Origin: Clostridia bacterium
GTDB taxonomy: Bacteria > Bacillota > Clostridia > Christensenellales > Aristaeellaceae
Direction: 5' to 3'
Assembly: GCA_017447185.1 (NCBI GenBank)
Contig: JAFSOC010000011.1
Span: 24,850-88,849 of the forward strand
DNA length: 64,000 bases
The notes beneath the pieces are model-generated. The model saw nothing but the letters and a program-made list of their open reading frames with translations, had not been told where the DNA came from and searched no databases. The position numbers were made by a program, and so were the translations under genes. Of this stretch, positions 1 through 64,000 are shown piece after piece (position 1 is the first letter of the stretch; each line of letters opens with the position of its first letter).

Positions 1-517
1 GCCAGATCGTTTTGCCTTCCTGCGTTTTGCCCACTGCTTCCGGCTTGGGCTTGATCTGGTCCTGGTAATAACTGTAGGTGGCGGAAGGAATGTCACTGAG
101 CACCTCCATGTCCGTTACGGAGGCGATGAACAGCATATGGCTGCCCAGGTCGATGCTCTGCTCCACTTTCGCGGAAATCCAGGCATTGGTGCCCTCCGTC
201 ACAATCAGGGTTCCATTCTCCGCCCGCTGGGTTTTATCGTAGCCTTCAAACTTGTTCACATCCCGGCCGCTCTGGAACCCGAAGCGTTTGAACAGGTCAA
301 ACGTGGCGTTCTGCGCAATCACGGAGGCAGTGAAGCATCCGCTCTCCATAATCATGCCGCAGGTGTAATTGTTCTTGTTCACCGCGACGGAGATGCGGTT
401 GGGTTCGGAGGTGACCTGCGCCACCGTGTTGGTGATGCATCCGTTGTCCTTCTCCCCGGTCCGGGCTGTTACCACAAACAACCCATAGGAAATGGCGTAC
501 ATGGCTTTCTTGTTCAT
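1..517 (-). CDS. flavin reductase-like protein, 3' end outside window
   Basis: The start ATG is at 517 and no stop occurs before the window edge, so about 172 N-terminal residues are visible. They fit the FMN-binding split-barrel flavin reductase family: the opening MNKKAMYAISYGLFVVT, then the TNTVAQVTSEPNRISVAVNK strand pair and an SGCFTASVI segment. Relatives pass electrons from NAD(P)H or rubredoxin to flavin or oxygen, and in clostridia they are often fused to a C-terminal rubredoxin. Whether that domain exists here lies outside the window. The gene follows the kinase gene ending at 565 on the same strand by 47 bp, with a GGGAAAGGGA-type ribosome site, so it is probably co-transcribed. 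The family is clear; the electron partner is unknown. Confidence 0.85.
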   Translation of the reverse strand, partial: MNKKAMYAISYGLFVVTARTGEKDNGCITNTVAQVTSEPNRISVAVNKNNYTCGMIMESGCFTASVIAQNATFDLFKRFGFQSGRDVNKFEGYDKTQRAENGTLIVTEGTNAWISAKVEQSIDLGSHMLFIASVTDMEVLSDIPSATYSYYQDQIKPKPEAVGKTQEGKTIW

Positions 518-564
518 AGGATTCCCTTTCCCCGCCTCAGGCGGATGATATATTTAATTGTTTT

Positions 565-1356
565 TCACTCCCCGATCATTTCCATCGCCGCCACGCACCG
601 CAGCAGTTCCCGGTCAATCTTCTCCCGGCCATAAACGTCGATGAACCGGTCCGTATACTTCGTCGTGTGCAGGTTGAACATCATTGTCCACAGTCCCCAC
701 AGCACATCGATATGCCGGTCGGCGATCCCGCCGGCACCTACATCAATGAATCCTGTGAATTTCCAGTTGTCCAACATCACATTAGGCAGGCAGTAATCCC
801 CGTGGATCAGCACCTCAGCCTTCAGTTCCGGCATCCCCTGTTCTGCCGCGGACCATGCTGCCTCCGCCGTATCGAACTCCCAGAGTTCCCGGAAAAGATC
901 CGGTTCATAGGCACCCTTTGCGTGCCCCCGGAGCACATTTTCCCTGTAGCTTTCCAGCCGGTCCTTCACCGGGCAGTCCTCCGCGCGGATATCGTGCAGT
1001 TCCCGTAGCTTTTCCGCCAGCAGGTCACAAAGTCTCTCAGGCTCCCTCCGGTACATTTCATGGGTACAGTCTTCCCCGGGTATCCGCCGTGTCAGCAGGT
1101 AGTCGTGCTGCCCGTCCTCCGCGAAGGCAAGCACCTCTGCCGAAAGCCCCAGTGAATGGAAATAGCCGGTCATCATCGCTTCCTGCTTCAGGGTTCCGGC
1201 CGCGTTTTTCTTCAGGAACAGTCCGCCCTCCCGATCGATATACCATACTCTGGCTTCTGGAGAACAGCTGCTGTCATAGATCGCGGCATCCCGCAGGAAG
1301 GGCCGCATTTCCTGCGGAAAATCCGCGGGATTCAGTTCGGTTTTTGTGCGGTTCAT
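565..1356 (-). CDS. aminoglycoside 3'-phosphotransferase-like kinase
   Basis: This is a 263-residue protein kinase-fold small-molecule kinase of the APH(3') family. Visible parts are the nucleotide lysine region near K49, the catalytic segment HGDYCLPNVMLDN with D187 and N192, and the metal-binding aspartate in GFIDVG (D205). Family members phosphorylate aminoglycosides or other small alcohols with ATP in the cytoplasm. Length is normal. The start overlaps the stop of the upstream gene by ATGA (1353-1356) and has a GGAGGG site 6 bp before it, so the two genes are translationally coupled. The closest reading is APH(3'), but chromosomal relatives in anaerobes often have unknown substrates, so resistance should not be assumed. 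Confidence 0.85.
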   Translation of the reverse strand: MNRTKTELNPADFPQEMRPFLRDAAIYDSSCSPEARVWYIDREGGLFLKKNAAGTLKQEAMMTGYFHSLGLSAEVLAFAEDGQHDYLLTRRIPGEDCTHEMYRREPERLCDLLAEKLRELHDIRAEDCPVKDRLESYRENVLRGHAKGAYEPDLFRELWEFDTAEAAWSAAEQGMPELKAEVLIHGDYCLPNVMLDNWKFTGFIDVGAGGIADRHIDVLWGLWTMMFNLHTTKYTDRFIDVYGREKIDRELLRCVAAMEMIGE

Positions 1357-1673
1357 GGCTGTCCCTCCGCTTCCTCCACCGTCTCCAGCAGAAAACTCAC
1401 CGGCCGGAAACCGTCATTGCAGGAAATCATCGCCGACTTCGGGTTCTTCATCCAGCCGTCGTAGAAATTCTCCCCGCCGTGGGCCAGGGTCATCACAAAG
1501 GGAGACACGGTCTCCCAGGCGCTTTCACAGAATCCTTCCGGCCGCTCCCATCCGTTGCAGACAAAGGTCTGTCCCATCCGCATCCCGCAGGCATGCCGGA
1601 TGGGATTCTCATACTGCGCGATCAGGTCATCGTAGCGGGCGATTTTCTTTACGGTAATCCGGACTTTTTTCAT
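1353..1673 (-). CDS. TIGR04076 family protein
   Basis: A 106-residue protein matching the TIGR04076 family, which is short, cytoplasmic and of unknown function. Diagnostic stretches are the opening MKKVRITVKK, the GQTFVCNG segment, PEGFCESAW and the C-terminal CNDGFRPVSF followed by an acidic tail. Conserved cysteines are present but no catalytic role is established. It is the first gene of a reverse-strand group with the APH-like kinase and flavin reductase. An AGGTGA ribosome site precedes the ATG. In other genomes the family often lies near small redox proteins, which fits this setting, but I infer nothing more. Confidence 0.8.
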   Translation of the reverse strand: MKKVRITVKKIARYDDLIAQYENPIRHACGMRMGQTFVCNGWERPEGFCESAWETVSPFVMTLAHGGENFYDGWMKNPKSAMISCNDGFRPVSFLLETVEEAEGQP

Positions 1674-1746
1674 GTTTTCACCTGTTTTGCCTTTTTGATT
1701 ATCTTATCATGTCTCTCCGCGTATTTCCAGTCCGGAACAGAACAAC

Positions 1747-1775
1747 TTGCAATCTCCCGCCGGATCGGGGATAAT
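1747..1775 (+). promoter_or_regulatory. sigma-A promoter of the hotdog thioesterase
   Basis: TTGCAA at 1747-1752 and GATAAT at 1770-1775 are 17 bp apart, 32 bp before the start codon at 1808. Confidence 0.7.
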
Positions 1776-1807
1776 AGCTTCATCCTGTCATAGGAGGTAT
1801 GTGCCTC

Positions 1808-2239
1808 ATGTCCGCGGAAAGTTCTGTTTTCACCCATAAAGTGCAGTATTATGAAACAGACATGATGGGCATCGCCCACCATGCCAATTATCTTCACTGG
1901 ATGGAAGAAGCCAGGATCCTTTTCATGGATCGGATCGGTTTCCCCTACAAACGGATGGAGGCGGAAGGTGTCCTTTCGCCGGTCCGCTCTGTCACCTGCA
2001 ATTATGAGCATTCCTGCACCTTCGGGGATGAAATCAGCGTTGAGGTCACGGTGGAATCCTTCAACGGGGTCATCCTGGTGATCTCCTACCGCATGACAAA
2101 TCAGCGTGGGGAGCAGGTCTGCACCGCCCGTTCCGAGCATGTATTCATCAACCGGGAAGGGCGCTTCGTCCGCCTGAAGCGGGACCTGCCCGAATTCTTT
2201 GACGCGATTACCGCTGTTTCCGCATCCAGTCCCGGATAA
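1808..2239 (+). CDS. YbgC-like acyl-CoA thioesterase
   Basis: A 143-residue single hotdog-fold protein of the 4-hydroxybenzoyl-CoA thioesterase/YbgC group. The signature YYETDMMGIAHHANYLHWME carries the catalytic aspartate (D18 from this start). These cytoplasmic enzymes hydrolyse acyl-CoA or acyl-ACP thioesters. An earlier in-frame ATG at 1799 lies one base after AGGAGG (1792-1797); the ATG at 1808 has 10-bp spacing and is preferred. The 3' end overlaps the convergent alpha/beta hydrolase gene by 32 bp. Substrate cannot be read from the sequence. Confidence 0.9.
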   Translation: MSAESSVFTHKVQYYETDMMGIAHHANYLHWMEEARILFMDRIGFPYKRMEAEGVLSPVRSVTCNYEHSCTFGDEISVEVTVESFNGVILVISYRMTNQRGEQVCTARSEHVFINREGRFVRLKRDLPEFFDAITAVSASSPG

Positions 2240-2942
2240 GGGTTTCCATCTGCTCCGGATGGCGGTCAAAATGATGGGTTTCCCCGGCCATCACGGCCAG
2301 TTCGCAGTTTGCGAAATGCTTTGCCATCTCCTGTGAGACAGACAGCGGTACTGTATCGTCTTCGTCCCCGTGCAGGATCAGCACCGGGTTCCTGAACCGC
2401 TCTGCCGCCTCCTCCACACAAACCGTCTGCGCCACGCGGACATAGTTGCCGTCCAGCTCCAGCCCCTTGATCACGGGAACGCTGTCCGGGATCTGTTTCG
2501 GATCGATGTGCGTCCCCAGCAGGTTTCCTTCCCGGCAGCACCGCGGAATCATGAACGCGGGCGCCCGCAGGATCAGACCCCGGATCCGGTCCGCCTCCAT
2601 GCCGCCGGCCACTGTGGCCACCAGCCCGCCCTGGGAATGCCCGGAAAGATACAGGTCTGTATATCCCTCGCCCCGGGCCCAGTCAATCGCCGCCATCACA
2701 TTGGAAATCCATTTGTGCAGCGTATGGTTCCGGAATTCCCCGTCGCTCTCCCCGTGGCCGTACAGATCCATGCGCAGGGTCGCAAAACCGGCTTCCCGCA
2801 TGGCCGCGGCCGCCCGGACCGTGTGCGGCCGGTCCTTGGCGCTGGTAAAGCCGTGCAGCACGATCACCAGAGGGCATCCTTCCGCGTTTTCCGGTTTTTC
2901 CAGTACCGCGCTCAGCCGGATTTCATCGTCCTGAATGAACAT
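2208..2942 (-). CDS. alpha/beta hydrolase (serine esterase/lipase-like)
   Basis: About 244 residues with the complete alpha/beta hydrolase layout. There is an oxyanion segment VIVLHGFTSAKDRP, a strand with DLYGHGESDG, the nucleophile elbow SGHSQGG, an aspartate in LILHGDEDDTVP, and the catalytic histidine in GETHHFD. No signal peptide is present, so it is cytoplasmic. Similar proteins (YtmA/cinnamoyl-esterase-like) cleave short acyl or aryl esters. The start at 2942 gives better ribosome-site spacing than the in-frame ATG at 2948. The gene has its own promoter facing away from the VOC gene. The natural ester is unknown. Confidence 0.88.
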   Translation of the reverse strand: MFIQDDEIRLSAVLEKPENAEGCPLVIVLHGFTSAKDRPHTVRAAAAMREAGFATLRMDLYGHGESDGEFRNHTLHKWISNVMAAIDWARGEGYTDLYLSGHSQGGLVATVAGGMEADRIRGLILRAPAFMIPRCCREGNLLGTHIDPKQIPDSVPVIKGLELDGNYVRVAQTVCVEEAAERFRNPVLILHGDEDDTVPLSVSQEMAKHFANCELAVMAGETHHFDRHPEQMETLIRDWMRKQR

Positions 2943-2979
2943 GATCATTTTCCTTTCAGTTTTGTATTCTGTTTTTTCA

Positions 2980-3008
2980 ATTCTACCAAATGAATCCCGG
3001 GCCGTCAA
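2980..3008 (-). promoter_or_regulatory. sigma-A promoter of the alpha/beta hydrolase
   Basis: Read on the reverse strand: TTGACG (3008-3003), 17 bp, TAGAAT (2985-2980). Confidence 0.75.
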
Positions 3009-3034
3009 AGGAAACCGGCCCTTTGCTTTTTCCC

Positions 3035-3063
3035 TTGCATTCCCGGGCCGGATCGTGGATAAT
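3035..3063 (+). promoter_or_regulatory. sigma-A promoter of the VOC-flavodoxin pair
   Basis: TTGCAT (3035-3040), 17 bp, GATAAT (3058-3063). The spacer end (CCGGATCG followed by TGGATAAT) closely resembles the promoter at 1747-1775. Confidence 0.7.
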
Positions 3064-3087
3064 GTCCCCGGAGGAGGAGAGCGCGCC

Positions 3088-3471
3088 ATGATCACCGGCA
3101 TTCACCATATTTCCCTGAAATGCGGCACCGCTGAAGAGTTTGCCCGGGCAAAGGATTTTTACCTGCGGATCCTCGGGTTTTCCGTCGTCCGGGAGTGGCC
3201 GGAAGGGATCATGATCGATTCCGGCTTCGGCCTGCTGGAGATTTTCTGCAACGGCACCGGGATCCGGACCAAGGGCGCCCTCCGGCATATCGCATTTTCC
3301 ACGGACGACGTGGACGGTATCACCGCGAAGGTGAAAGCCGAAGGATACGAAGTCTTCATCGAACCCAACGACATCACCATCCATTCCTCTCCCGCCTTCC
3401 ATGCCAGGATGGCCTTCTGCCGCGGACCGCTGGACGAGGAAATTGAATTTTACCAGGAGGAAACCCTATGA
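3088..3471 (+). CDS. VOC (glyoxalase/bleomycin resistance) family protein
   Basis: A 127-residue vicinal-oxygen-chelate fold protein with two beta-alpha-beta-beta-beta halves: ITGIHHISLKC with F-Y-x-x-x-L-G-F in the first, and ALRHIAFSTDDVDG with EIEFYQ in the second. Metal ligand candidates are H in HHISL, E in LLEIF, H in RHIAF and E in EIEFY, so a metal-dependent lyase or isomerase is possible. A GGAGGAGGAG ribosome site at 3070-3079 fixes the start. The last bases overlap the flavodoxin start by ATGA, so the pair is translationally coupled. Family certain, substrate unknown. Confidence 0.88.
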   Translation: MITGIHHISLKCGTAEEFARAKDFYLRILGFSVVREWPEGIMIDSGFGLLEIFCNGTGIRTKGALRHIAFSTDDVDGITAKVKAEGYEVFIEPNDITIHSSPAFHARMAFCRGPLDEEIEFYQEETL

Positions 3472-3905
3472 AAACAGCCATTGTCTATTACTCCCAGCAT
3501 CACGGCAACACCCGGAAACTGCTGGACGCTATCGCCGCAGAGAACGAAGTGACCCTGATCAATGTGACAAAGCAGCCGGAAACGGATCTGACCGGTTATG
3601 ACCGGATCGGCTTTGCCTCCGGGATTTATTACAGCAGCTTTGCCAAACAGCTTCTGTCCTTCGCCCAGGCATACCTGCCGGAAGGAAAAGAAGTTTTTTA
3701 TCTTTACACCCACGGCGCGCCGAAGGGAGAATTCCTGGCGGCCATCCGTGAAATTGCCGCGGAAAAGCACTGCAGCGAGATCGGTTCCTACCACTGCCGC
3801 GGGTTCGATACCTTCGGTCCCTTCAAGCTCGTTGGCGGCATCGCCAAGGATCATCCGACGGCGGAAGAGCTCCGCGGCGCCGCGGATTTTTACCGGAACC
3901 TGTGA
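3468..3905 (+). CDS. flavodoxin family protein
   Basis: A 145-residue flavodoxin-like electron carrier. The phosphate-binding loop YYSQHHGNTRKL follows the first beta strand, and the isoalloxazine loops are in ASGIYYSSF and YTHGAP. Length is typical of short-chain flavodoxins. It would bind FMN in the cytoplasm and carry low-potential electrons or act as a small flavoprotein reductase. Coupled by ATGA overlap to the VOC gene; ribosome site CCAGGAGG. No terminator is evident before the xylanase, but that gene has its own promoter-like region. Confidence 0.9.
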   Translation: MKTAIVYYSQHHGNTRKLLDAIAAENEVTLINVTKQPETDLTGYDRIGFASGIYYSSFAKQLLSFAQAYLPEGKEVFYLYTHGAPKGEFLAAIREIAAEKHCSEIGSYHCRGFDTFGPFKLVGGIAKDHPTAEELRGAADFYRNL

Positions 3906-3957
3906 CCCGGGACCGGTGCAGCTGAAGAAGTGCGAACAAAAAGTAACAGGTGGACCA

Positions 3958-3999
3958 TCAAAAAATGGGAAGCCTGTTTCTTTGTTCTTCCGGTAAAAT
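3958..3999 (+). promoter_or_regulatory. xylanase promoter with 15-bp element shared with the MATE promoter
   Basis: TCAAAAAATGGGAAG at 3958-3972 is followed 21 bp later by TAAAAT (3994-3999). There is no good -35 hexamer. The identical 15-mer stands 20 bp before the -10 at 8028-8042. The position, covering roughly -48 to -34, is typical of an activator site; the AraC regulator encoded at 7034-7906 is the candidate. Confidence 0.6.
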
Positions 4000-4034
4000 G
4001 CAGCTGAAAATACTGGAACCGGAGGAAAAACCAT

Positions 4035-5258
4035 ATGAATCAGAATGCACTTGCACACCGTCAGTCCGAAACCCGCCTGCGCGTCCTGAATCCGGACGGA
4101 AGGCCCGCCATCCGCCAGAAGGTCGATGTGAACCAGGTTTCCCACCGGTTCCTTTTCGGCTGCGGCGCCTTTGATTCCGTCGCCATCATGAAAACCGAGG
4201 ATCCCGCGCAGAAAGCCTTCCTGCAGGAGCGGATGGAAAAATGGTTTGCCCTGTTCAATTACGGCACCCTGCCCTTCTACTGGGGCCGGTATGAGCCCGT
4301 GGAAGGCCAGACCGCCTATACCGAAACCATGGCCGCCGCGAAATGGCTGCGGGAAAAAGGCGTCCAGGTCAAGGGGCATCCCCTCTGCTGGCATACCGCC
4401 TGTGCGCCCTGGCTGCTCCAGTTCTCCAACGAGGAAATCCTCCGCCGCCAGATCGAACGGATTCACCGGGATGTGAATGCTTTCCGCGGCGTCATCAACC
4501 TGTGGGATGTCATCAATGAAGTCGTGATCATGCCCGTGTTTGACCGGTATGACAACGCCATCACCCGGATCTGCAAGGAAAAGGGCCGTGTCGGCCTCGT
4601 GAAGGAAGTCTTCGCCGCCGCGAAGGAGTGCGACCCGGATGCCACCCTGCTCATCAACGATTTCAACACCAGTGAACACTACGCCGAGCTGATCCAGGCC
4701 CTGCTGGAAGCGGATGTCCCGATCAGCGCCATTGGCATCCAGAGTCATCAGCACCAGGGATACTGGGGACTGGAAAAGCTGAACCAGGTGCTGGAGCGGT
4801 TCTCCCGTTTCGGCCTGCCGATTCATTTCACAGAAAATACGCTGATTTCCGGTGAAATCATGCCTGCCCACATCGTCGACCTCAATGACTGGCAGGTGGA
4901 TGAGTGGCCCAGCACCCCCGAAGGCGAAGAACGCCAGGCCCGTGAAATTTCGGAAATGTATTCCGTCCTGTTCGCCCATCCCCTCGTGGAAGCCATCACC
5001 ACCTGGGATTTCAATGACGGCTGTTGGCTGAAGGCCCCCTCCGGCTTCGTCCATGCGGACAACACCGAAAAGCCGTCCTGGTATGCCCTGAAGAAACTGA
5101 TTCATGAAGACTGGGAAACCCATGTTTCCCTGGTCACCGATGAGGAAGGATATATCTCCTTCACCGGTTTCCGGGGCGGTTATGAACTGAAGGCTGCCGC
5201 CGGCAGCGCTTCCTTCACCCTGGAAAAAGACCTGAAGGATACGCTCCGTCTCTCCTGA
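4035..5258 (+). CDS. GH10 endo-1,4-beta-xylanase, no signal peptide
   Basis: A 407-residue glycoside hydrolase family 10 protein. The acid/base glutamate is in NLWDVINEV (E162) and the nucleophile in PIHFTEN (E267). Other GH10 marks are KGHPLCWH (114-120), INDFNT (208-212) and GIQSHQH (234-240). The first 40 residues form a short beta-rich lead with an FLFGCGA strand. No signal peptide or membrane segment is visible, so it probably acts in the cytoplasm on imported xylo-oligosaccharides rather than on polymeric xylan. The ribosome site GGAGGAAAAACCAT fixes the start. The ABC exporter follows 40 bp later. Regulation probably runs through the shared element upstream. Confidence 0.93.
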   Translation: MNQNALAHRQSETRLRVLNPDGRPAIRQKVDVNQVSHRFLFGCGAFDSVAIMKTEDPAQKAFLQERMEKWFALFNYGTLPFYWGRYEPVEGQTAYTETMAAAKWLREKGVQVKGHPLCWHTACAPWLLQFSNEEILRRQIERIHRDVNAFRGVINLWDVINEVVIMPVFDRYDNAITRICKEKGRVGLVKEVFAAAKECDPDATLLINDFNTSEHYAELIQALLEADVPISAIGIQSHQHQGYWGLEKLNQVLERFSRFGLPIHFTENTLISGEIMPAHIVDLNDWQVDEWPSTPEGEERQAREISEMYSVLFAHPLVEAITTWDFNDGCWLKAPSGFVHADNTEKPSWYALKKLIHEDWETHVSLVTDEEGYISFTGFRGGYELKAAAGSASFTLEKDLKDTLRLS

Positions 5259-5298
5259 CGGCATCCGGTTTCCTGAATAAGGCAGCGGGAGGAGTACG

Positions 5299-7032
5299 AT
5301 GATCAAGACGCTCTGGTGGCTCAGCCGCGAAGCGGTCCGCTATAAAAAACTGTATCTGACAGCCATCCTGTCCACCCTGGCGCTGACAGCAATCAACCTG
5401 GCAGCGCCAAAGTTGCTTTCTTCCATGACCGGTATTGTGGAAGCCGGAGTGGATGAGACGGGACTGAGAAGCATCGCCTGGCTCACCGCGGGGCTCGTGG
5501 GGCTCTATCTCCTGCGCATCCTGTTCCGCTTTCTGAGCAACTACCTGGCACACAAAGCCGCCTGGTACCTGGTGGGCGACCTGCGGACCCGGACCTACGA
5601 CAAGCTGGAGCATATGCACCTGGGCTATTTTCACAACAAGCAGACCGGCGACCTGATGAGCCGTATCGTGAACGATACCCGGGATTTTGAACTGCTCTAT
5701 GCCCATATGATTCCGGAGAGCATCACCAACCTGGTGACCTTCACCGGCGTACTGGTTGTCCTGTTGACCATTAATTGGAAACTGGCGCTGATTACCTGTG
5801 CGCCGATTCCCCTGATCTTTTTCTCCGGCTATATCTTCTCCAAAAAAGTCCGCCCCTTCTTCCGGATTTCCCAGAAGAAAATGGGCGAACTGAACGGAAA
5901 GCTGCAGGACAACCTTTCCGGCATCCATGAAATTCAGTCCTTCGGCCGGGAAGAATATGAAACCGGGCAGGTGGACATGCAGAATTTTTCCCACATCCGG
6001 GCCATGCTCCAGGCGCTGAAAATCAGTGCTGTATTTCATCCCTCCGTCGAATTCATTTCCTCCCTCGGCACCATTCTCGTCGTGGGCTTCGGCGGTTTCC
6101 TTGCCTACCGTGAAGGTCTGAGCGTAGCGGATATCGTCGCCTTCCTGCTGTACCTGGGACTGTTCTACGGGCCGGTCACCGGTCTGGCCAACCTGCTGGA
6201 GAGCATGCAGCAGTCCATGGCCGGAGCGGAACGCGTGCTGGATGTGCTGGACGCGCCTTCCGAAATCCAGGACCGTCCCGGTGCGAAATCCCTGGGCACC
6301 GTGAAGGGTGAGATCACCTTTGACAATGTTTCCTTTGCCTATGAAGGCAACGCTCCGGTGCTGAAGGATGTTTCCTTCGTCTGCAGGCCCGGGGAAATGC
6401 TGGCTCTGGTTGGTCCCACCGGCGTGGGAAAAACAACCCTGACCCAGCTGATCTCCCGGTTCTATGAGCCCACCTCCGGCCAGATCCGGATCGACGGGCA
6501 GGATATCAGCGATGTAACCATCGAAAGCCTCCGCCGCAATATCTCCCCCGTCCTGCAGGACACCTTCCTCTTCAACGGGACCATCGCGGAAAACATCGGC
6601 TACGCCGTGCCGGAAGCGACCATGGAGGAAATCGAAGAGGCCGCGAAGGCTGCCAATATCCATGAGGATATCATGCTCATGCCCGACGGCTACCGGACCC
6701 AGGTCGGCGAGCGCGGACTGCGCCTTTCCGGCGGCCAGAAGCAGCGCGTCGCCATTGCCCGGGCTATCCTGCGGAAATCACCGATCATCATCCTCGATGA
6801 AGCAACCGCATCCGTAGACGTGGAAACGGAGCAGCAAATACAAAAAGCGATCGCGGGTGTGGCCGGAAGCCGTACCATTGTCGCGATCGCGCACCGTCTT
6901 TCCACCATCCGCAACGCCGATCAGATCCTGGTGATTGAGGATGGCCGCATCACCGAGCGCGGCACCCATACGCAGCTGGTGGCCATGGGCGGAAGTTATG
7001 CAAGAATGAACAATATCCAGAGCGTCGGGTAA
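5299..7032 (+). CDS. ABC exporter, fused membrane and ATPase domains
   Basis: A 577-residue half-transporter of the MsbA/LmrA type. Six membrane helices occupy roughly residues 1-310 and the nucleotide-binding domain 335-577. Walker A is GPTGVGKTT (from about 372), the Q-loop SPVLQDTFLF, the signature LSGGQKQR (about 477), Walker B IIILDEA (about 496-502), and the H-loop histidine in AIAHRLS. A GGGAGGAG site sits 6 bp before the ATG. Relatives work as homodimers or heterodimers exporting lipids, peptides or drugs; no second half is adjacent, so a homodimer is likely. It starts 40 bp after the xylanase and may share its transcript. Substrate unknown. Confidence 0.93.
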   Translation: MIKTLWWLSREAVRYKKLYLTAILSTLALTAINLAAPKLLSSMTGIVEAGVDETGLRSIAWLTAGLVGLYLLRILFRFLSNYLAHKAAWYLVGDLRTRTYDKLEHMHLGYFHNKQTGDLMSRIVNDTRDFELLYAHMIPESITNLVTFTGVLVVLLTINWKLALITCAPIPLIFFSGYIFSKKVRPFFRISQKKMGELNGKLQDNLSGIHEIQSFGREEYETGQVDMQNFSHIRAMLQALKISAVFHPSVEFISSLGTILVVGFGGFLAYREGLSVADIVAFLLYLGLFYGPVTGLANLLESMQQSMAGAERVLDVLDAPSEIQDRPGAKSLGTVKGEITFDNVSFAYEGNAPVLKDVSFVCRPGEMLALVGPTGVGKTTLTQLISRFYEPTSGQIRIDGQDISDVTIESLRRNISPVLQDTFLFNGTIAENIGYAVPEATMEEIEEAAKAANIHEDIMLMPDGYRTQVGERGLRLSGGQKQRVAIARAILRKSPIIILDEATASVDVETEQQIQKAIAGVAGSRTIVAIAHRLSTIRNADQILVIEDGRITERGTHTQLVAMGGSYARMNNIQSVG

Positions 7033-7033
7033 A

Positions 7034-7906
7034 TCATTCCGGATACGAAGGCATCAGCAGCGCCCGGTACTCGCCGGGCGACATTCCTTTCTCCGCGTGG
7101 AACACGCGGTTAAAACTGGAGATACTCTGGAAACCGGAATGCATCGCAATTTCCGTCAGCGTCATATTTTTATCCGCCAGCAGTTCCGTCGCCTTTTCCA
7201 GCCGGATCATGTTCAGCCATTTGCTGTAATTAGTCCCGGTAATATTACGGAAAATCCGGGAAAAATAGTCCTTGCTGATCCCCGCCATCTCCGCCATGGC
7301 GCCCTGGGACAGATCGTCCGCTGTCAGGTTGTTCTTGATGTAGTCCGTTACGGAAATGATCCTGCGGAGCACTGTGTCGGTATAACTGTAGGATTCGCCT
7401 CCGTGAATTTCCGGTGCGAATTCCTCCCGGTGCTCGTCCAGCGTCAGCATAAACTGCATCAGCAGAATGCAGCAGCGGAGTTCCCGGTCCGGACCTGCAG
7501 CAAAAAAGATCTCCTTCATTTTGTCCGCGATCGCCCGCAGCTTCGCTACCAGTTCCGGATGGGAATTGATACAGAGCACATGCAGGTTCCGGTAAAAATG
7601 CATAATCCGCTGCAGGTCAAACAGCGAGTTCATAAACGCGTTGCTGAACTGGATCACCAACGATTCCTTCCGGTCCGCATCGATGATTGCGTGCATTTCC
7701 ATCGGCCAGATCAGCAGGAAGTCGCCTTCCACCAGTTCATAGGTGTTCTGGTTGACCATATAGATATTGGTTTTCCCGGGACCCACCAGCAGGATCTCCC
7801 CGTAGGAATGCCAGTGCGCCTGGTAGCTGCGCTCCTCATATCCCGTGGACATGTTGAACGCGCTGATGCGGTCAAACCCGTATGTTTCGTACTGACTGTA
7901 ATCCAT
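7034..7906 (-). CDS. AraC-family transcriptional regulator
   Basis: A 290-residue regulator with an N-terminal cupin sensor (histidines in QAHWHSYGEILLVG, then YELVEGDFLLIWP) and two C-terminal helix-turn-helix units. The second ends with the AraC signature IAMHSGFQSISSFNRVFHAE and SPGEYR. Members of this arrangement usually sense sugars and activate nearby carbohydrate genes. The ATG at 7906 has GGAGAAG upstream. It diverges from the MATE gene and converges with the ABC exporter. The 15-bp element before both the MATE pump and the xylanase is a candidate binding site. Ligand unknown; xylo-oligosaccharide is a guess from context. Confidence 0.9.
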   Translation of the reverse strand: MDYSQYETYGFDRISAFNMSTGYEERSYQAHWHSYGEILLVGPGKTNIYMVNQNTYELVEGDFLLIWPMEMHAIIDADRKESLVIQFSNAFMNSLFDLQRIMHFYRNLHVLCINSHPELVAKLRAIADKMKEIFFAAGPDRELRCCILLMQFMLTLDEHREEFAPEIHGGESYSYTDTVLRRIISVTDYIKNNLTADDLSQGAMAEMAGISKDYFSRIFRNITGTNYSKWLNMIRLEKATELLADKNMTLTEIAMHSGFQSISSFNRVFHAEKGMSPGEYRALLMPSYPE

Positions 7907-7963
7907 ATCGTTTCTTCTCCGGTATTTCGGCCGGCAAGGCCGGACTGTCTGCTCACTGCTTCT

Positions 7964-7992
7964 ATTAAAGCGAATCAGGAGCCTGAAGTCAA
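7964..7992 (-). promoter_or_regulatory. sigma-A promoter of the AraC regulator
   Basis: Reverse strand TTGACT (7992-7987), 17 bp, TTTAAT (7969-7964). It lies about 36 bp from the 15-bp element at 8028-8042, so a protein bound there could influence both directions. Confidence 0.65.
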
Positions 7993-8027
7993 GCATCCTG
8001 AAAAGTAAAAAAATAGGCACCGTCCCG

Positions 8028-8068
8028 TCAAAAAATGGGAAGTATTTCCGTCTTTCCGGCACTAGAAT
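8028..8068 (+). promoter_or_regulatory. MATE promoter with the shared 15-bp element
   Basis: TCAAAAAATGGGAAG at 8028-8042, 20 bp, then TAGAAT (8063-8068), with no good -35. The following leader also resembles the xylanase leader (TTTCCGG before the -10, GCTGAAA after it). Confidence 0.6.
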
Positions 8069-8100
8069 AGGCTGAAATCCTGAGACTGAGGGAATGCTGT

Positions 8101-9561
8101 ATGAGTCAGAGCGCTGCCCGGATGAACGAAACCGCGAGCCTTTTCCGGATCCGCGGGCGGAAAGAGCGTGTCCCCGGAATGAGGAACAGGCCTGTGCGCA
8201 AGCATAACACCACCATGAACATGACGGAAGGCAAGCCCCTGAAGCTGCTTTCTGTTTTTGCCCTTCCCCTGCTGATCGGCAATCTGTTCCAGCAGGCATA
8301 CAATCTGGCGGATTCCATGATCGTGGGCCAGATGCTCGGTGCCAACGCGCTGGCCGCCGTCGGCGCCACGGCTTCCATTTCCTTTCTCTTCTTCTCCATT
8401 TTCAATGGCATCAGCGGCGGCTGCGGCATTGTGACCGCCCAGTTCTTCGGCGCAAAAAAGGATGACCTGGTTTACAAGGCCATCGCCAATTCCGCCTATA
8501 TCACGCTGGCCTTCTCGCTGTTCACCGGCACCCTGGCCTTCCTGATGGTGCCCACGGTGCTTACCTGGATGGTCACGCCGGCGGAAATCCTGCCGGACGC
8601 CATCACTTACATGCGTATGACCTCCGCCTCCGTGCCGCTGATTGCGATTTACAATTACGCTTCTTCCATGCAGCGCGCCCTGGGCGATTCCCGGACCCCG
8701 CTGTATTTCCTGGTGGTTTCCTGCATCCTGAATGTGGGATTGGACCTGCTGTTCATCGGTGCCTTCCATATGGGCGTATTCGGAGCGGCCCTGGCCACCA
8801 TGCTGTCCCAGTTGCTGGCCGGTGCGGGCTCCCTGCTCTATGCCTTCCGCCGCAATCCCTACTTCCGCCTGAACAAATCTTCCCTGGCCTTTGACAAGCC
8901 CATCGCAAAGCGGGCCATCCGCCTTGGCCTCCCGCTGGCGCTGCAGTGGAGCCTGATTGCCATTTCCACCACCGCGCTGCAGTCGGTGGTCAATACCTTC
9001 GGTCCCTCCGCCATCGCCGCCTATACGGCCACCAACCGCCTGGAACAGCTGGTGCAGCAGCCTTTCGGCTCCATGAGCATGGCGCTCTCCACCTATTCCG
9101 GCCAGAATATGGGCGCCGGCAGGACAGACCGGATCCGTCACGGTTTCCGCGACAGTCTCCTGGCAATGATGGCTGTGGCCGGAGTGATGACCCTGCTGAT
9201 GCAGCTTTTCGGCGGCTCCCTGGTCAGCCTCTTCGTTCATGAGAAGGAGGTTATCGACCTGGGTGAGAAGGCCCTGCGGATCACCAGCATTTTCTACGTT
9301 TTCCTCGGCGTTATCTATGTCTGTCGCGGCGTGCTCAACGGTGTGGGCGACGCGTTCTTCTCCTTCATCAACGGCGTCGTGGAGATCGCCGGCCGGATCG
9401 GCCTGCCTCTCCTGCTGCTGCACTTCACAACCGCCGGTGTCTGGTCCATCTGGATTACCGCCGGTGTCACCTGGTTCCTGGCAGGTGTCTCCTGCGTCCT
9501 GCGCTATATCTCCTGGCGGAAAAAATCCCGGATGCCGATTCCTGAAGCAAATAATGCTTGA
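8101..9561 (+). CDS. MATE-family efflux transporter
   Basis: A 486-residue MATE (MOP superfamily) exporter with twelve predicted helices. Marks of the family are LLIGNLFQQAYNLADSMIVG at the start of the fold, GANALAAVGAT, and the mid-protein repeat QWSLIAISTTALQSVVNTFG. It would extrude cationic compounds in exchange for sodium or protons. The first 38 residues (to the internal MNMTEG at 8215) look non-conserved; the ATG at 8101 is kept because a GAGGGA site precedes it, but starts at 8179 or 8215 are possible. Its promoter carries the same element as the xylanase, which suggests it exports something linked to carbohydrate use. Confidence 0.9.
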   Translation: MSQSAARMNETASLFRIRGRKERVPGMRNRPVRKHNTTMNMTEGKPLKLLSVFALPLLIGNLFQQAYNLADSMIVGQMLGANALAAVGATASISFLFFSIFNGISGGCGIVTAQFFGAKKDDLVYKAIANSAYITLAFSLFTGTLAFLMVPTVLTWMVTPAEILPDAITYMRMTSASVPLIAIYNYASSMQRALGDSRTPLYFLVVSCILNVGLDLLFIGAFHMGVFGAALATMLSQLLAGAGSLLYAFRRNPYFRLNKSSLAFDKPIAKRAIRLGLPLALQWSLIAISTTALQSVVNTFGPSAIAAYTATNRLEQLVQQPFGSMSMALSTYSGQNMGAGRTDRIRHGFRDSLLAMMAVAGVMTLLMQLFGGSLVSLFVHEKEVIDLGEKALRITSIFYVFLGVIYVCRGVLNGVGDAFFSFINGVVEIAGRIGLPLLLLHFTTAGVWSIWITAGVTWFLAGVSCVLRYISWRKKSRMPIPEANNA

Positions 9562-9586
9562 TTGCCCATTTACCCTGCAGTATAAT
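9558..9586 (+). promoter_or_regulatory. sigma-A promoter of the Rrf2 regulator
   Basis: TTGATT (9558-9563), 17 bp, TATAAT (9581-9586). The -35 lies inside the end of the MATE gene. Confidence 0.8.
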
Positions 9587-9616
9587 AGGTAAAACCGGAC
9601 GCAGGGGGGCTGCTGT

Positions 9617-10021
9617 ATGATTTCGACCAAAGGGCGTTACGCCATCCGTGTCATGATTGACCTGGCTGAACACGATACCGGGAAATATATACCGCTGAAG
9701 GATATTGCCGCCCGGCAGGAAATTTCCAAGAAATACCTTGAAATTATCGTAAAGGAAATGGTGGCCGGCGGCCTTGTCGTTGGTTCCAGCGGCAAAGGCG
9801 GCGGCTATAAGCTCTGCCGCAGGCCGGACGAATACACTCTGGATGAAATCCTGGAACTGATGGAGGGTACCCTCTCCCCGGTGGCTTGCCTGGCCGCCGC
9901 GGAAAACACCTGTCCCCGGAAGGGCGAGTGCCAGACCCTCTCTGTCTGGTCTGAGTTTGATCAGCTGGTGCATAACTTCTTCCATGAGAAAAAGCTGAGT
10001 GACCTGCTCCGGAATCCCTGA
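9617..10021 (+). CDS. Rrf2-family regulator with IscR-like cysteines
   Basis: A 134-residue Rrf2-type winged-helix repressor. The DNA-binding half runs from MISTKGRYAIRVMIDLA through ISKKYLEIIVKEM and the wing SSGKGGGYKL. Three cysteines at 91, 99 and 105 (C-x7-C-x5-C) sit where IscR holds its iron-sulfur cluster, although IscR spacing is usually C-x5-C-x5-C; CymR-type members lack them. It may therefore sense iron-sulfur status or oxidative conditions. No isc or suf genes are nearby, so its targets are elsewhere or limited to its own promoter. A terminator hairpin is built into its last codons. Confidence 0.88.
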   Translation: MISTKGRYAIRVMIDLAEHDTGKYIPLKDIAARQEISKKYLEIIVKEMVAGGLVVGSSGKGGGYKLCRRPDEYTLDEILELMEGTLSPVACLAAAENTCPRKGECQTLSVWSEFDQLVHNFFHEKKLSDLLRNP

Positions 10022-10040
10022 TGCGGATTCCGGAGTTTTG
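10007..10040 (+). terminator. intrinsic terminator after Rrf2 gene
   Basis: Perfect 11-bp stem CTCCGGAATCC / GGATTCCGGAG with a 7-base loop, then TTTT. The stem overlaps the last codons of the Rrf2 gene. Confidence 0.8.
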
Positions 10041-10049
10041 TGATATAAT
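10041..10049 (+). promoter_or_regulatory. extended -10 promoter
   Basis: TGATATAAT is an extended -10 element (TGnTATAAT) with no recognisable -35 because the terminator hairpin occupies that space. It would drive the binding-domain receptor starting at 10084. Confidence 0.6.
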
Positions 10050-10083
10050 TTTATTTTGCAAAAACCTGTTCGAGGTGATTGGA

Positions 10084-11703
10084 ATGATCAGACGGACCGC
10101 AGCACTGCTGCTGTGCCTGCTGCTTGGTATGCTATGCCTCCTCCCGGCGGTCGGATCGGCGGACAGTGATCCCAAAGTCATCCGCGTCGGCTGGTATGAA
10201 ACCCCTTTCAATTACAAGGATTCAGTTGGCCGCCGCACCGGCTACGCCTATGAATATCAGCGGAAAATCGCGGCCTACACCGGCTGGAAATATGAATATG
10301 TCGAAGGCACCTGGTCCGAGCTCCTGCAGATGCTGAAGGACGGGCGGATAGACCTGATGAGCGACGTTTCCTGGGCGGAGGATCGCACGGAGTATATGCT
10401 TTTCTCCAGCCTCCCCATGGGAGCGGAGCTGTATTACCTGTATGTGACCCCGGGAAACAATTCCGTTTTCATTACGGACTACAGTTCCCTGAACGGGAAA
10501 AAAGTGGGCGTCACCCGCGGCAGCATCCAGAAAGGTCTCTTCCTGCAGTGGGAGACAGAACACAGCATTCAGGCCGAGCTCATCGAACTGGACTGTTTGG
10601 AGGAGGAATCCCTGCGTAAAATGAAGGTCGGGGAGCTGGATGCCTTCATCACCCTGGATACCTACGGAGATCCGGATCTGGCCATCCCCCTGTGGAAGAT
10701 CGGATCCTCAGATTTCTATTTTGCCGTTCGCAAAGACCGGCCGGATCTGCTGGCGGAGCTGGATGCGGCCCTGAACCGCATCCAGGAGGAAAACAAGTAT
10801 TACAGCGAACAGCTGAACGCGAAATACCTCCACGATTCCGGCACCAACCGCTACCTGACAGAGGAAGAAAAAGCCTGGCTGGAAGCCCACGGTCCGATCC
10901 GCGTCGGCTACCAGAACAATTACCTGGCCTTCTGCGCGGCCGATCCGAAAACAGGAGAGCTTACAGGCGCGCTGAAGGATTACCTGGCCTCCGCCTCCGC
11001 CGCGCTGGAAAATGCCAGCCCGGTCTTTGAAGCGGTCTGCTACCCCACCGCGGCCGCTGCCATGGAAGCCCTGAAAAACGGCAAGATCGATTGTATGTTC
11101 CCCGCCAACCTGACGGATTACGACGGGGAAATCGCCGGCGTTGTGCTCACCTCTCCCCTGATGCGCACGGAAATGGATGCCGTGGTCCGGGAGGAGGACA
11201 AACAGACCTTCCTGCGCAGTAACCAGGTACGTGTAGGTGTCAACCGGGGCAACCCGAACTATGAATTCTTCCTGATGGATCATTTCCCTGACTGGACCCC
11301 CGTATATTATTCCAGTACGCCGGAATGCCTGGACGCGGTTGCCGCGCGGAACGCGGACTGCATCATCATCAGCAATTACCGCTTCAGCGATATCGCCCGC
11401 CAGTGCAGCCGCCTGAACCTGACCACCGTCTATACCGGCGTGGAGATGGACTACTGCCTGGCTGTAAAGGAAGGCAATACGCTGCTCTATTCCATCCTGT
11501 CAAGGATCATCCGTCAGATGCCCGAATCCACCGTCAACGCGGCGCTCAACTATTATTCCGCGGTGCCGGAAACCTTTGGCTTCTTTGAATATCTTGCGGA
11601 GCATCCGGTTGTCCTTGTGCTGGGTGTGATCTGTATCATCCTGCTGGTCGTCCTGCTGGTGTTCATCCGCCGGGTGCACACACTGAAAAAGCCCGCGGAG
11701 TAA
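10084..11703 (+). CDS. two-domain solute-binding receptor without output domain
   Basis: A 539-residue exported protein: signal sequence (RRTAALLLCLLLGMLCLLPA), two SBP_bac_3-type periplasmic binding domains (about 32-260 and 275-500), then one membrane helix near the end (VVLVLGVICIILLVVLLVF) and a 12-residue basic tail. The first domain is strongly similar to that of the 988-residue protein encoded at 13374-16340 (shared GYAYEYQ, KIAAYTGWKYEYV and SELLQML), but the GGDEF-EAL part is absent. This is the natural end of the gene: a terminator follows the stop. Start chosen for GAGGTGATTGGA before the ATG. It may capture amino acids or act with a partner sensor. Function inferred only from domains. 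Confidence 0.85.
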   Translation: MIRRTAALLLCLLLGMLCLLPAVGSADSDPKVIRVGWYETPFNYKDSVGRRTGYAYEYQRKIAAYTGWKYEYVEGTWSELLQMLKDGRIDLMSDVSWAEDRTEYMLFSSLPMGAELYYLYVTPGNNSVFITDYSSLNGKKVGVTRGSIQKGLFLQWETEHSIQAELIELDCLEEESLRKMKVGELDAFITLDTYGDPDLAIPLWKIGSSDFYFAVRKDRPDLLAELDAALNRIQEENKYYSEQLNAKYLHDSGTNRYLTEEEKAWLEAHGPIRVGYQNNYLAFCAADPKTGELTGALKDYLASASAALENASPVFEAVCYPTAAAAMEALKNGKIDCMFPANLTDYDGEIAGVVLTSPLMRTEMDAVVREEDKQTFLRSNQVRVGVNRGNPNYEFFLMDHFPDWTPVYYSSTPECLDAVAARNADCIIISNYRFSDIARQCSRLNLTTVYTGVEMDYCLAVKEGNTLLYSILSRIIRQMPESTVNAALNYYSAVPETFGFFEYLAEHPVVLVLGVICIILLVVLLVFIRRVHTLKKPAE

Positions 11704-11718
11704 ATCCTCCGGGGCTTT
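11688..11718 (+). terminator. intrinsic terminator, bidirectional
   Basis: Stem AAAGCCC...GGAG / CTCC...GGGCTTT with a small bulge, spanning the stop codon of the receptor gene and facing the convergent GGDEF gene. Confidence 0.6.
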
Positions 11719-11734
11719 GGAACGGAACAGCCGC

Positions 11735-13369
11735 TTATTCAGACTGATCCGCAGTCTTTTCCTTGTGTCCGCGTTTGTTGGTATACATGAATTTATCCGC
11801 CCGGCGTACGGTATCGAGCACTGTGCTGTCCGTATCCGGATTGAAGGCGGCAACACCGATCGCCACGTGCACCTGTTCCCAGCGGTTCTCCGTTGAGGCG
11901 CAGATCTCTGCCGTGGCTTTTTCAAATTCGTCAATCAGTTCCTTCCGGTTACGGTAATCGTCGTTCCGCAGGATCACGGAAAACTCGTCCCCGCCGATCC
12001 GGAACACCGGACTGTGCTGGAACACCTTGCAGATCAGGCGGCTTGCCGTCTGCAGGTAGATATCACCCTTGTCGTGCCCGTACAGGTCGTTCACCTGCTT
12101 CAGGTCGTCGCAGTCAAACACACCCACGGCAAACTCCGTATCCATCTCGCCCGCGTCGATCTTCTGCTGCATGTCTTCAATATAGCTTGCATAGGCGCCC
12201 TTGTTCCGCACGGAAGTCAGCGCGTCCACAAACACCTTCTTGTTCAGGTCCCGGATATGTTCCTTCATATGGGCCGCCATATGTTTGAAGGTGTTTGTCA
12301 GTGTGCCCACCTCGTCCCTGCCGTTGTAGTCCAGGGTGAAATCATAATTGCCCTGGTCCGCCAGTTTCGCGGCTTCGGTCAGCTGTTTCAGCGGCCGGGT
12401 CAGGCGCACGGCAAAGAACCGGCTTACCGCAATGGTCAGCAGGATCGCCACTGCCCCAAGAATCAGCACGTCCCGGATCAGCCGTTCCCAGTCGCCGTCC
12501 GCTTCGCTCTCCGGCACGGAAACATACAGCCGCATCCCGTTGCTCAGCCGCAGCCATGCAGCTTCCTTCTTCACGCCTTTATAGGAGTAGGAGGTGAAAG
12601 TACTTTCACTCATCACGCCTTCCGGCAACGCCCGCCGCTCTTCCTCCGAAAGGTTTGCCAGATCCTCCCGCGGGTGGACGATCAGGGTTCCCTCCGCGTC
12701 CGTCAGGAAAGCGTAGCCTCCGTTGTACAGCTTGATGCTTTCCACCTGGTCCTTGATCATTGAATAGTCGATCTCAATACCGATCACGCCGACGAATGTT
12801 CCCCGGTGATAGATCGGCATATTGTAGGAGACCACCTTCACGTTCAGGTTTTCCGTTTCGTACGGCGGCTGCCAGATCGGATTCCCCGTCTTCCGCGGCA
12901 CTGTGAACCACACCAGCTTTGTCGTGTCATCCATGTCGTACTGGGAAATATCCGTCACTTCGTGCTCGGTAAACTCATTCCCGGTCAGGTTCGTATACCA
13001 GAAACCTTTTTCCTTTTTCGATATCGTCGGATCGATCCGCCAGTAGTAGGTCAGCACGCCGTTGGTCTTGGAGGCCACCTCGTCAAAATACGTCCGGATC
13101 AGCTTCGAGTGTTCCTCCAGTTCCGCGTCGTCCAGGCTGTCCAGCTCCTTCTCTGCATAGGAAGCGACCTTCCGCACGGATTTCTCCACGCTCTTGAAGT
13201 AGTAGTCGAGGTTCCTCTCCCCTGTCTCACACAGCAGCAGGAGCAGCTGCTGGGATTTCTGGCTTTCCGTGTTCCGGATGAAAATAACGCTCAGCAGCGT
13301 CATCGCGGCCACGGCGATCACGGTAATCCATACCGTCAGCATCGTAATCTTGCTTCTCAGGGAAAACAT
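11735..13369 (-). CDS. Cache-HAMP-GGDEF diguanylate cyclase
   Basis: A 544-residue membrane signal protein. A first helix (about 8-30) is followed by a large extracellular dCache domain (about 35-270, with FWYTNLTG and VVSYNMPIYHRGTFVGVIGIE). Then come a second helix (about 283-302), HAMP, and a C-terminal GGDEF domain with an intact RIGGDEF active site. It should make cyclic di-GMP from two GTP in response to an extracellular ligand. An inhibitory RxxD site is not obvious. The start at 13369 has AGGTGAGG upstream, inside the end of the preceding PBP-EAL gene (4 bp apart), so cyclase and phosphodiesterase are co-expressed. Confidence 0.92.
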   Translation of the reverse strand: MFSLRSKITMLTVWITVIAVAAMTLLSVIFIRNTESQKSQQLLLLLCETGERNLDYYFKSVEKSVRKVASYAEKELDSLDDAELEEHSKLIRTYFDEVASKTNGVLTYYWRIDPTISKKEKGFWYTNLTGNEFTEHEVTDISQYDMDDTTKLVWFTVPRKTGNPIWQPPYETENLNVKVVSYNMPIYHRGTFVGVIGIEIDYSMIKDQVESIKLYNGGYAFLTDAEGTLIVHPREDLANLSEEERRALPEGVMSESTFTSYSYKGVKKEAAWLRLSNGMRLYVSVPESEADGDWERLIRDVLILGAVAILLTIAVSRFFAVRLTRPLKQLTEAAKLADQGNYDFTLDYNGRDEVGTLTNTFKHMAAHMKEHIRDLNKKVFVDALTSVRNKGAYASYIEDMQQKIDAGEMDTEFAVGVFDCDDLKQVNDLYGHDKGDIYLQTASRLICKVFQHSPVFRIGGDEFSVILRNDDYRNRKELIDEFEKATAEICASTENRWEQVHVAIGVAAFNPDTDSTVLDTVRRADKFMYTNKRGHKEKTADQSE

Positions 13370-13373
13370 ATCC

Positions 13374-16340
13374 TCACCTCGCTTCCTTTCCGTCTTCCTG
13401 CATTTTTCGGATGACTTTTTCTTCAAACTCGTCCGCCGGCAGCGGGCGTGAGAAATAGAATCCCTGCACCAGCGGACATCCCCATTTCTTCAGCAGCTGC
13501 AGCTGTTCCTCCGTCTCCACGCCCTCGGCCACCACCGGGATCTTCAGGCTCTTCGCGATTCCGAGGATCAGCGCCACCAGGTGGGAATCCTTTTCGCTCT
13601 CTCCGATCTTCCGGATAAACGCCCGGTCCATCTTCAGCACATCCACCGGCATGGCGCTCAGCATGTTCAGGCTGGAATAGCCGCTTCCGAAGTCGTCCAT
13701 TTCCACGACATAACCCTTCCGCCGCAGATCCTCCACCACGTGAATTACCTGGTCTGCGTTGCTGGTATAGGCGGATTCGGTCACTTCCAGCTTCAGCGCA
13801 CCTTCGCCCAGCCCGTTGTAGGCCAGCAGCCGGTCCAGTGCGCTTTCCAGCGCCGGGTCAAACACGTCCACCCGGCTCAGATTCACGGAGACCGGAATCG
13901 TCACGCCGTATACATCCCGCCACCGGGCGATCTGCCTGGCCGCTTCACTCCATACGTAGCGGTCCACTTCGCCGATCTTTCCGTGGCGTTCAAACAGTTC
14001 GATGAAATCCCCCGGCGGAATCATGCCCAGCTCCGGATGATTCCACCGTACCAGCGCTTCCGCGCTCACCAGTTTCGGCGGCGTGCACTGGATATCGTAC
14101 TGCGGTTGGTAATGCACCTCGAACTCATAGGAGTTCAGCGCCCGGTGCAGGTCGTTCAGCAGGCGCTGTTCATAGTTTTCCCGCTCCTGCATTTTTTCGT
14201 CAAATACCACCAGGTGCTCCCGGTAATTGTCCCGGGCCATGGAACATGCAATCCTGGCCCGGTCGAACATCTGGACAACCTCCAGCCCGTTCTGGTGCAT
14301 CATCACACCCATTCGCAGCCGCAGGCCGACAGCGGGTGCCAGTGCTTCCAGCTTCTCCTGCAGCCGTTTGCAGACCGGTCCGTAATCTTCCTGATGGCGA
14401 CACCACAGGTCAAAGCGGTCCGCTTCAAACCGGCCAGCGATTCCGCCGGTTTCATTCGCCACCGCCCGGATCTCCCCTCCCAGCGTCTTCAGCACTTCAT
14501 CCCCGAAGTCCCGTCCGTTCATTGCGTTCACCGCGTGGAACCGGTCAATATTCAGCACCGCCGCGTCCATGGGAATCTCCGGATGCTCCCGGTGCATGCG
14601 TCCGGCGTACTGCAGGAAATAATCCCGGTTATACAGGCCGGTCAGTGTGTCCGTTTCCGTCAGGGAAATCAGCTGTTCCGCCCTTTTCTCCGCCCGTCTG
14701 CTCCGGATCATCAGAATCAGGATCACCACCAGCACCGCGGCTGTCACCAGGATCAGGATCCACGCGTGTTCCTGGATGAAATCCCCCAGCGTCAGCTTCG
14801 CATCCTCTGCCACGTAGCGGCTCAGTGCCGTGTTCACCGTGGATTCCGGCACCAGGTCAGCAATCTTTGCCAGAATGGAATACATCTGCGGTTCCCCGGC
14901 CGCCACAGCGAAGCAGTAATCCAGCTCCACGCCGGTGGCCGCTGTGGTCAGCCGCAGCTGCTCACACAGGCGCGCGATATTGTTGTAGCGGTAGCTGCTG
15001 ATCAGCACACAGTCCGCCACGCCCCAGGATACCGCCTTCAGGCAGTCTTCCGTAGTGGGATAGTAGACGACCCGCCAGGTCGGGAAATTGTCCTTCAGGC
15101 AGCTTTCATAGTTCGGGTTGCCTTCGTTCACCGCCACGATCACGTGCTCTTTTCCGGCAAAAATCTGCCGGTCGCTCTGGCGGATCACCGCGAAAACATC
15201 CGTGCGCATCAGCGGCGGCGTCATATACAGGCCCTGGTTTTCCCCGTCCCCGGCGCTCAGGTTGGCCGGGAATACGCAGTCCACTTCGCCCTTTTTCAGC
15301 GCTTCCATGGCAGCCGCCGCGGTGGGATACCCATTCGCTTCAAAGCTGATTTTCGCGTTCTGCACACAGGTTGCCGCGTGCTCCAGGTAATCTTTCAGCG
15401 CGCCGGTCAGTTTTCCCGTCTCCGGATCTGTTGCGCAGAAGGCCAGGTAATTATCCTGGTATCCGACCCGGATCGTTCCGTGGTTGTCCAGCCAGTCCTG
15501 CTCCTCTGTCGAGAAAAATGCGTTGGCGCCGGTGGTCACCAGGTGTTTTTTGAACATCTGCTGATTATAGTACCGGTTCTCTTCCTGGATCCGGCTCAGG
15601 GCCGACTCCAGTTCCGCCAGCAGGTCCTCCCGGCCGCTGCATACCGCAAAATAGAAATCGGAGCTTCCGATCTTGGAAACCGGTACCGGCCGGCCGTGTT
15701 CAGCCAGGGCGTTCTCCGAGAAGGAGTCCACCGTCACATAGGCGTCCAGTTCCCCGTCGCTGAGCATCAGGAGGCTCTCCTCCTCGGAGCCCGTCACCTC
15801 CACCAGATTGCTCTCCACCCCGTGGCGTTCCGCCCAGTCCCGGTAGAAATCCGCCTGGATACTGCCCTTGTTTACGCCGACCTTTTTCCCGTTCAGCGAA
15901 GAAAAATCGGAGCCGGAAATCTCCCGGTTCTCCGGGTTGATAAACAGGTAATAATCTTCCGATCCCATGGGTAGCGCGGGGAAGAGCATTTTCTCCGCCC
16001 GTTCCACCGTATATGAGACGTCGCTCATCAGGTCGATCTCGCCGTCCGTCAGCATCTGCAGCAACTCGGACCAGCTGCCGCTTACATATTCATATTTCCA
16101 CCCGGTGTAGGCGGCGATTTTCATCTGGTATTCATACGCGTATCCGGACCTGCGTCCGTCATCGTCCGTCCGGTTGAAGGAGGATTCATACCAGCCCACC
16201 CGCACAGTTTTGGGTTCACCGTCCGCTGGTGCAGCTGCCGGAAGCAGGGCCGTCAGCACAAAAAAACATACAAAAAAAGACACTGCCTGCAGGACACGCG
16301 TGCGCAGGGTCTTTTTTGCGGTCATGAAACAGGTCTTCAT
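13374..16340 (-). CDS. PBP-PBP-GGDEF(degenerate)-EAL receptor phosphodiesterase
   Basis: A 988-residue membrane receptor: signal/anchor helix (about 18-38), two SBP_bac_3 sensor domains (about 43-270 and 282-495), a helix (about 515-538), a GGDEF-like domain and an EAL domain (about 725-980). The GGDEF site reads RFEADRF, so cyclase activity should be lost and the domain may be regulatory. The EAL domain keeps AEALVRW, LEVTESAY, MDDFGSGYSSL, VLKMDRAFI, VAEGVETEEQ and QGFYFSRPLP, so it should cleave cyclic di-GMP. It is probably controlled by an amino-acid-like ligand. The downstream cyclase starts 4 bp after its stop. Confidence 0.92.
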   Translation of the reverse strand: MKTCFMTAKKTLRTRVLQAVSFFVCFFVLTALLPAAAPADGEPKTVRVGWYESSFNRTDDDGRRSGYAYEYQMKIAAYTGWKYEYVSGSWSELLQMLTDGEIDLMSDVSYTVERAEKMLFPALPMGSEDYYLFINPENREISGSDFSSLNGKKVGVNKGSIQADFYRDWAERHGVESNLVEVTGSEEESLLMLSDGELDAYVTVDSFSENALAEHGRPVPVSKIGSSDFYFAVCSGREDLLAELESALSRIQEENRYYNQQMFKKHLVTTGANAFFSTEEQDWLDNHGTIRVGYQDNYLAFCATDPETGKLTGALKDYLEHAATCVQNAKISFEANGYPTAAAAMEALKKGEVDCVFPANLSAGDGENQGLYMTPPLMRTDVFAVIRQSDRQIFAGKEHVIVAVNEGNPNYESCLKDNFPTWRVVYYPTTEDCLKAVSWGVADCVLISSYRYNNIARLCEQLRLTTAATGVELDYCFAVAAGEPQMYSILAKIADLVPESTVNTALSRYVAEDAKLTLGDFIQEHAWILILVTAAVLVVILILMIRSRRAEKRAEQLISLTETDTLTGLYNRDYFLQYAGRMHREHPEIPMDAAVLNIDRFHAVNAMNGRDFGDEVLKTLGGEIRAVANETGGIAGRFEADRFDLWCRHQEDYGPVCKRLQEKLEALAPAVGLRLRMGVMMHQNGLEVVQMFDRARIACSMARDNYREHLVVFDEKMQERENYEQRLLNDLHRALNSYEFEVHYQPQYDIQCTPPKLVSAEALVRWNHPELGMIPPGDFIELFERHGKIGEVDRYVWSEAARQIARWRDVYGVTIPVSVNLSRVDVFDPALESALDRLLAYNGLGEGALKLEVTESAYTSNADQVIHVVEDLRRKGYVVEMDDFGSGYSSLNMLSAMPVDVLKMDRAFIRKIGESEKDSHLVALILGIAKSLKIPVVAEGVETEEQLQLLKKWGCPLVQGFYFSRPLPADEFEEKVIRKMQEDGKEAR

Positions 16341-16398
16341 GGTCTTCTCTAACGCTCCTTGAGGGTATGCGGTTTTTCTGGTTTTCCAGAACCTGGTT

Positions 16399-16427
16399 AT
16401 TATACCACGGATTACGGATTTTCGCCA
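16399..16427 (-). promoter_or_regulatory. promoter of the PBP-EAL gene
   Basis: Reverse strand TGGCGA (16427-16422), 17 bp, TATAAT (16404-16399). The -35 lies inside the end of the NAGPA-type gene, so the two signalling genes can be expressed apart from the upstream surface-protein genes. Confidence 0.55.
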
Positions 16428-17422
16428 GTCTCCGGTGGCTCATATCCTTCCACCAGCGTGGAGGTGCCGATGGCGAAGAATTCCGGTTCCGCGCGGCCCT
16501 TCCGGTTCTTGTTTTCATCCGGATTGTTGTAATCGCCGATTGTGTTCAGCTGTTTGCCCATAAACACGATGCAGGAGGTCCTGCCGCCGTCCATGTTGAA
16601 CGCCGTTTTGCATCCCAGGGCTTGCAGCTTCTCCGTCATATAGTGCAGGGTGATGCCGGTACTCCGCTTGTGCCGTCCTTCCGCCACAAAAGCGATGTAA
16701 TGTCCGGGCTCGATCATTCCGATGGCGGTCCGCGGCTCGCACCAGACCCTGAATTTCGGCAGGTTCGGGTTGACTTCCCCGTCCCGGATCAGCCACGGCC
16801 CGAAAGCCAGCACATCGATCGCGCCTTTTTGCTGGTATTCCTCCGCAGTCAGTTCCTTGCTGTCGTGAACCTCCAGGGTACCGTCCGCGTAGGTGGACAG
16901 AGTATCCAGGTTCGGAAAGGACGTGTTCCCGCTTTCCTTGGTGTGCGTGCAGAAGATTTCACCGTCCCGCAGCAGGATTCCCACATTCTTCTGGTTTTTC
17001 TTGTTGTTCCGGTACCGCCAGCGGTTGCTGGCGTAATCCCCGTTGATCGCCAGCACCGCGCCGTTCTTGCCGCACACCCGGTAGGGATAGTTCCCTTTGG
17101 TGAAATGGTTTCCGGGCAGCCAGGTCACAAACCCGAAGATTTCCTTCCGGCTCCAGACCTCCGCCTCGAACCATACCAGCTTTGCCGGATCCGTTTCGCT
17201 CTTCCGACGGATCTCAATCTTCAGCGTCTGGCTGCAGTAACGCCACAGGTCGTTCTCCGGACCTTCGTACACGAATTCTCCTTCATCCAGAAATCCTTCC
17301 GCGTTCAGTTCCGGCCAGGCGCCCGGCTCCTCCTGCGGCGTTTCCGGTTCTTCCGCAGCCGCGCAGGTGAAAAGCGTTACCGCCGCCAGCAGTAGTGCCA
17401 GCCATCTTTTTCCGTATTTCAT
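16412..17422 (-). CDS. exported phosphodiester glycosidase (NAGPA) family protein
   Basis: A 336-residue exported protein with signal peptide MKYGKRWLALLLAAVTLFTC and cleavage near CAAAEE. The body matches the NAGPA/DUF2233 fold: NGAVLAINGDYAS, FGPWLIRDGEVN, EPRTAIGMIEPGHYIAFVAE, then the signature FNMDGGRTSCIVFMGKQLN. Relatives remove GlcNAc from phosphodiester-linked sugars or act on cell-wall glycopolymers, so a role in envelope glycan processing is likely. It begins 15 bp after the CotH gene stop. Exact bond cleaved is unknown. Confidence 0.88.
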   Translation of the reverse strand: MKYGKRWLALLLAAVTLFTCAAAEEPETPQEEPGAWPELNAEGFLDEGEFVYEGPENDLWRYCSQTLKIEIRRKSETDPAKLVWFEAEVWSRKEIFGFVTWLPGNHFTKGNYPYRVCGKNGAVLAINGDYASNRWRYRNNKKNQKNVGILLRDGEIFCTHTKESGNTSFPNLDTLSTYADGTLEVHDSKELTAEEYQQKGAIDVLAFGPWLIRDGEVNPNLPKFRVWCEPRTAIGMIEPGHYIAFVAEGRHKRSTGITLHYMTEKLQALGCKTAFNMDGGRTSCIVFMGKQLNTIGDYNNPDENKNRKGRAEPEFFAIGTSTLVEGYEPPETGENP

Positions 17423-17437
17423 GTCGTACCCCTCTGC

Positions 17438-19135
17438 TTATTTCTTTCCGCCCTGTCCCGGCTGCCAGTTTTCCGTCAGTGCATCCGTCCGGGTGGCGAT
17501 CCAGTCCTTCAGGTAAGCCACGGATTCTTCAAAATTACTTCCGCTTTCCTCAGCCACGCCCCGTATTTTGTTTCCTTTCCAGCGCAGCTCATTCATCCCC
17601 GCGGATGCGGCGATCTCCGCCCGGTAGGCGTCGATGGATTTCATCGTGCTGCCTTCCGGCGCTTCCCGCCGTCCCAGCAGGATTTCTGCCGCCGGCAGGA
17701 TCTGTTCGTCATATACCTGCCGCGTCAGCTTCTGCATATCCTCATGCCGCAGCAGCCAGTGCCACAGGTACCGTGTATGCCCCAGCCGGGTATAGACATA
17801 GTCCACCTTGTCCGCCTTTCGCAGACCGTTGGACTTGTTTCCGTAGGTCAGGTCGTAATCCCAGCCGGGCCCGGCATACAGCAGCGGATCCACGCTGTCC
17901 GAATCCTTGTACATGAAACGGCTCGCCGCCCATACGTCCAGGTTGCTGCAGAATTCCTCCACACAGATCACCCGCGCGAAGGAAAGCATATCGATGTAAT
18001 CCGCGTAATATTTTCCGGTCTGTTTGCTGATGCCGTCTTTTTCCATCGCCGCGTTATGAAAATCGTCCACCAGAGCGGAAATGTATTCAACCCCCTGCTT
18101 CCCCGTATGGTTCGGTTCCTTGATTGTGACGCACATCAGGCCGTCCGTCACAAACCCGGAATATTCCTCGTCGTCCTGGAAATAGATGGGTTTCTCAATC
18201 TCCAGCAGGTAACCGCCGGTAATGTCCTCCGGTTCCTCTTTCACCCCGTACCATTTTGTCACCAGTACCGCTTTGCCCCGTCCGTGCCGGAACGGCGCCT
18301 TGTCGTAGGCTTCCTTTCCGTTCACTTCTTCGTAGGCTTCCTCCAGGTCGCGGATCTCCAGCCGGTTTTTCTTCAGCTGGATTTTCTCCGACAGCAGGTA
18401 CAGGCCGTTGTAGTTTCCGTTCAGATATACGTCTGCCGGATGGCAGTCCGGTGTGGACGTAAGTCCGATCTCCCGGCAGAGATCCATGGTGATCTGGTTG
18501 CGCAGCAGGGAAATGTCATACCAGTTTGCCAGCAGGATCCAGGTCTTGTTCTTCCCCATGCCCTCCAGGTTCACCTTGTTCTCTGTCTTGAAGACAAAGG
18601 GCTTTTTCGGCGCGTTGGAGGAGGAATTCCCGCGGGCCTTGAAGGTGGTCAGCTTCTCTGCTGCCTCCAGGCTGCCGTCCCTCCGGATCATGATCATGTC
18701 CGCCGGCTGTTTGATATCCGTTTTCGGCATCTTCAGGTCGCTGTCCGCCACGTTGAAAAACAGCACGGGAATCTCCGATCCCTGCATCACCGTCACGGTT
18801 TCCGTCGTCTTCGCTCCGCTCAGGGAGAAGGTCACGCTCTTCCCCACATAGGCGGAAACGGGCAGCGTCGCTCCGTTTTCGTACGTGGTTCCATCCCAGA
18901 TCAGCGGCGTTTCCTTATCGGTCCGGATCACCGGATCCTGTCCCTTGAAGGCGCCGGGCAGGTACAGTACATACTGGTGCTTCCCCTTGTCCTCCGGTTG
19001 AACAAAAACCTCCCGGCCGTCCGCTGTCCAGAAGAACTGTACTTTCGGCGCCGATGCCGCCGTCGCGCTTCCGGCCAGGACCAGCAGCAGTCCCAGGAAG
19101 ATTCCGGCCGCAATCAATCGTATCCTGCTTTTCAT
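17438..19135 (-). CDS. exported CotH kinase family protein
   Basis: A 565-residue exported CotH-like protein. The signal peptide spans about 1-27 (LIAAGIFLGLLLVLAGSATA), followed by a beta-rich N-terminal part. The CotH core then shows FKARGNSSSNAPKKPF, WILLANWYDISLLRNQI, PADVYLNGNYNGLYLLSEKI and the active-site loop YAGPGWDYDLTYGN. CotH proteins are atypical protein kinases, first known from spore coats, and many exported clostridial members sit in surface complexes. Gaps of 36 bp to the LRR gene and 15 bp to the NAGPA gene imply one operon. Target protein unknown. Confidence 0.92.
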   Translation of the reverse strand: MKSRIRLIAAGIFLGLLLVLAGSATAASAPKVQFFWTADGREVFVQPEDKGKHQYVLYLPGAFKGQDPVIRTDKETPLIWDGTTYENGATLPVSAYVGKSVTFSLSGAKTTETVTVMQGSEIPVLFFNVADSDLKMPKTDIKQPADMIMIRRDGSLEAAEKLTTFKARGNSSSNAPKKPFVFKTENKVNLEGMGKNKTWILLANWYDISLLRNQITMDLCREIGLTSTPDCHPADVYLNGNYNGLYLLSEKIQLKKNRLEIRDLEEAYEEVNGKEAYDKAPFRHGRGKAVLVTKWYGVKEEPEDITGGYLLEIEKPIYFQDDEEYSGFVTDGLMCVTIKEPNHTGKQGVEYISALVDDFHNAAMEKDGISKQTGKYYADYIDMLSFARVICVEEFCSNLDVWAASRFMYKDSDSVDPLLYAGPGWDYDLTYGNKSNGLRKADKVDYVYTRLGHTRYLWHWLLRHEDMQKLTRQVYDEQILPAAEILLGRREAPEGSTMKSIDAYRAEIAASAGMNELRWKGNKIRGVAEESGSNFEESVAYLKDWIATRTDALTENWQPGQGGKK

Positions 19136-19171
19136 TCCACAGGTTCCTTTCCTTCTTTTCCGCCCGCCGCC

Positions 19172-20053
19172 TTATTCGGAGAACGGCACATAGACCCCCG
19201 TCCGGAAAAATTCGTGCAGCTCCTTGTAATGGCTGTGTTTCCGCCATCCGCCTTCCGTCGGGTTGTCCACCGTCACAAACTTGCAGTTCGGATGCAGCTG
19301 CTTCATGGTCCGTTTCTGCTCCGCCTTGATCCGGTTCATCAGCCCCCACCAGACCCTCTCCAGGTTCGGCAGCTCATAGATCGGGGAAAGATCCCGCACT
19401 TCCGTGCACCGGGTCAGATTCAGGTCCCGCAGTTTCGTCAGTCCGCTCAGGGGCGTCAGGTCCGTGATCCTGGAGCTGAACAGCTCCAGGTAAACCAGGT
19501 TCGGACAGTTGGCAATGGGGCTGATGTCCAGCAGCCGCCCGTAGTTGGGACTCAGGATCAGCACCTCCAGCTCCGGCATCCAGTTCAGGAAATCGATGTT
19601 TTCGATATAGTTATGTCCCAGGTCCAGCGCCTTCAGCTTTGTGCACATCCGGATGGGCTCCAGGTCTTCTGTATTATGCCGTTCATCATCCTTCATCTTC
19701 CCGGCCAGGTGCAGGGTGGAAAACGCCGTCCGGTCCGTCCGGATAATATGCGGCCCGATCTGCAGTGTAAATCCGAAGAAAATATCCGGGTAGTACCTGT
19801 CAAACAGCCATTCCATGTCCGCCGTCTCCAGCGGGGAGTCGTACAGGAGGACTTCCTTCAGGCCCGGCAGCTGATCCACCGCTTCTGCCAGTGCCTTCAC
19901 ATCTGTCACCCGGATCCCTGCGGCATCCAGGTCAAGAATCTCCGTTCCCGGGGAAATGGAAAGCGTTTCATATGTGATTTCCTGCTCTGCAATCCCTGCG
20001 GAAAAGCCCGCCAGCAATACCAGGATTGTCAGCATCAGCAGCAAGCGCTTCAT
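19172..20053 (-). CDS. exported leucine-rich-repeat protein
   Basis: A 293-residue protein with a signal peptide (MKRLLLMLTILVLLAGFSAG) and 5-6 leucine-rich repeats of the 22-23 residue bacterial type, for example KALDLGHNYIENIDFLN, LEVLILSPNYGRLLDISPI, LVYLELFSSRITDLTPLSG and LRDLNLTRCTEVRDLSPI. Such proteins bind other proteins or glycans at the cell surface. No anchor motif or C-terminal helix is visible, so it is secreted or held by partners. The ATG at 20053 is 6 bp after GGAGG; an in-frame TTG at 20059 is too close. First gene of the reverse-strand run down to 11735. Confidence 0.85.
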   Translation of the reverse strand: MKRLLLMLTILVLLAGFSAGIAEQEITYETLSISPGTEILDLDAAGIRVTDVKALAEAVDQLPGLKEVLLYDSPLETADMEWLFDRYYPDIFFGFTLQIGPHIIRTDRTAFSTLHLAGKMKDDERHNTEDLEPIRMCTKLKALDLGHNYIENIDFLNWMPELEVLILSPNYGRLLDISPIANCPNLVYLELFSSRITDLTPLSGLTKLRDLNLTRCTEVRDLSPIYELPNLERVWWGLMNRIKAEQKRTMKQLHPNCKFVTVDNPTEGGWRKHSHYKELHEFFRTGVYVPFSE

Positions 20054-20094
20054 CGTCAACCTCCGTATGGTTTATATGAGTTTTCTAATATTTT

Positions 20095-20124
20095 ATTATA
20101 CAAAACACACCGGCTCCTGTGCAA
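20095..20124 (-). promoter_or_regulatory. sigma-A promoter of the LRR-CotH-NAGPA run
   Basis: Reverse strand TTGCAC (20124-20119), 18 bp, TATAAT (20100-20095). It is back to back with the deacetylase promoter. Confidence 0.75.
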
Positions 20125-20145
20125 GTATCTGTGGGTTTTTCATAC

Positions 20146-20175
20146 TTGCGCCGGAGATGCCGCAGCGGGTATAAT
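20146..20175 (+). promoter_or_regulatory. sigma-A promoter of the deacetylase
   Basis: TTGCGC (20146-20151), 18 bp, TATAAT (20170-20175), 32 bp before the start codon. Confidence 0.75.
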
Positions 20176-20206
20176 ACTCTGCGGGAAAAGCAGGGAGGGA
20201 TCTCGC

Positions 20207-20971
20207 ATGAAACACTCTGTCCGGGCGGCACTGAAAAGTCTGGCACTGTTGCTGTGCCTGGCGCTTTTCCTGTCCTCCGCCGTGGCGGAGCAGCCGGAGG
20301 AGGATCTTCTTTCCACCTTCATTGTCCGGCACGGCAGCCGCACCTCCCCGAAAATCGCCATCACCATGGACGATATCTATGAACATGAATACGCCTGGAA
20401 GGCCGTGGAGCTCTGCCGGCAGTACGGTATCACCATGACCTTCTTCCCCATCGGCATCAATATCAAGGAAGAGGATGGAGACCGCTGGCGGGACCTGGTC
20501 GATTCCGGCTGTGAAATCGGAAGTCATTCCTTTAACCACGGGTATTTCTACGGCATTTCCGAGCATGCGGCCCTGGCCCGCCTCGGTCGCTTCCAGCAGT
20601 TCCTGGACAAAGCCCTGGGATATCATTACCAGGTCCGCTGGTTCCGTCCCCCCTACGGCCGGATCAAGAGCAAGCAGGATAACGGCTCCGCCATGGCCCG
20701 GGTCATTCGTTCCTTCGGCTTCAGCAACCTCCTCCTGTGGGACGTCAGCGAAACGGATGCGAAGAAAGCGTTTAAAAACGTTCAGAATGGCAGCATTCTT
20801 CTCTTCCATGCCCGCCAGCGGGATTATGAATGCCTGGAGACACTGATTCCCCAGCTCCTGGAGGCCGGCTTTGAACCGGTCACCGTCAGCGCGCTTTTCG
20901 GCTTTGAACCGCCGGAAACGTCAGACGAACTGTATGTCTTTGACGCAGGTAATTTCAGCAAACCGGAATAA
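20207..20971 (+). CDS. exported polysaccharide deacetylase (NodB/CE4)
   Basis: A 254-residue exported carbohydrate esterase family 4 protein. The signal peptide covers about 1-28 (SLALLLCLALFLSSAVAE). The CE4 motifs are TMDD (D55, D56), HSFNH (H107 and H111 as metal ligands with the second aspartate), RPPYG (147-151) and a late ILLFHA carrying the catalytic histidine. It should remove N- or O-acetyl groups from peptidoglycan, chitin-like or plant polysaccharides outside the cell. The TFDDG motif is altered to TMDDIY but keeps both aspartates. GGGAGG precedes the ATG. Confidence 0.9.
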   Translation: MKHSVRAALKSLALLLCLALFLSSAVAEQPEEDLLSTFIVRHGSRTSPKIAITMDDIYEHEYAWKAVELCRQYGITMTFFPIGINIKEEDGDRWRDLVDSGCEIGSHSFNHGYFYGISEHAALARLGRFQQFLDKALGYHYQVRWFRPPYGRIKSKQDNGSAMARVIRSFGFSNLLLWDVSETDAKKAFKNVQNGSILLFHARQRDYECLETLIPQLLEAGFEPVTVSALFGFEPPETSDELYVFDAGNFSKPE

Positions 20972-20992
20972 ACCGGAAAGCAGGATGCGCAT

Positions 20993-21481
20993 ATGAAAAA
21001 CGACGAGAAAACGAATGTAATGCGGCTGCTAGAATCGAAAAAGATTCCCTATACCGCCCATACCTATTCCCCGGATCCTTCCCTCTCCGGAGAAGAAATC
21101 GCCCGGATCCTGGGCGAGAATCCCTCCTTTGTATTCAAGACGCTGGTCACCTGCGGCAAAACCGGCCGGTACTATGTCTTTGTCATTCCGGTTGCCGCGG
21201 AACTGGACCTGAAAAAAGCTGCCAAAGCCGCCGGGGAAAAGGCTGTCGCCATGATCCCGCAGAAGGAACTGCTTCCCCTCACCGGCTATGTCCATGGCGG
21301 CTGCTCCCCCGTAGGGATGAAAAAGCCCTTCCCCACCTTCCTGGATGCTTCCGCCGAAAAAGTGGAGCGGATCTTTGTCTCCGCCGGCCGGGTCGGGTTC
21401 CAGATGGAGGTTGCCCCAAAGGATTTGTTTTTTCTTGTTTCTTTCCGATACGCGGATCTGGTCACCGATACCCCGGAATGA
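20993..21481 (+). CDS. ybaK: Cys-tRNA(Pro)/Cys-tRNA(Cys) deacylase YbaK
   Basis: A 162-residue YbaK/EbsC-type trans-editing domain. It shows the order LLESKKIPYTAHTYSPD, GENPSFVFKTLVTCG (with the substrate-side lysine in FKTL), YVFVIPVAAELDLKKAA and GYVHGGCSPVGMKKPFPTFLD. It hydrolyses cysteine mischarged on tRNA(Pro) in the cytoplasm. Length is normal. It starts 21 bp after the deacetylase and may share its transcript. The stop codon TGA forms part of an extended -10 promoter for the next gene. Confidence 0.95.
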   Translation: MKNDEKTNVMRLLESKKIPYTAHTYSPDPSLSGEEIARILGENPSFVFKTLVTCGKTGRYYVFVIPVAAELDLKKAAKAAGEKAVAMIPQKELLPLTGYVHGGCSPVGMKKPFPTFLDASAEKVERIFVSAGRVGFQMEVAPKDLFFLVSFRYADLVTDTPE

Positions 21482-21487
21482 TATAAT
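21479..21487 (+). promoter_or_regulatory. extended -10 promoter overlapping the ybaK stop
   Basis: TGATATAAT begins with the ybaK stop codon; no clear -35. It would drive the YczE-like gene at 21527. Confidence 0.5.
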
Positions 21488-21526
21488 ACGGGAAATTTTA
21501 ACGTTCCGGAGAGGGGTGCAGGATCC

Positions 21527-22180
21527 TTGAGCAGGGGAAAGGTTGTCCGCCAGTGGCTGCAGATCGCTGCCGGCCTGCTGGTGTTCGCCCTCGGTGTGCA
21601 CCTGACCATCTTCGCGAATATCGGCCTTGCGCCTTGGGACTGCCTCGGCATGGGCATCGCGAAGCATACACCCCTGAACTACGGCGTCGCCATGACCCTC
21701 ATAGCAGTCATCATCCTGGGAATCGACCTTTTGCTGAAGGAGCGGATCGGTTTCGGCACAGTGATCGACGCACTGCTCACCGGCAATTTTGTCCAGCTGT
21801 ATAACGACCTGAATCCCCTTCCCCTGAATACGAACCTCTGGCTCGGCATCCTCATCATGCTTGCCGGGTTTGCCTTTATGGCCCTGGGGATGATGATCTA
21901 CATGAAGGGAGAGCAGTGCTGCGGTCCCCGGGACTCTCTGCTGGTGGGCCTTGGCAAGCGGCTGCCCCGCTGGCCCATCGGCCTGGTGGAGATCCTGCTC
22001 TGGGCCGTCGTGCTGCTGGCCGGATGGCTCCTGGGCGGCCCGGTCGGCATCGGCACGCTGATCAGCACCTTCGGTGCCGGCCTGGTGATGCAGCTCGTAT
22101 ACAGTGCGCTGCATTTTGAACCCCGGAGCCTCCGGCACCGGGATATCGTGGAAATATGGAAAGTGCTGCGGGGCCGTTAA
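21527..22180 (+). CDS. YczE/YitT-like membrane protein, TTG start
   Basis: A 217-residue protein with five predicted helices of the YczE/DUF6198 group. The family mark NIGLAPWDCLGMGIAK lies after the first helix, and a later GEQCCGPRDSLLVGL segment mirrors it. Function is not established; relatives are suggested to be small-molecule or ion permeases. No ATG is available near the 5' end. TTG at 21527, 10 bp after GAGAGGGG (21509-21516), is the best start. The 3' end is part of a strong bidirectional terminator. Confidence 0.85.
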   Translation: MSRGKVVRQWLQIAAGLLVFALGVHLTIFANIGLAPWDCLGMGIAKHTPLNYGVAMTLIAVIILGIDLLLKERIGFGTVIDALLTGNFVQLYNDLNPLPLNTNLWLGILIMLAGFAFMALGMMIYMKGEQCCGPRDSLLVGLGKRLPRWPIGLVEILLWAVVLLAGWLLGGPVGIGTLISTFGAGLVMQLVYSALHFEPRSLRHRDIVEIWKVLRGR

Positions 22181-22195
22181 CCCGCAGCACTTTTT
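22160..22195. terminator. bidirectional intrinsic terminator
   Basis: Perfect 13-bp stem AAAGTGCTGCGGG / CCCGCAGCACTTT, 8-base loop, T runs on both sides. It overlaps the ends of the convergent YczE-like and acetyltransferase genes. Confidence 0.9.
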
Positions 22196-22662
22196 CACAG
22201 GATCTTTTCCATCCCGATCTTATAGGGCACAAGCCCCAGTTTTTCATAGAACGCCATCACCCCGGGATTGCAGCTCCACACGTTCAGCGTCACGTTGTAG
22301 CATCCCTTTTCCCGGGCATAGTCCAGAATCCGCTCATACAGTGCCCGTCCGGCTCCCAGCCCGCGGGCGTTTTCATCCACGCAGATATCATCGATATACA
22401 GCGTATCGTGCTCTTCCATCAGCTGCCCGCCGGAATGCTGCAGGATGCAGAATCCGTGGCCCAGCACCCGGCCGTTGCCATCCGTGCAGACGAAAACGGG
22501 CGTGGCCTCATCGGCGAGGATTCCCCGCAGTTCTTCGGCGTTATATTTGGTTGCCGGCCCTTTGAACAGGTCCGGCCGCCCCCGGTGGTGCACCATATCC
22601 ACCTGGACCAGCAGGTCCAGGATCGCGGGGATATCCCCTGCTTCCGCACGCCGTACGTTCAT
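22195..22662 (-). CDS. GNAT-family N-acetyltransferase
   Basis: A 155-residue single GNAT domain. It has VRRAEAGDIPAILDLL at the N-terminus, the DDICVDENARGLGAGRALYE acetyl-CoA pyrophosphate loop (R/Q-x-x-G-x-G/A), and the C-terminal NPGVMAFYEKLGLVPYK strand-helix. It acetylates an unknown amine in the cytoplasm. The start is 9 bp after the stop of the secreted-protein gene, with AGGAAG as ribosome site, so the two are co-transcribed. Confidence 0.9.
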   Translation of the reverse strand: MNVRRAEAGDIPAILDLLVQVDMVHHRGRPDLFKGPATKYNAEELRGILADEATPVFVCTDGNGRVLGHGFCILQHSGGQLMEEHDTLYIDDICVDENARGLGAGRALYERILDYAREKGCYNVTLNVWSCNPGVMAFYEKLGLVPYKIGMEKIL

Positions 22663-22671
22663 CTTCCTGTC

Positions 22672-23481
22672 TCAGCCGTTGGCGGATTCGAACACGAGTC
22701 CGTTGCCCGCGTCTTCTTCCGTCAGATCCCGCCAGTACACACACTGGTCATGCAGCGTAAAGATCGCGGATCCGTTGTCGTACGCGTTCTCCACCGGGGC
22801 ATTCTCTTCCGTCTGGTAGGATTTGCAGCCGACAACGTTCAGGCTTTCGGTTTCCGGATCATACTGGCCCGCGTAATCCCAGTAGAGGATCACACCGTCC
22901 GTGCCGTACTTCACGATATTGACCTTATATCCGGTGTAAATATCCAGGCCGCTTTCACTTTCCACATTCTCCACGTCCCAGATAAAGCTGGCCTGGTACT
23001 GGGTTCCGTCTTCCTGGATATATTCCCAGTCGCCGGCAAACCAACCGATCTTTTCATAGATCCGGCCGGCACCCGCATCCTCTTCCAGGTCCTTCCAGAC
23101 CAGGTATCCGTCATCATTCAGGCTGAAAACCGCCTGGATGTTTTCTTTTTCCAGGTTGCGGCTGATTTCGGCGCCTTCCTCATCCAGTACCCGGGAGTAT
23201 TTTTCACCGAATCCTCCCTCCTGGGTCGCCAGTACCTTCTTTTCCGCGTCCCACACGCAGCTGTACTGCCACTGAATGGTCTCGTCGTCATTCCAGATCT
23301 GGACGCTGGCTTCTTCGCCGATGGGGAAAATCATAATATGGGACATGCCGCTTGCCCAGTCGCTGGAGAACATGGCGGTCATTTCAGGATTGTCTTCCAC
23401 GTCCGCGTAGTCCTCCGCCAGCGCCGCTGTCAGGCTCAGCATCATTACCAGGGCAATCAGCATCGCAATCATTTTTTTCAT
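22672..23481 (-). CDS. exported protein with an internal duplication, unknown function
   Basis: A 269-residue exported protein not matching a family I recognise. The signal peptide is MKKMIAMLIALVMMLSLTA, with cleavage near ALAED. The mature part is acidic and rich in W and Y. It seems built from two related units: the first ends GYLVWKDLEEDAGAGRIYE, the second QCVYWRDLTEEDAGNGLVFE. Each is preceded by beta strands with tryptophan (TIQWQYSCVWD, GVILYWDYAGQYD). No cysteine anchor or membrane helix is present, so it is released or periphery-bound. Ribosome site TAAGGAGG. A binding role is possible but unsupported. Confidence 0.75.
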   Translation of the reverse strand: MKKMIAMLIALVMMLSLTAALAEDYADVEDNPEMTAMFSSDWASGMSHIMIFPIGEEASVQIWNDDETIQWQYSCVWDAEKKVLATQEGGFGEKYSRVLDEEGAEISRNLEKENIQAVFSLNDDGYLVWKDLEEDAGAGRIYEKIGWFAGDWEYIQEDGTQYQASFIWDVENVESESGLDIYTGYKVNIVKYGTDGVILYWDYAGQYDPETESLNVVGCKSYQTEENAPVENAYDNGSAIFTLHDQCVYWRDLTEEDAGNGLVFESANG

Positions 23482-23509
23482 CGTTTGTACGCCTCCTTAC
23501 ATGCCTTGT

Positions 23510-23540
23510 ATTGTACACCCCGTTCCCGGGTCTCTGTCAA
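23510..23540 (-). promoter_or_regulatory. promoter of the exported-protein/GNAT pair
   Basis: Reverse strand TTGACA (23540-23535), 19 bp, TACAAT (23515-23510). The spacer is longer than ideal. Confidence 0.5.
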
Positions 23541-23570
23541 GTTAACGCGCCGGCGTCCCGTTTTCTTCCC

Positions 23571-23599
23571 TTGACGGTTCCCGGTCTTTCTTTTATAAT
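23571..23599 (+). promoter_or_regulatory. sigma-A promoter of the esterase
   Basis: TTGACG (23571-23576), 17 bp, TATAAT (23594-23599); near consensus and divergent from the promoter at 23510-23540. Confidence 0.85.
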
Positions 23600-23647
23600 T
23601 TGTACGGACAAAAACACCAATTTGATAAAATCAGCAGGGAGGGTCTT

Positions 23648-24727
23648 ATGATGAATGATCGGCAGCCGCTGGATGTTTCCGTTTCCTTTGATCCCTACGC
23701 CGGGGAGCCGAATCGCGACGGAGAGCAGTTTGCCCGGGTGACACCGGAGGGCAAAGTGCATTTCAGGATCATCGCGAAGGATGCCCGTGAGGTGGTTGTG
23801 GACCGTTTCGATACGCTCTTCCCCCTTGAATCCGTGGGAGACGGTGCCTGGGAGGGCACCTTCGACATGGGCACCGGTTTCCTTTATTTCTTCCTGAAGG
23901 TGGACGGCGCGGATGTCCTCTGCCCCTATCTGCCCATTGGCTACGGCTGCTGCCGGCCCATGAACTTTGTGGATGTCCCCGTGCCGGATATGGCCGGCTG
24001 GGACAATCTGGAAGGCATTCCCCACGGTGCGGTGGCCCGTCACTATTATCCCTCCTCTGTCACCGGCAAGCATGAAATCTGCCTGGTCTGGACCCCGCCG
24101 GCCTGGGATCCCGCCAAAGCGTATCCCGTGCTCTATCTGCAGCATGGCTATGGCGAAAACGAAACCGGCTGGATCTATCAGGGCCACGCAGGCCGCATTG
24201 CTGACCGTCTCCTGGCGGACGGCGCCATGAAGGAAATGATCATCGTCATGGGCAACGGCATGGTGCGGAAAACCGGCGATCCCTCCGACCGCATGCTCTT
24301 CCCCCGCATTGTTGTGGAGGACCTGATTCCCTACATTGAATCCCGTTACAACGTCCTGAAGGATAAATGGAACCGGGCAATGGCCGGCCTTTCCATGGGC
24401 AGCTTCCAGACCAGCATCACCACGCTTACCCATCCGGATCTCTTCGGTTATGCCGGTCTCTTCAGCGGCTTCATGCGCGCCCCCTGGCCCTCCGACGATG
24501 CCCAGGCCCATATGGCCCTTGCCGAGAAGAAGGATGCATTCAACCAGGCCTTCAAAGTCTTCTACCGCGCCATGGGCACGGAAGACCAGTATTTCAATGC
24601 CTTTGAGGCGGACGACGCCTGGCTGGAAGGGCGCGGCCTGAACATTACACGCGAAACCTTCCCCGGCGGCCACGACTGGACCGTCTGGCGCCGCTGCATC
24701 CGCTCCTTCCTCCCCCGTCTTTTCTGA
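23648..24727 (+). CDS. CE1-type esterase (feruloyl/acetyl xylan esterase-like)
   Basis: A 359-residue esterase with an N-terminal immunoglobulin-like E-set domain (about 10-110, VHFRIIAKDAREVVVDRF) and a C-terminal alpha/beta domain of the putative-esterase (PF00756) family. The nucleophile serine is in AGLSMGSFQ (S249), the histidine in GGHDW (H342), and VLYLQHGYGENE holds the oxyanion region. Rumen enzymes with this layout release ferulic or acetyl groups from arabinoxylan. No signal peptide is visible, so it is likely cytoplasmic, matching the intracellular xylanase at 4035. AGGGAGGG precedes two consecutive ATGs; the first is taken. Confidence 0.88.
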   Translation: MMNDRQPLDVSVSFDPYAGEPNRDGEQFARVTPEGKVHFRIIAKDAREVVVDRFDTLFPLESVGDGAWEGTFDMGTGFLYFFLKVDGADVLCPYLPIGYGCCRPMNFVDVPVPDMAGWDNLEGIPHGAVARHYYPSSVTGKHEICLVWTPPAWDPAKAYPVLYLQHGYGENETGWIYQGHAGRIADRLLADGAMKEMIIVMGNGMVRKTGDPSDRMLFPRIVVEDLIPYIESRYNVLKDKWNRAMAGLSMGSFQTSITTLTHPDLFGYAGLFSGFMRAPWPSDDAQAHMALAEKKDAFNQAFKVFYRAMGTEDQYFNAFEADDAWLEGRGLNITRETFPGGHDWTVWRRCIRSFLPRLF

Positions 24728-24738
24728 CCGGATTCCAC

Positions 24739-24766
24739 AAATGGGCAGCCGTCGCTGCCCATTTTT
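24739..24766 (+). terminator. intrinsic terminator after the esterase
   Basis: Perfect 11-bp stem AAATGGGCAGC / GCTGCCCATTT, 4-base loop, then TT and nearby T tract. Confidence 0.88.
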
Positions 24767-24789
24767 CGTTGCCTTTTTTCCGATCCTGC

Positions 24790-24819
24790 TGGACACATGG
24801 AAACACGGAGTGATATGAT
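24790..24819 (+). promoter_or_regulatory. promoter of the RCK_C membrane protein
   Basis: TGGACA (24790-24795), 18 bp, TATGAT (24814-24819), with TGA before the -10 giving an extended -10. Confidence 0.6.
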
Positions 24820-24862
24820 GGAACCGGAAACCGATGCAGAATACCGGAAGGAATCGGAATAA

Positions 24863-25579
24863 ATGGATATCTATCCCGCGCTGTTGCTCTTTACCTTTAT
24901 CATCATCGTCTATTGGATCATCGTTGAGCTGTTTACCTTTTTCTTTCACCTCACAGGGCTGACTGCCGACCGGTCGCGCTTCCAGGTCATCTCCCTGCTG
25001 ACCGGCACCGGCTTTACCACCCGGGAAAGCGAGCTCGTCCTATCCACCCGCCGCCGCCGGCGGCTCGCAAGGGTGACCATGCTCTTCGGATACGTGTTCA
25101 ACATCACCATTGTGTCCGCGTTCATCAACGTATTCCTGTCCATAAAGAGCTCCCAGGTCAGCCATCAGTTCCTCGGTTTCCTGATTCCGCTGAGCGCCGT
25201 CGCCCTGATTTTCATTGTCATGCGCGTACCGAAAATCCGCGCCCGGATCGACAATTTCCTTCACCGCCTGGCGGACCGGTTCTTTGACCGGACAGAATCC
25301 TTCAACGCAGTCCTGCTGGTGGACAATATCGGCACCGAATCCATTGCCCAGGTGAAACTCCGCCATATTCCGGATGAATATAAAGGCCGCACCCTGGCCG
25401 AAACCGGCCTCCGCGCGGAGACCGGGATCCTGGTGATGCTGGTGGAGCGCAAGGGCCAAAAGCCGGCAGCCCCTCACGCAAGTACCGTATTCGAAGTCGG
25501 CGACAATCTGACCGTCTTCGGGAATTATAAAACGATCTGCAAATCCTTCCACGCACGGGAGTATATCACGGATGACTGA
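24863..25579 (+). CDS. membrane protein with TrkA-C (RCK_C) domain
   Basis: A 238-residue protein: three hydrophobic helices (about 4-30, 72-93, 101-122) and a C-terminal RCK_C/TrkA-C domain (about 145-230, FNAVLLVDNIGTESIAQVKL then VFEVGDNLTVFGN). A SLLTGTGFTTRESELVL stretch lies between helices 1 and 2. RCK_C domains gate potassium channels and transporters and can bind cyclic di-AMP. This compact family is widespread in Firmicutes but not assigned a substrate. The start follows AAGGAATCGG. Ion-related role likely; no other potassium gene is adjacent. Confidence 0.8.
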   Translation: MDIYPALLLFTFIIIVYWIIVELFTFFFHLTGLTADRSRFQVISLLTGTGFTTRESELVLSTRRRRRLARVTMLFGYVFNITIVSAFINVFLSIKSSQVSHQFLGFLIPLSAVALIFIVMRVPKIRARIDNFLHRLADRFFDRTESFNAVLLVDNIGTESIAQVKLRHIPDEYKGRTLAETGLRAETGILVMLVERKGQKPAAPHASTVFEVGDNLTVFGNYKTICKSFHAREYITDD

Positions 25580-25593
25580 TCCGGTTTCCCGGA

Positions 25594-26484
25594 TCACTCT
25601 GTCCCGGATCCTCCCGCGGTAAATGTTTTGAGTTTCCGCCGCAGCAGTTCATATCGCGCGCGTTTCTCATCCTTCCGGAAGTGCTCGTAACGGAGCTGTT
25701 CCGGATTTTTTTCGTATAGGAGCACCCGGTTCCCGAACTGCTCGCTGGTCAGGTCAAACGTCCGATCCCCCGCCACGTTGTAGCAGTGGAAGCCGCCCTC
25801 CTCCAGGGGAATGCCGTACACCTTCCCGCCGAAGATATCCTGAACCAGGAAAGCGGTAATGGAACACTGGCCGAGGGTCCGGTTCTCTTCGCTCCAGTCT
25901 TCCCGCATCCGCGGTGCGCAGGTCTCCGCGCACCAGACATGCCACAGCGCGTTGTACAGGTCCTTCGGGGTCCGGATTCCCGGGTATTCCGCGGTTTTCG
26001 CCGGTACGTCCGCCTGTTCCCATCCGGCAAACCCGTAGGTGTGCAGGCAGAAAATATCGCTGTCCTCCCCGCTTAAGTCCTTCATGACATCGACTTTCTC
26101 CGCGCCGTATTTTTCATACAACCCTTCCTCCCGGGTGGCGATCCAGATCGTGTCGTACCCGTCCTCCCGGGCCATTTCCCGGGCCTTGCCGATCAGTTTT
26201 CCCATCAGCCGCCGCCCCCGGTAAGCCGGATAAGTGTAGACGAATCCGATCCACGGCGTCCGGTCCGTGTCCGGGATATCATCCTTCGCCGCGTAGGTGC
26301 AGAAAGCAGCCAGGTTCGTTCCGTCTGTCAGCAGCAGCACCTCGGCATTTTCCCCGAAGGTTTTCCGGAACCGGTTTTCCGACAACAGCCGGTACAGGTA
26401 TTGCCCCGCGGTCCAGTCGCACTGGCTGATCTTCTTCAGCCACCAATCCGGATTCTTCGTCTGATGCCAGGTATGGATTTCCAT
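25594..26484 (-). CDS. GNAT acetyltransferase fused to a YunG-like domain
   Basis: A 296-residue fusion. Residues 1-150 are a GNAT domain (acceptor strand PWIGFVYTYPAYRGRRLMGKLI, then ATREEGLYEKYGAEKVD). Residues about 175-270 resemble the small YunG family (ALWHVWCAETCAPRMREDWS, LGQCSITAFLVQDIFGG, FHCYNVAGDRTFDLTSEQF), normally a separate protein of unknown function. The junction suggests the two act on one substrate. It converges with the RCK_C gene, with only 14 bp between stops. A GGAG site precedes the ATG. The fusion partner call is made from recalled family patterns. Confidence 0.75.
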   Translation of the reverse strand: MEIHTWHQTKNPDWWLKKISQCDWTAGQYLYRLLSENRFRKTFGENAEVLLLTDGTNLAAFCTYAAKDDIPDTDRTPWIGFVYTYPAYRGRRLMGKLIGKAREMAREDGYDTIWIATREEGLYEKYGAEKVDVMKDLSGEDSDIFCLHTYGFAGWEQADVPAKTAEYPGIRTPKDLYNALWHVWCAETCAPRMREDWSEENRTLGQCSITAFLVQDIFGGKVYGIPLEEGGFHCYNVAGDRTFDLTSEQFGNRVLLYEKNPEQLRYEHFRKDEKRARYELLRRKLKTFTAGGSGTE

Positions 26485-26537
26485 TCTCCGGTTTTCTCCT
26501 TTTCCCTTTTTTCCCCTTCAGTATACATGATCCCGCC

Positions 26538-26566
26538 TTGACTGTACAATCCTCTTCTGCTATAGT
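26538..26566 (+). promoter_or_regulatory. sigma-A promoter of the second MATE gene
   Basis: TTGACT (26538-26543), 17 bp, TATAGT (26561-26566). Confidence 0.8.
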
Positions 26567-26619
26567 TACACGGCGTGTTTCGCGCGCGCATGTATTTAAG
26601 AAAGGATTTTCCCCGCGCC

Positions 26620-28017
26620 ATGCAGAAATCAGACCGTTCCGCCATGCTGGGCACCATGGAGATGTCCCGGCTGGTTCCCAAAGTCAGCCTTCCGATTATG
26701 GCTTCCATGATGATCCAGGCCCTTTACAACATCGTGGACAGCATTTTCGTTTCACAGTACAATCCCAACGGCCTCACCGCCGTTTCCCTGGCCTTCCCCT
26801 TCCAGATGCTTATGATCGCCCTGTCCACCGGCATGGGTACCGGTATGAACAGCCTGGTCAGCCGCCGCCTGGGTGAGCGTAAAACCACCGAGGCACGAAT
26901 CGCCGCCTGGAACGGACTGCTGGTGGAAAGCTGCGGCACCCTGCTGTTCCTCATTTTCGGCCTGTTCCTGGCCGGCCCGGTCATGCGGCTGGTGGTTTCT
27001 GAAAACCTGACAGATGCTGCCTCCATCCTGGAGATGGGTACCAGCTATCTTTCCACGGTCACCCTTTTCTCCCTCGGCATTTTCATGGCAATCCATTTCG
27101 AGCGTATGCTGCAGGCCACGGGCAATACCGTCCTGTCCATGATCACCCAGATGGTCGGCGCGATTACGAATATCATCCTTGACCCGATCCTGATCTTCGG
27201 CTGGCTGGGAATCAAACCCATGGGCGTCCTGGGCGCCGCCGTCGCCACCGTTGCGGGCCAGTGGCTGTCCGCCCTGCTTGGCTTTATCTTCAACCAGAAG
27301 AAGAATCCGGAGCTCCGCCTGTCCCTGAAGGACTGCATCATCAACCGGAAGGACCTGAATGGCATCCTGGCCGTCGGTTTCCCCAGCACGGTCATGCAGG
27401 CCATCGGCTCAGTCATGAACGTGGGCATGAACTCCATCCTTTCCGGGTTTGAGCAGTCCAACGCCGCCCTGAACGTCATGTCCGTCTATTTCAAGCTCCA
27501 GTCCTTCATCTTCATGCCGGTCTTCGGCCTGTCCACCGGCATCATCGCAATCCTCGCCTATAACTTCGGTGCCCGGCTGAAGGAGCGGATTTACAAGTGC
27601 ATCAAGGTGGCCCTGATCTGGGCCTGTGCCATTATGGCAGTCGGTACACTGGTCTTTATGATCTTCCCCGGGCAGATGATGTCCATCTTTGAATCCGACC
27701 AGGCGCCGGAGCTTACCGCCCAGATGACATCCATTGGCGTGGTCGCCATGCGGATCATTTCCTCCAGCTTCCTCCTCGCCGCCGTCGGCATTATCCTGTC
27801 CACGGTCTTCCAGGCCGTCGGAAAAGGCGTTTACAGCATGCTCATGAGCATCGCCCGCCAGCTCCTGGTGCTGCTGCCGGCTGCCTGGCTGCTGGCCCGC
27901 CTCACCGGCGATGTCTACGCCGTCTGGTGGTGCTTCCCCATCGCAGAATTAGCGGCCCTGGCTATCTGCCTGTATTATTACCGCAAGTGTGACCGAACGA
28001 TGATTTCAACCCTGTAA
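26620..28017 (+). CDS. MATE-family efflux transporter
   Basis: A 465-residue MATE exporter, unlike its relative at 8101 in detail but with the same fold: PKVSLPIMASMMIQALYNIV, FVSQYNPNGLTAVSLAFP, GTGMNSLVSRRLGE, and the second-half GFPSTVMQAIGSVMNVGMNS. It should export drugs or metabolites against sodium or protons. An upstream in-frame GTG (26575) and ATG (26590) fall at or just after the predicted transcription start and lack ribosome sites. ATG at 26620 with AAAGGA 13 bp before it is preferred, though not secure. The MarR-type regulator gene follows it and may control it. Confidence 0.9.
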   Translation: MQKSDRSAMLGTMEMSRLVPKVSLPIMASMMIQALYNIVDSIFVSQYNPNGLTAVSLAFPFQMLMIALSTGMGTGMNSLVSRRLGERKTTEARIAAWNGLLVESCGTLLFLIFGLFLAGPVMRLVVSENLTDAASILEMGTSYLSTVTLFSLGIFMAIHFERMLQATGNTVLSMITQMVGAITNIILDPILIFGWLGIKPMGVLGAAVATVAGQWLSALLGFIFNQKKNPELRLSLKDCIINRKDLNGILAVGFPSTVMQAIGSVMNVGMNSILSGFEQSNAALNVMSVYFKLQSFIFMPVFGLSTGIIAILAYNFGARLKERIYKCIKVALIWACAIMAVGTLVFMIFPGQMMSIFESDQAPELTAQMTSIGVVAMRIISSSFLLAAVGIILSTVFQAVGKGVYSMLMSIARQLLVLLPAAWLLARLTGDVYAVWWCFPIAELAALAICLYYYRKCDRTMISTL

Positions 28018-28035
28018 TTTCCCCTGAAAAAGGTC

Positions 28036-28085
28036 TTGACATTATTACGGTACCGAACTATAATGCAATTGTTCGGTACCGTAAT
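28036..28085 (+). promoter_or_regulatory. consensus promoter inside a large inverted-repeat operator (MarR gene)
   Basis: TTGACA (28036-28041), 17 bp, TATAAT (28059-28064). Two perfect 15-bp inverted arms, ATTACGGTACCGAAC (28044-28058) and GTTCGGTACCGTAAT (28071-28085), bracket the -10 with 12 bp between. Each arm itself contains the palindrome CGGTACCG, so there may be two dimer sites. This fits tight autorepression by the MarR protein encoded next. Confidence 0.85.
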
Positions 28086-28133
28086 TTTATGTTGAACGTG
28101 TTTTTAAAAAATCATTTTGAGGAGTGTATTCTG

Positions 28134-28724
28134 ATGAGTAAAGATACAGAAGTCATCCTGGCCATGCTGAAGCTGTCCCGTGCCCTGCGGCGCTGTCCGC
28201 CGCCTCCGCCGCTCGCCGTCGGTATTCCCGGTCCGGAAGGCCCGGATCATCCGGAACATCGCCGGCCGATGCCCTTCCCGCCTGCCCTGGGCCGCCTGCT
28301 CAGCTGCGTGGCGGAGAATCCGGGAGTTTCCTCCCGCGATCTGTGCGAATTCCTGGATGTGCGTCCCTCCTCCCTCAGCGAGATCCTGGCCCGGGCGGAA
28401 AACGAAGGCTGGATCATCCGCACCGTCAGCGAGGAGGACCGCCGGATGCAGCGTGTAAACCTGTCCGATAAGGGAAAATCCTTCATCGCGGAAATGCAGG
28501 AAGCCAGGGAAAAGGATGCCGCCCGCAAAACCTCCTGCCTTACAGACGAAGAAAAGGCGCAGTTCTGCGCCTTATGCAACAAATTGAGTGAGCATATGGA
28601 ATCCCTGGATTTCCCGGACTTTCCCCCGCGTCCGGACTTTCCGGACGGACCGGACTTTGAAGGACGGCCTCCTCGGAAACCGCGCCGGCCCCTCATCCCG
28701 GAAGGCGGCCGCATTCGCTGTTGA
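28134..28724 (+). CDS. MarR-family repressor with proline-rich ends
   Basis: A 196-residue MarR-type winged-helix protein. The DNA-binding core runs about 50-120: LGRLLSCVAENPGVSSRDLC, LDVRPSSLSEILARAENEGW and the wing RTVSEEDRRMQRVNLSDKG. Outside the core are unusual tracts: RCPPPPPLAVGIPGPEGPDH at about residues 20-40 and a proline/aspartate/arginine tail (DFPDFPPRPDFPDGPDF). The GAGGAG site (28119-28124) is 9 bp before the ATG. The protein probably binds the inverted repeat in its own promoter and may also control the MATE pump upstream. Tail function unknown. Confidence 0.88.
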   Translation: MSKDTEVILAMLKLSRALRRCPPPPPLAVGIPGPEGPDHPEHRRPMPFPPALGRLLSCVAENPGVSSRDLCEFLDVRPSSLSEILARAENEGWIIRTVSEEDRRMQRVNLSDKGKSFIAEMQEAREKDAARKTSCLTDEEKAQFCALCNKLSEHMESLDFPDFPPRPDFPDGPDFEGRPPRKPRRPLIPEGGRIRC

Positions 28725-30410
28725 TCAGCCCTGCCGCATACTTTCCGCTTCGGACGCCGCCCGCTGGATCACTTCCGCCAGGGAGGCATCCGTTTCCGGA
28801 TTGTAAACCGCCATACCCGTTATCATGGAGAGGTAGCCTTCGGCTACCGTCTCCTTTTCTTTTTTGCCCTCAACCTTCTCCCGGAGCGCCGCCATCAGCA
28901 GGTCCCGGTTCTTGTAGTCTTCCGTCTCCAATACGACCAGGAACCCGTCCCCGCAGGTCCGGTAGATCGGACTGTGGGCAAACACGTCAGCAATCAGTCC
29001 GTATCCGTTCTTCAGGAACTGGTCTCCCGCTTCCAGGCCGAACTGTTCGTTCATCTGCCGTGTATTGTCCATGTTGCAGACCACCACCGCGTATTCCGGC
29101 GGTACGCTGCCGGCCATGCGGCCGGTAAGTTCCGCAACCTGATCCGCAAAAGCGATCATATTCCGGGCGTGGGTCAGCACATCCATCCGGGCGTTCCGTG
29201 CGGTTTCCTCCAGCTGTTTCCGGCTGACCGCGATTTCCTCTTTTTTCCGCAGGGCGGCCAGGATCTTGGAAAACTCGCTCACCAGCAGCGGCTTGCCCAT
29301 GCAGTCGTCCGCGCCGGCTTTCAGGCATTCATCCACCTGCACATCGGATCCTTCCGCCGTCAGGGAGATAATGGTCACCGGCGTCCGGCTGCCCGCTTCG
29401 ATCCGGCGGATTTCCTGTGTGGCGGTAATACCGTCCATCCCGGGCATCACGATATCCATCAGGATCACATCCGGTTTGTCTCCGGCAGCAATCCGGTCGA
29501 TGGCAGCCTGACCGGAGGCGGCTTCCGTTACGGATGCACCTTCCCGCTCCAGCACTTCCCGGTTGATTTCCCGTGTCAGGTCGTTATCGTCCACCAGCAG
29601 CACCCGCAGGCCATGCAGCTTCTCCGTACCGTATACGGAGGTGGAAACCACCACATCCGCCCGTTCCGGATGCTCCGCCAGCTCTTCAAAAATCTCCCGG
29701 CAGCCCCGGAAGCAGTTCATCAGTTTTTCGCTGAAGGCGCCGCATTCCCCGCCGAGAATCATGTTGAACGCTTTTTCCACGCTGAATGCCGGCTTGTACA
29801 CCCGCTCCGTCGTCAGCGCATCAAAGCAGTCCGCCACGGAAACGATCTGGGCGGAAATCGGTATTTCATCGCCTTTCAGTCCGTCCGGATATCCGCGGCC
29901 GTCCCACTTTTCATGATGATGGCGCACGATTTCCAGCCCGATATTCAGATACCGGGCACTCCAGCTTTTCGGTGCCCGTTTCAGTACCAGGCATCCTTTT
30001 TCACTGTGGGATTTCATGATCGCGAATTCTTCATCTGTCAGCCGCCCGGGCTTCAGCAGAATCGCGTCGGGAATCATAATCTTGCCTACATCGTGCAGCG
30101 CGCTGGCAGAAGTGATCAGCTCCACGTCGTCGTCCGTCAGTCCGTACTCCGGTAGCCTCTCCTTCACCATCTTGGCCAGCACCCGGGTGAATGCCTTAAC
30201 ACGCTGGATATGCATGCCGCTTTCCTCGTTGCGCAGCTCCACCACGTCGCCCAGCATCTCGATGATTTCATCATTGGTGCGGGCCAGCTCCCGGTTGCGT
30301 TCGCGCAATTCAGATGTCACGCGAATAATCTTTCGTTCCGCGGCTTCACTTTTTTCAATTGCCCGTTCAAGTTCCGTTTCCCGGCTTGTGTCTTCCGTCT
30401 GCGCGCTCAT
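28725..30410 (-). CDS. HD-GYP / response receiver / degenerate GGDEF protein
   Basis: A 561-residue cytoplasmic signal protein with a rare domain order. It has an N-terminal coiled coil (about 10-55), then an HD-GYP phosphodiesterase (HDVGK with H106/D107, RHHHEKWDGRGYPDGLKGDE). A receiver domain follows (about 267-385; LLVDDND and phospho-acceptor D319 in ILMDIVMPGMDG, lysine in GKPLL). Last is a GGDEF-like domain whose site reads RTCGDGF, so cyclase activity is doubtful. It should degrade cyclic di-GMP under control of an unknown histidine kinase. Convergent with the MarR gene, which ends one base away. No membrane segment. Confidence 0.9.
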   Translation of the reverse strand: MSAQTEDTSRETELERAIEKSEAAERKIIRVTSELRERNRELARTNDEIIEMLGDVVELRNEESGMHIQRVKAFTRVLAKMVKERLPEYGLTDDDVELITSASALHDVGKIMIPDAILLKPGRLTDEEFAIMKSHSEKGCLVLKRAPKSWSARYLNIGLEIVRHHHEKWDGRGYPDGLKGDEIPISAQIVSVADCFDALTTERVYKPAFSVEKAFNMILGGECGAFSEKLMNCFRGCREIFEELAEHPERADVVVSTSVYGTEKLHGLRVLLVDDNDLTREINREVLEREGASVTEAASGQAAIDRIAAGDKPDVILMDIVMPGMDGITATQEIRRIEAGSRTPVTIISLTAEGSDVQVDECLKAGADDCMGKPLLVSEFSKILAALRKKEEIAVSRKQLEETARNARMDVLTHARNMIAFADQVAELTGRMAGSVPPEYAVVVCNMDNTRQMNEQFGLEAGDQFLKNGYGLIADVFAHSPIYRTCGDGFLVVLETEDYKNRDLLMAALREKVEGKKEKETVAEGYLSMITGMAVYNPETDASLAEVIQRAASEAESMRQG

Positions 30411-30462
30411 CCCAACACCCTCCGTTTCACGTATCAGTTCGTTCCCGGGTCTGTCCGGATCC

Positions 30463-31758
30463 TCAGGTTTCCTCTTCCTGCGCTTCTTCCGGTTTTGCTT
30501 CCTCTTCCGGAACAGGTGTGATCTGCACCCGTGTCACCCGGAATCCGTCCATTTCCATCACGGTGAACTGGTGCTTTTCCAGGATAAAACTGTCGCCCAC
30601 TTCCGGCACCTTTTCCAGCATTTCGCCGGCCCAGCCGCCCACCGTGTCTGTGCCGTATTCGTTTTCCAGTCCGTATTTGTCCAGCAGCTCCTGCAGCTGC
30701 ATGCTGCCGTCCACAATCACAGTACCGTCTTCCTGCTCCACGACTTCCTCGTTCACTTCGTCGTGTTCGTCGTAGATTTCACCCACCAGCTCTTCCAGCA
30801 CGTCTTCCATGGTGACGATGCCTTCCGTTCCGCCGTACTCATCCAGCAGGATCACCAGATGGGACTGGCTGGAGCGGAACTGCTTCAGCAGGCTGCTGAT
30901 GGACAGGCTCGCCGGAGCAAAGAACGGCTCCTTCATGATGTCTGTAATCTTGTCGCACCCGTCGTGGGTCATCTTGTAGAAATCCTTTTCGTTCAGGATG
31001 CCGACGATGTGGTCCAGATCCTCGTGGTATACAGGAATCCGGGAATACCAGGTTTTCCGGAACAGCTCGGCCGCTTCTTCCAGCGTTGCTGTATCCTCAA
31101 TGGCTGTCACGTCCACCCGGGGCGTCATGATGTCCGCCGCGATCTGGTCGTTGAACTCGATGGCTGAACGGATCAGTTCACCCTCATCCTCTTCGATATC
31201 GCCCTCTGTCTGGGCTTCGTCAATGATGGTGATCAGTTCCTCTTCAATCTGGGATTCTTCTTCTTCCGGCTTGATCAGTTTTGACAGCAGTTTCCGGTAT
31301 CCGGAAAACAGCAGGTCCAGCGGCTTGAGCAGGAACACCAGCACCCGCATCACCGGGCTTACCGCCATGGCAAACTTCTCCGGCTGCTGTTTCGCCAGCG
31401 TCTTCGGCCCCACCTCACCCAGAAACAGCACCAGCACAGTCATCACGATGGAAGGCACCGTTGCGCCGGCACTTTCGCTTGCCGTTCTCATAATCCGGGT
31501 GGTAAAAAGCACCGTGGCAATAGCGGTGCCCGCAATATTCACAACATTGTTACCGATCAGTACGGTCGTCAGCAGGGAATCATATTTTTCCAGCAGATCC
31601 AGCGCCATCTGCGCCCTTTCCTTTTTCTTCCTCGGGCCTTCAATCGTTTTCAGCCGCACCTTGTTGCTGGCGGAGAAAGCCGTTTCCGTTGCTGAAAAGA
31701 AAGCTGAAAGTGCTATACAGAGAATCAGGGCAAGCCATAAGCCCATGAACGCATTCAA
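30463..31758 (-). CDS. CNNM/CorC (HlyC) family transporter
   Basis: A 431-residue membrane protein: DUF21/CNNM membrane domain (about 1-185, SAFFSATETAFSASNKVRLK and LGEVGPKTLAKQ), a CBS pair (about 205-330, DIMTPRVDVTAIE and SRIPVYHEDLDHIVGI, LVILLDEYGGTEGIVTMEDV), and a C-terminal CorC/HlyC domain (about 345-415). Family members export magnesium or cobalt, with the CBS pair binding ATP. The C-terminal tail is glutamate-rich. Own promoter; the HD-GYP gene begins 53 bp after its stop on the same strand. Confidence 0.93.
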   Translation of the reverse strand: MNAFMGLWLALILCIALSAFFSATETAFSASNKVRLKTIEGPRKKKERAQMALDLLEKYDSLLTTVLIGNNVVNIAGTAIATVLFTTRIMRTASESAGATVPSIVMTVLVLFLGEVGPKTLAKQQPEKFAMAVSPVMRVLVFLLKPLDLLFSGYRKLLSKLIKPEEEESQIEEELITIIDEAQTEGDIEEDEGELIRSAIEFNDQIAADIMTPRVDVTAIEDTATLEEAAELFRKTWYSRIPVYHEDLDHIVGILNEKDFYKMTHDGCDKITDIMKEPFFAPASLSISSLLKQFRSSQSHLVILLDEYGGTEGIVTMEDVLEELVGEIYDEHDEVNEEVVEQEDGTVIVDGSMQLQELLDKYGLENEYGTDTVGGWAGEMLEKVPEVGDSFILEKHQFTVMEMDGFRVTRVQITPVPEEEAKPEEAQEEET

Positions 31759-31815
31759 TCCTTTCGGTTACAGTCCGTAAAAACAAAACTCTGTTCCGGC
31801 ATCCGGAACAGGGAG

Positions 31816-31844
31816 ATTATAGCATGATGACCCTTGCTTTGCAA
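31816..31844 (-). promoter_or_regulatory. sigma-A promoter of the CorC-type gene
   Basis: Reverse strand TTGCAA (31844-31839), 17 bp, TATAAT (31821-31816). Confidence 0.8.
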
Positions 31845-31866
31845 CAATTCCCGGCCTCTGCGTCTG

Positions 31867-31895
31867 TTGTGATCCTGCCCCGTCTGTGCTACAAT
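31867..31895 (+). promoter_or_regulatory. sigma-A promoter of the ImmA/IrrE-type gene
   Basis: TTGTGA (31867-31872), 17 bp, TACAAT (31890-31895). Confidence 0.7.
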
Positions 31896-31922
31896 ATATA
31901 TTGATTGAAACGATAATACTGG

Positions 31923-31936
31923 TCATTAATCATTAA
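31923..31936 (+). repeat. two copies of a seven-base repeat before a ribosome site
   Basis: TCATTAA at 31923-31929 and 31930-31936, directly followed by CATAGGAGG. The arrangement matches the five-copy heptad array before the AEC gene at 36995-37029. Confidence 0.6.
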
Positions 31937-31952
31937 CATAGGAGGTTCCGCC

Positions 31953-32630
31953 ATGAACGTACAGCCTGAAGCCGGCCGCGCTGTCCGCTATGCCTGTGCT
32001 GTACTGGCGGACTGCCGCCCGGCCTCCCTCCCCATGGATCCCTGCGATCTGGCAGCCCGGGCCGGGATCCTGCTGGTGCCCCTCTCCCGGGTGGACAACT
32101 ACCCTCTCTGGGTTCCTTATGATATCTTCGATTCCCTGCGGACAGCCTGTGCCGTCACCGTTTCCTACCCTGCTTTCTGCATCGTCTTCCGCGATGACGC
32201 GGATCCGGAGCGTCTCCGCTTTGCCCTCTTCCATGAACTGGGCCACATTTTCATGAATCATTACCGGGATTTCCCGGACATCATGGACCCTTCCCGGCCG
32301 GACGATCCCGCCCTGGAGGCGGAGGCGGACACCTTTGCCCTGAATATGGCGGCCCCCGTCCCGGTAGTGGACGTCATCCGCTATAATCGTCCCGGGCAGG
32401 CAAAGTCTGCCCTCTTCGGCCTGAACCGCACCGCCTGGATGCGCCGCCTGGCCTCCATCGACCGCGACCGTTCCTTTGTGGATGAGGATGCCGCCAACGT
32501 TGTCCTCTATGCTTTTCGTGATTATCTCCTCGGCCGCCGATGCCCTGCCTGCGGCAAAACCTTTGCCGACGAGGAGCAGACCAACCGCTGCCCCTTCTGC
32601 GGTGCCGAAAACCCCGACTGGATATTATAA
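31953..32630 (+). CDS. ImmA/IrrE-type metallopeptidase with zinc ribbon
   Basis: A 225-residue protein with the zinc-protease motif HELGH (H94, H98) and a downstream EAEADTFALNMAAP, the third-ligand helix of the ImmA/IrrE family. Residues about 192-220 add a zinc ribbon (CPACGKTF and CPFCGAENP). ImmA-type enzymes cleave repressors in mobile elements or stress responses. Here there is no helix-turn-helix partner gene next door, so its target is elsewhere. The cytoplasmic, chromosomal version with a zinc ribbon is common in clostridia. AGGAGG at 31940-31945 fixes the start. Confidence 0.88.
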   Translation: MNVQPEAGRAVRYACAVLADCRPASLPMDPCDLAARAGILLVPLSRVDNYPLWVPYDIFDSLRTACAVTVSYPAFCIVFRDDADPERLRFALFHELGHIFMNHYRDFPDIMDPSRPDDPALEAEADTFALNMAAPVPVVDVIRYNRPGQAKSALFGLNRTAWMRRLASIDRDRSFVDEDAANVVLYAFRDYLLGRRCPACGKTFADEEQTNRCPFCGAENPDWIL

Positions 32631-32660
32631 AAGGAACGTGATCCCTCACGTTCCTTTTGT
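32629..32660. terminator. bidirectional intrinsic terminator
   Basis: 13-bp stem AAAAGGAACGTGA / TCACGTTCCTTTT with a 4-base loop, between the convergent protease and thioredoxin-reductase genes. Confidence 0.9.
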
Positions 32661-32661
32661 T

Positions 32662-33576
32662 TCACATCGCATCGATATACCTGCACGCTGCCAGCGCTGC
32701 AGTGGCGCCGTCCCCGGCAGCCGTTGTCAGCTGCCGCACGTTCTTGCTCCTGCAGTCCCCGGCCACAAACACGCCGGGGGTTTTTGTCGTGCACTGTTCG
32801 TCGCTGTCGAAGTATCCGAACTTGTCCAAGTCCGCCAGCCCTTCGAAAGCACCGTTCTCCGGAATCAGCCCAATGGCCACAAACAGGCCATCGCAAACAA
32901 CCGTTTCCGCCGCGCCGCCCGCCTGAGGTTCCACGGTCACGCTGCGAAGCTCACCGCCTTCCGTGTTCAGCGCGGTAATCTTCACGCCGGTATGCTTCTC
33001 CACGTTCTCCCGGGCAAACAGGATCTCCTGCAGTTTCTTCTCCCCGGTGAATTCCGGCAGGTCCTGCAGCATGATGACCTTTGCGCACTTGCCGGAAAGC
33101 AGGATCGCTTCCTGCAGGGCGGAGTTGCCGCCGCCGGCGACGCACACGGTCTTTCCGGTATAGAAATCCCCGTCGCATACCGCGCAGAAGCTGATGCCCT
33201 CGCCCACCAGCTCGTTTTCCCCGGGCAGGCCCAGCATCCGGTGTTTCACGCCTGTGGCGATGATCAGCGTCTTTGCCTCATGTTCCTTCCCGTCATCAGT
33301 GAAAACGGCCTTCACATTCCCCCGGTCTTCCACCCGGAGCACTTTCGCCAGGTCCACCTCCGCGCCCTGGGCCATCACCTGATCCAGCAGGGCATCAGCA
33401 AACGCGTTGCCGCTCATCTGGGCCGTTCCCGGCCAGTTTTCCACCTTCGGACTGTAAGTAATCTGGCCGCCGAATCCGTGCTTCTCCAGGATCAGCACCG
33501 ATTTCCCGTTCCGCAGGCAATAAAGCGCTGCGGTCATTCCTGCCGGTCCCCCGCCGACAACAATCACATCAACCAT
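32662..33576 (-). CDS. trxB: thioredoxin-reductase-like flavoprotein, atypical NADPH region
   Basis: A 304-residue low-molecular-weight thioredoxin reductase fold. The FAD site is GGGPAGMTAAL (8-18), the redox pair FCAVCDG (C131, C134), and the C-terminal FAD motif GVFVAGDC. In the second nucleotide domain GGGNSALQEA is present, but the usual HRRxxxR that grips the NADPH phosphate is replaced by MLQDLPEFTGEKKLQE. This suggests a different donor (NADH or reduced ferredoxin, as in ferredoxin-dependent clostridial enzymes). It lies just downstream of nrdD, whose product ends in a thioredoxin-like domain, so that domain is a likely electron acceptor. A terminator hairpin separates the genes. Confidence 0.88.
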   Translation of the reverse strand: MVDVIVVGGGPAGMTAALYCLRNGKSVLILEKHGFGGQITYSPKVENWPGTAQMSGNAFADALLDQVMAQGAEVDLAKVLRVEDRGNVKAVFTDDGKEHEAKTLIIATGVKHRMLGLPGENELVGEGISFCAVCDGDFYTGKTVCVAGGGNSALQEAILLSGKCAKVIMLQDLPEFTGEKKLQEILFARENVEKHTGVKITALNTEGGELRSVTVEPQAGGAAETVVCDGLFVAIGLIPENGAFEGLADLDKFGYFDSDEQCTTKTPGVFVAGDCRSKNVRQLTTAAGDGATAALAACRYIDAM

Positions 33577-33593
33577 ACTCTTCCTCCCATAAA

Positions 33594-33616
33594 ACAGGGA
33601 CGCTATGCGTCCCTGT
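33594..33616 (-). terminator. intrinsic terminator between nrdD and the reductase gene
   Basis: 10-bp stem ACAGGGACGC / GCGTCCCTGT with a 3-base loop; on the reverse strand it runs into TTTT. It should reduce but perhaps not abolish read-through into the reductase. Confidence 0.75.
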
Positions 33617-33651
33617 CTGAAAACTAATAACTAAAAACTAATAACTAGTTA
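33617..33651. repeat. five imperfect seven-base repeats at the end of nrdD
   Basis: Five consecutive heptads on the forward strand, the central ones CTAATAA, CTAAAAA and CTAATAA. The last overlaps the nrdD stop codon. AT-rich against a GC-rich background. Confidence 0.7.
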
Positions 33652-36060
33652 GCCCGCCGCGCGTGCCGTCAGCATACCCTTGATCTCGGACACACCCTTG
33701 AACTTCGTGAAATCATCTCCGGCGCCCAGCACCACCAGCGTCGGGGCCTGTTTCACGCCGTACTTGTTGGTCAGTTCAATGTTCTCCGTCGCAACGACCT
33801 TCTTGAAAAGGAATCCTTCCTTCTCCAGCAGGCTGATGGCCAGCTTGCAGTTCGGGCAGGTCTGGCTCACAAACAGCAGTGCACGGGAATTGCAGGCGCT
33901 CTCCGGCTTCTTCTCCTCCACGGGTGCTGCCACGGGAGCGGGCGCTTCCGCTGCGGGTACCGCCGTCACCGGGCCCTGGTGAGTCAGGTGGGAGTGTCCC
34001 ACATCGTAAACCTTCCGGTCTTTGAATTCCTGGGCCTTGCCGTCGTTCCAGTTCTGCACGGGACGGTAGTATCCAGTAATCCGGCTGTACACTTCGGTCT
34101 TCGCGCCGCAGTGCGGGCAGGTATACTGCTCACCGTTCAGGTAGCCGTGATCCTTGCAGACGGAGTAGGTGGGGCTCATGGTGTAGTAGGGCAGCTTATA
34201 GTTTTCCGCGATCTTGCGGACCAGGTTGGCCGCCGCTTTCCAGTCCGGCAGCTTCTCGCCCAGGAAGGCGTGGAACACGGTGCCGGAGGTGTAAAGGGTC
34301 TGCAGCTCATCCTGCACGTCCAGCGCGGAGAAGATATCCTCGCTGTAGCCCACAGGCAGGTGGCTGGAGTTGGTGTAGTAGGGGGTGCCGTTCATATTGG
34401 CGGTGACGATATCCGGATACTGCTCCTTGTCATGCTTCGCGAAACGGTAGGAGGTGGACTCGGCCGGCGTGGCTTCCAGGTTGTACAGGTCGCCGTACTG
34501 TTCCTGGTAGTCGCTCAGGCGTTCCCGCATGTGATTCAGCACGTCCTGGGCAAACTTCTGCGCTTCAGGCTGGGTCAGGTCCTTCTTCAGCCAGCGGGCG
34601 TTCAGTGCCGCTTCGTTCATGCCCACCAGGCCGATGGTGCTGAAGTGATTGGCGAAGGTGCCCAGGTACCGCTTGGTGTAGGGATACAGGCCGCCGTCCA
34701 GCAGCTTGGTGATAACGGTGCGCTTGGTCTTCAGGCTGCGGGCTGCAATGTCCATCAGCCGGTCCAGCTGCCGGTAGAAGTCCTTTTCGCTGGAGGATTC
34801 GTAGGCCAGCCGCGGCAGGTTGATCGTCACCACGCCGACAGAACCGGTGGATTCACCGCTGCCGAAGAAACCGCCGCTCTTCTTGCGCAGTTCCCGCAGG
34901 TCCAGCCGCAGGCGGCAGCACATGCTGCGCACGTCGCTGGGCTCCATGTCGGAGTTGATATAGTTGCTGAAGTAGGGAGTGCCGTATTTCGCGGTCATCT
35001 CGAACAGCAGCTTGTTGTTCTCGGTTTCGCTCCAGTCAAAGTCCCGGGTGATGGAATAGGTGGGGATCGGATACTGGAATCCGCGGCCGTTGGCGTCGCC
35101 TTCGATCATGATCTCAATGAAGGCCTTGTTCACCATGTCCATTTCCTTCTGGCACTCGCCGTAGGTGAAATCCACTTCCTTGCCGCCGATGATGGCCGGC
35201 AGGTTCTGCAGGTCCTTCGGGCAGGTCCAGTCCAGGGTGATGTTGGAGAAAGGCGCCTGGGTGCCCCAGCGGCTGGGCGTGTTCACGCCGTAGATGAAGC
35301 TCTGAATGCACTGCTTGACTTCCTTCTGCGTCAGGTTGTCGATCCGCACGAAGGGCGCCAGGTAGGTATCAAAGCTGGAGAACGCCTGGGCGCCGGCCCA
35401 TTCATTCTGCATGATACCCAGGAAATTGACCATCTGGTTGCACAGGGTGGACAGATGGCCCGCCGGGGAGCTGGTGATCTTCCCGGGCACGCCGCCCAGG
35501 CCTTCCTTGATCAGCTGCTTCAGGCTCCAGCCCGCGCAGTAGCCGGTCAGCATGGACAGGTCGTGAATATGGATCGCGGCGCTGCGATGCGCTTCCGCGA
35601 TTTCGTTGTCGTAGATTTCGCTCAGCCAGTAGTTGGCCGTGATGGCGCCGGAATTGGACAGGATCAGTCCGCCCACGGAATAGGTTACCGTGGAGTTTTC
35701 CTTTACGCGCCAGTCGTTGATGCGCAGATAGTTGTCCACCAGGTCTTTATAGTTCAGGAGGGCGGAATTGACGTTACGGACTTTCTCGCGCTGTTTCCGG
35801 TACAGGATATAGGCTTTGGCCACATCGGCATATCCCGCTTCGGAAAGCACTTTTTCCACACAGTCCTGGATGCTTTCAACGGTAATTTTGCCGTCGGAGA
35901 TCAGCGGCTCGTATTCCGCTGTGACCCGCAGGGCCAGCATGTCGATGACGCTGGGATGATACTGCTTGTCCAGTGCCTCGAATGCTTTGGTAATTGCTTT
36001 TGAGATTTTGCTGATTTCAAATTCCGTGACTTTCCCGTCACGTTTTACCACCTGATACAT
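33649..36060 (-). CDS. nrdD: anaerobic ribonucleotide reductase with C-terminal thioredoxin-like domain
   Basis: An 803-residue class III ribonucleotide reductase. Order: ATP-cone (about 1-95, YQVVKRDGKVTEFEISKISK), catalytic ten-stranded barrel, zinc site (C635, H638, C648, C651), glycyl radical loop RITGYYRP with G663, then an alanine/proline linker and an extra domain from about 720 to 803. The extra domain has a CPNC redox pair (C735, C738), a cis-proline segment KQAPTLVVL and the glutaredoxin/thioredoxin fold order. It reduces ribonucleotides to deoxyribonucleotides; the fused domain probably supplies electrons in place of formate. The start at 36060 follows GGAAAAAGGT. Confidence 0.96.
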   Translation of the reverse strand: MYQVVKRDGKVTEFEISKISKAITKAFEALDKQYHPSVIDMLALRVTAEYEPLISDGKITVESIQDCVEKVLSEAGYADVAKAYILYRKQREKVRNVNSALLNYKDLVDNYLRINDWRVKENSTVTYSVGGLILSNSGAITANYWLSEIYDNEIAEAHRSAAIHIHDLSMLTGYCAGWSLKQLIKEGLGGVPGKITSSPAGHLSTLCNQMVNFLGIMQNEWAGAQAFSSFDTYLAPFVRIDNLTQKEVKQCIQSFIYGVNTPSRWGTQAPFSNITLDWTCPKDLQNLPAIIGGKEVDFTYGECQKEMDMVNKAFIEIMIEGDANGRGFQYPIPTYSITRDFDWSETENNKLLFEMTAKYGTPYFSNYINSDMEPSDVRSMCCRLRLDLRELRKKSGGFFGSGESTGSVGVVTINLPRLAYESSSEKDFYRQLDRLMDIAARSLKTKRTVITKLLDGGLYPYTKRYLGTFANHFSTIGLVGMNEAALNARWLKKDLTQPEAQKFAQDVLNHMRERLSDYQEQYGDLYNLEATPAESTSYRFAKHDKEQYPDIVTANMNGTPYYTNSSHLPVGYSEDIFSALDVQDELQTLYTSGTVFHAFLGEKLPDWKAAANLVRKIAENYKLPYYTMSPTYSVCKDHGYLNGEQYTCPHCGAKTEVYSRITGYYRPVQNWNDGKAQEFKDRKVYDVGHSHLTHQGPVTAVPAAEAPAPVAAPVEEKKPESACNSRALLFVSQTCPNCKLAISLLEKEGFLFKKVVATENIELTNKYGVKQAPTLVVLGAGDDFTKFKGVSEIKGMLTARAAG

Positions 36061-36135
36061 ACCTTTTTCCGCTCCCCATTTTTCTGTTTTTTTGTGTCCC
36101 GGAGAGCGCACTTTGCCCTCTCCGCGTGCCTGTCT

Positions 36136-36165
36136 ACTATAGCACGCAGAGAGGGCGAAAGTCAA
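36136..36165 (-). promoter_or_regulatory. sigma-A promoter of nrdD
   Basis: Reverse strand TTGACT (36165-36160), 18 bp, TATAGT (36141-36136). The proximal NrdR box covers the -35. Confidence 0.75.
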
Positions 36166-36208
36166 TATGTTGTAAAAGGAAAAACAAATTTAACACTATA
36201 TCTTGTGT
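36160..36208 (-). promoter_or_regulatory. two NrdR boxes upstream of nrdD
   Basis: ACACTATATCTTGTGT (36193-36208) agrees fully with the NrdR box consensus acaCwAtATaTwGtgt. A second, weaker box at 36160-36175 keeps the core CAATATGTTGT. Starts are 33 bp apart, close to the 31-32 bp typical of paired boxes. The distal box overlaps the nrdG stop codon. NrdR bound here should repress nrdD when dATP is high. Confidence 0.85.
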
Positions 36209-36897
36209 TATCCCCGGATTTCGGCCTCCGGCACGTATTCCCGTGCAATCGCAAGGTATTGGGCCATTTCCCCGTCTGCCGGAGCGTGGAATCCTTCAAA
36301 GGGAACCGTGTCCCGGTCAGTGAATTTCTGCAGGTAATACCGCTTCGCTCCCCGGATCCATTCCCCGATTTTCCGGAAGGAATCCGCATCGTGCAGCTCG
36401 GCCATGGTGGTGGTCCGGAATTCGTAATCCGTCCGTCCCTCCATCAGCAGGGATACGCTTTCCCGCACGGGCGCCAGGTCCATCTGCGAAAGGCCGCAGG
36501 TCTCCGCGTACTTCTCCGGACTGTTCTTGATATCCATCGCAACGTAGGATACCAGACCCCCGTCGATGATTTTCCGCAGCCGCTCCGGATGGGTGCCGTT
36601 GGTGTCCAGCTTCAGCGGATATCCCAGCTCCCGGATCTTCTCCGCCAGCCGGAGCAGGTCGTCTCCCCGCAGCAGCGGCTCCCCGCCCGTCAACGCAACA
36701 CCCTCCAGCAGTCCCTGCCGTTTTTTCAGGAAAGCCAGCAGCTCCTCTTCCTCCATCACCGCCGGCGCAGCCCCGTCAATCAGCTCCGCGTTGTGGCAGA
36801 AGGGACACCGCAGGTCGCATCCGCCCAGGAAAACCGTGCAGGCAACTTTCCCCGGAAAGTCCAGCAGCGTCATTTTCTGCAGTCCGTGTATCTTCAT
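36208..36897 (-). CDS. nrdG: anaerobic ribonucleotide reductase activating protein
   Basis: A 229-residue radical SAM activase. The cluster motif is GGCDLRCPFCHN (C27, C31, C34: CxxxCxxC), followed by ALTGGEPLL and KLDTNGTHPE. It uses S-adenosylmethionine and a [4Fe-4S] cluster to place the glycyl radical on NrdD. Of the two common forms this is the longer PflA-like one (about 230 residues). It is upstream of nrdD with 147 bp between, and has its own promoter, so activase and reductase can be tuned separately. GGAGG lies 9 bp before the ATG. Confidence 0.94.
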   Translation of the reverse strand: MKIHGLQKMTLLDFPGKVACTVFLGGCDLRCPFCHNAELIDGAAPAVMEEEELLAFLKKRQGLLEGVALTGGEPLLRGDDLLRLAEKIRELGYPLKLDTNGTHPERLRKIIDGGLVSYVAMDIKNSPEKYAETCGLSQMDLAPVRESVSLLMEGRTDYEFRTTTMAELHDADSFRKIGEWIRGAKRYYLQKFTDRDTVPFEGFHAPADGEMAQYLAIAREYVPEAEIRG

Positions 36898-36927
36898 CTT
36901 ATATATCCTCCGTGAATCTTCTTCCCC

Positions 36928-36956
36928 ATTTTAGTTTTCTGCCTCTTGCCCGTCAA
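36928..36956 (-). promoter_or_regulatory. sigma-A promoter of nrdG
   Basis: Reverse strand TTGACG (36956-36951), 17 bp, TAAAAT (36933-36928). Its -35 overlaps by one base the -35 of the divergent AEC promoter. No NrdR box is seen here. Confidence 0.7.
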
Positions 36957-36974
36957 CCCCGTATCCTGTATACT
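36946..36974 (+). promoter_or_regulatory. sigma-A promoter of the AEC transporter
   Basis: TTGCCC (36946-36951), 17 bp, TATACT (36969-36974). Confidence 0.65.
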
Positions 36975-36994
36975 TCACTCGTATTCCAACCATC

Positions 36995-37029
36995 CACTGA
37001 TCACCGACCACTGACCACTGATCACTGAA
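36995..37029 (+). repeat. five tandem seven-base repeats in the AEC leader
   Basis: Five consecutive heptads of consensus CACTGAN (one reads CACCGAC), running directly into CATGGAGG, the ribosome site. They lie between the predicted transcription start and the start codon, so copy number would change leader length only. Confidence 0.85.
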
Positions 37030-37042
37030 CATGGAGGTGCCT

Positions 37043-37975
37043 ATGGCCAGTTTCAACATCACTTTCAGCAACGTCCTTTTGACCCTGCTGTATCTCGTGC
37101 CCGGCTTTCTCCTTTGCAAATTCCGCAAAGTCAAGGCCGAGCACCTGAGCACCGCCAGCGTCATCCTGCTGTACGTCTGCGGCCCGGGCCTGTTCCTGAA
37201 TGCCCTGGTTTCCTTGGACGAATCCCCGGAGATGACAGGCCGGATGGGCCTGTTCCTGGTGTTCGCCCTTGCCGGCGAATTGCTGCTGATGTTGATCATC
37301 CTGCTCCTGCTGGGGAAAAAGCGCCGGGAAAACTTCAGCCTGCGCATGCTGTCCGTTGCCTCCGTCATGGGCAATGTGGGCTTCTTCGGCATGCCGGTTG
37401 TCCGGGCGGTATTTCCCTCCGCGCCGGAAGTCGCCGTCTATTCCTGTGTTTTCAATGTGGCCCTGAACCTGATCTCCTGGACCATCGCTGTTTTCACCCT
37501 TACCGGTGAGAAAAAGTATATTTCCCTGCGGGCCGCCCTGATCAACCCTTCCGTAATCGCGGCCGCCGTCGGTTTCGTTCTTTATCTCCTGCACGCGAAG
37601 AACTGGCTGCCCACCCTCCTGCAGGACGGGTTCCGCTCCCTGGGCAATATGTCCACCCCGCTGTGCATGGTGATCCTCGGTATCCGCCTGGCGACCATGG
37701 ATTTCAAATCCCTTTTTACCACGCCGCTGGTCTGGCTTATCTCCGCAGGAAAGCTCCTGGTCTTTCCCCTTTTCTGCTACCTGCTGGTGCTGCCCTTCCC
37801 TCTTGATCCGGTTTTCAAGGGCGCCATCCTGATCCTGGCCGCAACTCCCTGCGCCAGCATTCTCCTGGGCCTGGCGGAAATCCACCACAGCGGCCAGGAA
37901 CTGGCCGCCAATTGCGCGCTGCTCTCCACCCTGCTCAGTGTCCTGACCATCCCGCTGCTGAGTTTGCTGATATAG
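37043..37975 (+). CDS. AEC-family (auxin efflux carrier) transporter
   Basis: A 310-residue membrane protein with about ten helices in two five-helix halves, typical of the AEC/MleP family: VLLTLLYLVPGFLLCKF, VASVMGNVGFFGMPVVRAVF and the second-half LGNMSTPLCMVILGIRLA, then ATPCASILLGLAE. Family members carry malate, other carboxylates or amino acids. The ATG at 37043 follows GGAGG; an ATG at 37031 lies before the ribosome site and is rejected. Substrate unknown. Confidence 0.9.
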   Translation: MASFNITFSNVLLTLLYLVPGFLLCKFRKVKAEHLSTASVILLYVCGPGLFLNALVSLDESPEMTGRMGLFLVFALAGELLLMLIILLLLGKKRRENFSLRMLSVASVMGNVGFFGMPVVRAVFPSAPEVAVYSCVFNVALNLISWTIAVFTLTGEKKYISLRAALINPSVIAAAVGFVLYLLHAKNWLPTLLQDGFRSLGNMSTPLCMVILGIRLATMDFKSLFTTPLVWLISAGKLLVFPLFCYLLVLPFPLDPVFKGAILILAATPCASILLGLAEIHHSGQELAANCALLSTLLSVLTIPLLSLLI

Positions 37976-37984
37976 AACCACATA

Positions 37985-38013
37985 AAAAATCCGGGCAGTT
38001 TGCCCGGATTTTT
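37985..38013. terminator. bidirectional intrinsic terminator
   Basis: 13-bp stem AAAAATCCGGGCA / TGCCCGGATTTTT with a 3-base loop, between the convergent AEC and AraC genes. Confidence 0.92.
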
Positions 38014-38024
38014 CAGTTTCAGCA

Positions 38025-38930
38025 TCAGTATGTTCCGTAAATCGCCCGGTACTGGGTGGGCGTGCAGCCCTTCTTTTCCCGGAATACCCGGTTGAAGGTC
38101 GCGACGGAACCAAATCCGCTTTCGATCGCGATTTCCCGCATGGGCGTATTGCTCCGGATCAGCAGGTCCATGGCCACCTGCAGCCGCTTCTGGCACAGGT
38201 AATCCTTGAATGAATATCCAGTCTGCTTCTTGAAGGACCGGGAGAAATAGTACCGGCTGAACCCGGAGAATTCCGCCACGTCATCCAGTGAAAGCTCTTC
38301 CCGGAAATGGCTGTTGATATATCCCATGGCCGCGGTGATGACTTCTGAATCCACGGTGTTGACAGGATCCCGCGGGCGAACCCGGGGATTCAGCAGGTAA
38401 TGCTGGCCCAGCACCGCATAAGCCCGCATGATGTAGCCGTAGCAGGCCGTGTTCCACATGACCTCGCCCCGGTCGTACACCGCCTGGGCTTTCAGCAGCG
38501 TTTCCCGGATCCGGATATGCGCATCCGATCCGTCATGCAGGTAGAAGGTCCGGTTAAACTGCTGCAGCATGGACTTTACATCCCGCATGCCGTACAGCGT
38601 TTCCGGCTCAAACAGGAACAGGTAGCGGCTGCTTCCCTCCCCCATGGTCAGGGAGTGCGGAACGTCCGGCGGAAGGATCAGCACTTCACCCTTGCGCACA
38701 TGATAGATGGAATCCTGTACCATATAATCAACCACGCCGTCCAGCGTCAGGCAGATTTCAATCGCTGAATGATCGTGATTCTCGTAGCGCCACGGTACGT
38801 CGGAAAACCAGATCCGGAAAGATGAATTGTCCGGATAGGTCACATATTCCCGCCGTCCCTGCATCACCCGGAAACCGTCTTCATAGCGTCGTTCCCGGAT
38901 TTCCGCGTTGATCCTGCGCTGCTCCGACAT
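38025..38930 (-). CDS. AraC-family transcriptional regulator
   Basis: A 301-residue regulator: cupin-type ligand domain (WRYENHDHSAIEICLTLDG, VRKGEVLILPPDVPHSLTM) then two helix-turn-helix units (LDDVAEFSGFSRYYFSRSFK and the signature IAIESGFGSVATFNRVFREK). The metal/sugar-pocket histidines of the cupin are kept. It lies 64 bp after a small membrane protein gene at the end of the reverse-strand sugar importer, so it probably senses the imported sugar. AAAGGAACAG precedes the ATG. Confidence 0.9.
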   Translation of the reverse strand: MSEQRRINAEIRERRYEDGFRVMQGRREYVTYPDNSSFRIWFSDVPWRYENHDHSAIEICLTLDGVVDYMVQDSIYHVRKGEVLILPPDVPHSLTMGEGSSRYLFLFEPETLYGMRDVKSMLQQFNRTFYLHDGSDAHIRIRETLLKAQAVYDRGEVMWNTACYGYIMRAYAVLGQHYLLNPRVRPRDPVNTVDSEVITAAMGYINSHFREELSLDDVAEFSGFSRYYFSRSFKKQTGYSFKDYLCQKRLQVAMDLLIRSNTPMREIAIESGFGSVATFNRVFREKKGCTPTQYRAIYGTY

Positions 38931-38994
38931 CTTCTGTTCCTTTCCGGCTCCCTTTATGAAAACCTTTTATTGTGGTTCTGCTCTTTGTATCACG

Positions 38995-39546
38995 TCAGTC
39001 CAGATCGCTCTTGACAGTGCTGGAGGATACGATGGCCAGTGCAAGGCCCAGGCCCAGGAAACCGAAGATCAGCATCACGGAGCGCCACGTAATGGTGAAC
39101 AGGCAGATCTTTTCCCAGGTGGACAGATGCGTTACATCACTGTAAATGCCATAGCTCTGCACGTCTTCCACAAACCGGGCTTCCAGTTCCTTCTGTGTCT
39201 CCTCCGCTCCCTGTTTCATGCCGCCCTTGACCAGTTCGGCTTCCAGGGAGTCATACTTTTTGGTCAGGCCTTCCAGCACGCGCAGGCGCCCGGTCAGCGA
39301 TGTATCCGTCATCTTCTTCACCAGCTGAACGAAAGTGTCAGACCTGGGATGGGAATTGTCGCCATAGCCGGAGCCGCCTTCCGGAGGCGCCTCAAAGGGC
39401 ATGGCTGAAATTGTGTAGAGTTCCTGCAGCTGATCCGGGCTGATCGTTTCCACCTTGCCCGTATTCGCTGTAATAATCCCGAGAATGGAAGCTGCTGTCA
39501 CAAGCAGGCAGATAACGCTGAGAATAATACCAATTGCCTTTTTCAT
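38995..39546 (-). CDS. two-helix membrane protein linked to the sugar importer, unknown function
   Basis: A 183-residue protein with an N-terminal helix (about 4-27), an extracytoplasmic stretch of about 110 residues and a C-terminal helix (about 152-176, WRSVMLIFGFLGLGLALAIV). The middle has a glycine/proline segment (APPEGGSGYGDN) and a charged helical part (KKYDSLEAELVKGGMKQGAE). I do not recognise a family. It follows the extended permease gene by 21 bp with AGGAG upstream, so it is the last gene of the importer operon. It may be an accessory membrane subunit. Confidence 0.7.
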   Translation of the reverse strand: MKKAIGIILSVICLLVTAASILGIITANTGKVETISPDQLQELYTISAMPFEAPPEGGSGYGDNSHPRSDTFVQLVKKMTDTSLTGRLRVLEGLTKKYDSLEAELVKGGMKQGAEETQKELEARFVEDVQSYGIYSDVTHLSTWEKICLFTITWRSVMLIFGFLGLGLALAIVSSSTVKSDLD

Positions 39547-39567
39547 GTTTCCACAACTCCTTTCCCG

Positions 39568-41580
39568 TTAACCCTTGACAGATCCCAGCGCCATGCCGGT
39601 GACGAAATACTTCTGCAGGAAAGGATAGACCACAAGAATCGGCACCGTTGAAACCACCGTGATGGCGGCGCGGATCGTAATCGGTTCTGTCTTGGACGCA
39701 ACCTTCAGCGCGTCCGCGGAGGTATTCGCTGCGTTTGAGTTCTGGCCGGCGGTCAGGATCTTCATCTGCAGCAGGTACTGCAGGGTCTTGGGATCCTTCT
39801 GTCCCGCGTTGTACAGGCGGGTGTCGAACCAGCTGTTCCAGCTGCCCACCGCAACGAACAGGGCGACGGTGGCAAGCACCGGGGTGCACAGCGGGAAGAT
39901 GATCTTCCAGTAGATCCGGAAGTCACCCGCGCCGTCAATACGCGCAGATTCCACCAGCGCATCCGGAAGGCCGCCGATATAAGTCCGGATCACGATCATG
40001 TTGAAGCAGGACAGCATGGTCGGGATGATGTAGACCCAGTAGGTATGTGCCAGGTTCAGGGTCCGGGAAATCAGCAGGTAGGTAGGAATCAGACCCGCGT
40101 TCACGTACATGGTCAGCACCATGACCGTGGTGATGAATTTACGCAGCACGTATTCCTTGCGGGACAGGGCATAGGACAGCATACCGGTCAGCAGCAGGTT
40201 CAGGATGGTGATAATCACCGTCTTGGACGCGGATACCCAGGCCGCGTCAAAGATCTCATCCTTGGAGAGGATATTGTCGTAGCTCACCATGCTGAACTTC
40301 CGGGGCAGCACGCCGATACCGCCGCGCAGCGCGTCCGTACCGTCGTTGAAGGAAGTTGCCAGCGTATTCAGTACCGGGTAGATGGTAACGATCATCAGGA
40401 GGATCAGGATGATCACATTGAATATCGGGAAGCCCAGGTCCCGCTCGTAACGGAAGAACCATACCAGCAGGAAAGCCAGGATGCCCAGCAGCGCCATTGC
40501 TGCATACTGGATCACCCGGTGGGCGCCGGTTCCGCCGGTCATCTTCGGGATGGTAACGGTCCGGTTCGCGTTCTTGGTATCAACATAGCCAAATTTCTGG
40601 TCGGAAGCTTCGCCCACAACCGCGTCATCCTCAGGGATTTCCCCGTCCGCAGCCATGATCATCGGACCTTCACGGACCAGTTTGTCCTGGGCATTGTCCA
40701 TCTGGATGCTCATAAATACCACCAGCACCAGCATTGCCAGGCCCAGCACCAGGGAGCAGATCCGGAATGCCTTCACCGTGCCGGCCGGCTTCTTCTGCAT
40801 CTTGCCGGACTTGATGGAATAGGCGAACAGGCCGACCGCGACAAACAGCATGATAATGCCGATCAGCCGGATCAGCCGGTAACGGCTCTTGGCGTTTTCA
40901 TCCGCGGTGATCTGGTTCTCCGTTCCGCGGCGCAGGCGGATACTTGTGGTCCCCAGCTTTTCAAACTGGATGAATTCAATGTTTACGAAGGCTTCCGCAG
41001 CCTTTTTATTTTCTTCATCAGTACTCCTGTTCAGCCAGGCATCGTTCTGGATGTTGTTCAGCTGAACCAGGCCGGATCCCGGGACCTTTTCGATGCACTG
41101 TTTCATTTCATCATCGGTGGCCATGGTGATCCAGATACTGTAATTTCCGATTTTCTCAACCTGGATAAAGCGCCCTTCGCCAATCACGCTTTCGTATTCG
41201 GCAATCTCACTGTCGGGGCTCATCGTCACCCAGTAGTTCCTGGATGTAACGACTTTTTCCGTCAGGATCAGGCGTTTTCCGGTTCCGCTGTATACCGGAC
41301 TGTCTGCAAAATGAATGGACTTCTGTCCTTCCGCTTCAATCCGTTCCGCCCGGAGGGCATCCTGCAGGACCAATGCTTCCTCATTGATGACGACATTGTT
41401 GGCGGCATTGTTGCCTGCAATGAACATCACAATGAAAATCGCCAGCACCAGCACCACCGCCACAGTGATACAGAACCGCAGCTGGCCGGGAGCCATCCGG
41501 TATCCTTTTCTCAGGTTTTCCGGGATATCCCGGATCCCTTTCTTCCTTCCGAATGTGGTTTTCTCGTTTACTGTGCTCAT
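39568..41580 (-). CDS. YtcP-type sugar ABC permease with a long membrane-anchored N-terminal extension
   Basis: 670 residues against about 295 for normal YtcP permeases. The permease core occupies about 384-670 (FPIFNVIILILLMIVTIYPV, EAA loop LVESARIDGAGDFRIYWKII, and the family C-terminus FVTGMALGSVKG). Before it come a helix at 35-56, an extracytoplasmic part with three similar strands-and-turn units (LILTEKVVTSRNYWVTMSPD near 104, FIQVEKIGNYSIWITMATDD near 138, FIQFEKLGTTSIRLRRGTEN near 203), helices near 236-256, 272-292 and 355-376, and a soluble linker. It should pair with the LplB-type permease. The frame is uninterrupted and the start at 41580 has GAGGAAGG upstream. Confidence 0.88.
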   Translation of the reverse strand: MSTVNEKTTFGRKKGIRDIPENLRKGYRMAPGQLRFCITVAVVLVLAIFIVMFIAGNNAANNVVINEEALVLQDALRAERIEAEGQKSIHFADSPVYSGTGKRLILTEKVVTSRNYWVTMSPDSEIAEYESVIGEGRFIQVEKIGNYSIWITMATDDEMKQCIEKVPGSGLVQLNNIQNDAWLNRSTDEENKKAAEAFVNIEFIQFEKLGTTSIRLRRGTENQITADENAKSRYRLIRLIGIIMLFVAVGLFAYSIKSGKMQKKPAGTVKAFRICSLVLGLAMLVLVVFMSIQMDNAQDKLVREGPMIMAADGEIPEDDAVVGEASDQKFGYVDTKNANRTVTIPKMTGGTGAHRVIQYAAMALLGILAFLLVWFFRYERDLGFPIFNVIILILLMIVTIYPVLNTLATSFNDGTDALRGGIGVLPRKFSMVSYDNILSKDEIFDAAWVSASKTVIITILNLLLTGMLSYALSRKEYVLRKFITTVMVLTMYVNAGLIPTYLLISRTLNLAHTYWVYIIPTMLSCFNMIVIRTYIGGLPDALVESARIDGAGDFRIYWKIIFPLCTPVLATVALFVAVGSWNSWFDTRLYNAGQKDPKTLQYLLQMKILTAGQNSNAANTSADALKVASKTEPITIRAAITVVSTVPILVVYPFLQKYFVTGMALGSVKG

Positions 41581-41640
41581 ACGTACACCTTCCTCGTCTT
41601 CCGGTTTTTTCCGCCGGCGCACCTGCTGTGCGCCGTTCCG

Positions 41641-42597
41641 TCAGATCAGCGTATCCTCGTCCAGTGCCTTGGCTGTCATATTCGCGATAATCAGCAGGAT
41701 AATGGCAACCACGCTCTTGAACATACCGGCGGCAGTCGCAACGCCGATGTCCAGTTTCTCTGTGCCGTATTTCAGCACGAAGATGTCAATGGTGCTGGCC
41801 ACATCGTATACAACGCCGCGGCCCAGCAGGTACTGGATCTCGAATCCGGCTTCCATCAGATGGCCGATATTCATGATCAGAAGGATGACGAAGGTGGATT
41901 TGATACCCGGCAGCGTCACATGCAGGATCCGCTGGAAACGTCCAGCGCCGTCAATAGCCGCCGCCTCATACAGACAGGGGTCGATGGAAGTCATAGCGGA
42001 AATGTAGATGATCGTATTCCAGCCGACTTCCTTCCAGACGTTGATAACTCCGACCAGCCACCAGAAGTATTTCTTGTCGCCCAGCCAGAACACGTCTTCC
42101 TTGATCAGGCCGAGACTCCGCAAAATACCGTTCAGCGGACCGTTGGTCGCGAAAATATTCTGCGCGATACTGACAACGACGATCATGCTCAGGAAGTGCG
42201 GCAGGTACGTCACCGTCTGGACCGTGCGCTTGAAGGTTTTGCTGCGCAGTTCGTTCAGCAGAACCGCCAGCAGGATGGAAGATACCGTACCGAATACCAG
42301 GTTGATCACGCTCATGGCCAGCGTATTCCGGATACTCAGCAGGAAGTCTGTTTTAACCAGCGGATCGTTAAAGAGGAAATTGAAATTTCCGAAGCCGATC
42401 CAGGGAGCGTTCCCCGTCGCCAGCGCGTTTTTGCTCGAATAATCCTTGAACGCTTCCAGCCAGCCCCACATAGGCGCATAGTTGAAAAGCAGGACGTACA
42501 GAAGCATCGGAACAGACATCAGCATAAGCTGCCATTGGCTGCCCAACGTTTTTGAGATTTTCGATTTCCGTGGAGGCTTAACGGCCACACTGGTCAT
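41641..42597 (-). CDS. LplB-type sugar ABC transporter permease
   Basis: A 318-residue membrane permease with six predicted helices: MLMSVPMLLYVLLFNYAPMW, TVQTVTYLPHFLSMIVVVSI and the EAA coupling loop LYEAAAIDGAGRFQRILHVT that contacts the ATPase. It belongs to the LplB/YtcP pair type used for oligosaccharide uptake; the ATPase is not in the window and is probably a shared MsmK-like protein. It starts 71 bp after the binding-protein stop, past a terminator-like hairpin, so its expression should be lower than that of the binding protein. Confidence 0.93.
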   Translation of the reverse strand: MTSVAVKPPRKSKISKTLGSQWQLMLMSVPMLLYVLLFNYAPMWGWLEAFKDYSSKNALATGNAPWIGFGNFNFLFNDPLVKTDFLLSIRNTLAMSVINLVFGTVSSILLAVLLNELRSKTFKRTVQTVTYLPHFLSMIVVVSIAQNIFATNGPLNGILRSLGLIKEDVFWLGDKKYFWWLVGVINVWKEVGWNTIIYISAMTSIDPCLYEAAAIDGAGRFQRILHVTLPGIKSTFVILLIMNIGHLMEAGFEIQYLLGRGVVYDVASTIDIFVLKYGTEKLDIGVATAAGMFKSVVAIILLIIANMTAKALDEDTLI

Positions 42598-42616
42598 ACG
42601 GTGACAACTCCCTTCT

Positions 42617-42652
42617 TAAAAAAGCCCAGGGGAGAGGAATCCTCTCCCCTGG
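42617..42652 (-). terminator. strong hairpin terminator between binding protein and permease genes
   Basis: Perfect 12-bp stem CCAGGGGAGAGG / CCTCTCCCCTGG with a 3-base loop; on the reverse strand it is followed by GGGC and a six-T run. Partial read-through would give high binding protein and low permease levels. Confidence 0.88.
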
Positions 42653-42668
42653 TTGGATGGATCATGGA

Positions 42669-44390
42669 TTATTCGCCCACAACCTTCTTGACTTCTTCGA
42701 GTACAGCACCCTGCATATACTCTTCGAAAGCCTTGGCGGACGGTCCGATTTCTTCAACGAACGCATCCCACTTGGCATCGAACTCAGCGGGATCAGCCAT
42801 GATCATTTCGGGCAGCCGCTGATCCTGGACCTGCAGGAACTTGGTGTGCTCGGTGTCCACGGGATCATAGTTGATCTGCCAGGCTTCTCCGTAGGGAGCC
42901 AGCTCGATCGGCGGGTTGACGAAGTCACCGAACTTCTTGTAGCCGTAGGCGCTCAGGAATTCCTTGTCATAGTCGTTCATCAGGCCGAACAGGATTTCGG
43001 GCTGGTTGCCGGGCTCCCAGCAATTGCCGGCCTTGATGACCTGGTCGCCGATGGTGATGTCGTTCATGATGTAGCCCTGCTTCTTGGGGCTGTTGGTGAA
43101 GATACCGTCAGCCTTGTTCTCCAGCTTCCATTCGCTGTTGGACAGGTTGGCGTACTGTTCTTCGGTCATCAGCAGACGGCCGTCTTCGATGTAGTAGTCC
43201 TCGCCTTCGATACCCCAGTTGAAGAGGATCTGCCACTCGTCGCTCAGCATTTCTTCCCACATCGCAACGATGCGCTCGGGGCACTGGCAGGCAACGGAGA
43301 TACCGAAGCCGCGGCGAACGTTCGGCAGGCCGCCGTTCACATAGTGCTCTTCGATTTCAACGCCGTTGACATACTCGGGATCGTACACGAGGCCCAGGGC
43401 CGCGTAGGTGTTCTCATACATCTTGGCATCGGTCAGGGCCTGGGTGCCGCTGCCGAAGTCCCAGGTCTGGTCGAACATGCCCAGGACGATGCCGGAGGAA
43501 ATCTTCGCGATGTAGGCATCGTAGCTGTCGGTGAAGGTGCTCTGGTCGATCAGGCCCTTCTGGAATTCTTCGTTCAGCTTCTTGTAGTAAGCTTTGGCGT
43601 AGGGCTTGTCGATGAAGGTTTCGGTCTTGTAGGGAACGGAAGGATCGTTGCCGGTCACTTCGTAGTTCTGATCGGTCACGCAGATGTAGACTTCACCGTC
43701 GTTGGGGCGGCCCATCAGGTGCTGCACGGGGTTGATCAGGCAGAAATGACGCCAGTCTTCGCACAGGATGGCGAATCCGATGTAGGGGGTGCCGTTGGCA
43801 TCGGTGGGGTTGGCATCAATGAACTTCTCGATCAGGTCAAAGTACTGGTTCAGGGTCTTGATCTGGGGATAGCCGGCCCAGGCCAGAACCTGCTTCTGTA
43901 CGAAGAAGGCGGGGCCGCCGACGCTGTTGACGATCTGGTCGCCGTCAGCAAGGCCGTAGTTGGGGATGATGTACAGAACGTCGTTGCCGTCAGCATCCTT
44001 GTCGATCAGGCGGGCCTTCTGGGGCTCAATGTGCGCCCACAGGCGGGGGGTCTTCTCGGGGGATACGTAGTCCAGCAGGTTGATCATGGCGCCGCCGCTG
44101 ATAGCCAGGTCAGCACTGTTGCCGGCGCAGAACAGGTCAGCATAGTCCTTGTTCGCGATCTTCAGGCCGATGGTCTCGTCCAGGTTGCCAGCGAGATATT
44201 CAAACTCGAAGGTAACGCCGAACTTTTCTTCGATCATCTTGTAGATCTTGTTGTCTTCCTTGGGCGCATCACCGGGATCGCCAATGAAAACAGTCAGGGT
44301 AACAGGTTCCAGCGCACCTTCAGCCATCACCGCGGGAACCAGCGCCAGTACCATAGCCAGTACCAGCAGAACAGCGAGAATCTTCCTCAT
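42669..44390 (-). CDS. extracellular sugar-binding protein of ABC importer (LipO/YtcQ-like)
   Basis: A 573-residue solute-binding protein of the large cluster used with LplB/YtcP permeases. It has signal peptide MRKILAVLLVLAMVLALVPA with cleavage after VMA, then TVFIGDPGDAP, NKIYKMIEEKFGVTFEF and many aromatic residues. There is no lipobox cysteine, so it is released or held by another means. Likely ligand is an oligosaccharide. GGAGGAG lies just before the ATG. First gene of the operon binding protein - LplB - extended YtcP - membrane protein. Confidence 0.92.
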   Translation of the reverse strand: MRKILAVLLVLAMVLALVPAVMAEGALEPVTLTVFIGDPGDAPKEDNKIYKMIEEKFGVTFEFEYLAGNLDETIGLKIANKDYADLFCAGNSADLAISGGAMINLLDYVSPEKTPRLWAHIEPQKARLIDKDADGNDVLYIIPNYGLADGDQIVNSVGGPAFFVQKQVLAWAGYPQIKTLNQYFDLIEKFIDANPTDANGTPYIGFAILCEDWRHFCLINPVQHLMGRPNDGEVYICVTDQNYEVTGNDPSVPYKTETFIDKPYAKAYYKKLNEEFQKGLIDQSTFTDSYDAYIAKISSGIVLGMFDQTWDFGSGTQALTDAKMYENTYAALGLVYDPEYVNGVEIEEHYVNGGLPNVRRGFGISVACQCPERIVAMWEEMLSDEWQILFNWGIEGEDYYIEDGRLLMTEEQYANLSNSEWKLENKADGIFTNSPKKQGYIMNDITIGDQVIKAGNCWEPGNQPEILFGLMNDYDKEFLSAYGYKKFGDFVNPPIELAPYGEAWQINYDPVDTEHTKFLQVQDQRLPEMIMADPAEFDAKWDAFVEEIGPSAKAFEEYMQGAVLEEVKKVVGE

Positions 44391-45065
44391 GGTTTTCTCC
44401 TCCGTTTTGTTGTATTTGGCACAACAGTGCCCTTTGCACACATTATGCTCAAAATGTACGTACTTCAGCAATGGCACATTCGGTCATGTTTGCTCACCGT
44501 TTGCTGTCTTTTTTCTCATATATTGCTCTTTTTCGTGCAAACGTTTGCGCGTACTGCTTGATTGTTGCTTTCCGCCATCCCTTTTAATTTCAACATTTGT
44601 GTGCGTTTTTCCTTCTTTTCTGCTCAATATTTGCTCAGCAAAAAGTGATATGTTTCTCAAAAATCGTCACACCGCAAGAAACGATCACGATTTTGAAGAG
44701 ACTCTGTATTTGTTGTTCTGCTTATATTCTTCCCCATCATGTTGGGGTCTGGTTCTTTCCGGCAGGTCTGAACAGTTACATGGTTGACTAAAAAGACAGA
44801 TTATTGGCGTATCTTTACATTGCTTTCTTGAAACGGACGTTACGTACACATAATTATATAGAGGAAGAAAAACGATTTTTTCTTCCCTGATCTGCCACGC
44901 CAAACAGACGAACTTGTTCGTACTTAACTGGTTCAAGGTTTGTAAGGTTAAAATTGTGCTATCAAAAGTGAACATCTTCCTATTGAAGAAATGTACTTTT
45001 TGACGTAAAAAGAGTACAGAAAGAGCATCCCGTGCATCGGATGCCAAAAAAAGGAGGAACCTGGT
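44391..45065. promoter_or_regulatory. 675-bp AT-rich regulatory region between divergent importers
   Basis: No gene is supported here. Contents: four TGCTCA hexamers (44446, 44491, 44621, 44632); the 12-bp palindrome GCAAACGTTTGC (44537-44548), typical of LacI/CcpA-type operators; a perfect 10-bp stem GGAAGAAAAA / TTTTTCTTCC (44863-44886) with 4-base loop; an imperfect inverted repeat TGTACTTTTT / AAAAAGAGTACA (44992-45018); and a GCATCC/GGATGC hairpin (45025-45042) close to the AAAGGAGG of the forward binding protein. Both importers are probably controlled from here. Confidence 0.6.
44442..44471 (-). promoter_or_regulatory. promoter of the reverse-strand importer operon
   Basis: Reverse strand TTGCTG (44471-44466), 18 bp, CATAAT (44447-44442), about 50 bp before the start codon. 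One TGCTCA copy overlaps the -10. Confidence 0.55.
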
Positions 45066-46688
45066 ATGAAGAAACTGTCTGCCTTTTTGGCCCTGGTCCT
45101 GGCAGTCTGCCTGCTGGCAACCTGCTGCCTGGCCGAAGCGGGAACGGAGAAGTATGCTGAGCCCGTCGAAGTGCACTTCGTAAGAAGCACGGACGATACG
45201 CTGGACACCAACTTCTTCGCGAATTTCCCGGACAAAACCATGGAGGACAACCTCTGGTGCGATCTTTACAGAGATCAGCTGAACATCATCGTCAAGTATG
45301 ACTGGATCGTCAAGAGCGGCGACGAGTATGACACCAAACTGAATACCGCCATCGCTGTCGGCGACATTCCGGAGTTTGTGAACGTCAGCACCCTGCAGCT
45401 GAGCCAGCTGGTGGAAGCCGACGCTATCATGCCCCTGGAAGACATTTATGCGCAGTATGCAACCCCCTTCACCCGTGAAATCCTGGAATCCGACGGTCTG
45501 TCCCCCTTCCAGGCTGCCACAATCAACGGCCATCTCTACGGTCTGCCCAATGTGGACAGCTCCCTGATGATCGCTGACCTGCTGTGGATCCGTACCGACT
45601 GGCTGAAGAAGCTGAACCTGGAAGTTCCGCAGACCATCGAAGATGTGATCGCGGTCGCGAAAGCCTTCTCTGAAGCGGACTTCGACGGCAACGGTGAAAA
45701 AGACACCATCATCGGTATTGCCAAGGATCTGTGGAGCCAGATGTTCAGCCTGCGCGGCTTCTTCAACGGCTTTGAATCCTATCCGGGAATCTGGGTTGAA
45801 GATGAGAACGGCAAGCTGGTTTACGGTTCCACCCTGCCCGGCACCAAGGAAGCCCTGAAGACCCTGAACGAACTCTACACCGAAAGCCTGATCGACAAGG
45901 AATTCGGCGTCAAAGACGGCGGCAAGGTTGCTGAAGCGACCACCACAGGTAAGTGCGGTCTGTTCTACGGCGCACAGTGGAACTCCATCTACCCGCTGCA
46001 GAGCTGCGTGAACCAGGACAAGGAAGCCCAGTGGCAGGCCTTCTCCATCGTTCCCGCCAGCGGCAAGGTCATCAAGGCCCAGACTGATGTTGGCACCCTG
46101 AGCTGGACCGTCGTCCGCAAGGATGTCGAACATCCCGAAGCTGTCATGAAAATGTTCAACCTCTTCATCGACAAGAACTGGGGCCCCGACAACGAGAACG
46201 GCATCTACTACGCTCCGCTGGATTCCGAATCCATCTGGAAGCTGAGCCCCGTGGTACCCACCAATCCGCATAAGAATGACGGCGCGTTCCTCGATCTTGA
46301 GCAGTACCGTAAGGACGGCGATGAGAGCAAGGTCAAGGGTGAAGCCCTGAGCATCCTGAAGAAGCTGCAAGCCTTTGAATCCGGCAGCGAAGATGGATTC
46401 GCCCTGTGGGGCTGGGAGCGTATCTATGGCGCAGAAGGCGCGTATGGCGTGCTGATTGACTACTTCAACAAGAAGATGACCCAGGACAACATGTTCGTCG
46501 GCGCTCCGACCGAAACCATGGTCAGCAAGATGAGCACCCTGACCGACCTGCAGGATGAAATCTTCATCAAGATCATCATGGGTGAAGAACCCATTGATGC
46601 CTTCGATAAGTTCGTTGAAGACTTCAACACCCTCGGCGGCGCGGCCATCACCGAAGAAGTCAATGCCTGGTATGATTCCGTAAAGTAA
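45066..46688 (+). CDS. extracellular sugar-binding protein of second ABC importer
   Basis: A 540-residue binding protein. The signal region is MKKLSAFLALVLAVCLLATC, and a CCLAEAG follows, so the exact cleavage type (signal peptidase I after LAEA, or a weak lipobox) is open. The body shows an LYRDQLNIIVKYDWIVKSGD segment, DIPEFVNVSTLQLSQLVEAD, a calcium-like loop DFDGNGEKDTIIG, and a large aromatic C-terminal half, all seen in YtcQ/LipO proteins. It should feed oligosaccharide to the two permeases encoded next. AAAGGAGG precedes the ATG. Sequence is only distantly related to the binding protein at 42669. Confidence 0.92.
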   Translation: MKKLSAFLALVLAVCLLATCCLAEAGTEKYAEPVEVHFVRSTDDTLDTNFFANFPDKTMEDNLWCDLYRDQLNIIVKYDWIVKSGDEYDTKLNTAIAVGDIPEFVNVSTLQLSQLVEADAIMPLEDIYAQYATPFTREILESDGLSPFQAATINGHLYGLPNVDSSLMIADLLWIRTDWLKKLNLEVPQTIEDVIAVAKAFSEADFDGNGEKDTIIGIAKDLWSQMFSLRGFFNGFESYPGIWVEDENGKLVYGSTLPGTKEALKTLNELYTESLIDKEFGVKDGGKVAEATTTGKCGLFYGAQWNSIYPLQSCVNQDKEAQWQAFSIVPASGKVIKAQTDVGTLSWTVVRKDVEHPEAVMKMFNLFIDKNWGPDNENGIYYAPLDSESIWKLSPVVPTNPHKNDGAFLDLEQYRKDGDESKVKGEALSILKKLQAFESGSEDGFALWGWERIYGAEGAYGVLIDYFNKKMTQDNMFVGAPTETMVSKMSTLTDLQDEIFIKIIMGEEPIDAFDKFVEDFNTLGGAAITEEVNAWYDSVK

Positions 46689-46708
46689 TCTGACGGAACA
46701 ATATTTCC

Positions 46709-46740
46709 GGGGGACTGGTGCAAACCATCAGTCCCCCTTT
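46709..46740 (+). terminator. hairpin between binding protein and permease genes
   Basis: GGGGGACTG / CAGTCCCCC stem, extendable to about 12 bp with one wobble pair, followed by TTT. Same position as the hairpin in the divergent operon (42617-42652). Confidence 0.7.
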
Positions 46741-46762
46741 CCGACAAAAAAGGGGAATGCCG

Positions 46763-47695
46763 ATGCAAAGAGCTGTTAAAGCGCCCAGCCTGCGTTCGCG
46801 GGGTCGTTTCAGAAAGGAACTCCCGTTTCACCTGATGCTGCTGCCGGGCGTCATTATCGTTTTTATCTATATGTATATTCCGCTGAGCGGACTGATTATC
46901 GCGTTCCAGAAATTTGTTCCGGCGAAGGGACTGTTCGGCAACCAGAAATGGATCGGCTGGGACAACTTCATCTATCTGTACAATCTTCCCGGGGCCATCT
47001 CTGCATTGCGGAATACCGTGATCATCGCATTCTTCAAGATTGTCCTGCACCTGGTTATTCCGATCACGATTTCCATTTTGCTCAACGAAATCCGCTGCAC
47101 CTGGTTCCGCAGGACTGCGCAGACACTGATTTACCTGCCACACTTCCTGAGCTGGATCATCCTGGGCGGTATCCTGATCGATATCCTGTCACCCAGCGAC
47201 GGTATTGTGAACAAGGTTCTTGGTCTCTTCGGCGCAGAACCGATCTTCTTCCTTGGCAGCAACGATTATTTCCGCGGTACGCTGATTACCACGGATGTCT
47301 GGAAAGAATTCGGTTTTAATACAATTATTTACCTGGCCGCCATTACCAATATCGACCCGAATCAGTACGAAGCCGCGACCATCGACGGCGCGAACCGCTT
47401 CCAGAGAATGCGGTATATCACTCTGCCGAATATGCGGATGATTATTGTACTGATGATGGTGCTGAGTCTTGGCAACGTACTGAATGCCGGCTTCGACCAG
47501 GTCTACAATCTCTACAGCAAACAGGTGTATTCCACGGGCGATATCCTGGACACCTTCATCTACCGGATCGGTTTGCTGGATGCGCAGTTCGGCGTAGCCA
47601 CAGCCATGGGTATGTTCAAGTCCGTTGTTTCCACTGTTTTCATTTCCATCAGCTACTTCTGCGCATATAAATTTGCGGATTACAGAATCTTCTGA
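46763..47695 (+). CDS. LplB-type sugar ABC transporter permease
   Basis: A 310-residue permease with six helices: FHLMLLPGVIIVFIYMYIPL, TLIYLPHFLSWIILGGILID and the EAA loop QYEAATIDGANRFQRMRYIT. Partner of the YtcP-type permease that starts 14 bp after its stop. Of two in-frame ATGs (46757, 46763) the second has the better 7-bp spacing from AGGGG. It imports an oligosaccharide or similar ligand with a shared ATPase not encoded here. Confidence 0.93.
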   Translation: MQRAVKAPSLRSRGRFRKELPFHLMLLPGVIIVFIYMYIPLSGLIIAFQKFVPAKGLFGNQKWIGWDNFIYLYNLPGAISALRNTVIIAFFKIVLHLVIPITISILLNEIRCTWFRRTAQTLIYLPHFLSWIILGGILIDILSPSDGIVNKVLGLFGAEPIFFLGSNDYFRGTLITTDVWKEFGFNTIIYLAAITNIDPNQYEAATIDGANRFQRMRYITLPNMRMIIVLMMVLSLGNVLNAGFDQVYNLYSKQVYSTGDILDTFIYRIGLLDAQFGVATAMGMFKSVVSTVFISISYFCAYKFADYRIF

Positions 47696-47709
47696 AAGGA
47701 GGGAGCAAA

Positions 47710-48594
47710 ATGGTTGAATCGAAACATTGGTCAAGCCGTCTTTTCACTGTGCTGAACTATTTCATCATCGGCCTGCTCGCGCTCAGCTGTCTGATCCCTC
47801 TGATTCATGTGTTCGCAATTTCCCTGTCTTCCTCCTCTGCAGCAACCGGCGGCCTGGTCACCCTGTGGCCTGTGGATTTCACTTTTGAATCCTACCTTTA
47901 TGTTGCGCGCCGCGCCGCATTCTGGAAGGCGATGGGTATCAGTGTGCTGCGTGTGCTGATCGGTGTCGGACTGAACATGTTCTTCTGCATCCTGTGCGCT
48001 TATCCGCTGAGCAAGGAAAAGGATCAGTTCCGTCACCGGACACTGTATTCCTGGTATTTCTTCCTGACGATGCTGGTTTCCGGCGGCCTGATTCCCCTGT
48101 ACATGGTGGTGCGGATGACCGGCCTGATGGGCACCTTCTGGGCGCTGGTCATTCCCGGAGCTGTTCCGGTATACAATATTATCCTGTTGCTGAACTTCTT
48201 CCGCCAGACGCCCCGCGAATTGGAGGATGCCGCCATCATCGACGGTGCCAGCCAGTGGCGGATTATGTGGCAGGTCTATGTGCCAACCTCCACCGCGGCA
48301 CTGGCCACCGTGGCCCTGCTGTCCACCGTGTATCATTGGAATGAATGGTTCAACGGCATCCTCTACAGTGCCACACCGGACCAGTATCCGCTGCAGAGCT
48401 ATCTGCGCACCATCGTCATCGACATGAAGCTGACAAACATGGGCGCCAATGACTGGCAGGCACTGGTGGTGGTTTCCGACAAGACTGCCAAGTGCGCGCA
48501 GATCTTCCTGGCTTCCCTGCCGATTCTGCTTGTCTATCCGTTCCTGCAGCGTTATTTCGTCAAGGGCATGGTACTGGGAAGCGTCAAGGGCTGA
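47710..48594 (+). CDS. YtcP-type sugar ABC transporter permease
   Basis: A 294-residue permease of ordinary length, in contrast to the extended one at 39568. Helices begin at LNYFIIGLLALSCLIPLIHV; the EAA loop is LEDAAIIDGASQWRIMWQVY and the C-terminus YFVKGMVLGSVKG is the family hallmark. It completes the second importer. GAAAGGAGGGAGC precedes the ATG. The sensor kinase gene follows after 95 bp. Confidence 0.93.
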   Translation: MVESKHWSSRLFTVLNYFIIGLLALSCLIPLIHVFAISLSSSSAATGGLVTLWPVDFTFESYLYVARRAAFWKAMGISVLRVLIGVGLNMFFCILCAYPLSKEKDQFRHRTLYSWYFFLTMLVSGGLIPLYMVVRMTGLMGTFWALVIPGAVPVYNIILLLNFFRQTPRELEDAAIIDGASQWRIMWQVYVPTSTAALATVALLSTVYHWNEWFNGILYSATPDQYPLQSYLRTIVIDMKLTNMGANDWQALVVVSDKTAKCAQIFLASLPILLVYPFLQRYFVKGMVLGSVKG

Positions 48595-48689
48595 GCAGCC
48601 TTGCAAATCCTGTTTCACTGTTGTAAACTGCCGGTATGAGACATCGTTTCATACCGGTTTCCTTATGAAGAAAGAAAAGAGGCCTTCCT

Positions 48690-50399
48690 GTGTCAAAGAA
48701 AACCAGAACCCGTGTCCATGGCGCCAGCCTGCCGGAACCCCGGTCGCTGAGCCTGAAGCGGTCCGTTTTTTTTCGGATGCTGCTGATCACGCTGGCCGCG
48801 GTACTGGTCTTTTATTTTATGGGTCTGACCATCAACCAGATCGGAATCCGGAATGTACGCAGGGATATGCAAACCGCGCTGCAGACAGGTACGGAATACG
48901 CTGCCAGCCAGCTGAATCAGGAAATCGAAAAGCTCAAATTCTTTATGCTGGAGATGCTGTCAGACAAGCAACTGCTCCGTTTCGCAATTTCCCATGAAAT
49001 CCTGACCGACTGGGAGCGCGTCTCCTATATCCGGACGCTGTCCTCTCAGGAGTATCAGATCAAGCGTTCCTCTTCCCTGCTGAATACCGCCATGCTCATG
49101 TTCCCGGCTATCGGAAAAGCCATCACCACAGAACAGCAGACCCAGTATGTGGACCTGGACATGGAGCTCTGGCAGATCCTGCTCCCCCGGACAGAGCGCG
49201 GAAAAGTCTGCATGACAGAATGGAACGGTCAACTCTGGCTGGTACTGCCTCGGTTTGATGGCAACAAGCCGATGTTTATGATCGCTTTTTCCATCACATC
49301 AGAAGCGCTCTCTGCCCGGCTTGCGGAACTGACAAATGACCAGATGCGGAATCTCCTGTTGATGCGTGAAGACGGTTCCGTTCTGACCTCCTGCGGCATC
49401 CTGCCTTCCGGGGAAGCAACAATCCGGAACCTGCTGGAATCTGAGGCAGTGCCTGTATCCTATTCCCTTACGCTGACCGGCCGGACCACTGTGAATGATG
49501 CTCTGGCGCCTTTTGTGCTCTATCGGACCATCCTGTGGGTCCTCACCGTTCTGGCATTGGTTCTGCTGATTGCCTACCTATTCCTTTACCGCCGCCTGAT
49601 TCTCCGTCCGATCAATGAGCTGGTCCGTTCCATGCAGCACGTGGAACAGGACACACGGTACCGGATTGAATCCTCCGGGAATTCAGACTACGACGATATT
49701 TACGCCCAGTTCAACCAGATGGTGGATCATATCGAGCACCTGGGCGCTCAGCTGTATGAAGAAAAATACAGAGCGCAGAAAGCGGAGCTCAAACAGCTGC
49801 AGATGCAGATCGACCCGCATTTCCTGTATAATACGCTGTATATGATTTACCGAATTGCCCAAAGTGAGGGAAACCACAGCATTGCAAACCTGAGCCTGAA
49901 CCTGAGCAATTACTACCGGTACATCACAAAGATGCCGGAACAGATTGTTCCACTTCGGGATGAAATCCGGCATGTGACTAATTACCTGGAAATCCAGCGC
50001 ATCCGGTTTGAGCCGAGAATCCGGGTGGAAATTGATACTTTACCGGAAGAAATCGCCATGGAAATGATCCCGTCCCTGATTATCCAGCCTATAGTGGAAA
50101 ACGCATTCCAGCACGGTGTCAAAGACCTGGAGAAGGACGGGCTCGTCCGCCTGCGGTATGAGCTGGAAAAAGACAGTTTTCGTGTGATCGTTTCCGATAA
50201 CAGCGGCAAAATGGATGAAGAAAGCGTCCGGAATCTGTGGAATCACGTGACGGATCCGGAAAGTCCGGATTCCAGTGCCCTGTGCAATCTGTACCGCCGG
50301 CTGAAACTGTATGAGAACAGCGGAAATGAACTGGAACTGAGATGTGTGGACAGGGGTCTGACCGCCGTGCTGACCTTCCGCAGGAAAGGAGAAGAATGA
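48690..50399 (+). CDS. YesM-type sensor histidine kinase, GTG start
   Basis: A 569-residue membrane kinase: helix at about 28-48, extracellular sensor (about 50-270), helix at about 275-297, HAMP, then a His_kinase domain with the phospho-acceptor in QIDPHFLYNTLYMI (H377) and an HATPase domain (N-box NAFQHGVKD; the glycine box is loose). YesM kinases sense extracellular sugars or the loaded binding protein and phosphorylate a YesN-type regulator. GTG at 48690 is 7 bp after AAGAGG. The response regulator overlaps its stop. Placement after the importer suggests it controls these operons. Confidence 0.93.
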   Translation: MSKKTRTRVHGASLPEPRSLSLKRSVFFRMLLITLAAVLVFYFMGLTINQIGIRNVRRDMQTALQTGTEYAASQLNQEIEKLKFFMLEMLSDKQLLRFAISHEILTDWERVSYIRTLSSQEYQIKRSSSLLNTAMLMFPAIGKAITTEQQTQYVDLDMELWQILLPRTERGKVCMTEWNGQLWLVLPRFDGNKPMFMIAFSITSEALSARLAELTNDQMRNLLLMREDGSVLTSCGILPSGEATIRNLLESEAVPVSYSLTLTGRTTVNDALAPFVLYRTILWVLTVLALVLLIAYLFLYRRLILRPINELVRSMQHVEQDTRYRIESSGNSDYDDIYAQFNQMVDHIEHLGAQLYEEKYRAQKAELKQLQMQIDPHFLYNTLYMIYRIAQSEGNHSIANLSLNLSNYYRYITKMPEQIVPLRDEIRHVTNYLEIQRIRFEPRIRVEIDTLPEEIAMEMIPSLIIQPIVENAFQHGVKDLEKDGLVRLRYELEKDSFRVIVSDNSGKMDEESVRNLWNHVTDPESPDSSALCNLYRRLKLYENSGNELELRCVDRGLTAVLTFRRKGEE

Positions 50400-51136
50400 T
50401 GCGGACACTGCTGATCGTGGATGATGAACTGCTGATCGCCGACGGGCTCTGCGAACTGCTTGCCCGTTCCTTCAGCGGCCGCCTGAATGTCCTGTGCCGC
50501 TACTCCGCGGCCGCAGCCCTTCAGGTGGCGCAGGCGCAGCCCGTGGATATCCTTCTGACAGATATCAACATGCCCAATGTCTCCGGCCTGGAACTGCACC
50601 GTTCCATGCAGGCACTCCACCCTTCCTGCCTGGTCATATATCTGACCGGCTACTCCGATTTTGAATACGCTCGCACAGCGTTGGACCAGCATGCCTACGC
50701 CTATATCCTGAAGGGCGAAGGGGATGACGTTGTCATCAGCATCGTAGAGCAGGCATTGAGCCAGCTGTCCGGGCCGGAACCGGAAATCGGTTCGGACAGC
50801 GAGACTGAAGATGACGGAAAGGACCGGATCCGGTTCCTGCAGGACTATATCCGGAATCACCTGAATGAAGACCTTTCCCTGAACCGTCTGGCGGAGTTTT
50901 CCCACCTGCATCCGGTATATCTGAGCCGGGTGTTCAAGGAGATCACCGGAATAACAGTCGGTGATTTTATCAACCGGACCCGCCTGGAAAAAGTGGAAAG
51001 CCTTCTGAAAACCAGCAGGCTGACCGTTCTGGAAATCTCCCGTAAGCTGGGATTCGCGACAGACAATTATTTCTGCCGCTGGTTCAGGAAACAGACGGGC
51101 ATGAGCCCGCATCAGTACCGGGAAAAGAACCGGTAA
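50399..51136 (+). CDS. YesN-type response regulator with AraC output
   Basis: A 245-residue regulator: receiver domain (about 1-120; acidic pair D8/D9, phospho-acceptor D55 in ILLTDINMP, lysine K105), an acidic linker (GSDSETEDDGKD), and an AraC-type DNA-binding domain (LNRLAEFSHLHPVYLSRVFK, then LEISRKLGFATDNYFCRWFR and SPHQYR). It is the partner of the kinase just upstream. Two adjacent ATGs at 50396 and 50399 are possible; the second has 7-bp spacing from AAAGGAG, the first overlaps the kinase stop as ATGA. It probably activates the neighbouring importer genes. Confidence 0.93.
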   Translation: MRTLLIVDDELLIADGLCELLARSFSGRLNVLCRYSAAAALQVAQAQPVDILLTDINMPNVSGLELHRSMQALHPSCLVIYLTGYSDFEYARTALDQHAYAYILKGEGDDVVISIVEQALSQLSGPEPEIGSDSETEDDGKDRIRFLQDYIRNHLNEDLSLNRLAEFSHLHPVYLSRVFKEITGITVGDFINRTRLEKVESLLKTSRLTVLEISRKLGFATDNYFCRWFRKQTGMSPHQYREKNR

Positions 51137-51144
51137 ATCAAAAA

Positions 51145-51178
51145 AAGGCATCAGCGCGTTTGCTGATGCCTTGTGTTT
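51145..51178 (+). terminator. intrinsic terminator after the two-component genes
   Basis: 11-bp stem AAGGCATCAGC / GCTGATGCCTT with a 6-base loop and a following GTGTTTT; the A run before it also serves the reverse direction. Confidence 0.85.
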
Positions 51179-51184
51179 TCCTGC

Positions 51185-52162
51185 TTACAGCAGTTTTTTC
51201 CGCATTTCTTCCGGCGTCAGGGGAGACAGGTCTGCCGGCGCGATGTCGAACAGCGTCTTGCAGCCATAGATGCCGCGGGTGTTCATCCGGCCGATGGCCC
51301 TTGCGCAGGCCACAAGCACGGAAGCTGTGAACTCGGGGTTGGAATCCAGCTTCAGGGAGAATTCCATCACATGCTTGTGCTTTCCGCCCTCGCCGGTAGC
51401 TCCGCTGCGGATCACCTGTCCGCCGTGGGGCAGTTCCGCATGGTCCCGCTTCATCTCCTCCGCCGTGATGAAGGTCACGGTGGTATCGTAATCCGCGAAA
51501 TAGTTGGGCATTTCTTTGATCTGCTTTTCAATCAGTGCTTTGTCTGCGCCTTCTTCCGCCACCACATAGCATTCACGGGTGTGCTTCTGCCGGGTGGACA
51601 GGTCCGGGTTTTCCCCGTTCCGTACGCTTGCCAGCGCTGATGGCACCGGCACGGTATACTGCCGCGCGTCCTTCACGCCGGGAATCCGGCGGATTGCGTC
51701 GCTGTGGCCCTGGCTCACGCCCCGGCCCCAGAAGGTGTAGTCCTTCCCTTCCGGCAGGACGGTGTTCATGTACAGCCGTGCCAGAGAGAACAGGCCGGGA
51801 TCCCATCCGGCGCTGATCAGGGCGGTATGGCCGGTGGTCATCGCTGCCTTTTCCACATTTGCAAAATGCTCCGGAATCCGGGCATGGGTGTCGAAAGAGT
51901 CGATAACGTTGAAATACTCTGCCAGCATAGGAGTCATTTCCGGCAGGTCCGAAGCGCTGCCGCCGCAGATGATCATCACGTCGATCTCCGCGGTAAAATC
52001 CTGAACGAGGCTGGCGGAATATACCGGAATCCCGGTAACCGTCTTCACCGTCGCAGGATCCCGCCGGGTGAACACGCCTACAATCTCCATGTCAGGATTC
52101 TGGCGAAGGGCCGCTTCCACTCCGCGCCCCAGGTTGCCATACCCATAAATACCGATCTTCAT
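51185..52162 (-). CDS. ddh: meso-diaminopimelate D-dehydrogenase
   Basis: A 325-residue NADPH-dependent dehydrogenase of the Ddh family. The dinucleotide loop is GYGNLGRGVEAAL (7-19), with VVGVFTRRDP-like continuation (VGVFTRRDP). Other marks are CGGSASDLPEMTP, SFDTHARIPEHF, SAGWDPGLFSL and WGRGVSQGHSDAIRRIPGV. It makes meso-diaminopimelate from tetrahydrodipicolinate, ammonia and NADPH in one step, for lysine and the cell wall. It is the third gene after dapA and dapB, which supply its substrate. GGAGG precedes the ATG. Confidence 0.95.
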   Translation of the reverse strand: MKIGIYGYGNLGRGVEAALRQNPDMEIVGVFTRRDPATVKTVTGIPVYSASLVQDFTAEIDVMIICGGSASDLPEMTPMLAEYFNVIDSFDTHARIPEHFANVEKAAMTTGHTALISAGWDPGLFSLARLYMNTVLPEGKDYTFWGRGVSQGHSDAIRRIPGVKDARQYTVPVPSALASVRNGENPDLSTRQKHTRECYVVAEEGADKALIEKQIKEMPNYFADYDTTVTFITAEEMKRDHAELPHGGQVIRSGATGEGGKHKHVMEFSLKLDSNPEFTASVLVACARAIGRMNTRGIYGCKTLFDIAPADLSPLTPEEMRKKLL

Positions 52163-52205
52163 AAAAAAACCTCCAGACTCCAGTGGTCAGATTCATTGCC
52201 GGCCA

Positions 52206-52949
52206 TTAATCTCCCGCCAGCAGATCTTTCATATCATAGTGTCCCGGCGTCTTCCCGACCATGAACGCCGCCGCCTTCAGGCTGCCTTCGGCGAACACGC
52301 CGCGGCTGAAAGCTTCATGTTTCAGGGTGATCCGCTCGTTCTGCGTGCCGATCATCACTTCATGGATGCCCACGATATTCCCCATGCGGATCGCGTGGAT
52401 CCCGATCTCATCAGCAGTCCGCTTTCCCTGTCCGCTCCGGCCGCAGTTGGCCTCGGCTTCCGGCCGCACTTCCTTGATGGCGTTGAACAGGGACAGCGCC
52501 GTGCCGCTGGGAGCGTCCAGTTTCCGGTCGTGGTGCTGCTCGACAATTTCAATTTCCCCGTCCGGATACAGGGCGGCCGCACGCTTCACCAGGTCCGTCA
52601 GCGTTGCGATGCCCAGGCTGTAGTTGGCTGCCAGGAAAACGGGAATCTTCTGCTCCGCTTCCCGGATCCGCGCCTTTTCCTCATCCGTCTGTCCCGTAGT
52701 GGCCAGCACCACCGGCAGCTTCCGCGCCTCTGCAAAATCCAGCAGGTCCTTTGTCATGCTGTGGTAACTGAAGTCGATGATCACATCCGCTTCCGCTGTG
52801 CATTCCGCGAAGGTTTTCACGCAGATGCCTTCTGAAGCGGGAATCATCGGATCCACGCCGGCGACAATCTCGCAGTTCTCCATGCGTTCCGCGCAGGCGC
52901 GGACTTCCCGGCCCATATGTCCGGTATATCCGGTCAGGATGATTTTCAT
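52206..52949 (-). CDS. dapB: 4-hydroxy-tetrahydrodipicolinate reductase
   Basis: A 247-residue reductase. The N-terminal nucleotide loop is GYTGHMGREV (7-16); the catalytic segment EQHHDRKLDAPSGTALSL carries the conserved histidine pair, lysine and SGTA loop; VVLATTGQTDEEKARI is the family strand. It reduces the DapA product with NAD(P)H. Start overlaps the dapA stop by 4 bp (52946-52949). Length is typical of the clostridial, shorter DapB group. Confidence 0.95.
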   Translation of the reverse strand: MKIILTGYTGHMGREVRACAERMENCEIVAGVDPMIPASEGICVKTFAECTAEADVIIDFSYHSMTKDLLDFAEARKLPVVLATTGQTDEEKARIREAEQKIPVFLAANYSLGIATLTDLVKRAAALYPDGEIEIVEQHHDRKLDAPSGTALSLFNAIKEVRPEAEANCGRSGQGKRTADEIGIHAIRMGNIVGIHEVMIGTQNERITLKHEAFSRGVFAEGSLKAAAFMVGKTPGHYDMKDLLAGD

Positions 52950-53839
52950 GCCTGTACCTCCAGCCCCTGCTCCTGCATCAGCTGCAGCATCTTCCGGTAG
53001 TTGTTTTCTTCCATTTCCACCAGCGGCAGCCGCAGGATATATTTACCGAATCCCATGGCGGCGCAGGCACCCTTGACCGGGATCGGATTCGTTTCAATCA
53101 TCATCTGGTTCATCAGGCGCAGGTAGCGCAGCTGGAGCTCCGCAGCGCCCTTTACGTCGCCGGCGAAGAACTTCCTGCAGATCGCAGCCATTTCAGCGGG
53201 GATAATATTGCTCACCGTGGAAATCACGCCCTTGCCGCCCAGGCTCAGGATCGGAACTGTCTGGTCATCGTTGCCGGAATACACATCCAGCCGGTCGCCG
53301 CACATTTCCATCTCCTTCGCCACCTGGCTGATGTTGCCGCAGGCTTCCTTCAGGGCGGCAATCCGCTCATGATCCGCCAGCACATTCAGGGTTTCCGGCA
53401 GCATGTTCAGCCCGGTCCGGGACGGAACATTGTACAGGATGCAGGGAACGCTGCTGGCATCCGCGATGGCGCCGAAGCTGGCGATCAGCCCGCGCTGCGT
53501 CGTCTTGTTGTAGTAGGGCGTCACCAGCAGGACCGCGTCCGCACCTGCCTTGCAGGCGGTCTTCGTCCGTTCGATCGCGTGGGCGGTATCGTTGGAGCCG
53601 GTTCCGGCAATCACGGGAACCTTTCCGGCAATCCGTTTCACGCAGAAGGTGATCAGTTCCTCATGTTCCCGGTCCGTCAGGGTGCTTCCCTCACCGGTGG
53701 TGCCGGAAGCCACGATGGCATCAATGCCCTGCTCCAGCTGGAAATCGATCAGCCGGCCCAGCGCCTCATAATCCACGCCCGTCTCTGTCATGGGCGTAAT
53801 GATTGCGGTGGCCGCGCCGGTAAATACGGTATTCTTCAT
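52946..53839 (-). CDS. dapA: 4-hydroxy-tetrahydrodipicolinate synthase
   Basis: A 297-residue (beta/alpha)8 aldolase. Marks are VASGTTGEGSTLT (pyruvate site), TPYYNKTTQRG (catalytic tyrosine), YNVPSRTG (substrate arginine) and ALKEACGN with the Schiff-base lysine. It condenses pyruvate with aspartate semialdehyde. ATG at 53839 is preferred over 53848, which touches its ribosome site. First gene of the dapA-dapB-ddh operon. Only about 90 bp separate it from the aminopeptidase gene end, too short for a lysine riboswitch, and none is visible. Confidence 0.96.
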   Translation of the reverse strand: MKNTVFTGAATAIITPMTETGVDYEALGRLIDFQLEQGIDAIVASGTTGEGSTLTDREHEELITFCVKRIAGKVPVIAGTGSNDTAHAIERTKTACKAGADAVLLVTPYYNKTTQRGLIASFGAIADASSVPCILYNVPSRTGLNMLPETLNVLADHERIAALKEACGNISQVAKEMEMCGDRLDVYSGNDDQTVPILSLGGKGVISTVSNIIPAEMAAICRKFFAGDVKGAAELQLRYLRLMNQMMIETNPIPVKGACAAMGFGKYILRLPLVEMEENNYRKMLQLMQEQGLEVQA

Positions 53840-53939
53840 CAAGTTCATCCTTCCTGAATACGCCCGGATTCCGTCCTGTTTTCTCCGGGATGGCTCATTG
53901 TACCATTAATCCGGGCATTCCGGTTGTTTTTCAGATGTT

Positions 53940-55199
53940 TCAGCTCCACATTTCTTCCATGGCCCGCACCAGCAGAGGCAGGTCCTTCGTTCCGGCGGTT
54001 TCGTACAGGGAATGCATTGCCAGCTGCGCCAGGCCGATATCCACGCTTTCCACACTCACATGAGCCGCGGAAATATGCCCGAGGGTGGAGCCGCCGGCCA
54101 GGTCGGAACGGTTGGCAAAATGCTGCACCGGAACCCCGGCCTTTTCGCAGATCAGCGCAAACCGTGCGGAAGACAGGGCGTCCGTCGTGTACTTCAGGGC
54201 CGCGTTGTGCTTGATCACCACGCCGCCGTTCATCACCGGGCGGTTCTGCTTGTCAAACTTTTCCGGATGGTTCGGATGCACAGCATGCGCGTTGTCCGCG
54301 GATACCAGGAAGCTGCCGGCCATGGCGGCCCGGATTTCCCCGTCGGATGCACCCAGGGCAAACCCCAGCCGCGTCAGCGTATCGTACAGGAATCCGGAAT
54401 CCGCGCCCTGGCGGCTGCCGGAGCCCACTTCCTCATTGTCGAACACCGCGCAGACGTTGATTGCGTCCCGGGCGGTGCTGCGGGTCAGGGCCGTCATGCA
54501 GGCCCAGGCGCATTCCAGGTCGTCGATCCTCCCGCAGGAGAAATAGGCATCGTCCGCGCCCCAGACGCTGGCGCTCTGGCGTCCGTAAAGGAACAAGTCA
54601 TGGCCCAGGATGTTCTCCGGTTCTGTCCCGGCAGCTTCCGCGATTTCCCGCATCAGCCCGCCGGCGCTTTCAGCGCTGCCGTATACCGGCATCATATCCA
54701 CCTGGGGATCAAAATTGTATCCGGTGTTGATTTCCCGGTTGAAATGGATCGGCATATTGGGAATCAGCAACGCGTCCCGGTCCAGGTTCACCAGCCGGGT
54801 GGCCACGCTTCCGCCTTCCCGGACCGCCAGGCGTCCGGCCACGGACAGGGGTCGGTCCATCCAGGTGCTCATGATCATGCCGCCGTATTTTTCCACATTC
54901 AGGCGGACATAAAATTCTGTTTTATCCTCAAATTTTTCCTTCAGTTTGAACGCGGGGGAATCGCTGTGGGCTGCCGCGATCCGGAAGGAAGCAAACCCTG
55001 TTTCCGGAATCTGGAAAGCGATGACGGCGGAATCGTTCCGCCGGACAAAATACTTTCCGCCCGCGTCCACCAGCCACGGGTCCGTTTCCTTCAGTTCCGC
55101 AAATCCGTTCTCCTCCAGCAGGGTAACAAGGTTCGCCGCGGCGTGAAATGCCGTGGGCGACTGTTCCGCGAAGGTCAGAAATTTCTCCAGCATATCCAT
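53940..55199 (-). CDS. M18-family aspartyl-type aminopeptidase
   Basis: A 419-residue dinuclear zinc aminopeptidase. Ligands are visible in AAHSDSPAF (histidine), GRIDDLECAW (bridging aspartate), FDNEEVGSGS (catalytic and ligand glutamates), SADNAHAVHPNH, and the C-terminal GGSTLGHISA (histidine). It trims N-terminal acidic or neutral residues from peptides in the cytoplasm. Length is normal for M18 (about 420-450). It starts just downstream of the ATP synthase terminator on the same strand. Confidence 0.93.
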   Translation of the reverse strand: MDMLEKFLTFAEQSPTAFHAAANLVTLLEENGFAELKETDPWLVDAGGKYFVRRNDSAVIAFQIPETGFASFRIAAAHSDSPAFKLKEKFEDKTEFYVRLNVEKYGGMIMSTWMDRPLSVAGRLAVREGGSVATRLVNLDRDALLIPNMPIHFNREINTGYNFDPQVDMMPVYGSAESAGGLMREIAEAAGTEPENILGHDLFLYGRQSASVWGADDAYFSCGRIDDLECAWACMTALTRSTARDAINVCAVFDNEEVGSGSRQGADSGFLYDTLTRLGFALGASDGEIRAAMAGSFLVSADNAHAVHPNHPEKFDKQNRPVMNGGVVIKHNAALKYTTDALSSARFALICEKAGVPVQHFANRSDLAGGSTLGHISAAHVSVESVDIGLAQLAMHSLYETAGTKDLPLLVRAMEEMWS

Positions 55200-55219
55200 G
55201 ATCCGTTCCCCCTTTTTCT

Positions 55220-55250
55220 ATAAAACGGGCGGACGGTTGACCCGTCCGCC
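55220..55250 (-). terminator. intrinsic terminator of the ATP synthase operon
   Basis: 9-bp stem GGCGGACGG / CCGTCCGCC with a 5-base loop; on the reverse strand it runs into CGTTTTAT. Confidence 0.85.
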
Positions 55251-55261
55251 TGTGGCGTTTC

Positions 55262-56949
<1,688 letters not shown>

Positions 56950-56953
56950 CTAA

Positions 56954-57754
56954 TTAAAGTCCGCTGCCCGCGACAATCTCCGTAATCTCCTGTGTAATGG
57001 AGTTCTGCCGTGCCCGGTTGTACTGCAGCTGCAGCCGGTCGATCATTTCCTGGGCGTTCTTGCTGGCGGAGTCCATGGCCATTCTCCGTGCCGCGACCTC
57101 ACTGGCGAAGCTCTCACGGATACATGCGCTCAGGATCCCGCTTACGTAGGTCGGCACCGCCGCATTCAGCACGGTCTGTTCATCCGGCTCAAACAGCGTA
57201 TCTCCGCCACCCTTCTCCTCGGTCTTTTCCAGCGGCAGCACCCACAGGACGGTTGCTTCCTGGCTCATCATGGATTTATAGCGGGTGTAGAGAACCCCCA
57301 GCCGCTCAAACTTCCCTTCCAGGAAGTCCCGGCACTGTTGATCCGCCAGTTCCTTTGCCTGCGTCGCGGCATAATGCTCGGAGGAAACAACCTCCTGGCC
57401 GAACCGGTCGCATGCCCGTTTTCCGATGGCGATAACCTCCGCCTCCGGCATTGTGGCCGCCAGGCGGAACACATTCGCGTTGTAGCCGCCCGCCAGTCCG
57501 CGGTCGCCGGCGATCACGATCAGCCGGGTTCCTTTTCCGGTAGGCTGCATGTACGGGGAACGTTCACATTCCGGCGCGGCGCGCAGCACGTTTACAACGT
57601 CCTGCATCGCGGCGGCGTATTCCCTTGTCCGCGTCATGTCCCTTGTCGCCCGGCGGATCTTGGAAGATGCCACCAGGCCCATAGCTTTGGTCAGATGCAT
57701 CGTGGAGTCCACGCTGCGAATCCGGACCCTCAGCGATTTGATATCTGCGCCCAT
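56954..57754 (-). CDS. atpG: ATP synthase F1 gamma subunit
   Basis: A 266-residue central-stalk subunit, about 20 residues shorter than common. The N-terminal helix IKSLRVRIRSVDSTMHLTKA and the C-terminal helix MIDRLQLQYNRARQNSITQE form the rotating coiled coil; IVIAGDRGLAGGYN is the Rossmann-like domain mark. Starts 8 bp after atpA. It couples c-ring rotation to catalysis. Confidence 0.97.
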   Translation of the reverse strand: MGADIKSLRVRIRSVDSTMHLTKAMGLVASSKIRRATRDMTRTREYAAAMQDVVNVLRAAPECERSPYMQPTGKGTRLIVIAGDRGLAGGYNANVFRLAATMPEAEVIAIGKRACDRFGQEVVSSEHYAATQAKELADQQCRDFLEGKFERLGVLYTRYKSMMSQEATVLWVLPLEKTEEKGGGDTLFEPDEQTVLNAAVPTYVSGILSACIRESFASEVAARRMAMDSASKNAQEMIDRLQLQYNRARQNSITQEITEIVAGSGL

Positions 57755-57762
57755 GCGTCTTC

Positions 57763-59259
57763 TTACCTCTTATTATACCCGGTCAGGGCTTCCTTCATGG
57801 TTTCGATGTCGCTGTCGTCCCAGTATCCGTGCTCGATGCGGTCCAGCAGTTCACTGTACCGGGCCTTCAGGTATTCGTACAGGCCTTCTTCGTACTCGGC
57901 CACCTTTGTCGGTTCCACATCGTTCAGGTATCCGTTGATGACCGCGAATACGATCGCCACCTGGCAGCCGACTTCCAGCGGCGAGGAGCGCTTCTGCTTC
58001 AGCACTTCCACGATCCGGGCGCCCAATGCCAGACGGGCTTTGGTGTCCGCGTCCAGGTCACTGCCGAACTGGGCGAATGCCTGCAGTTCGCGGTACTGGG
58101 CGTAGAGCAGTTTCAGCTCACCGGCAACCTTCTTCATGCCCTTGATCTGCGCGGAGCCGCCTACACGGCTGACGGAGATACCGGGGTTGATCGCCGGACG
58201 GATACCGCTGTGGAACAGTTCCGTCTCGAGGAAGATCTGGCCGTCGGTGATGGAAATCACGTTGGTGGGGATATAGGCGGAAACGTCGCCCGCCTGGGTT
58301 TCGATGATCGGCAGGGCCGTGATGGAACCTCCGCCGTATTCCGGCGCAACGCAGGCCGCGCGCTCCAGCAGGCGGCTGTGGAGGTAGAACACATCGCCAG
58401 GGTAGGCTTCACGTCCCGGAGGCCGGCGGATCAGCAGGCTCAGAGCGCGGTAGGCCACCGCGTGCTTGCTCAGGTCATCGTAAATGATCAGCACATCCTT
58501 GCCCTGGGCCCGGAAGTATTCCGCCATGGCGCATCCGGAATAGGGTGCGATGTACTGCAGCGGGGCGCTTTCCGCAGCGGAGGCGCTCACGACGATGGAG
58601 TATTCCATGGCTCCGGCTTTTTCCAGCTCCTGTGCAATCTGCACCACGCTCGTCCGCTTCTGGCCGATGGCAACATAGATACAGATGACGCCGGTGCCTT
58701 TCTGGTTGATGATGGTATCCACAGCGATCGTCGTCTTGCCGGTCTGGCGGTCGCCGATGATCAGTTCGCGCTGTCCGCGGCCGATCGGGATCATGCTGTC
58801 GATGGCCTTGATACCGGTCTGCAGCGGTACGCTGACGCTCTTGCGCTGGATGATACCGGGCGCCGGGGATTCAACGGGGCGGGTCTCAGTGGTTTCCACG
58901 GGACCCTTTCCGTCAATGGGAGCACCCAGCGCGTTCACCACACGGCCCAGCATTGCTTCGCCCACAGGCACGCTGAGGGCTTCGCCGGTCCGGTACACCA
59001 CGCTGCCTTCACGGACGGTGTCACGTTCGGACAGGATAGCGACGGAAACCGTCTCCTCCTCCAGGTTCTGGGCCATGCCGAAGCTGCCGTCTTCAAAGCG
59101 AAGGAGCTCGTTGGCCATACAGGCGCGCAGGCCGTACACCGTCGCGATACCGTCGCCGACGGTGATGACGGTGCCGTTCTCCTTCATCTCGATTTTACTT
59201 TCGTACTGCTTGATCTGCTCCTTGATAATGCTGCTGATTTCAATCGCCTTGGAGCTCAT
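57763..59259 (-). CDS. atpA: ATP synthase F1 alpha subunit
   Basis: A 498-residue non-catalytic subunit. The P-loop is GDRQTGKT (169-176), preceded by [20 protein letters not shown], and the arginine finger lies in [10 protein letters not shown]. Start overlaps the atpH stop by 4 bp. The sequence [20 protein letters not shown] is family-typical. Normal length. Confidence 0.98.
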
Positions 59260-59786
59260 CCGTTCATCACATCCTTGATCTGTTCCAGCTTATTCCTGAT
59301 ACTGCCGTCGATAACCCGGCCTTCGATTTCCACGCGGACCCCGCCGATCAGGGTAGGATCAATTTCGCAGGAAAGCGTAATGTTCCGGGAGAAGCGTTTC
59401 TCCAGTTCCGCGCGGATAGCGACCGCCTCGGTTTCCTTCAGCGGCACTGCGGACAGCACCCGGGCCACGGACTCTCCCCGGTAATCCCGGGTCAGTTCCT
59501 CATATTCCCGCGCCATGCCGTCCAGAGCGCTTACATGCCCCCGGGACACCATCATGCGCAGGACGCCCATCAGCACCTTCGGCACTTTGCCTTCAAAGGC
59601 ATCGTCCAGTGCTTTCAGCCGGTCCGCCTTTCCGATGGCGGCGCTGGCCAGCAGGGCGCGGTACTCCGGATTCTGCTTCAGCGCGCTGAGCACTGTCACC
59701 AGTCCGTCTGACGTTTCCGCCAGCGCATTCTCCCCGGCGGCCAGTTCGAACAACGCTTCCGCGTATTCCTTACTTGTCGTCGTCAT
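59256..59786 (-). CDS. atpH: ATP synthase F1 delta subunit
   Basis: A 176-residue peripheral-stalk subunit (OSCP-like): N-terminal helical bundle ([20 protein letters not shown]) and C-terminal strand pair [20 protein letters not shown] followed by SIRNKLEQI. It joins the b-subunit stalk to the top of F1. Its start lies 17 bp inside the atpF end, so the two are translated together. Confidence 0.95.
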
Positions 59787-60282
59787 CTGTTCCTATCTCC
59801 TGCAGGAAGGAATCGATCAGTGCGCGGTGATCTTCTTCGTTGATTTCACGCTGCAGCAGCTTTCCGGTCAGCTGCGCGGAAACATCCGCGATCTCGCGCT
59901 TCATGTCGTCCTCCGCCTTCTTCCGCTCCAGGACCGCATCTGCCTCTGCCTGGCGGCGCAGTTCCGTCGCCTTCTCGCGGGCTTCCGCAACGATCTCGCT
60001 GCTCCGGTGTTCTGCCACGCGGGTCGCGTCGGCAATGATCTGGCTGGAGGTCTGCTCCGCGGCTGCCATGGCAGCCTCGTAGTTCAGACGGTTCTCCTCC
60101 GCCTCGGCGCGCGCCGCGGCAGCCTGCGCGTAGTCCGCATCAATCGCGGCACGGCGGGTGTCTATGATCTTTTTCACCGGTTTGAAGAGAAACTTCTTCA
60201 CGATCAACGTCAAAATCAGCAGATTGCACAGCGAGGCAATGATCGCCCAGATATTGACGGAAATCACATCTAAGTTCTGCAT
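59770..60282 (-). CDS. atpF: ATP synthase Fo b subunit
   Basis: A 170-residue subunit with one N-terminal membrane helix (about 10-28, NIWAIIASLCNLLILTLIVK) and a long alanine/glutamate coiled coil (about 45-140). It forms the dimeric outer stalk. The start follows a GGGGAACG-type site 37 bp after atpE. Only one b gene is present. Confidence 0.95.
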   Translation of the reverse strand: MQNLDVISVNIWAIIASLCNLLILTLIVKKFLFKPVKKIIDTRRAAIDADYAQAAAARAEAEENRLNYEAAMAAAEQTSSQIIADATRVAEHRSSEIVAEAREKATELRRQAEADAVLERKKAEDDMKREIADVSAQLTGKLLQREINEEDHRALIDSFLQEIGTDDDDK

Positions 60283-60319
60283 GTCGTTCCCCGTTTCATC
60301 CCTTGATGTCGTTCAATAA

Positions 60320-61542
<1,223 letters not shown>

Positions 61543-61550
<8 letters not shown>

Positions 61551-61986
61551 TCAGATCACTTCCTTCCGTATTCGAAGCATCCGGAGTATTCACGCCATGC
61601 CTCCGGTCGTACATGGGCCGGAAAAGCAGCCCGATACGCGGAAACAGCAGCGGAATCACCGTTGCATAAACATTTGTATGAAACACGCCAATCAGCAGGG
61701 CGCAAAGCCCGCCCATCCCGATCAGCCGCAGCCCGGCGGACGCTTTCACCCGCTTGGCCGCTTCTTCCGGTTTTCCGGAGGATACCGCCTTGCTGACTGT
61801 GACCGCCAGCACAAGGAAGCTGCCGATAGCCGCTGCCGCGCCGCCCAGGTTGCCGAACAGCACAGACAGATTCCACTGACGGATGATCAGAAAAACTGCT
61901 TCCATCAGAACGCTCAGCAGAATCACCCAAAAAGCGATATAGCCGGTCTCTTTTTTTACTGCGGGGTCCATTTTCGACACCGGCAT
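61543..61986 (-). CDS. AtpI-like accessory protein of the ATP synthase
   Basis: A 147-residue protein with four predicted helices (IAFWVILLSVLMEAVFLIIR, AAAAIGSFLVLAVTVSKAV, LRLIGMGGLCALLIGVFHTN, and YATVIPLLFPRIGLLF), first in the ATP synthase operon. The position and topology match AtpI, which assists c-ring assembly and may handle magnesium. Sequence similarity to AtpI is loose, as usual. ATG at 61986 follows GGGAGGGAA; ATG at 61971 is an alternative. Its 3' end overlaps atpB by 8 bp. Confidence 0.8.
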
Positions 61987-62013
61987 TTCCCTCCCGAATC
62001 ACAACTATACATT

Positions 62014-62042
62014 AATATATCAAATCCGGCATTTTTTTGCAA
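62014..62042 (-). promoter_or_regulatory. sigma-A promoter of the ATP synthase operon
   Basis: Reverse strand TTGCAA (62042-62037), 17 bp, TATATT (62019-62014), about 28 bp before the first start codon. Confidence 0.75.
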
Positions 62043-62099
62043 TGTTTGCCAGCCGATTTTTCATGAAAATGCCGCATCCGGTTCCGGCCCGTCTTTTTC

Positions 62100-62128
62100 T
62101 TGCAGACTGCCGGTTTTTGTGGTAGCCT
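62100..62128 (+). promoter_or_regulatory. weak promoter of the CARF nuclease gene
   Basis: TTGCAG (62100-62105), 17 bp, TAGCCT (62123-62128). The -10 is poor, so basal expression should be low. Confidence 0.45.
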
Positions 62129-62160
62129 GCTTTCAGCATCTGAAAAAGGGAGATACCGGC

Positions 62161-63324
62161 ATGAAGACACTGATTGAGCTGTACGATCCTTCACCGATCC
62201 GGAATGTTCTGTCCACAGTGATGTTCCGTCCGGAGGAGATGATCCTCCTGTGTCCGCCCGAAAGCGTGGACCTTCAGGAGCTGAAACGCTCCCTGCACAC
62301 TTTTTTTGAGCACCTGAAATGCCAGGTGAAACTGACAATCCTTCCCGTAAGCCTGCTGGACGCAGGGAAGATTGAACGGGCGCTGCGTGAGGTCCTGGAT
62401 TCCCATCCCGACTGTGCCATCGATATCTCCGGCGGTACAGACGCCGCCCTGTTCGCCACCGGCGCCGTTTCCGGCGAGACTTCCGTTTTTACCTACAGTG
62501 CGCCGAAAAACACCTTTTACGAAATCAAAAACGCTCCTTTCGCCCGGGGTCTGCCCTGCAGTGTCCGGCTGGATGTGGCCTCCTGCCTGATGATGGTGGG
62601 TGGAACACTGCTCCCCGGCCGCGCGGACAACGCTCCCCTGCTGCATATGTTTGACCGGATTGATCACCTGTTTGACATTTACAGCAAATTCCGCAGGGAA
62701 TGGAGCGGGCAGATCAGCTATATCCAGAAAATCTCCTCCACCGAACCCGGCGCGCTGACGGCGGAAGGGCCGCTGGCAGTCCAGGCCGGCAACAATAAAA
62801 CCGTGGACGCGAATATCGGGATGTTTGAGTCGCTTGCCGGCGCCGGCCTGATCGAGGATCTGTCACTTTCGCAGGACAGGATCCGTTTCCGCTTCGCGGA
62901 CGAAAAGGTCCGCTTCTGGCTGCGGGACATCGGTTCAATCCTGGAACTGCAGGTGTTCCGCGCCTGCCACGCTGCCGGATGCTTTGACGACGTCGTGCTC
63001 AGCGCCGTGGTCAACTGGCAGGACGGAGCCCTCCGGAGGGACAGTGTGTTCAACGAGATCGACGTGATGGCCGTTCAGGGAATCCAGCCTGTTTTCATCA
63101 GCTGCAAAACCTGCGAGATCAGCACGGATGCGCTGAATGAACTGGCAATCCTGCGGGGACGTTTCGGCGGCAAGTACTCCAGGGCCATCCTTGCCACCTC
63201 CGCAGTCACAACAAAATACCGCGCACCGATGAGAAGCCGCGCGGCCCGGCTCGGCATTGAACTGATTGAGTGGGACGATCTCAGCCTGGACAAACTGGTT
63301 AGCCGCCTTCGCCGGGAGGTATGA
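62161..63324 (+). CDS. Card1/Can2-like CARF-domain nuclease (DUF1887)
   Basis: A 387-residue protein of the DUF1887 type. The N-terminal half (about 1-150) is a CARF ligand domain with the loop AIDISGGTDAALFATGA (SGGT at 90-93). A winged-helix-like part (about 205-255) follows, then a PD-(D/E)xK nuclease (about 258-385) with E262, NEIDVMAV (E299, D301) and FISCKTC (K316). The residue two before the lysine is serine rather than the glutamate of ExK. Card1 relatives are cut on by cyclic oligoadenylate from Cas10 and degrade RNA or DNA. No cas gene or CRISPR array is in the window. Ribosome site AGGGAGATACCGGC. Family call firm; activator unknown. Confidence 0.88.
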   Translation: MKTLIELYDPSPIRNVLSTVMFRPEEMILLCPPESVDLQELKRSLHTFFEHLKCQVKLTILPVSLLDAGKIERALREVLDSHPDCAIDISGGTDAALFATGAVSGETSVFTYSAPKNTFYEIKNAPFARGLPCSVRLDVASCLMMVGGTLLPGRADNAPLLHMFDRIDHLFDIYSKFRREWSGQISYIQKISSTEPGALTAEGPLAVQAGNNKTVDANIGMFESLAGAGLIEDLSLSQDRIRFRFADEKVRFWLRDIGSILELQVFRACHAAGCFDDVVLSAVVNWQDGALRRDSVFNEIDVMAVQGIQPVFISCKTCEISTDALNELAILRGRFGGKYSRAILATSAVTTKYRAPMRSRAARLGIELIEWDDLSLDKLVSRLRREV

Positions 63325-63381
63325 ACGCCTGTCCCTGCCGTCCGTGTACGGCATTCAATCACCAGACAAGGAGGTTTTTCC

Positions 63382-63564
63382 ACGGAAAAGAAAACAGAAT
63401 CTTCCAACTCCAACGTAACCAATGCGCCGATCACCCTTTCCTCCCCCCTTGGCCAGCCGAACGAAAATTTTACGGCCGGCAGGAATGCGCCGCTGTCCGG
63501 CGGTGACAAGCCGCCTGTCAAAAAGCCCAGCGACCCAACCGAGAAGCCGGGCCCCCGGGCATAA
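63382..63564 (+). CDS. possible 60-residue protein with ACG start
   Basis: A perfect AAGGAGG (63368-63374) is followed after 7 bp by ACG at 63382 and an open frame of 60 codons to TAA (63562-63564). No ATG, GTG or TTG is in this frame. The product would be hydrophilic and disordered, rich in N, T, S, P and K (TESSNSNVTNAPITLSS near the start, KPPVKKPSDPTEKPGP at the end). Either a rare ACG start is used, the start codon has mutated from ATG, or this is a leader. It lies between the CARF nuclease and the next small gene. Confidence 0.4.
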   Translation, partial: TEKKTESSNSNVTNAPITLSSPLGQPNENFTAGRNAPLSGGDKPPVKKPSDPTEKPGPRA

Positions 63565-63605
63565 GGCAGCGGATCCGAAAGTCATCATGAAAGGACGGAA
63601 AAAAG

Positions 63606-63794
63606 ATGGATCAGTTAAACATGAGGAAAAATGTCCTGAACGATCTGAACGACAGTGACGAATATATTCAGAAACTGATGCGGAAATACGGTGTTTCCTC
63701 CGTGGCCGAGCTGCGGGATCTCCTTACCAGTGAGGAAATCCTGAACATCGTACGCTCTGCCCTCGAAGGACCGCAGAACATTCCGGATCCGTAA
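63606..63794 (+). CDS. 62-residue helical protein of unknown function
   Basis: A small acidic protein with AAAGGACGG upstream of its ATG and a terminator just after its stop, which supports a real gene. It begins MDQLNMRKNVLNDLNDSDEY and continues as amphipathic helices (YIQKLMRKYGVSSVAELRDL, EILNIVRSALEG). No membrane segment or cysteine. I recognise no family. Same strand as the CARF nuclease with about 280 bp between; it could be a small partner or unrelated. Confidence 0.6.
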   Translation: MDQLNMRKNVLNDLNDSDEYIQKLMRKYGVSSVAELRDLLTSEEILNIVRSALEGPQNIPDP

Positions 63795-63810
63795 CGGACC
63801 GGCGTTGACG

Positions 63811-63844
63811 GGGCTGCTTCGCCTGCGCGGGGCAGCCCTGTTTT
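63811..63844 (+). terminator. intrinsic terminator
   Basis: GGGCTGC (63811-63817) pairs with GCAGCCC (63832-63838), then TGTTTT. Confidence 0.75.
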
Positions 63845-63881
63845 ATGTGGGAAAACAATATTGCAGCCCTGAAAAAACAGA

Positions 63882-63910
63882 TTGCGCCGGCACGGTATCT
63901 GTAATAAAAT
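63882..63910 (+). promoter_or_regulatory. sigma-A promoter of the zinc-ribbon gene
   Basis: TTGCGC (63882-63887), 17 bp, TAAAAT (63905-63910). Confidence 0.7.
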
Positions 63911-63938
63911 ATCTTCAGCAACCGAAAGGAGCGGTAAA

Positions 63939-64000
63939 ATGTCAAAACTGGTCATGGGCTACTGGGACTGCCCGATCTGCGGCAACAAGGAAATCCGCGG
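63939..64000 (+). CDS. zinc-ribbon protein, 5' end only
   Basis: Twenty codons are visible after an ATG preceded by GAAAGGAG. The start MSKLVMGYWDCPICGNKEIR has one CPICG knuckle, the first half of a zinc ribbon. Proteins opening this way are common in Clostridia as zinc-ribbon-containing hypothetical proteins. The rest is beyond the window. Confidence 0.75.
   Translation, partial: MSKLVMGYWDCPICGNKEIR

Follow-up and report, generated by a model that had tools for sequence, protein, structure and literature searches.

CARF nucleases inside and outside type III immunity

CARF domains are commonly taken as cyclic-oligoadenylate (cOA) sensors of type III CRISPR. Among the proteins combining such a domain with a PD-(D/E)XK nuclease, Can2, Card1 and Cdn1 are type III-linked and activated by cA4 or cA6. 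The CARF signature consists of S/T after strand 1 and K/R after strand 4 (Makarova 2014, PMC4012209), and Ser19 and Lys99 of Can2 are among the cA4 contacts that this enzyme conserves with Can1 (PMC7969007). The same Can2 paper describes VC1899, which is devoid of those contacts, as an orphan with a weak RNase activity in vitro that is not regulated by cA4. Indeed, every CARF family includes genes unlinked to CRISPR-Cas, some VC1899-family genes sit in a predicted secretion cluster, and the loss of K/R in two CARF families has been taken as a sign of other ligands (Makarova 2014, PMC4012209). In RtcR, the CARF position after strand 4 is mostly not basic, and the domain responds to a ligand other than cOA (PMC4012209, PMC7790460). 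The available portions of PMC12669027 and PMC11229360 make no mention of orphan Card1-like proteins.

Since orphan CARF nucleases are in print, the kind of protein described here is already known. What is added, relative to open-licence PMC papers, is a clade under selection, showing no type III enrichment across 391 genomes, with an acid at each of the two signature positions and, probably, a permuted site in the nuclease. The protein is encoded in the window, i.e., the whole 64,000-nucleotide stretch of clostridial DNA that was analysed. The reading favoured here, with modest confidence, is that of a functional, accessory and stand-alone member of DUF1887/CARF4, structurally closest to VC1899; the protein would have left type III immunity or never taken part in it, and would combine another ligand with a permuted nuclease.

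Domain architecture

The gene lies at 62161..63324 on the + strand, from an ATG at 62161 to a stop codon at 63322-63324, and its intact open reading frame encodes 387 aa. The PADLOC profile CARF4-CARF_PDDEXK matches residues 1-386 (6.1e-44), and two of the 16 PADLOC matches of the protein are Csx1 models. The Pfam family Card1_endonuc (PF09002), which has one match in the whole genome of the window, scores 22.7 and 25.5 bits for the protein, with a cut-off of 26.4. The predicted structure shows, over the full length, an N-terminal CARF domain and a C-terminal PD-(D/E)XK domain, a layout and fold that the model has in common with Card1, Can2 and Cdn1, VC1899 being the closest solved structure. 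The CARF domain covers about residues 1-125 (62161..62535, + strand), as CARF-only chains match about residues 1-126 of the model, and the nuclease domain residues 257-374 (62929..63282, + strand), as delimited by the sub-threshold PF09002 match and the predicted fold.

The Card1/Can2 layout put forward in the original prediction is thus borne out by the full-length profile match and by the model, and the two motifs on which it was built, the SGGT loop (residues 90-93) and NEIDV...FISCK (residues 298-316), are both present. A structural comparison with Card1 had been proposed as a check, with a model lacking a CARF dimer pocket as the refuting outcome; this was not seen, as far as a monomer model with the CARF fold can show. 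As the model is that of a monomer, we infer the dimer and the shared CARF pocket.

A predicted acidic sensor pocket

Profile-to-structure alignment places Asp9 (62185..62187, + strand) after strand 1, where Can2 has Ser19 and VC1899 has Asp9, and the S90-GGT-D94 loop (62428..62442, + strand) after strand 4, with Asp94 at the place of Can2 Lys99. These two cA4 contacts of Can2 thus appear to be absent. In the model, D9 is predicted just past strand 3-7 and D94 at the opening of the helix that follows strand 85-88. A hand count on the alignment puts P32 and T111 at or close to Thr42 and Tyr118 of Can2.

The aligned Can2 and Card1 chains share the NExD motif and the following lysine with the window protein, but they carry a GGTK loop and ExK, whereas the window clade carries GGTD and SxK. 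VC1899 (PDB 1xmx), the orphan DUF1887 protein of Vibrio cholerae, resembles the window protein in its fold, in having no type III system and in missing the Can2 cA4 contacts. It differs from the window clade in keeping the ExK glutamate (IECK) and in presenting Arg96 after strand 4, instead of SxK and Asp94.

The window clade comprises 29 aligned rows (L003, L004 and L005-L031, L005 being the window's; L012 is included and the distant L034, with S9 and V94, is left out). D94 and an acid at position 9 are found in all 29, and T93 in 27 of them. The clade therefore shows the trait of RtcR, no K/R after strand 4. The likeness is an analogy, as the CARF domain of RtcR is fused to AAA+ and HTH domains and that of the window protein to a nuclease. 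Across 74 homologues (82 family sequences minus five duplicates and three fragments, found by profile and not a random sample), an acid occupies position 94 in 58 and position 9 in 69. The acidic loop is not universal in this wider family, because position 93 or 94 is basic in 16 of the 74.

Outside these 74, L214 and L215 combine ISCK with a basic GGSK loop, so that SxK and the acidic loop are not always paired; their genomes (G178 and G229) fall outside the 52 of the class in which RAMPs were found. A divergent family member, L119, has the loop AGGTTA, and the RAMPs of its genome (G330) lie on another contig.

A probable permuted nuclease site

Seven residues of the nuclease domain, E262, N298, E299, D301, S314, C315 and K316, are invariant in 74/74 homologues. 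Glu262 (62944..62946, + strand) is the likely counterpart of E274 in Cdn1, a pairing deduced from motif order, and the Mg site of Cdn1 includes E274, D310, E323 and K325 (PMC12825302). Glu299-x-Asp301, within NEIDV (63052..63066, + strand), is a likely metal site. In FISCK (63094..63108, + strand), Ser314 stands at the place of the ExK glutamate, followed by Lys316. All four solved proteins in the alignment have Glu at position 314, and the 74 homologues all read SxK in place of the canonical ExK. Glu327 on the next helix (63139..63141, + strand) is a possible migrated catalytic glutamate. It is conserved in 61 of the homologues; the other 13 have Lys, all with E324, about one helical turn earlier, and thus the helix bears an acid at 324 or 327 in every one of the 74. 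The 13 K327/E324 rows may form one clade and hence reflect a single swap event.

Permutations of the PD-(D/E)XK site are documented for restriction enzymes, as ExD...K in PfoI and as PD...K...D/E in the CCGG family, first in Cfr10I (PMC6344858). The arrangement E...ExD...K of PfoI and that of the CCGG enzymes resemble the window protein in order of residues only, since those proteins are sequence-specific restriction enzymes and not CARF proteins. The serine had been singled out in the original prediction as a reason to test the nuclease chemistry. It is indeed there, but it is no oddity of the window copy, as it is invariant in the 74 homologues and fits the permuted restriction-enzyme sites (PMC6344858). 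On sequence grounds, the window clade probably has a permuted nuclease site, and the serine would leave nuclease activity intact. A poor nuclease is possible, given that the RNase activity of VC1899 in vitro is only weak. Loss of the ExK glutamate is not tied to CRISPR-free life, because L213 (genome G152), a type III-linked CARF nuclease, has no ExK either and reads FSCT.

In Cdn1, the replaced glutamate is a Mg2+ site residue (PMC12825302), and two homologues, L032 (G046:C69:7070-8193) and L033 (G055:C76:9420-10536), are matched in two pieces, perhaps as decaying copies or through assembly errors. Both points would suit a degenerate relic without nuclease activity, in which the serine marks loss of function. 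This is made very improbable by the invariance of the other site residues, by the acid kept on the next helix, and by dN/dS values of 0.05-0.12 in seven close homologue pairs, none of which includes the window gene, whose nearest aligned homologue is 70% identical. Alignment A1 combined the window protein with L003, L004 and 26 of the 29 homologue loci; it left out L012 (stop-flagged, yet read as an uninterrupted frame) and the two-piece L032 and L033, and G070 contributed no locus.

Type III genes and cyclases

The original prediction reported no CRISPR-Cas genes in view, and RAMP and Cas1 searches of the window genome, which is 88.66% complete, were likewise empty. Beyond it, RAMPs were found in 0/62 genomes (the window genome, its genus and family, G000-G059, together with two genomes of the order, G070 and G096), including all 31 CARF-positive ones, with a Pfam RAMP model that may miss very divergent systems and that matched 4/14 control genomes; the MAGs searched are incomplete. 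Two CARF-positive genomes, G022 and G035, are assembled in one contig each and a third, G002, in two (completeness 97, 97 and 98), so that an assembly gap is unlikely to explain the absence of RAMPs there. Cas1 occurs in 8/62 genomes, over the cut-off in seven; of these eight, G096 is CARF-positive, as is G008, whose Cas1 match is the one below the cut-off.

In 391 genomes of the class, the family profile matches 46, the window genome included, and RAMPs 52. RAMPs accompany the CARF gene in 5/46 carriers versus 47/345 non-carriers (Fisher p 0.82). None of the 10 listed RAMP matches, out of 14 in the five RAMP-bearing carriers, is on the CARF contig (of the four others, one is in G196 and three in G258). 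The other refuting outcome named in the original prediction, homologues always embedded in a type III locus, was thus not seen among the RAMP matches listed for these carriers. The single positive control is L213 in G152, where the CARF nuclease, found by PF09002 below its cut-off, directly precedes a protein that is Cas10-like by eye, with RAMPs behind, and keeps GGTK. L213 and L216 escaped the motif pattern and were both read directly; L216, which matches in the nuclease domain but shows no CARF domain, was not used.

Within these samples, the solitary gene and a possible CRISPR-independent system are supported, whereas the suggested cyclic oligoadenylate from a distant Cas10 is not. A conventional Card1/Can2 effector, served by a Cas10 that was missed in an incomplete genome or is acquired at times, could draw on the predicted fold common to Card1, Can2 and Cdn1, on the incompleteness of the window genome, and on Cdn1, which shows that pockets of the family can be plastic (PMC12825302). 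It is nevertheless improbable in view of the 0/62 RAMP count with its one- and two-contig genomes, of the lack of RAMP enrichment among class carriers, and of the GGTK of L213, the only type III-linked CARF nuclease in the sample, against D94 in 29/29 clade members. The window clade, without detected type III genes, differs in this from Can2, Card1 and Cdn1.

Pfam Cas10 palm2 was set aside as a marker of a distant Cas10: it matched 16/62 genomes, one over the cut-off, but also 5/14 controls including E. coli. Its matches in the window genome and in G025 (the one over the cut-off) are proteins in which GGDEF motifs are visible by eye. These two proteins, one of them in the window genome, together with the ability of CARF domains to bind nucleotides, leave some room for a sensor whose cyclic nucleotide has another source (the product of a CBASS-type cyclase, c-di-AMP or c-di-GMP). 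Such a sensor is unlikely, as SMODS cyclases were found in 0/50 genomes and no cyclase is a constant neighbour of the CARF gene, GGDEF proteins accounting for 3/98 near neighbours.

Genomic location and distribution

In the window, the CARF gene borders the ATP synthase operon, on the side of an atpI-like gene (61543..61986, - strand) identified by a Pfam match below cut-off and by locus comparison. On the other side, the start of a zinc-ribbon-like MSKLVMGYWDCPICG gene (63939..64000, + strand) is cut by the contig end. The CARF gene and some small ORFs occupy the spacer between both (61987..63938), and the start-to-start distance is 1953 versus 158-278 in 21/29 relatives' loci, where atpI has the same zinc-ribbon-like gene after it. 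Of 40 genomes that matched, the 30 best supplied these loci, and 8/29 have no right-hand flank in the sequence; as far as the sequence extended, the CARF gene is absent from the atpI site in all 29. The gene has thus arrived at this site or has been lost from it, and arrival is likelier because all 21 relatives are without it there. The reported position beside the ATP synthase operon holds for the window genome but not for the 20 other carriers in the genus in which both genes could be placed, where the gene is on a different contig from atpB (17) or about 1 Mb apart (G002, G022 and G035).

The weak promoter that had been described was not recovered, as a sigma-70 scan of 61900-64000 gave no + strand site. 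The two tiny genes said to follow do exist as frames, on the + strand. The first, a 61-aa frame overlapping the stop codon (63321..63506), has no Pfam/NCBIfam match and is probably no gene; the second, a 62-aa ORF (63606..63794), is seen in the window genome only, being unmatched in 44 other genus genomes, and a comparison with 174 loci gave nothing significant for either. A terminator-like hairpin follows the 62-aa ORF (63827..63841, + strand; weak, two being found in the region versus 2.7 expected in shuffles). A third frame of 60 codons (63382-63564) lies behind an AAGGAGG site with ACG at the expected start codon; its catalase-like look is not backed by any Pfam match, and none of the 174 loci matches it significantly. 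A 28-nt inverted repeat (62184-62211 / 63774-63801, 86% complementary) pairs CARF codons 8-17 with the end of the 62-aa ORF and looks above chance. It is no general terminal repeat, because nine other loci match only 15-17/24 bases versus 21/24 in the window.

The CARF gene is matched in 31/100 genomes and is patchy in the genus (24/45), the window genome being included in both counts, and the family profile matches 12/398 genomes of a phylum sample. Its presence in 31 genomes and the dN/dS values of the seven pairs indicate that the match is not due to chance. The identity of the CARF protein to the window copy does not follow that of AtpB (Spearman -0.03, n=20 genomes), a comparison based on a single slowly evolving gene rather than on a species tree. 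This accessory-gene pattern, with its variable location, and the conserved CARF signature positions of the clade argue against a housekeeping or repair nuclease with a merely structural CARF domain and low activity. That alternative is fairly unlikely, even though VC1899, the closest solved structure, has such a weak cA4-independent RNase activity (PMC7969007) and many neighbours of the CARF gene are housekeeping-like.

Proposed mode of action

Under the favoured reading of a stand-alone CARF nuclease outside type III immunity, the protein would form a homodimer whose CARF pocket, with an acid at each signature position, may not recognise cA4 as Can2 does. Some other ligand, such as an RNA end or a different nucleotide, would bind there and bring the two PD-(D/E)XK domains together. 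DNA or RNA would then be nicked or cut through a permuted metal site made of E262, E299-x-D301 and K316, with the helix acid 324/327 replacing the ExK glutamate, in a putative defence or stress role. The altered sensor pocket and the altered cutting site suggest a response to a signal other than that of type III CRISPR. Somewhat more tentatively, and at slightly less than an even chance, the whole clade, found in Clostridia-like bacteria, could represent CRISPR-free single-gene signalling, with an acid-lined CARF pocket, a ligand other than a cyclic oligoadenylate, a permuted nuclease and a lone gene that moves between sites.

Because this clade is under selection and shares the nuclease layout, with type III systems undetected, the ligand of orphan CARF nucleases becomes testable in small single-gene proteins. 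A CARF-nuclease match alone is insufficient for annotation as a CRISPR effector.

Neighbouring genes and variant homologues

Elsewhere, the CARF gene has varied neighbours, and surroundings are common to close groups only. Operon partners were sought by clustering the neighbours in 32 and 52 loci, which gave only close-relative synteny and common ABC or LysR proteins. Of 197 neighbours listed without the window's own, 170 were near neighbours, from which 98 were hand-picked, and the other 27 came from seven loci with near-identical surroundings. No Pfam family is present in more than 3/98 near neighbours, and their PADLOC matches fall into 28 families of at most four members each. A mobile-element origin was also considered: no homologue was confirmed in viral contigs (64 pattern matches), and none was found in phages or plasmids.

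Some homologues depart from the usual frame. L094 (G169) contains an internal stop, and L104 (832 codons) and L110 (1420 codons) lie in much longer frames, possibly fused to other domains. Macro-domain-like genes surround the CARF gene in L161, L170 and L004 (3/52 loci; Pfam Macro in 2/98 near neighbours), which may be a coincidence. In two close relatives, L045 and L046, a gene starting with MCCRYL, which we take to have an SRAP/YedK-like look, directly precedes the CARF gene.
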